From the NCBI GenBank assembly GCA_934539245.1, contig CAKTCK010000045.1, positions 1 to 16,203 on the forward strand: DNA of 16,203 nt, given 5' to 3'. A program made the position numbers and the translations under genes. The DNA is from an uncultured Faecalibacterium sp. (GTDB lineage: Bacteria; Bacillota; Clostridia; Oscillospirales; Ruminococcaceae). Below, in pieces: positions 1-16,203 of this stretch. Numbering within the stretch: the stretch's first letter is position 1; every line of letters begins with the position of its first letter. The notes under the pieces are model-generated. The model worked only from the letters and a program-made list of their open reading frames with translations, did not search any database and had not been told where the DNA came from.

Positions 1-224
1 GTGCGGGAGTTTCTCCGAGGACCGTCCGCTGGGGTGGGACCCTGCTGCCGCAGGCAGTAGGGCGGGCGATGGAATGGTCTGCAACAGCAACGACTGCCGC
101 CTGCGGCGGAAACAAGGAGTTGCTGTTGGGGCAGCGGCCAGCAGGATGCGAGTGCTGCTCAAGGCACGAAGCATCCGTTGGGTGCCGCAACTCGAACTCG
201 TGTCCGAGGAGAAAGCTCCCGCAC
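1..224 (+). ncRNA. Unidentified strongly structured segment, possible RNA gene
   Basis: The two ends pair. Bases 1-9 pair with 216-224, 10-16 with 208-214 and 19-21 with 203-205, with one bulge and one 2x2 internal loop. Inside this closing stem lie three hairpins: 40-49 with 53-62 (10 bp, loop GCA), 82-91 with 119-128 (10 bp perfect, with a smaller GC hairpin inside), and a long one with 134-138/184-188, 144-149/171-176 and 152-155/164-167. G44 faces U58 when read on the plus strand; the minus strand would have a C-A mismatch there, which favours a plus-strand RNA. I looked for landmarks of RNase P RNA, SRP RNA, tmRNA, 6S RNA, T-box and group II introns and could not match any convincingly. 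The pairing may extend left of the window. No U-run follows 224, so a simple terminator is not visible. Confidence 0.35.
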
Positions 225-1105
225 ACGCCCTGCCCTGCCGTTTCCCGCACCAGCACTGCGGTCTCCTCGATGCAGGCGTTGGAGCAGCGCAGCCGCTTGA
301 GCACCCGGCGGGTGTCGGCCTCGCCCAGAGCGCCCAGCAGCGCCGCCCAGCGCACCGGCAGTTTTTCCTCTCCCGCCGGGCAGGCATCCACCACCGGCCT
401 TGCGGCTTCAAGCGCCGCCGGGGTCAACTCCGGCAGCACCACCGCCAGCACGGCGGGTTCCAGATACACCCCCGGCTGCGGAGCTGCCAGCAGTTTTGCC
501 AGCTCCTCCTGAATGCGTTCGGCGGAGATGCAGTCCAGATGGGGTGCCAGCTGCTGCGCCGCCCGTGCGGTGGCTGCGTCCAGTGCAAAGCCGAATCTTG
601 CGGCAAAGCGGTACAGCCGCAGAATGCGCAGCGCGTCCTCGGTAAAGCGCTGCTGCGGCTCACCTACCGCCCGCAGCAGACCGTTTTGCAGGTCTTTTTG
701 CCCGCCAAAGGGGTCTACCAGACCCTCGGCCTCATTATACGCCATGGCGTTGATGGTAAAATCCCGCCGGGCAAGATCCTCCCGCACGTCCGGTACGAAC
801 TGCACTGCGTCCGGGTGACGGCCATCGGTATAGCTGCCCTCGGTGCGGAAGGTAGTAGTCTCATACAGCTGCCCGCCGTATTTGATGGTGACTGTGCCGT
901 GCTGCAAACCGGTGGGGATGCACCGCTCTGCCCCGAACAGCTCCATCACCTGCTGCGGCAGGGCGCTGGTGCACAGGTCCCAGTCGTGGGCGGTGCGCCC
1001 CAAAAGACTGTCCCGCACGCAGCCGCCCACGGCATAGGCTGCATAGCCCGCCGCGTGCAGGGTGTCCAACAGGGCAGCTGCCCCGGGGTCAAGTGTCAGC
1101 TTCAT
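1..1105 (-). CDS. cca: CCA-adding enzyme (tRNA nucleotidyltransferase), 3' end not in window or disrupted
   Basis: Adds or repairs the 3' CCA of tRNAs in the cytoplasm using CTP and ATP. Reading leftward from the ATG at 1105, the class II nucleotidyltransferase head is clear: GGCVRD at residues 27-32, the catalytic DWD at 41-43, the QHGTVT strand near 68-73, the RRDFTINAMAYN motif near 113-124 and the RFTEDALRILR neck near 153-163. No HD domain is seen before the C-terminal helices (residues 225-290). The ATG shares four bases (ATGA, 1105-1102) with the ribonuclease Z stop, so the two are translationally coupled. No stop codon occurs before base 1, but below about base 230 (after residue ~292) the translation becomes rich in Cys, His, Pro and Ser and no longer resembles the family. 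That is where the structured segment 1-224 begins. Either the tail is truncated or altered there, or the gene continues outside the window. Confidence 0.85.
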   Translation of the reverse strand, partial: MKLTLDPGAAALLDTLHAAGYAAYAVGGCVRDSLLGRTAHDWDLCTSALPQQVMELFGAERCIPTGLQHGTVTIKYGGQLYETTTFRTEGSYTDGRHPDAVQFVPDVREDLARRDFTINAMAYNEAEGLVDPFGGQKDLQNGLLRAVGEPQQRFTEDALRILRLYRFAARFGFALDAATARAAQQLAPHLDCISAERIQEELAKLLAAPQPGVYLEPAVLAVVLPELTPAALEAARPVVDACPAGEEKLPVRWAALLGALGEADTRRVLKRLRCSNACIEETAVLVRETAGQGVCGSFLLGHEFELRHPTDASCLEQHSHPAGRCPNSNSLFPPQAAVVAVADHSIARPTACGSRVPPQRTVLGETPA

Positions 1106-2040
1106 TCCTCGTTCTCCTCGTAATGCAGGGTGATGCGCTTGCCGTCAAAGCCGCATTCTGCCGCCGGGAAGATGCTTTGCGCCTGTGCAAGATGCTCCTC
1201 CGGGTCGGTGATCATAGGGGAATAGTGCACCAGCCACAGCCGCTTTGCTCCGGCCCTTTCCGCCAGCGCCGCGCTCTGCCCAAAGGTGCTGTGCCCCCAC
1301 TGCGCGGCCTGTTCCTGCTGCTCCGGCAGGGCATAGGTGGCATCGCAGAGCAGAAGGTCTGCCCCCTGCGCCGCCTGTTCCAGCGCCGGGCAGGGCGCAC
1401 TGTCGCCGGAAAAGATGAACCGCAGCCCCTTGCGGGGTGCGCCCAGCACCTCAGCGGGCTGCACCGTGCGCTCTGCCAGCGGGACAGCCTGTCCCCGCTG
1501 CAAAAGCCGCCACTGGGTCACCGGTACGCCCAGCGCCCGCGCCTTTTCCGGGTCAAACCTGCCCGCCCGGGGCAGTTCCAGCCGGTAGCCCAGACTGCGC
1601 ACCCGGTGCTTTGTTGCCACCGGCAGCAGCACCGCCCCTGCAGGCCACCCCGCCGAAAGCGTTTCCAGCGCCACCGACTGCCCGGCGCGACAGACCAGCG
1701 GCTTTACCGCATAGGGCAGCGGCCCGGTCAGGGCATACACCGCCTGCCAGACCTCCAAAAGCCCCTCCGGCCCCAGCAGCGCCAGCGGACGGGTGCGCCC
1801 CTGCGCCCCAAGGGTCTGCAAAAGCCCGGGCAGGCCAAAGATATGGTCCCCGTGGTAGTGGGTCAGGCAGATGGCGTCCGCACGCATCAGGTTCACCCCG
1901 GCGCGGCGGGCGGCGGTCTGGGTGCCCTCGCCGCAGTCCAGCAGCAGGCTGTGCCCGCCGCACTCTGCCACAGCGGCGGTCAGGGCGCGCTCCGGCAGCG
2001 GCATGGTGGCAGCCGTGCCCAGCAGTGTAATGGTCAGCAT
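1102..2040 (-). CDS. rnz: Ribonuclease Z
   Basis: Zinc-dependent metallo-beta-lactamase-fold endonuclease that cuts the 3' trailer from tRNA precursors. At 312 residues it has the usual short-form length. The signature HYHGDH lies at residues 61-66 (H61, H63, D65, H66 as metal ligands), preceded by the LDCGEGTQ strand (34-41) and followed by the FSGDS motif (D as metal ligand), LCDATY, HSTFGQSA and the C-terminal LVHYSP histidine. The ATG at 2040 is preceded by GGAGGA at good spacing. It is the first gene of a two-gene unit with cca: both act on tRNA 3' ends, and the stop of rnz overlaps the start of cca. The enzyme matters most for tRNAs lacking an encoded CCA, which cca then completes. Identification is firm. 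Confidence 0.95.
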   Translation of the reverse strand: MLTITLLGTAATMPLPERALTAAVAECGGHSLLLDCGEGTQTAARRAGVNLMRADAICLTHYHGDHIFGLPGLLQTLGAQGRTRPLALLGPEGLLEVWQAVYALTGPLPYAVKPLVCRAGQSVALETLSAGWPAGAVLLPVATKHRVRSLGYRLELPRAGRFDPEKARALGVPVTQWRLLQRGQAVPLAERTVQPAEVLGAPRKGLRFIFSGDSAPCPALEQAAQGADLLLCDATYALPEQQEQAAQWGHSTFGQSAALAERAGAKRLWLVHYSPMITDPEEHLAQAQSIFPAAECGFDGKRITLHYEENEE

Positions 2041-2069
2041 AAGCAGTTCCTCCGTGGTTCTTCCCTGTT

Positions 2070-2098
2070 ATCTTACCACAAACCCCGCCGGTGCACAA
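2070..2098 (-). promoter_or_regulatory. Predicted sigma-A promoter for rnz-cca
   Basis: On the minus strand TTGTGC (2098-2093) is followed after 17 bases by TAAGAT (2075-2070), about 30 bases upstream of the rnz start. Confidence 0.5.
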
Positions 2099-2152
2099 TT
2101 CTTTCTGCTGCGGCATAAGCTGGGCAGAACCTGAAAAAGGAGGGCACAGCCT

Positions 2153-2335
2153 ATGCAGCGTGACCGCAGAAAACGACATTCCCCCGCCCGGCATCCGGTA
2201 CTTTTGCGCCGGGTGCTCTTGGTGCTGTGCATTCTGGCGGTGCTGTGGCTGGGGTACAGCTGCATGATGCCGCAGCTGCTTTTTTCCGCCCGGGGCACCA
2301 TGATTTTCGTGCCGGACCCGCCGCTTCGGCGGTAA
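2153..2335 (+). CDS. 60-residue single-pass membrane microprotein
   Basis: Not a family I recognise. The peptide has a very basic N-terminus (seven Arg/Lys in the first 20 residues), one hydrophobic helix at about residues 16-36 (LLRRVLLVLCILAVLWLGY region) and a short C-terminal part. The charge pattern predicts the N-terminus inside the cell. An AAAGGAGGG ribosome binding site sits at good spacing before the ATG, which is the main argument that it is translated. It is divergent from rnz, with the two starts about 110 bases apart, and lies about 140 bases before glnS, which has its own promoter. A 10-base inverted repeat (2280-2289 with 2336-2345) brackets the last codons and the stop, so the 3' end of the message could fold back. 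Function unknown. Confidence 0.6.
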   Translation: MQRDRRKRHSPARHPVLLRRVLLVLCILAVLWLGYSCMMPQLLFSARGTMIFVPDPPLRR

Positions 2336-2391
2336 GCGGAAAAAACATCCTTCTATCACCGTGTTCTCTCCCCTGCTGTGCAACTCCATAC

Positions 2392-2420
2392 TTGAAGAAA
2401 AACGCAAAATAGTGTATTAT
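2392..2420 (+). promoter_or_regulatory. Predicted sigma-A promoter for glnS
   Basis: TTGAAG (2392-2397), a 17-base spacer and TATTAT (2415-2420), in a locally AT-rich stretch, about 55 bases before the glnS ATG. Confidence 0.65.
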
Positions 2421-2440
2421 ATAGTATTATGAGTAAAAGG

Positions 2441-2457
2441 GGGCACGTTGCGTGCCC
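2441..2457 (+). promoter_or_regulatory. Leader hairpin ahead of glnS ribosome binding site
   Basis: GGGCACG (2441-2447) and CGTGCCC (2451-2457) form a perfect 7-bp stem with a TTG loop, ending 17 bases before the glnS ATG and just before its GGGGGA ribosome binding site. It could tune translation or protect the 5' end. No T-box or other known riboswitch pattern is visible in this short leader. Confidence 0.4.
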
Positions 2458-2474
2458 TGACAGGGGGAACCTAT

Positions 2475-4133
2475 ATGGCTGATAAAAACTTTCTGACAGA
2501 TATCATCGACGCCGACCTTGCCGAGGGCAAGGTGCAGCAGATCCACACCCGCTTCCCGCCGGAGCCCAACGGCTATCTGCACATCGGCAGCGCCAAGGCC
2601 ATCTATATCAACTGGTCCATTGCCAACCAGTACGGCGGAAAATTCAACCTGCGTCTGGACGACACCAACCCCGCCCGCGAAGGCGAGGAGTATGTCAACA
2701 GCATCATCGAGGATCTGCACTGGCTGGGTGCCGACCCCAACGGCGGCATCTTCTACGGCAGCGATTACTTTGATAAGTGCTACGAGTATGCCGAGAAGCT
2801 GATCACCGAGGGGAAAGCCTATGTGGATGACCTGACCCGCGAGGAGATGCGCGAGTACCGCGGCTCCGATGCCGGCAAGCCCTCCCGTCCGTCCCCGTGG
2901 CGCGACCGCAGCCCGGAGGAGAACCTTGACCTGTTCCGCCGGATGCGTGCCGGTGAGTTCAAGGAGGGCGAAAAGACCCTGCGCGCCAAGATCGATCTGG
3001 CAAGCCCCAACATGAATATGCGTGACCCGGCCATCTACCGCATCAAGTACGCCGAGCATCACCGTCAGGGCAACAAGTGGTGCATCTACCCCATGTACGA
3101 CTTCGCTCACCCCATTCAGGACGCCATTGAGGGTATCACCCACAGCATGTGCAGTCTGGAGTTCGAGAACCATCGCCCGCTGTACAACTGGGTCATCGAG
3201 AACATCTTCGGCGCCGAGTTCCCCAAGCAGCGCGAGTTCGCCCGCCTGAACATGACCAACACGGTCATGAGCAAGCGCTACCTGCGCGAGCTGGTGGAGA
3301 TGGGCATCGTGGACGGCTGGGACGATCCCCGTATGCCTACCCTGTGCGGTCTGCGCCGCCGCGGCTACACCCCCACCTCCATCTTCACCTTTGTGCGGGA
3401 GGCCGGCATCTCCAAGTCTGACAACCTGATCGATATGCGCCAGCTGGAAGCCTGCATCCGCAGCGAGCTGGATCTGACCGCACAGCGCCGCATTGCCGTA
3501 CTGGAGCCGGTCAAGCTGGTGGTGGACAACTACCCCGCCGACAAGACCGAGTACTTTGACGTAGCCAACAACCCCAACCGCGAGGCCAACGACACCACCA
3601 CCCGCAAGGTAGCCTTTACCCGCGAGCTGTGGATCGACGCCGAGGACTTCGCTGAGGTACCGCCTCCCAAGTTCAAGCGCCTGACCGTGGACGGCGAGGT
3701 ACGCCTGATGGGTGCTTATATCGTCAAGTGTACCGGCGTGGACAAGAACGCCGATGGCAGCATTGCCGCCATCCACTGCACCGCCGATCTCGAGACCGGT
3801 AACGGCAACCCCGCCGATGGCCGCAAGGTCAAGGGCACCATCCACTGGGTAAGTGCCGCACACTGTGTGGATGCCGAGGTGCGCCTGTACGACAAGCTGT
3901 TCACCGAAGCCAACATGAACGGCATCCCCGAGGGCAGCGACTACAAGGACTACCTGAACCCGGAAAGCGTCACCGTGCGCACCGGCTGCAAGCTGGAAGA
4001 GAGCCTGAAGGACGCAAAGCCCGGCGAAAAGTTCCAGTTCGTGCGCACCGGTTTCTTTACCCCGGACAGCAAGAACCCCGGCGTGTATAACCGGGTGGTC
4101 ACCCTGCGCGACAGCTTCAAGCCCGCAAAATAA
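2475..4133 (+). CDS. glnS: Glutaminyl-tRNA synthetase
   Basis: Class I aminoacyl-tRNA synthetase that charges tRNA-Gln directly with glutamine and ATP. The RFPPEPNGYLHIGSAKA segment (residues 26-42) carries the HIGH-type motif as HIGS. LRLDDTNP follows near 59-66, and the KMSKS-type loop is VMSKR at 264-268. The C-terminal beta-barrel anticodon-binding region is present, and the length (552 residues) matches the bacterial enzyme. An in-frame TTG at 2448 would add nine residues, but it sits in the loop of a leader hairpin. The ATG at 2475 has GGGGGA about seven bases upstream and begins with a normal family N-terminus (MADKNFLTDII). Many Firmicutes lack GlnRS and use GatCAB transamidation instead, so its presence is a lineage marker. 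It forms a unit with the next gene, 27 bases on. Confidence 0.95.
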   Translation: MADKNFLTDIIDADLAEGKVQQIHTRFPPEPNGYLHIGSAKAIYINWSIANQYGGKFNLRLDDTNPAREGEEYVNSIIEDLHWLGADPNGGIFYGSDYFDKCYEYAEKLITEGKAYVDDLTREEMREYRGSDAGKPSRPSPWRDRSPEENLDLFRRMRAGEFKEGEKTLRAKIDLASPNMNMRDPAIYRIKYAEHHRQGNKWCIYPMYDFAHPIQDAIEGITHSMCSLEFENHRPLYNWVIENIFGAEFPKQREFARLNMTNTVMSKRYLRELVEMGIVDGWDDPRMPTLCGLRRRGYTPTSIFTFVREAGISKSDNLIDMRQLEACIRSELDLTAQRRIAVLEPVKLVVDNYPADKTEYFDVANNPNREANDTTTRKVAFTRELWIDAEDFAEVPPPKFKRLTVDGEVRLMGAYIVKCTGVDKNADGSIAAIHCTADLETGNGNPADGRKVKGTIHWVSAAHCVDAEVRLYDKLFTEANMNGIPEGSDYKDYLNPESVTVRTGCKLEESLKDAKPGEKFQFVRTGFFTPDSKNPGVYNRVVTLRDSFKPAK

Positions 4134-4160
4134 TCACCCGCAAGGAGAAGATACCATACC

Positions 4161-4550
4161 ATGACCGCAAAAATGACCCGTAATATCCTGCTCATGCTGG
4201 CAGCCACCGTGCTGATGGGCATTGTGCTGAACCTGTATATCCACAACACCGGCACCGTACCCGCCGCCGACAACGCCGCCCCCCTGACCGATGGCAGCTA
4301 CACCTCCTCTGCACAGGGCTGCCTGAGTGAGGTGACCGTCACAGTCACCGTGACCGGCGGCAAGGTGACCGCCGTACAGGTAGACGCCTCTGCCGAGACC
4401 CCGGACTTGGGCGGCAAGGCCGCTGAGACGCTGGCAGCCCAGCTGACACAGACCGGTTCCACCGCCGGTGTAGACGCTATCACCGGCTCCACCATGACCA
4501 GCGAGGCCATCTTTACCGCCATGGACGCCTGCCTTGCACAGGCGCAGTGA
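4161..4550 (+). CDS. Membrane-anchored FMN-binding domain protein
   Basis: A 129-residue protein with a hydrophobic N-terminal segment (about residues 8-26) acting as an uncleaved anchor or signal peptide, then a small extracytoplasmic domain of the FMN_bind type (PF04205). The motif D105-A-I-T108-G109-S110-T111 matches the D-x-x-T/S-G-A/S-T flavinylation sequence, in which an ApbE-type flavin transferase attaches FMN to the last threonine. This predicts covalent FMN on T111 outside the membrane and a role in extracellular electron transfer or as a redox partner; the partner is not in the window. An AAGGAGAAG ribosome binding site precedes the ATG. It follows glnS closely and shares its terminator, so co-transcription is likely even though the functions look unrelated. 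Family assignment rests on the motif and size. Confidence 0.8.
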   Translation: MTAKMTRNILLMLAATVLMGIVLNLYIHNTGTVPAADNAAPLTDGSYTSSAQGCLSEVTVTVTVTGGKVTAVQVDASAETPDLGGKAAETLAAQLTQTGSTAGVDAITGSTMTSEAIFTAMDACLAQAQ

Positions 4551-4576
4551 TGCTGTAAAAATCACCCCTTTAACGC

Positions 4577-4617
4577 AAATGACCTGCTGTACAAGCACTG
4601 TGCAGCAGGTCATTTTT
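4577..4617 (+). terminator. Rho-independent terminator of the glnS unit
   Basis: AAATGACCTGCTG (4577-4589) pairs with CAGCAGGTCATTT (4603-4615), and T's continue to 4617. The next promoter's -35 box starts only three bases later. Confidence 0.85.
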
Positions 4618-4619
4618 CA

Positions 4620-4648
4620 TTGTAGAACATGTTGGATTATGTTATACT
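4620..4648 (+). promoter_or_regulatory. Predicted promoter of the 36-residue peptide mRNA
   Basis: TTGTAG (4620-4625), a 17-base spacer and TATACT (4643-4648). The predicted transcript begins near 4654 and at once enters a 7-bp hairpin (CTGCCGC 4653-4659 with GCGGCAG 4667-4673), a typical 5'-end stabiliser. Confidence 0.65.
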
Positions 4649-4716
4649 TAGTCTGCCGCACTAAAAGCGGCAGGTGCTGTCTGCACAAAAGGTGGTCTAG
4701 CTTCCTCCGGCAAGCT

Positions 4717-4755
4717 TCCGGGGGCTGTGAAACCTTATTGTCTGGTTCCCCCGGA
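4717..4755 (+). promoter_or_regulatory. Leader hairpin upstream of the peptide start
   Basis: TCCGGGGG (4717-4724) pairs with CCCCCGGA (4748-4755), with an inner AACC/GGTT pairing (4731-4734 with 4744-4747). The leader is about 125 bases, long for a 36-codon gene, and the hairpin ends 15 bases before the AAAGGGGGG ribosome binding site. The free G-run of that site could pair alternatively with the C-run of the hairpin, which would make translation depend on folding. Confidence 0.5.
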
Positions 4756-4781
4756 CGCAAACGCGAAAGGGGGGATGCCAC

Positions 4782-4892
4782 ATGACACTGGATAACGTTC
4801 TGCAGCTGTTCGTCATTATTGGCGGCACAGTCGGGATCACGTTCAAGATTTCGTGGGCGATCTTTCAGGAGATTCATAACAATAAGAAATGA
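4782..4892 (+). CDS. 36-residue hydrophobic peptide, candidate type I toxin
   Basis: Too short for ordinary gene callers. The peptide begins MTLDNVLQLFVIIGG and ends with the charged, Lys-rich tail IHNNKK. One membrane helix spans about residues 5-28. The layout of acidic N-terminus, single helix and short basic tail is that of Firmicutes type I toxins and the small holin-like toxins (TxpA, BsrG, Fst, Hol_Tox types), though I cannot assign a particular family. A strong G-rich ribosome binding site (AAAGGGGGG) lies seven bases before the ATG. The gene has its own promoter (4620-4648), a long structured leader and a converging antisense promoter (5014-4986). Its TGA stop (4890-4892) lies inside the stem of the bidirectional terminator. 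A toxic membrane action is inferred, not shown. Confidence 0.65.
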   Translation: MTLDNVLQLFVIIGGTVGITFKISWAIFQEIHNNKK

Positions 4893-4931
4893 CCGCCCCA
4901 GCGTTCCAATTCCTGAGCGGTCATTCTTATT
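4881..4931. terminator. Bidirectional terminator shared by peptide mRNA and antisense RNA
   Basis: AATAAG (4881-4886) and AATGACCGC (4888-4896) pair with GCGGTCATT (4917-4925) and CTTATT (4926-4931): 15 bp with a single bulged A. The hairpin forms on either strand and includes the last codons and stop of the peptide gene, so the two converging transcripts overlap by about this length. Confidence 0.7.
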
Positions 4932-4979
4932 GACGTACTTAGCTAAAGGAAGCTGACCATTGCAGACAGCACCTTTTCT
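4885..4979 (-). ncRNA. Predicted antisense RNA (antitoxin candidate)
   Basis: A minus-strand transcript predicted from the strong promoter at 5014-4986 would start near 4979 and end at the shared hairpin, about 95 bases. No open frame with a ribosome binding site is present in it. Its 3' part is complementary to the end of the peptide gene and its 3' UTR. Its 5' part repeats the leader of the sense transcript (see the repeat entry). The arrangement matches type I antitoxin RNAs. Ends are estimates. Confidence 0.55.
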
Positions 4980-4985
4980 ATTTGT

Positions 4986-5014
4986 AGTATAATGCCCCCA
5001 CGCCGTTTTGTCAA
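4986..5014 (-). promoter_or_regulatory. Strong predicted promoter of the antisense RNA
   Basis: On the minus strand a consensus TTGACA (5014-5009), a 17-base spacer and TATACT (4991-4986), the same -10 box as the sense promoter but with a better -35. It lies just beyond the 3' end of the dehydrogenase gene (stop at 5027) and reads away from it on the same strand. Confidence 0.75.
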
Positions 5015-5026
5015 GCAGCGCCGGTT

Positions 5027-6019
5027 TTACAGGGTGCTTTGCAGCCGTGCACCGCTGGCGTACTGGGTGCGGCGATCCATCTGGTTATCCAGCGGCTGAC
5101 CGGCGGCATAGCGCTTGAGGTTGTGCGCAAAGATATCCACGATGTTGTCCAGTGTCTTGGGCAGACTGAAACCGCCGGTGACATGTGGCGTCATGATCAC
5201 GTTGGGCTCTGCCCACAGGGGATGCTCCGGCGGCAGCGGCTCGGGGTCGGTCACGTCCAGCCCTGCGCCGGAAAGCCGCCCGCTGTGCACGGCGGCTGCC
5301 AGTGCCTCACCGTCCACGGTGGTGCCGCGCCCCACGTTGAGCAGGATGGCACCGGGCTTGCAGAGCGCCAGCCGCTCTGCGTTGAACAGATGCAGCGTCT
5401 CCGGCGTGCCGGGCAGGCTCAGCGCCACAAGGTCTGCCTGCGGCAGTTCTGCGTCTAATTCGCTCTGCGCCACCACCCGGGTGCAGTAGTCCGGGCAGGG
5501 GGTGTCCGGGTGCACGGTGCGGCGCACGCCTACCACCTCGGCACCCAGCGCATACGCCCGTCGGGCAAAGTTAGAGCCAATATCGCCCATGCCCACGCAC
5601 AGCACCCGGCTGCCCGCAATGCTGCCAACAGAGTGACCGGTGGGTGCCCAGCGGTGCTCCCGCTGGTTGTCCCGGTAGGTGGGCAGCTCCTTGAGCAGGC
5701 TGAGCCACATTGCCAGCATGCACTCGCTGATCGCCAGACCGTAAGCACCGGTGGCGTTGGTCACGACGCAGTTCTCCGGCAGCACCCCCGGCTCCAGATA
5801 GTTATTCAGGCCGGCTGCGTTGGACTGGAACCACTCCAGATGGCCGTTCTGGCGGATCAGCGGCACCGGCAGGTTGCCCAGCACAGCATCGGCCCACAGG
5901 GCATCCTCTGCCGTGGCGGTATCCGAGGTCGTAAAGCGATATGCAAAGTCCTGCACCGCCTCAATGCGGGCCTTCTGCTCTGCGCTGATGGGCAGGCAGA
6001 CAAGGATATGTTTGGACAT
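5027..6019 (-). CDS. D-isomer-specific 2-hydroxyacid dehydrogenase
   Basis: NAD(P)-dependent cytosolic oxidoreductase of the D-2-hydroxyacid dehydrogenase family, reducing a 2-keto acid to a D-2-hydroxyacid or the reverse. The start chosen is the ATG at 6019 (MSKHILVCLPIS), with AGGAGA eight bases upstream; the open frame extends to 6151 but that part crosses the promoter. This gives 330 residues, normal for the family. Motifs: nucleotide-binding VGMGDIG (142-148), catalytic Arg in NVGRGT (R231), Glu in DPEPLPPEHPLW (E260) and His in MTPHVTGG (H279), so the active site is complete. Substrate (glyoxylate/hydroxypyruvate, phosphoglycerate or another keto acid) cannot be told from sequence. It lacks the ACT domain of long SerA. 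A promoter and a terminator separate it from the Hpt gene upstream, so it is probably monocistronic. Confidence 0.9.
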   Translation of the reverse strand: MSKHILVCLPISAEQKARIEAVQDFAYRFTTSDTATAEDALWADAVLGNLPVPLIRQNGHLEWFQSNAAGLNNYLEPGVLPENCVVTNATGAYGLAISECMLAMWLSLLKELPTYRDNQREHRWAPTGHSVGSIAGSRVLCVGMGDIGSNFARRAYALGAEVVGVRRTVHPDTPCPDYCTRVVAQSELDAELPQADLVALSLPGTPETLHLFNAERLALCKPGAILLNVGRGTTVDGEALAAAVHSGRLSGAGLDVTDPEPLPPEHPLWAEPNVIMTPHVTGGFSLPKTLDNIVDIFAHNLKRYAAGQPLDNQMDRRTQYASGARLQSTL

Positions 6020-6046
6020 AATAGTTCTCCTTCCCTCTTTTTGACT

Positions 6047-6075
6047 ATCATACCGCAAACTGCACGGCAGTACAA
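6047..6075 (-). promoter_or_regulatory. Predicted promoter of the 2-hydroxyacid dehydrogenase gene
   Basis: On the minus strand TTGTAC (6075-6070), a 17-base spacer and TATGAT (6052-6047), ending 27 bases before the chosen start codon. Its position supports the ATG at 6019 over the longer open frame. Confidence 0.65.
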
Positions 6076-6106
6076 GGGGCGGTTCTGCCGTTTTCAGCCG
6101 CACCCG

Positions 6107-6142
6107 TAAAAGAACAATGCCGGGCAGCTCAAAAGCCGCCCG
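6107..6142 (-). terminator. Probable terminator of the Hpt gene
   Basis: On the minus strand CGGGCGGC (6142-6135) pairs with GCTGCCCG (6128-6121) around a TTTTGA loop, followed by a T-rich stretch containing TTGTTCTTTT. The stem contains a G-U pair only in the minus-strand RNA (the plus strand would have an A-C mismatch), which supports this orientation. Confidence 0.55.
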
Positions 6143-6157
6143 ACACCGCATTAATTT

Positions 6158-6505
6158 TTAGTCCAGCGCGCGGATGGCATCCACCGTGCGCTTGTACTGC
6201 TCTGCCACCTTTGCAAACTGTTCCTGTGTGCCCTCCAGCTGCCCGGCGCGCAAAGTCTCGGTCAGGGTATAGGTGGGCGCATACAGGTTGGAAAAGCCCA
6301 GATTCTGGCAGACGCCCTTGAGGGTATGTGCCCCGCGGAATGCCTCTTTCACGTCCCCCCTGCGCAGTGCTTCCTCCAAAATCTGAAAGCTGTCATCCTG
6401 CAAAAACATCCGCACAAATTTGCAGATCATAGCCTCGTTATACAGCCGCCCCAGCACCTCCTGATAGTCTGCGCCCATCTTTTTATAGCATTCCTGTATC
6501 GTCAT
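6158..6505 (-). CDS. Stand-alone Hpt (histidine phosphotransfer) domain protein
   Basis: A 115-residue, fully helical cytosolic protein that relays phosphoryl groups between receiver domains in a multistep phosphorelay. The core motif AHTLKGVCQNLG (59-70) contains the phospho-accepting H60 followed by the K63-G64 pair that is diagnostic for Hpt domains; helices before and after complete the four-helix bundle. No kinase or receiver gene is in the window, so its partners are elsewhere, probably a hybrid sensor kinase and a GGDEF or other response regulator. It has its own promoter (6607-6579), a leader of about 70 bases containing a 6-bp hairpin (CGCCGT/ACGGCG), and a weak ribosome binding site. 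Family assignment is confident; pathway is unknown. Confidence 0.88.
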   Translation of the reverse strand: MTIQECYKKMGADYQEVLGRLYNEAMICKFVRMFLQDDSFQILEEALRRGDVKEAFRGAHTLKGVCQNLGFSNLYAPTYTLTETLRAGQLEGTQEQFAKVAEQYKRTVDAIRALD

Positions 6506-6578
6506 AGCTTACGCCGCGCCTTTCTTTTTCAGCTGTCGTTTACTTTCCCACCGCCGTATTTCACGGCGACACAGTGCT

Positions 6579-6607
6579 ATGATAGCACCTTTCCGTCTTG
6601 CTTGCAA
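6579..6607 (-). promoter_or_regulatory. Predicted promoter of the Hpt gene
   Basis: On the minus strand TTGCAA (6607-6602), a 17-base spacer and TATCAT (6584-6579), about 75 bases before the ATG at 6505. The rest of the AT-rich gap up to the tRNA promoter (6608-6769) shows no gene or clear motif. Confidence 0.5.
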
Positions 6608-6769
6608 CTACAGTGTAATAAATTATGTGATTTATATAATTTTTGTCTTTTCTTTTCGGCAGTTGCACCAAAATCACACCCTGTTCCCATAAAAAGCACC
6701 TGTTATCGCATTCTTTCCGGCCTTTGTCGGATGCCGTTTGAATTTACTGAAAAAAAGTGAAAAAGACAG

Positions 6770-6798
6770 TTGACAAATCCCCCTTCTCATGCTAAAAT
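6770..6798 (+). promoter_or_regulatory. Predicted promoter of tRNA-Tyr
   Basis: TTGACA (6770-6775), a 17-base spacer and TAAAAT (6793-6798). A small GTCCG/CGGAC hairpin lies in the 5' leader before the tRNA. Confidence 0.75.
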
Positions 6799-6839
6799 AA
6801 ATAAGTCGTCCGGCGTACGGACGCACAACAAATGAATAT

Positions 6840-6924
6840 GGGCGTGTTCCCGAGTGGCCAATGGGGACAGACTGTAAATCTGCTGCTTTCAGCTTCGGTG
6901 GTTCGAATCCACCCGCGCCCACCA
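6840..6924 (+). tRNA. tRNA-Tyr (anticodon GTA)
   Basis: An 85-base class II tRNA. Acceptor stem 6840-6846 pairs with 6914-6920 (one U-G pair), A6921 is the discriminator and CCA (6922-6924) is encoded. The anticodon loop 6872-6878 contains GTA at 6874-6876. The anticodon stem has four pairs plus an A-C mismatch at its top (6867 with 6883). There is a long variable arm near 6884-6896, as expected for bacterial tRNA-Tyr, and a T arm GGTGG/CCACC with loop TTCGAAT. It has its own promoter and terminator. Confidence 0.93.
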
Positions 6925-6965
6925 AAAAACCTCAACGTATGCAAATACGCTGAGGTTTTTGTTTT
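6925..6965 (+). terminator. Terminator of tRNA-Tyr
   Basis: AACCTCA and CGTAT pair with ATACG and TGAGGTT around a short GCAA loop, with an A-run before and a T-run (6956-6965 region) after. Confidence 0.85.
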
Positions 6966-6987
6966 GTGACGAGATTAAACTCATAGA

Positions 6988-7085
6988 GCGGGTGGATTCG
7001 AACAGCTGCGGCGCTGTCGCAGAAGACAGCGTAAAAACAGCCCATTGGGCTGTTTTTAGCAGCGCGGCTCGCGTAATCCACCCGC
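6988..7085. mobile_element. 98-base inverted-repeat element with tRNA-derived ends (MITE- or REP-like)
   Basis: Terminal inverted repeats of 11 bases (6988-6998 with 7075-7085) enclose two hairpins: CGCTGTC/GACAGCG (7012-7018 with 7025-7031) and a 12-bp AT-to-GC stem TAAAAACAGCCC (7032-7043) with GGGCTGTTTTTA (7047-7058). The left end (6988-7003) is a perfect 16-base reverse copy of the T arm of the tRNA next door (6901-6916). No protein is encoded. Its A/T-flanked GC hairpin could end transcription from either side. Whether it moves, or arose by rearrangement of a second tRNA copy, cannot be told from one copy. Confidence 0.5.
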
Positions 7086-7093
7086 GCCCACCA
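7075..7093 (+). pseudogene. Orphan 3' end of a tRNA gene
   Basis: The 19 bases AATCCACCCGCGCCCACCA repeat exactly the last 19 bases of tRNA-Tyr (6906-6924), including the encoded CCA, and are followed at once by a separate terminator (7096-7132). No acceptor 5' strand or anticodon arm is present. This is either a tRNA remnant or an attachment-site-like duplication of the tRNA end. Confidence 0.6.
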
Positions 7094-7095
7094 AG

Positions 7096-7132
7096 AACTC
7101 CGGTATCCAATAGGTGCCGGAGTTTTTCTTTT
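7096..7132 (+). terminator. Terminator behind the orphan tRNA 3' end
   Basis: AACTCCGG (7096-7103) pairs with CCGGAGTT (7117-7124), followed by TTTTCTTTT. It differs in sequence from the terminator of tRNA-Tyr, which suggests that a different transcription unit once ended here. Confidence 0.75.
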
Positions 7133-7163
7133 CCCCTGCCTTTCCCTCTCCCGCAAAAAACAC

Positions 7164-7191
7164 TTGCAATTCCAGCGCGCCGTGTTATGAT
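7164..7191 (+). promoter_or_regulatory. Predicted promoter of the LysR-type gene
   Basis: TTGCAA (7164-7169), a 16-base spacer and TATGAT (7186-7191), about 60 bases before the ATG at 7253. Confidence 0.5.
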
Positions 7192-7252
7192 ACAAATCAA
7201 AAGGATGTATAAAGCATCGGGCATCATTGAACAGGAAAGAGGAGCTGCACCC

Positions 7253-8164
7253 ATGTATGTGGACTGGGAATACTACAAGATCTTCTACTATGTGGCAAAG
7301 TATCAGAACTTTACCCGCGCTGCGCGGGTGCTGGGCAACAACCAGCCCAACATCACCCACGCCATGAACCGGCTGGAAAGTCAGCTGAACTGCGTGCTGT
7401 TCATCCGCTCCAACCGGGGCGTCACCTTAACGCCGGAGGGGGAGCTGCTGTACTCCCGCATCGCCTCGGCGGCGGTGCAGATCCAAGATGCAGAAGAGGA
7501 ACTGAGCGCCAGCGCCACGCTGGAGCACGGTGCCATCAGCATCAGCACAACCGAGACCGCTTTGAACATCTACCTGTCCGAAAAGCTGCGCGCGTTCCAC
7601 ACCAAGTACCCGGGCATCCGGCTGCGCATCTCCAACCACTCCACCCCGCAGGCGGTGCAGGCGGTACGCAACGGCGAGGTGGATTTTGCCATCGTGACCA
7701 CCCCCGCAGAGGTGGAAAACGGGCTGAAAATAGTAGAGCTGATGCCCTTTTACGAAGTCCTTGTGGGTGGCAAGACCTTTACGGCGCTGGCAAGCCAGAC
7801 CCTGAACCTGAAGGAGCTGGCAAGTTATCCCCTGATCTGCCTGAATGAGGAAAGCATGACCCGCAGCTTTTACCGGCAGTTCTTTCTGGAACACGACGCG
7901 GTGCTGAAACCGGACACCGAGGCCGCCACCACCGACCAGATGCTCACGCTGGTCAAAAGCGAACTGGGACTTGCCTTTATGCCGGAGCCCATGGCAGCGC
8001 CGCTGCTGAACAGCGGGGAGCTGGTGCAGTTGCATTTGCAGGAGATCATCCCCTCCCGCTCCATCTGCCTTGTCTACGACCATCACCGTCCACTGAACAC
8101 CGCTGCACGAAAGTTCCAGCAGCTGCTGACCAAAGCCGGTGCCCGGGGCACAGAGCACAAATAA
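7253..8164 (+). CDS. LysR-family transcriptional regulator
   Basis: DNA-binding regulator of 303 residues, the usual LysR length. The N-terminal winged helix-turn-helix covers about residues 7-65 (YYKIFYYVAKYQNFTRAARVLGNNQPNITHAMNRLESQL, with the recognition helix around QPNITHAMNRLE). A linker helix follows to about 90, then a substrate-binding domain with two Rossmann-like lobes to the end. The start chosen is the ATG at 7253, with AGAGGAG about eight bases upstream; the open frame extends further left but into the tRNA terminators. LysR regulators usually control a divergent neighbour, but here the upstream side is the tRNA region and the downstream gene is convergent, so the target is not evident. 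The effector is unknown. Confidence 0.93.
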   Translation: MYVDWEYYKIFYYVAKYQNFTRAARVLGNNQPNITHAMNRLESQLNCVLFIRSNRGVTLTPEGELLYSRIASAAVQIQDAEEELSASATLEHGAISISTTETALNIYLSEKLRAFHTKYPGIRLRISNHSTPQAVQAVRNGEVDFAIVTTPAEVENGLKIVELMPFYEVLVGGKTFTALASQTLNLKELASYPLICLNEESMTRSFYRQFFLEHDAVLKPDTEAATTDQMLTLVKSELGLAFMPEPMAAPLLNSGELVQLHLQEIIPSRSICLVYDHHRPLNTAARKFQQLLTKAGARGTEHK

Positions 8165-8176
8165 AGCCAATACAGC

Positions 8177-8216
8177 AAGGGGCTGCTGCACCAATGACGT
8201 GCAGCAGCCCCTTTTC
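8177..8216. terminator. Bidirectional terminator between the LysR and YoaK-type genes
   Basis: AAGGGGCTGCTGCA (8177-8190) pairs with TGCAGCAGCCCCTT (8200-8213), followed by T's on the plus strand and, in the other direction, a short T-run. It serves two convergent genes. Confidence 0.85.
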
Positions 8217-8218
8217 TC

Positions 8219-9010
8219 TTATTTTTTTACGCTCTGCTTCAGCTCCCGCTGTTCTTCTTGTATCTCCTGTTTCAGGGTGCGGTCGATCTCCCGGGTCTCC
8301 TGTCGGATGGCGGTCAGATCCTTTTCGATGACCGGGTTCTCTTCCAGCTCCTCCCGGATGAACATCAGCGCAAAGCTGACCAGCAAAAAGCCGCAGGAGA
8401 GCCAGATGGCTCTGCCGCCCAGCTGCGCTGCGCTCTTGCTGCCCAGCCCTGCCCCCAGCGCGAACAGCAGGATGATGCCGAAGTACCGCACCATCCGGTC
8501 CTTTGCGCGGGGCTCGTGGGTCTTGCGCCAGAGACAGAAAGCCTCTACGCCGCTGCGCAGGTCGCCGATGCACATGGTACTGGCAAAGGCGTAGCCGTCC
8601 ACCTTGCGGAAGGCCTGCACCTGCATGGCACAGGAAAAGGAAACGATGGCGTTCGCCAGCAGGTTCTGCGATTGCGGCAGAAAGCCCACTGCAAACAGCA
8701 GCAGCACCTCGCCCAGCACCACCAGCTGCCGCCAGTGCAGCCGCTGCATTGCCTGAAAGTGCTCCCGCATTTTTTCTGCGACCAGCACCCCCAGCGCAAA
8801 GGCGCACAGGGGCACCAGATAGTGCAGTACCTTATCCCACTGACCATCCATGATGTTGGCGCTCAGCAACACGATATTGCCGGTCTGGGCATTGGCAAAC
8901 ACCTTGCCCCGGAACAGATAGGTGTAGGCGTCCTGTAGGCCGCCGGACAGCGAAAGGAACACCGCCGTAAGAAAGGACTCGGACATTTGCCCGTGATGCT
9001 TTGTTTTCAT
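8219..9010 (-). CDS. YoaK family (DUF1275) membrane protein
   Basis: Integral membrane protein of 263 residues of the YoaK/DUF1275 family, whose function is not established. The N-terminal signature LSLSGGLQDAYTYLFRGKVFANAQTGNIVLL (about 19-49) is typical. It is followed by about six hydrophobic segments (around residues 60-78, 92-110, 115-135, 175-190 and 200-216) and a conserved middle motif with CAMQVQAF. The last 45 residues are polar and heavily charged (EELEENPVIEKDLTAIRQE onward) and read as a cytoplasmic coiled coil, longer than in most relatives I know. A GAGGG ribosome binding site precedes the ATG, and a TATAAT box lies at 9039-9034. It converges on the LysR gene and diverges from the NifX-like gene. 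Confidence 0.85.
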   Translation of the reverse strand: MKTKHHGQMSESFLTAVFLSLSGGLQDAYTYLFRGKVFANAQTGNIVLLSANIMDGQWDKVLHYLVPLCAFALGVLVAEKMREHFQAMQRLHWRQLVVLGEVLLLFAVGFLPQSQNLLANAIVSFSCAMQVQAFRKVDGYAFASTMCIGDLRSGVEAFCLWRKTHEPRAKDRMVRYFGIILLFALGAGLGSKSAAQLGGRAIWLSCGFLLVSFALMFIREELEENPVIEKDLTAIRQETREIDRTLKQEIQEEQRELKQSVKK

Positions 9011-9033
9011 ACTTTTCCCTCTTTTCGGGCTCT

Positions 9034-9039
9034 ATTATA
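9034..9039 (-). promoter_or_regulatory. Predicted -10 box of the YoaK-type gene
   Basis: A perfect TATAAT on the minus strand 24 bases before the start codon. The -35 region at the right distance (TCAGAA, 9062-9057) is weak, so activation or an extended element may be needed. Confidence 0.5.
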
Positions 9040-9143
9040 ATACATTTTGGAGCAGTTTCTGATATCACTTTTACATACCGGCCATGTTTACCGCCCCAAA
9101 AGGCGCAAAAAGCGCGGGTGCCCTTCCCTATTCCAGCGCAATC

Positions 9144-9152
9144 TGTTAGAAT
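9144..9152 (+). promoter_or_regulatory. Predicted extended -10 promoter of the NifX-like gene
   Basis: TGTTAGAAT is an extended -10 (TGn plus TAGAAT at 9147-9152) about 40 bases before the ATG. The -35 region (TTCCCT) is poor. Confidence 0.4.
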
Positions 9153-9191
9153 AGGAAAAGAGAATTTCGTACACAGGAAGGAGTTTTTAGT

Positions 9192-9602
9192 ATGAAGATT
9201 GCAATTCCTTATGAAAATGGTCAGGTGTTCCAGCACTTCGGCCACTCTGCGCAGTTCAAGCTGTACACCGCCGAGGAGGGCCGCATTACCGGTGCCGAGG
9301 TAGTCTCCACCGATGGGCAGGGCCACGGTGCACTGGTGGGCTTTCTGGTGCGCAACGGCGTGAATGTGCTGCTGTGCGGCGGCATTGGCGGCGGGGCACA
9401 GATGGCATTGGCACAGACCGGTATCCGTCTGTGCGGCGGCATTACCGGCGATGCTGACAGCGCTGCGGCGGCTTATCTTGCCGGTACGCTGGTCTTTGAC
9501 CCCAACACCCGCTGCACCCACCACGATCACGAAGAGGGCCACAGCTGCGGCGCTCACGCCTGCCACGCCGACAAGGGCGGCTGCTCCGGCAGCTGCCACT
9601 GA
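9192..9602 (+). CDS. NifX/NifB C-terminal-like protein (dinitrogenase iron-molybdenum cofactor family)
   Basis: A 136-residue cytosolic protein. Residues 1-105 match the small dinitrogenase iron-molybdenum cofactor biosynthesis fold (PF02579): an MKIAIPYENGQVFQHFGHSAQF start with the conserved HFGH, the NGVNVLLCGGIGGGAQ strand-turn and the GITGDADSAAAAYLAG helix. The last 28 residues are a Cys/His-rich tail (about four Cys and seven His within THHDHEEGHSCGAHACH and what follows), which suggests metal binding. No nitrogenase genes are in the window. In non-nitrogen-fixing anaerobes these proteins are common and their role, perhaps Fe-S or molybdenum cofactor handling, is unsettled. An AGGAAGGAG ribosome binding site supports the start. 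It is a single gene with its own terminator. Confidence 0.85.
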   Translation: MKIAIPYENGQVFQHFGHSAQFKLYTAEEGRITGAEVVSTDGQGHGALVGFLVRNGVNVLLCGGIGGGAQMALAQTGIRLCGGITGDADSAAAAYLAGTLVFDPNTRCTHHDHEEGHSCGAHACHADKGGCSGSCH

Positions 9603-9619
9603 GCAGTACTATTTTTTAT

Positions 9620-9660
9620 GGCACAGCCGGATCTGCGGGTTTGGCTGTGCCGCTTTTTTA
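9620..9660 (+). terminator. Terminator of the NifX-like gene
   Basis: GGCACAGCC (9620-9628) pairs with GGCTGTGCC (9643-9651), followed by GCTTTTTTA. Confidence 0.85.
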
Positions 9661-9669
9661 TGCGCAGCA

Positions 9670-9711
9670 TGTAAAAAGTATATCGTGACCATATGCAGGA
9701 TACTTTTTACA
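9670..9711. promoter_or_regulatory. Operator-like perfect inverted repeat at the purA promoter
   Basis: TGTAAAAAGTAT (9670-9681) and ATACTTTTTACA (9700-9711) are perfect 12-base inverted copies, with centres 30 bases apart, about three helical turns. The right arm covers the -35 box of the predicted purA promoter (TTTACA, 9706-9711). It is not similar to the known Bacillus PurR box, so the binding protein, if any, is unknown. Confidence 0.55.
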
Positions 9712-9734
9712 CATTCTCTTTTCCCTCGTATAAT
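9706..9734 (+). promoter_or_regulatory. Predicted promoter of purA-pyrB
   Basis: TTTACA (9706-9711), a 17-base spacer and a perfect TATAAT (9729-9734), 57 bases before the purA start. Confidence 0.7.
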
Positions 9735-9791
9735 AGGCAATGCGGCCTGAGACCGCACAAGGGAATTTATAGAAGAAGGTTATGAAGTATT

Positions 9792-11102
9792 ATGCTTACC
9801 GCTGTTACTGGAATCAACTGGGGCGATGAGGGCAAAGGCCGCGTCATCGACCTGCTGGCCGAAAATGCCGATGTCGTGGCACGCTATCAGGGCGGCGACA
9901 ACGCCGGACACACTGTTGTGACGGAGCAGGGAAAATTTATCCTGAATCTGCTGCCCTCCGGCATCCTACACCCGGAAGTGACCTGTGTGCTGGGCGCTGG
10001 CATGGTCATTGATCTGGATCATCTATCCAGAGAGATTGACGCCATCGAGGAGCGCGGCGTGAAGGTTGACCCGGAAAACCTGAAGCTTTCCGATAAAGCC
10101 ACCATCTCCATGCCGTGGCACAAGGTACAGGACGGGCTGGAAGAGGACCGCCTTGCCCAGAAGGGCCATGCGTTCGGTTCTACCCGCCGGGGCATCGCCT
10201 ACGCTTACAGCGACAAGTACCGCAAAAAGACCCTGCGTCTGGGCGACCTTTTGCATCTTGACGAAGAGCGCGTCCAGAACCGCCTGCACATGATCCTGGA
10301 ATCCAAAAATCTGGAGCTTGCAGGCTGCTATCATCAGGAGCCCATGAGCTACGATGCTCTGCTGGAGTGGTGCCGGATGCAGGCCGGACAGTTTGCGCCC
10401 TTCATCTGCGACGTGGGTGCCTTTTTGCAGCAGGCGCACGACAGCGGCAAGCGCATCGTGCTGGAAGCACAGCTGGGCGCAATGCGGGATATCGACTACG
10501 GCATCTTCCCGTTCACTTCCAGTTCCAACACACTGGCGGCCTACGCGCCGCTGGGTGCGGGCATTCCCAATTGCAGGCTTGACCATGTTGTGGGCGTGCT
10601 GAAAGCCTATTCCACCTGCGTGGGCGCAGGCCCCTTTGCGGCGGAAAATGCCATGGGCGAAGCTTGGAACGAGCAGCTGCGCAAGGCTGGCGGCGAGTAC
10701 GGCGCTGCCACCGGACGTCCCCGCCGGGTAGGCCCCTTTGACTGCGTGGCAAGCCGGTACGGTCTGGCCTGTCAGGGTGCGGACAAGATCGCCCTGACCA
10801 AGCTGGACGTGCTGAGCGGCATGAAGGAGATCCCGGTGATCACCGGTTATACGCTGGACGGTCCCGATTCTCAATCAATCCCCCGCTTCGACCCATTATC
10901 CGACCTTGACCGGGTGCAGCCGGTGGTCACCCTGCTGCCGGGCTGGAACAAGGATATCTCCGGCTGCAAAAGCTGGGACGCGCTGCCCAAGGCCGCAAAG
11001 CAGTATGTAGAGTTTCTGGAAAAGCAGCTGGGTCACGAGATCCAGTTCGTTTCCACCGGTGCCGAGCGTGAGAAGTTCGTGCTGAAAGGAGAATGGCTGT
11101 GA
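9792..11102 (+). CDS. purA: Adenylosuccinate synthase
   Basis: Cytosolic GTP-dependent enzyme that joins IMP and aspartate to give adenylosuccinate, the first committed step to AMP. At 436 residues it has the normal length. The P-loop-like GDEGKG is at residues 11-16 (catalytic D12), the NAGHTV with catalytic H40 follows, the RRGI segment lies near 130 and the GRPRRVGPFD motif lies in the C-terminal third. The ATG at 9792 gives a family-like N-terminus (MLTAVTGINWGDEGKG) and is preceded by a purine-rich GAAGAAGG. It is first in a two-gene unit: its TGA shares four bases with the GTG start of pyrB. Expression probably depends on the promoter and inverted repeat just upstream. Identification is firm. 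Confidence 0.95.
   Translation: MLTAVTGINWGDEGKGRVIDLLAENADVVARYQGGDNAGHTVVTEQGKFILNLLPSGILHPEVTCVLGAGMVIDLDHLSREIDAIEERGVKVDPENLKLSDKATISMPWHKVQDGLEEDRLAQKGHAFGSTRRGIAYAYSDKYRKKTLRLGDLLHLDEERVQNRLHMILESKNLELAGCYHQEPMSYDALLEWCRMQAGQFAPFICDVGAFLQQAHDSGKRIVLEAQLGAMRDIDYGIFPFTSSSNTLAAYAPLGAGIPNCRLDHVVGVLKAYSTCVGAGPFAAENAMGEAWNEQLRKAGGEYGAATGRPRRVGPFDCVASRYGLACQGADKIALTKLDVLSGMKEIPVITGYTLDGPDSQSIPRFDPLSDLDRVQPVVTLLPGWNKDISGCKSWDALPKAAKQYVEFLEKQLGHEIQFVSTGAEREKFVLKGEWL
11085..11099 (+). promoter_or_regulatory. Ribosome binding site that decides the pyrB start
   Basis: AAAGGAG (11085-11091) lies only one base before the in-frame ATG at 11093, too close for initiation, but seven bases before the GTG at 11099. 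The GTG overlaps the purA stop as GTGA, which favours it as the true start. Confidence 0.65.
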
Positions 11103-12046
11103 GACACTTTATTGAACCCAACAGCTTTTCTCTTGCTGAGCAGCTGGCACTGCTCGACCTTGCCGACCGGATGGAAGCTGACCCCGCGCCCTACGCCCAT
11201 CTGTGCGATGGCCGCATTCTGGCTACCCTGTTCTACGAGCCCAGCACCCGCACCCGCCTTTCCTTCGAGTCTGCCATGCTGCGGCTGGGCGGTAAGACGC
11301 TGGGCTTTGCAGGGGCGCAGCTTTCCAGCGCCAGCAAGGGCGAGACGGTGGCCGACACCGCCCGCGTGGTAAGCAACTATGCCGACATCATTGCCATGCG
11401 CCACCCCAAGGAGGGCGCACCGCTGCGCGCGTCCCAGTGCGCCCGCGTGCCGGTGATCAATGCCGGTGACGGCGGTCATGCCCACCCCTCCCAGACCATG
11501 ATCGACCTGATGACCATCCGCCAGCGCAAGGGACAGCTGGATCATCTGACCATCGGCTTCTGCGGCGACCTGAAATTTGGCAGGACGGTGCACTCCCTCA
11601 CCGCCGCGCTGAGCCAGTTCGAGGGCAACCGCTTCGTGTTCATCTCGCCGGAGGAGCTGCGCATCCCGCAGTACCTCAAGGACGAGACCCTGACCCCGCT
11701 GCACCAGACCTACAAGGAGACCGCCGACTTGGAAGCGGAGCTGCCCGAACTGGATGTGCTGTACATGACCCGCATCCAGCAGGAGCGCTTTTTCAACGAG
11801 GAGGACTATCTGCGGCTGAAGGGCTGCTACCAGCTGGACGCAAAAACGCTGGCACTGGCAAAGCCCGACACCCCGGTGCTCCATCCCCTGCCCCGCATCG
11901 ACGAGATCAAGCCGAAGATCGACAGCGACCCTCGCGCTGCCTATTTTGATCAGGTGCACAACGGCGTGTACATCCGTATGGCCATCATCCTTGCCCTGCT
12001 GGGCATTGCCGACCCCATCACCGGCAAAAAGGTGCTGGAAGCATAA
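11099..12046 (+). CDS. pyrB: Aspartate carbamoyltransferase catalytic subunit
   Basis: Condenses carbamoyl phosphate and aspartate to N-carbamoyl-aspartate, the committed step of UMP synthesis. At 315 residues from the GTG start it has the catalytic chain's usual size. Motifs: the carbamoyl-phosphate loop STRTR (49-53) after FYEP, the SSASKGETVADT loop carrying the shared Ser and Lys, DGGHAHPSQTMID for carbamoyl phosphate and dimer contacts, the MTRIQQERF loop with the aspartate-binding Arg, and HPLPRIDEI near the C-terminus. No regulatory subunit gene (pyrI) follows; a terminator does, so the enzyme here is either unregulated by PyrI or PyrI is encoded elsewhere. Translational coupling to purA ties the aspartate-consuming steps of AMP and UMP synthesis together. 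Confidence 0.95.
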   Translation: MRHFIEPNSFSLAEQLALLDLADRMEADPAPYAHLCDGRILATLFYEPSTRTRLSFESAMLRLGGKTLGFAGAQLSSASKGETVADTARVVSNYADIIAMRHPKEGAPLRASQCARVPVINAGDGGHAHPSQTMIDLMTIRQRKGQLDHLTIGFCGDLKFGRTVHSLTAALSQFEGNRFVFISPEELRIPQYLKDETLTPLHQTYKETADLEAELPELDVLYMTRIQQERFFNEEDYLRLKGCYQLDAKTLALAKPDTPVLHPLPRIDEIKPKIDSDPRAAYFDQVHNGVYIRMAIILALLGIADPITGKKVLEA

Positions 12047-12058
12047 AGAACGGTATAC

Positions 12059-12100
12059 AAAAACGGGCTGCCGTGCAGACATTGCACAGCAGCCCGTTTT
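12059..12100. terminator. Bidirectional terminator between pyrB and the epimerase gene
   Basis: An A-run followed by ACGGGCTGC pairs with GCAGCCCGT and a T-run, with an inner TGCA/TGCA pairing. The A-run on the left and T-run on the right let it work for both convergent genes. Confidence 0.85.
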
Positions 12101-12112
12101 ATGTTTTATGCC

Positions 12113-12994
12113 TTATGCCTTCTCGATGGTGATGCTCCACTCGCTGGTCATGGCCTCGTCCGGCTCCAGAACCTCGTGCTTGCCTTCCTCGTTCACGCTG
12201 TTGGCCCAGCCGTTCCAAGGCTCCATGCAGACAAAGCTCTCGGCATCCTGCTGCCACAGCACGCCGTTGTCAAAGGTCTCGTCCGCGTCCACAGTCACCT
12301 TGTGGCCGTTGCCCTTGTCGGTAAAGGTCATGGGGAACTGCACACCGGTCAGCAGACGGATGGTGTTGTCTGCGCCCTCCTTGCGGGTGAGGGTGATCTT
12401 TTCCGGGGCGGCAGGCTGCTCGCCCTTGGCGTTTTCAGAGCAGGTAGCGCACTTGATATCGAACTCCACGTTCTCCAGCTTGGAGGCGGTAAAGTAGGGG
12501 TGGTAGCCAAAGCTGAAGGGCATATCGGTGTCGCCCTCGTTGATGACGGTCAGGCTGACCAGAGCCTTGTTGCCCTCCAGATTATAGTTGAGCAGCAGGG
12601 TGAAATCGAACGGGTAGAGGAACTTGGTCAGCGGGGTGGACTCCAGTGCCAGCGTCACACCGTCCGGGCCAACGCTTTCCACTTCCCATGCGCACAGGTC
12701 GGCAAAGCCGTGGGTCTCCATGGGGTAAGCCTTGCCGTCAAAGATGTGCACGCCGTTGTCCGGGTTGCCGCAGCTGGGGAACAGCACCGGCACGCCAAAG
12801 CGGGGGCGGTTGCACTCCGAGAAATTGGGGCGGCGGGTCCAAACGAACTCCTCGCCGTCCAGCGTAAAGCTGGTGATCATACCGCCGCGCTCGGGGGTGA
12901 TGGTGAGGGCGGTCTTTGCCTCGGGGTCGGTGATGACGTACTGCTCGTAGCAGGCGCCGTTCTCGGTGATGTACCGGGTGGTGATCTGATTCAT
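12113..12994 (-). CDS. Aldose 1-epimerase (mutarotase) family protein
   Basis: A 293-residue beta-sandwich protein of the galactose mutarotase-like superfamily, LacX/GalM-related branch, which interconverts alpha and beta anomers of a free sugar. Visible motifs: ITPERGGMITSFTLDGEEFVW near the N-terminus, RPRFGVPVLFPSCGN with the substrate-binding Arg, METHGFAD with a conserved His, MPFSFGYHPYF with the second conserved His, and the C-terminal CMEPWNG, whose Glu is the likely catalytic base. The start is the ATG at 12994 with AGGAGG at good spacing; the open frame reaches 13066 but that part crosses the stop of the gene before it. Following uxaB-uxaA on the same strand suggests it prepares a sugar or uronate anomer for that pathway, which is an inference from position. 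Confidence 0.85.
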   Translation of the reverse strand: MNQITTRYITENGACYEQYVITDPEAKTALTITPERGGMITSFTLDGEEFVWTRRPNFSECNRPRFGVPVLFPSCGNPDNGVHIFDGKAYPMETHGFADLCAWEVESVGPDGVTLALESTPLTKFLYPFDFTLLLNYNLEGNKALVSLTVINEGDTDMPFSFGYHPYFTASKLENVEFDIKCATCSENAKGEQPAAPEKITLTRKEGADNTIRLLTGVQFPMTFTDKGNGHKVTVDADETFDNGVLWQQDAESFVCMEPWNGWANSVNEEGKHEVLEPDEAMTSEWSITIEKA

Positions 12995-13016
12995 AAGTAA
13001 AAGCCTCCTATTATTA

Positions 13017-13036
13017 CCGCCGGGTCGCCCCGGCGG
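13017..13036. promoter_or_regulatory. Intercistronic GC hairpin
   Basis: CCGCCGGG (13017-13024) and CCCGGCGG (13029-13036) form a perfect 8-bp stem with a four-base loop. It begins right after the stop of the microprotein gene and ends about 15 bases before the epimerase ribosome binding site. With no T-run it is more likely an mRNA processing or stability element than a terminator. Confidence 0.5.
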
Positions 13037-13037
13037 G

Positions 13038-13190
13038 TCATTTCTCTTGCTCGGTCTGCTGTGCATCCAGCTTTTTGAAGTAGTAATCGATGCCGTAGCG
13101 GATAAAATATTTTATCAATCGTACTACACCATAAATGATAGCCGCATAAAGCAGCAGTGTCAATAGCAGCACTCCATTTGTGCCCAACAT
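13038..13190 (-). CDS. 50-residue single-pass membrane microprotein
   Basis: Family not recognised. The peptide starts MLGTNGVLLLTLLLYAAIIYG, has one membrane helix at about residues 5-27 and a basic, amphipathic juxtamembrane part (RLIKYFIRYGIDYYFKKLD), and ends with a Gln/Glu-rich tail. An earlier in-frame ATG at 13220 would add ten residues, but AAAGGAAG lies within that extension, eight bases before the ATG at 13190, which is therefore preferred. It sits between uxaA and the epimerase gene on the same strand, after a probable uxaA terminator and 43 bases before the epimerase start. It could be an accessory to a transporter; nothing in the sequence shows which. Confidence 0.6.
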   Translation of the reverse strand: MLGTNGVLLLTLLLYAAIIYGVVRLIKYFIRYGIDYYFKKLDAQQTEQEK

Positions 13191-13215
13191 TTCATACACT
13201 TCCTTTCTTTTTATG

Positions 13216-13262
13216 CACAAAAAGGCCGCCGTACCGCTTTTTGCCGTACAGCAGCCCTTTTT
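13216..13262 (-). terminator. Terminator downstream of uxaA
   Basis: On the minus strand a GGGCTGCTGTAC arm pairs with GGTACGGCGGCC (with G-U pairs that exist only on this strand) around a short A-rich loop, followed by TTTTTGTG. It lies between uxaA and the microprotein gene; partial read-through would set their relative expression. Confidence 0.7.
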
Positions 13263-13266
13263 TCAG

Positions 13267-14757
13267 TTACAGAACCACGCCGTCCTTGAAGATGGAGATC
13301 TCGCGGAAGCCGTGCTTTTCCGCCTTGGTCTGCTCGCCGCTGGCCACGCGGATGACCAAATCCAGCAGATCCTTTGCAGCCTCGTCGATGGTCTTTTCAC
13401 CATCGGCGATGACACCGGTGTTGAAATCGATCCAGCCGCCCTTCTTCTCTGCCAGCGGAGTGTTGGTGGAGATCTTCAGGGTGGGAGCCGGAGCGGAGAA
13501 CGGGGTGCCGCGGCCGGTGGAGAACAGGATCAGGTGTGCGCCTGCTGCCGTCATGGCGGTGGCAGAGACCAGATCGTTGCCGGGGCCGTAGAGCATATTC
13601 AAGCCCTTGGTCACCACGGGGTCGCCGTAGCCGATGACGTCCATGATGGGGGCAGTGCCGCCCTTCTGCACGCAGCCGCAGCTCTTATCTTCCAGCGTGG
13701 TGATGCCGCCGGCCTTGTTGCCCGGAGAGGGGTTATCGTACACCACCTCGTTGTGGCTGATGAAGTAATCCTTGAAGCCGTTGATCATGTGCTCGGCCTT
13801 GACGAATACCTCCTTGTTGATGCAGCGGTCCATCAGGAAGCCCTCTGCACCGAACATCTCGGGCACCTCGGTCAGCACGGTAGAGCCGCCGCGCTGGCCC
13901 ATCATGTCGGAGAAGCGGCCGATGGTGGGGTTGGCGGTGATGCCGGACAGGCCGTCCGAGCCGCCGCACTTCATGCCCACCACCAACTCAGACACGGGGA
14001 TGGGCTCGCGCTTGAACTGCCCGGCATAGGCAGCCAGTTCCTTCAGGATATCGCGGGCGGCGGCAAACTCGTCCTCCACGTCCTGACAGGTCAGGAACTT
14101 GACGCGGTCGTGGTCGTACTCGCCCAGCTCTTCCACGAACTGATCGTGCTGCAGGTTCTCGCAGCCCAGATGCAGCACCAGAACGGCGGCGGCATTGGGG
14201 TGGCGCACCAGCGCAGCCAGCAGCTTGCGGGTCTGTGCGTGGTCGTGGCCGGTCTGGCTGCAGCCGAAGGGATGGGTGAAGGTGTACAGACCCTCGATGG
14301 AGCCGGTGACCAGATCCTGATTGTCGGCTACCATCTTCTTGGCGATATCGTTCACGCAGCCCACGGTGGGGATGATCCAGATCTCGTTGCGGATGGCGGC
14401 GCGGCCGTCCTTGCGGCGGAAGCCCATAAAGGTCTCCGGCTCTGCCTTAGGCAGCGGAGCCAGATCCGGGGCGGGGTTATAGCTGTACTCCACCTCGCCG
14501 GACAGGTTGGTGTGCACATTATGGGTGTGCATCCAGGTGCCGGGGGCGGCGTCTGCGGTGGCGTGACCGATGGGGAAACCGTACTTGATGACGTTCTCGC
14601 CGTTCTTAATGGGCTTGACTGCCATCTTGTGACCCTGCGGGATATCCTCCAGTGCGGTGACGGCAAGACCGTCCACCTCCACCAGCGTGCCCTTGGCAAT
14701 GGGGTGCAGGGCAACGACCACATTGTCGATGGGGCTGATATGAATTGCCTGCGGCAT
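13267..14757 (-). CDS. uxaA: Altronate dehydratase
   Basis: Cytosolic dehydratase that turns D-altronate into 2-keto-3-deoxygluconate in galacturonate catabolism. From the ATG at 14757 (AAGGAG upstream) it has 496 residues, the normal UxaA length; nine extra residues from an upstream start would lie in the terminator region. An N-terminal SAF-type domain (about 1-90) includes the HTHNVHTNL segment (77-85), and the large C-terminal domain contains HPFGCSQTGHD, HLGCEN, MKCGGSDGLSGITANP and DNPSPGN-GGITTLEDKSCGC, with several conserved cysteines consistent with a metal or Fe-S-dependent family. It follows uxaB on the same strand after a hairpin. The closely related galactarate and D-glucarate dehydratases are alternatives, but the uxaB neighbour supports altronate. 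Confidence 0.93.
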   Translation of the reverse strand: MPQAIHISPIDNVVVALHPIAKGTLVEVDGLAVTALEDIPQGHKMAVKPIKNGENVIKYGFPIGHATADAAPGTWMHTHNVHTNLSGEVEYSYNPAPDLAPLPKAEPETFMGFRRKDGRAAIRNEIWIIPTVGCVNDIAKKMVADNQDLVTGSIEGLYTFTHPFGCSQTGHDHAQTRKLLAALVRHPNAAAVLVLHLGCENLQHDQFVEELGEYDHDRVKFLTCQDVEDEFAAARDILKELAAYAGQFKREPIPVSELVVGMKCGGSDGLSGITANPTIGRFSDMMGQRGGSTVLTEVPEMFGAEGFLMDRCINKEVFVKAEHMINGFKDYFISHNEVVYDNPSPGNKAGGITTLEDKSCGCVQKGGTAPIMDVIGYGDPVVTKGLNMLYGPGNDLVSATAMTAAGAHLILFSTGRGTPFSAPAPTLKISTNTPLAEKKGGWIDFNTGVIADGEKTIDEAAKDLLDLVIRVASGEQTKAEKHGFREISIFKDGVVL

Positions 14758-14783
14758 AGTTTTTCTCCTTATCGTATCGCACA

Positions 14784-14813
14784 AAAGGGCTGCTGCCCAA
14801 AGCAGCAGCCCTT
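14784..14813 (-). terminator. Strong hairpin between uxaB and uxaA
   Basis: AAAGGGCTGCTGC and GCAGCAGCCCTTT form a perfect 13-bp stem around a four-base loop, followed on the minus strand by TTTTGTG. It looks like an intrinsic terminator or attenuator inside the uxa operon, lowering uxaA relative to uxaB unless read through; no separate uxaA promoter is evident in the short gap. Confidence 0.7.
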
Positions 14814-14841
14814 TGTTGTGCGGGTAGGTTGATTTTTCAGC

Positions 14842-16203
14842 TTACAGGCAGCTCTTGTAAGCAGCCTCGGCACCCTGTGCGCGGATCATTTCCAGATCTG
14901 CCAGCACAGCGGCCTCCAGACCCTCGATCTTGGTCAGATCCTGATCCCACATCTGGGTGTTGGTCAGCACAGCGTGCACCAGCTGAGCAGCGGTGTCGTC
15001 CTTGTGTGCGTAGTAGAAGTCCAGAGCCCATGCGTCGTCCTGGATCTTGTAGGTGTTGCCTGCGGGGCGCTTGCAGATCAGGCCGTCAGCGGTGCGCTCC
15101 TGAATATCGTTGGAGTAGAAGGCGATGTAAGCAGCCAGAGACATGGTCAGGCACTTGGGCAGCTGCTTCTGCTCCTCGATGTAAGCGAGGAAGGAAGGCA
15201 TGTTGCGGGCCTTCCACTTGGAGGTGGAGTTCAGGGAGATGCTCATCAGCTCGTGGTTGACGAAGGGGTTGTTGAAGCGGTCCTCAACAGCAGAGGCAAA
15301 TTCCTCCAGATCCTTCTTGTCCAGCGGCAGGGTGGGGATGATCTCCTCGTGCAGCATCTTGTTCATAAAGCCGCGCACGGTATCGTTGTGCATACAGTCG
15401 CGGACGATATCAAAGCCTGCCAGATAAGCGCCCAGCACAAAGCCGGTGTGTGCACCGTTCAGGATGCGGACCTTGCGCTTCTTGTAGGGGGTAACGTCGG
15501 GCACGACCATGACGTTGACGCCGGCCTTCTTAAACGGCAGCTTGTCCTCCAGACCTGCGGGGCCCTCGATGACCCAGACGCCGAACACTTCGCCCACGTC
15601 CAGAACGGTATCATGGTAGCCGTTGGCCTCTTCCAGAGCAGCCAGCTCCTGCGGGTCACGGATGCGGCCCGGAACGATGCGGTCCACCAGAGTGGAGCAG
15701 AAGGTGTTGGCGGTGTTCATCCAGTCGATGAAGGCGGGCTCCAGATCCCAATCCTTAGCGTAGTTGTTGCAGCACTTCTGCAGCTCCTTGCCGTTGTTGT
15801 CGATCAGCTCGCAGCTCAGGATGACCAGACCCTTATCGGCAGCGCCGTTGAAAGCCTTGTAGCGCTCGAACAGCACGCGGGTCAGCTTTGCGGGGAAGCT
15901 GTTGGGGGGAACCTGATCGAACTCGCTGTCGCCCTTGGTGTAGGCGATGCCGGCCTCGGTGGTGTTGGATACAACAGTCTCCAGATCCTCGGAGCGAGCC
16001 AGAGCCAGAACCTCGTCCCACTTGCCGTCAACGTAGGGGCACACACAGTCGGACACGCAGGAGATCACCCGCTTTGCGTCCACCTTCTGGCCCTTCTCGC
16101 TGCCGCGCAGGTACAGGGTGTACAGACCCTCCTGCTCGTTGATCCAGTCTGCCATCTGGGGGAAGTTGCCGATGGGCTGCACCAGCTTGACCTTGCCGTT
16201 GTA
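14842..16203 (-). CDS. uxaB: Altronate oxidoreductase (tagaturonate reductase), N-terminus outside window
   Basis: NADH-dependent cytosolic enzyme of the mannitol dehydrogenase family that reduces D-tagaturonate to D-altronate. The visible 453 residues read straight into the right edge, where YNGKVKLVQPIGN is still in frame, so roughly the first 40 residues (with the FGEGNFLRAFVDW-type nucleotide-binding motif) are missing. The GTG at 16182 is not the true start. Motifs seen: VVSNTTEAGI, SFPAKLTRVLFERY, ILSCELIDNNG, ANTFCSTLVDRIVPGR (including the family's conserved NxFCxTLVDRI pattern), KKRKVRILNGAHTG (catalytic Lys-His region) and AYIAFYSNDI. Downstream lies uxaA, the next enzyme in the pathway. 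Identification is firm; the lengths given describe only the part seen. Confidence 0.93.
   Translation of the reverse strand, partial: YNGKVKLVQPIGNFPQMADWINEQEGLYTLYLRGSEKGQKVDAKRVISCVSDCVCPYVDGKWDEVLALARSEDLETVVSNTTEAGIAYTKGDSEFDQVPPNSFPAKLTRVLFERYKAFNGAADKGLVILSCELIDNNGKELQKCCNNYAKDWDLEPAFIDWMNTANTFCSTLVDRIVPGRIRDPQELAALEEANGYHDTVLDVGEVFGVWVIEGPAGLEDKLPFKKAGVNVMVVPDVTPYKKRKVRILNGAHTGFVLGAYLAGFDIVRDCMHNDTVRGFMNKMLHEEIIPTLPLDKKDLEEFASAVEDRFNNPFVNHELMSISLNSTSKWKARNMPSFLAYIEEQKQLPKCLTMSLAAYIAFYSNDIQERTADGLICKRPAGNTYKIQDDAWALDFYYAHKDDTAAQLVHAVLTNTQMWDQDLTKIEGLEAAVLADLEMIRAQGAEAAYKSCL

Follow-up and report, generated by a model that had tools for sequence, protein, structure and literature searches.

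A candidate type I toxin–antitoxin locus in Faecalibacterium with conserved complementarity between the two ends of the putative toxin mRNA

In the bsrG/SR4 type I toxin–antitoxin system, as far as the consulted parts of two reviews describe it (PMC6562991, PMC7430163), the antitoxin RNA SR4 binds the 3′ end of the bsrG mRNA and lengthens its Shine-Dalgarno (SD) hairpin from 4 to 8 bp, and RNase III cuts bsrG/SR4 near the stop codon. Folding the bsrG mRNA yields a 5′–3′ helix similar to the one described below, with the tail strand of the main helix located about 55–87 nt past the stop codon. The Hol_Tox model (PF16935) finds one gene of 38 codons in phage SPbeta, which we take to be BsrG, as its length is the published one. 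Faecalibacterium is an abundant human gut commensal. Among the matches listed in the openly licensed literature we found no described type I system in this genus, which is not proof of absence. Here we analysed a 16,203 nt stretch of DNA from an uncultured Faecalibacterium sp. (contig CAKTCK010000045.1; hereafter the window), for which a type I locus had been predicted at 4620–5014 from the sequence alone. We confirm that this locus is real, with promoters, peptide and hairpin in place. With a probability of roughly 0.6, it is a chromosomal toxin–antitoxin locus that works like bsrG/SR4, encoding a putatively toxic peptide and two RNAs with predicted ends.

The element is flanked by an FMN-binding-domain gene (4161–4550) and a convergent 2-hydroxyacid dehydrogenase gene (6151–5027). 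A glutamyl/glutaminyl-type tRNA synthetase is encoded at 2448–4133 and a tRNA-Tyr (gta) at 6840–6924, and the neighbourhood is otherwise ordinary chromosomal as far as looked at. Rfam returned nothing on the element: at gathering level the tRNA was the sole match in the window, a single miRNA match between 4500 and 5100 (E ≤ 10) was at chance level, and 18 relatives gave no match on the element either.

A search with an alignment of 18 relatives covered 31 genomes of the nearest genus, of which 15 carry the element at E ≤ 0.01, in up to nine places per genome; the homologues that the original prediction proposed to look for thus exist. The nearest comparison genome shares 50% of the window's words. 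At E ≤ 1, a peptide search matched 17 of 100 genomes, three of which gave no more than chance-level matches, and a pattern scan revealed peptide-bearing copies on contigs of F. longum, F. hattorii and Faecalibacterium sp. I4-1-79. In strain I4-1-79 the window peptide is found without any change (L002, L135). After L015–L017 (chance level), L024 (no start codon) and L055b (a truncated copy) had been left out, 56 loci were kept. These comprised 55 unique loci, 54 after L028, which has lost its leader, was dropped, and were reduced to 41 representatives under 88% identity. In L011 no SD could be parsed, so that one analysis covers 54 of the 55 unique loci and the SD folding 40 of the 41 representatives. 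Three matches of the family alignment (L033, L041, L042) stand outside these counts; each shows the motif and strong end-to-end pairing, with no more than one mismatch in its antisense promoter. A chance origin of the locus is ruled out, as its repeat, antisense promoter and peptide are all conserved.

Two face-to-face promoters with identical TATACT boxes and 17-nt spacers are present exactly as predicted. The sense promoter (4620–4648, plus strand) consists of TTGTAG (4620–4625), 17 nt and TATACT (4643–4648), the latter within an extended −10 element, TGTTATACT. Its −35 box is weak (3 of 6 matches) and it falls below the pass mark of our promoter scan. The antisense promoter (4986–5014, minus strand) is built from TTGACA (5014–5009), 17 nt and TATACT (4991–4986). 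It matches at 11 of 12 positions, its −35 box being the better one as originally noted, and was the sole promoter-like site in a scan of 4000–5800, where 0.5 were expected. In the relatives it is found 85–113 nt past the stop codon: 34 of the 41 representatives show no more than one mismatch and 35 no more than two of 12 (1.3% of shuffles), and the remaining six have three mismatches. Upstream of the gene, at most one mismatch to the extended −10 consensus TGnTATAAT occurs in 23/41 representatives as compared to 5% of shuffles, and at most two in 40/41 as compared to 41%. Judged by these counts, conservation of the sense promoter appears less firm than that of the antisense promoter.

The 36-aa frame (4782–4892, plus strand) and its G-rich ribosome binding site, GAAAGGGGGGATG, are located where the original prediction placed them. 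The encoded peptide has one hydrophobic stretch and is a putative membrane toxin; as in a bsrG/SR4-type locus it is, going by its sequence, small and hydrophobic with a charged C-terminus. Synonymous change exceeded non-synonymous change in 51 of 51 comparable pairs (mean pS 0.54, pN 0.12), which indicates that the peptide is under purifying selection. Conserved DNA around a broken frame, the case that would have spoken against the prediction, was sought among the intact copies and was absent. Peptide length ranges from 32 to 47 aa across the family, with the anatomy kept. Searches of Pfam, NCBIfam, PHROGs and PADLOC with the window peptide gave no match, and none of the three window-family peptides scanned (window, L010 and L120) scored above the curated Pfam cut-off for Hol_Tox. 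A protein search with L010, a 40-aa relative, retrieved 29 matches, none with a Pfam domain; the three with a named source, two from Faecalibacterium, are annotated as hypothetical proteins. Comparing a profile of related Clostridia peptides with Hol_Tox gave a probability of 79% (E 1.7e-5), a value that is suggestive only. As to the claim of a new family, the peptides are unnamed and match none of the libraries searched, but kin do exist: loci in other Firmicutes and the bsrG locus share much of the anatomy.

The stop codon of the peptide lies in a hairpin at 4880–4932, with arms at 4880–4896 and 4917–4932 that are paired in 93% of cells. Read on the other strand, this hairpin would form the 3′ end and loop of an antisense RNA of about 100 nt (4880–4979, minus strand), whose ends are predicted from promoter and hairpin. 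Folding of 4979–4880 gave a z-score of −3.7, with 1 of 200 shuffles equally stable. As in bsrG/SR4-type loci, the antisense promoter thus sits just downstream of the peptide gene and the predicted RNA spans the mRNA 3′ end. YUNR loop motifs, in a loose expression, occur in antisense loops of 40/41 and sense loops of 21/41 representatives, L071 being unscored as it has no parsable hairpin; they were set aside as evidence for want of a chance control.

The predicted mRNA (4654–4936) folds with a z-score of −3.6, and none of 200 shuffles was equally stable. Its leader begins with a short 5′ hairpin, TGCCGC...GCGGCA (4654–4672), whose sequence differs among copies. Further downstream, CCTCCGG and CCGGGGG form an upstream hairpin (4704–4724), followed by a hairpin at 4748–4774 in which CCCCCGGACGC and GCGAAAGGGGGG hide the SD, and the main helix of which is paired in 89% of cells across the 41 copies. 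Alternatively, the 3′ arm of the upstream hairpin (4714–4724) can pair with the anti-SD (4748–4758).

The most prominent feature of the locus was overlooked in the original prediction. A perfect inverted repeat of 14 nt has one arm in the leader (X1, 4672–4685) and the other past the stop hairpin (T1, 4961–4974). Its 13-nt core, GGTGCTGTCTGCA, occurs twice in the window, at 4673–4685 on the plus and 4961–4973 on the minus strand, and nowhere else there (0.01 expected). A second block extends this complementarity with gaps: X2, GGTGGTCTAGCTTCC (4691–4705), aligns as a gapped complement of T2, GGAAGCTGACCA (4948–4959). We refer to the 5′ segments as X and to the 3′ tail of a read-through mRNA (4948–4974, plus strand) as T; on the antisense strand, T is the 5′ end of the antitoxin. 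The predicted antisense gene also begins at T, so antitoxin and mRNA would begin nearly alike.

Both helices are preserved by compensatory change. In the 41 representatives, 97.2% of X1:T1 cells and 93.1% of X2:T2 cells are paired, and compensatory change is seen at five of eight and three of six pairs, respectively. Over the whole structure, 96 cells have changed on both sides as compared to 31.6 in shuffled controls (0/500 shuffles); the number of further pair types, 35, is not above the shuffled 33.1 (86/500). Sliding the structure removes the covariation signal, although it was drawn from the window sequence, which favours the unslid version. RNAalifold without any hint drew helix 2 and not helix 1 from alignment A2, and both X:T helices from separately aligned segments. 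Energetically, a locus's own X:T duplex averages −68.4 kcal/mol, as compared to −50.2 kcal/mol for duplexes between loci and −37.8 kcal/mol for shuffled tails. A locus's own T is the best partner of its X in 17/41 representatives (median rank 2) and beats the mean of the shuffled tails in all 41. A 5′–3′ main helix in the toxin mRNA, with its 3′ strand under the antitoxin, is again what a bsrG/SR4-type locus has, although equating it with the published bsrG helix is our interpretation.

To identify the strand under selection, we made use of wobble pairs: a G·U pair in the RNA of one strand corresponds to an A·C mismatch in the RNA of the other. Counted column-wise over the 41 representatives, sense and antisense wobbles number 25:6 in X:T (leaving out one column pair that is G·U in 36/41), 34:4 in the SD hairpin and 1:10 in the stop hairpin. 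X:T and stop hairpin differ with a Fisher p of 5e-5, and such p-values are overstated as the cells are related by descent. Selection thus appears to maintain X:T and the SD hairpin in the sense RNA, and the stop hairpin in the antisense RNA. The hairpin that the original prediction called bidirectional is present, but apparently maintained mainly for the antisense strand. As the X:T wobbles fit the sense strand, a sense RNA running past the hairpin and through T should exist. Duplex energies, which favour the sense strand of X:T in 36/41, were discarded as a measure of strand preference, as roughly two thirds of this advantage can be put down to base composition. Likewise, an alignment-based count of 144 vs 48 was not used because one fixed difference is repeated in it across many loci.

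How pairing with the tail would affect translation was addressed by folding 40 loci. The predicted unpaired fraction of the SD was 0.093 in tail-less mRNAs, 0.224 with the tail and 0.101 with shuffled tails. Blocking the tail as the antisense RNA would returned it to 0.093, close to the tail-less value and hence not an independent control. The SD was predicted to be more open with its tail in 36/40 loci when compared to the tail-less form and in 34/40 when compared to shuffled tails. The effect is modest; many of the rises are small, it is near nil in several loci (for example L003, L006, L022, L065 and L070) and it is reversed in L058. Mean predicted anti-SD:SD pairing dropped from 0.86 to 0.34 with the tail in 34 loci, and in the window the freed anti-SD is predicted to re-pair upstream (0 to 0.74). 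A universal anti-anti-SD switch was rejected, as upstream re-pairing rises in only 15 of the 34 testable loci (p 0.5).

Based on these data, we propose the following mechanism. The sense RNA would encode the short membrane peptide, the presumed toxin, and would pass through the stop-codon hairpin into T, with which, as the covariation shows, its own 5′ end X pairs. In the closed mRNA the hairpin hiding the SD would be loosened, so that the message could be translated. The antisense RNA has the better promoter and should therefore be in excess; it would be able to base-pair with the last part of the reading frame, the stop hairpin and T. Owing to its 5′ end, which resembles that of the mRNA, it could take T from X, whereupon the SD hairpin would re-form. 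By analogy with bsrG/SR4, the resulting mRNA:antisense duplex would likely be cut by RNase III. A more speculative extension, to which we give little credence, is that, in this compact Clostridia branch, the antitoxin copies the mRNA 5′ end and competes with it for the tail, and that the X1:T1 helix, with its 5′ strand some 280 nt upstream, and the U-rich stretch behind it form the mRNA 3′ end as a long-range terminator. If so, the mRNA 5′ end would decide both where the message stops and whether it is read. No recognisable terminator was seen after T, and the sequence downstream of T1 contains on average 6.7 T in 10 positions in the 41 copies, a figure that has no control and includes the mis-anchored L077, scored 0. 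However, the predicted antisense start falls in the same stretch, an everyday explanation for its U-richness.

Comparing genomes at a single site, where the original prediction had proposed to look for coupled gain or loss, shows that the unit comes and goes as a whole. In G001 and G004 it is missing together with both promoters, 45 and 43 bases replacing the window from 4560 to 5023 and 5024, respectively, whereas G007 and G024 carry it at the window's site. About 180 (G024) and 130 (G007) extra bases, including a palindrome, separate the FMN-binding gene terminator from the element there (L220, L222) and are absent from the window. In this respect, and in the conservation of its parts across tens of loci and the selection on the peptide, the type I reading originally proposed is supported; what it lacked was the end-to-end pairing of the mRNA. 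In five broken copies (L024, L028, L116 and the second copies in L055 and L097) the leader or the peptide start is gone and the antisense half is kept. In L024, L028 and the L055 and L097 second copies the promoter deviates at no more than one position; L116 (near 1237) was judged by eye. Such copies are the remnant to be expected of a toxin–antitoxin pair, although our searches are biased towards the 3′ half, so that copies broken the other way may have escaped them. They are possible orphan antitoxins, and those in L055 and L097 (6794–7000) lie in tandem behind an intact copy.

At both G031:C1:1462899-1478334 and G011:C1:2956299-2971328, three copies with identical peptides are clustered in about 15 kb, two of them facing one way and the third the other. 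The plasmids searched contained no match to the element. Two phage records matched, with a best identity of 58%; one, MT838975.1:2399-2506 from a faecal phage, encodes a relative of the window peptide. On the viral contig L211 (2363–2437), the peptide is identical to that of the Agathobaculum locus L101, so that some copies may travel on phages. Hol_Tox-like matches (E ≤ 0.1, some with an internal stop) occur in 6 of the 31 genus genomes (G003, G005, G009, G012, G014, G018). These do not overlap with the 15 genomes that carry the window family, a pattern that differing assembly completeness may confound.

The closed 5′–3′ mRNA could instead be an inert storage form, activated by 3′ trimming, with the antisense RNA binding the trimmed or nascent message. 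The hok and aapA toxin mRNAs are silenced by closing long-distance interactions, as stated in the part of PMC6733600 consulted, and an X:T duplex strong enough to outdo shuffled tails throughout the representatives would suit such a form. However, X holds neither the SD nor the anti-SD, the closed form is the one for which folding predicts the more open SD, and much of the antitoxin's target lies in T and would be lost upon trimming. We consider this scenario unlikely. A role as an antisense-controlled small membrane protein that is non-toxic at natural levels, such as a regulator or stress peptide, would agree with the wide variation in peptide length within a constant anatomy. It accounts less readily for a strong SD that is held shut, for several paralogues per genome and for five broken copies that lost the peptide side and kept the antisense half, with the search bias noted above, and we regard it as rather unlikely.

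Because X and T form an inverted repeat around a gene, and the unit is gained or lost in one piece, they might act as DNA, either as an operator pair or as the terminal repeats of a mobile element. Pairing at the DNA level would hardly leave wobbles that lean towards the sense strand in X:T and towards the antisense strand in the stop hairpin; moreover, the repeat encloses neither promoter and the boundaries of the empty sites lie beyond the promoters, making this a very improbable explanation. The par/Fst system, in which convergent promoters share a hairpin (PMC7472228, as excerpted), invites the idea that mRNA and antitoxin bind each other through the repeats. The DNA repeats of par are direct and yield complementary RNAs, whereas those described here are inverted, so that both RNAs carry the same sequence. 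With the repeat orientation wrong, membership of the par/Fst family was rejected, and binding of that kind is hardly credible.

Much of the anatomy of the proposed bsrG/SR4-like locus recurs in other Firmicutes. The stop-in-hairpin pattern alone is found in at least 118 stretches of bacterial genomes and in 12 from viral contigs. Among these at least 130 stretches, 39 have a stretch resembling a ribosome binding site ahead of a short hydrophobic peptide whose end falls in the motif. Thirty-two of them were tested, omitting L097, L109, L120, L135, L194 and L195 (of the window family or genus, or the one other-genus member already used) and L211 (a duplicate). Among the 32 are loci from Butyricicoccus, Agathobaculum, Mitsuokella, Lachnospiraceae and Cohnella. 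In 21/32, a count without a shuffle control, an antisense promoter deviating at no more than one position lies 78–97 nt past the stop, and the X:T energy is at least 3 sd below that of shuffled tails in 23/32. In the other nine the z-score is above −3, with L146, L149 and L165 showing no signal; the start chosen for L149 and L190 is probably wrong. The Cohnella locus L095 contains a bona fide Hol_Tox gene (E 5e-10) with the stop-in-hairpin motif, and L181 has the same peptide. Their X:T z-scores are −1.4 (not significant) and −4.5, respectively, and the best antisense promoter of either has four mismatches.

If our reading is correct, several copies per Faecalibacterium genome have gone unannotated, as none of the protein-family libraries searched recognises their peptides, and further loci in other Firmicutes would bear the same anatomical mark. 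The order of X, SD hairpin, stop in hairpin, T and antisense promoter may serve as an anatomical rule that finds such systems without relying on the peptide. Moreover, the covariation makes the competition between antitoxin and mRNA 5′ end directly testable by compensatory mutation.

In timP/TimR of enterobacteria, according to the portion of PMC11228461 consulted, the principle is similar to that of our model, as the active conformation contains a distant pairing that the antitoxin disrupts. However, this is a pseudoknot between the stem-loops SL1 and SL3 in Gram-negative bacteria, and we claim no sequence kinship. The par locus of pAD1, encoding Fst, resembles the window in its convergent transcripts and shared hairpin, as described in the source excerpt, and differs in having direct rather than inverted repeats. 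In B. subtilis txpA/RatA, as in the window, the antitoxin overlaps the 3′ end of the toxin mRNA, and the SD is very strong (PMC3531473, in the part consulted, for the SD). Unlike in our model, published probing found no antitoxin-induced change at the ribosome binding site; the comparison is with the published description.

The closest similarity is with bsrG/SR4. The peptide is short and hydrophobic with a lysine tail in both, and the antisense RNA, predicted for the window and described for bsrG in the parts of the reviews consulted, lies over the mRNA 3′ end. Whereas bsrG has a terminator after its tail, the antisense promoter lies directly there in the window. The window stop codon, unlike that of bsrG, is inside a hairpin, a motif which the window in turn shares with the Hol_Tox gene of Cohnella L095. 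As the window peptide fails the Hol_Tox model, we do not file the locus under that family. With the profile comparison as a suggestive pointer, we hypothesise that it is probably a distant relative of bsrG/SR4. It would represent a compact variant, multicopy in several Faecalibacterium genomes, in which the stop codon is part of the antitoxin hairpin and the antisense promoter stands directly behind the tail, in the place that the terminator occupies in bsrG.
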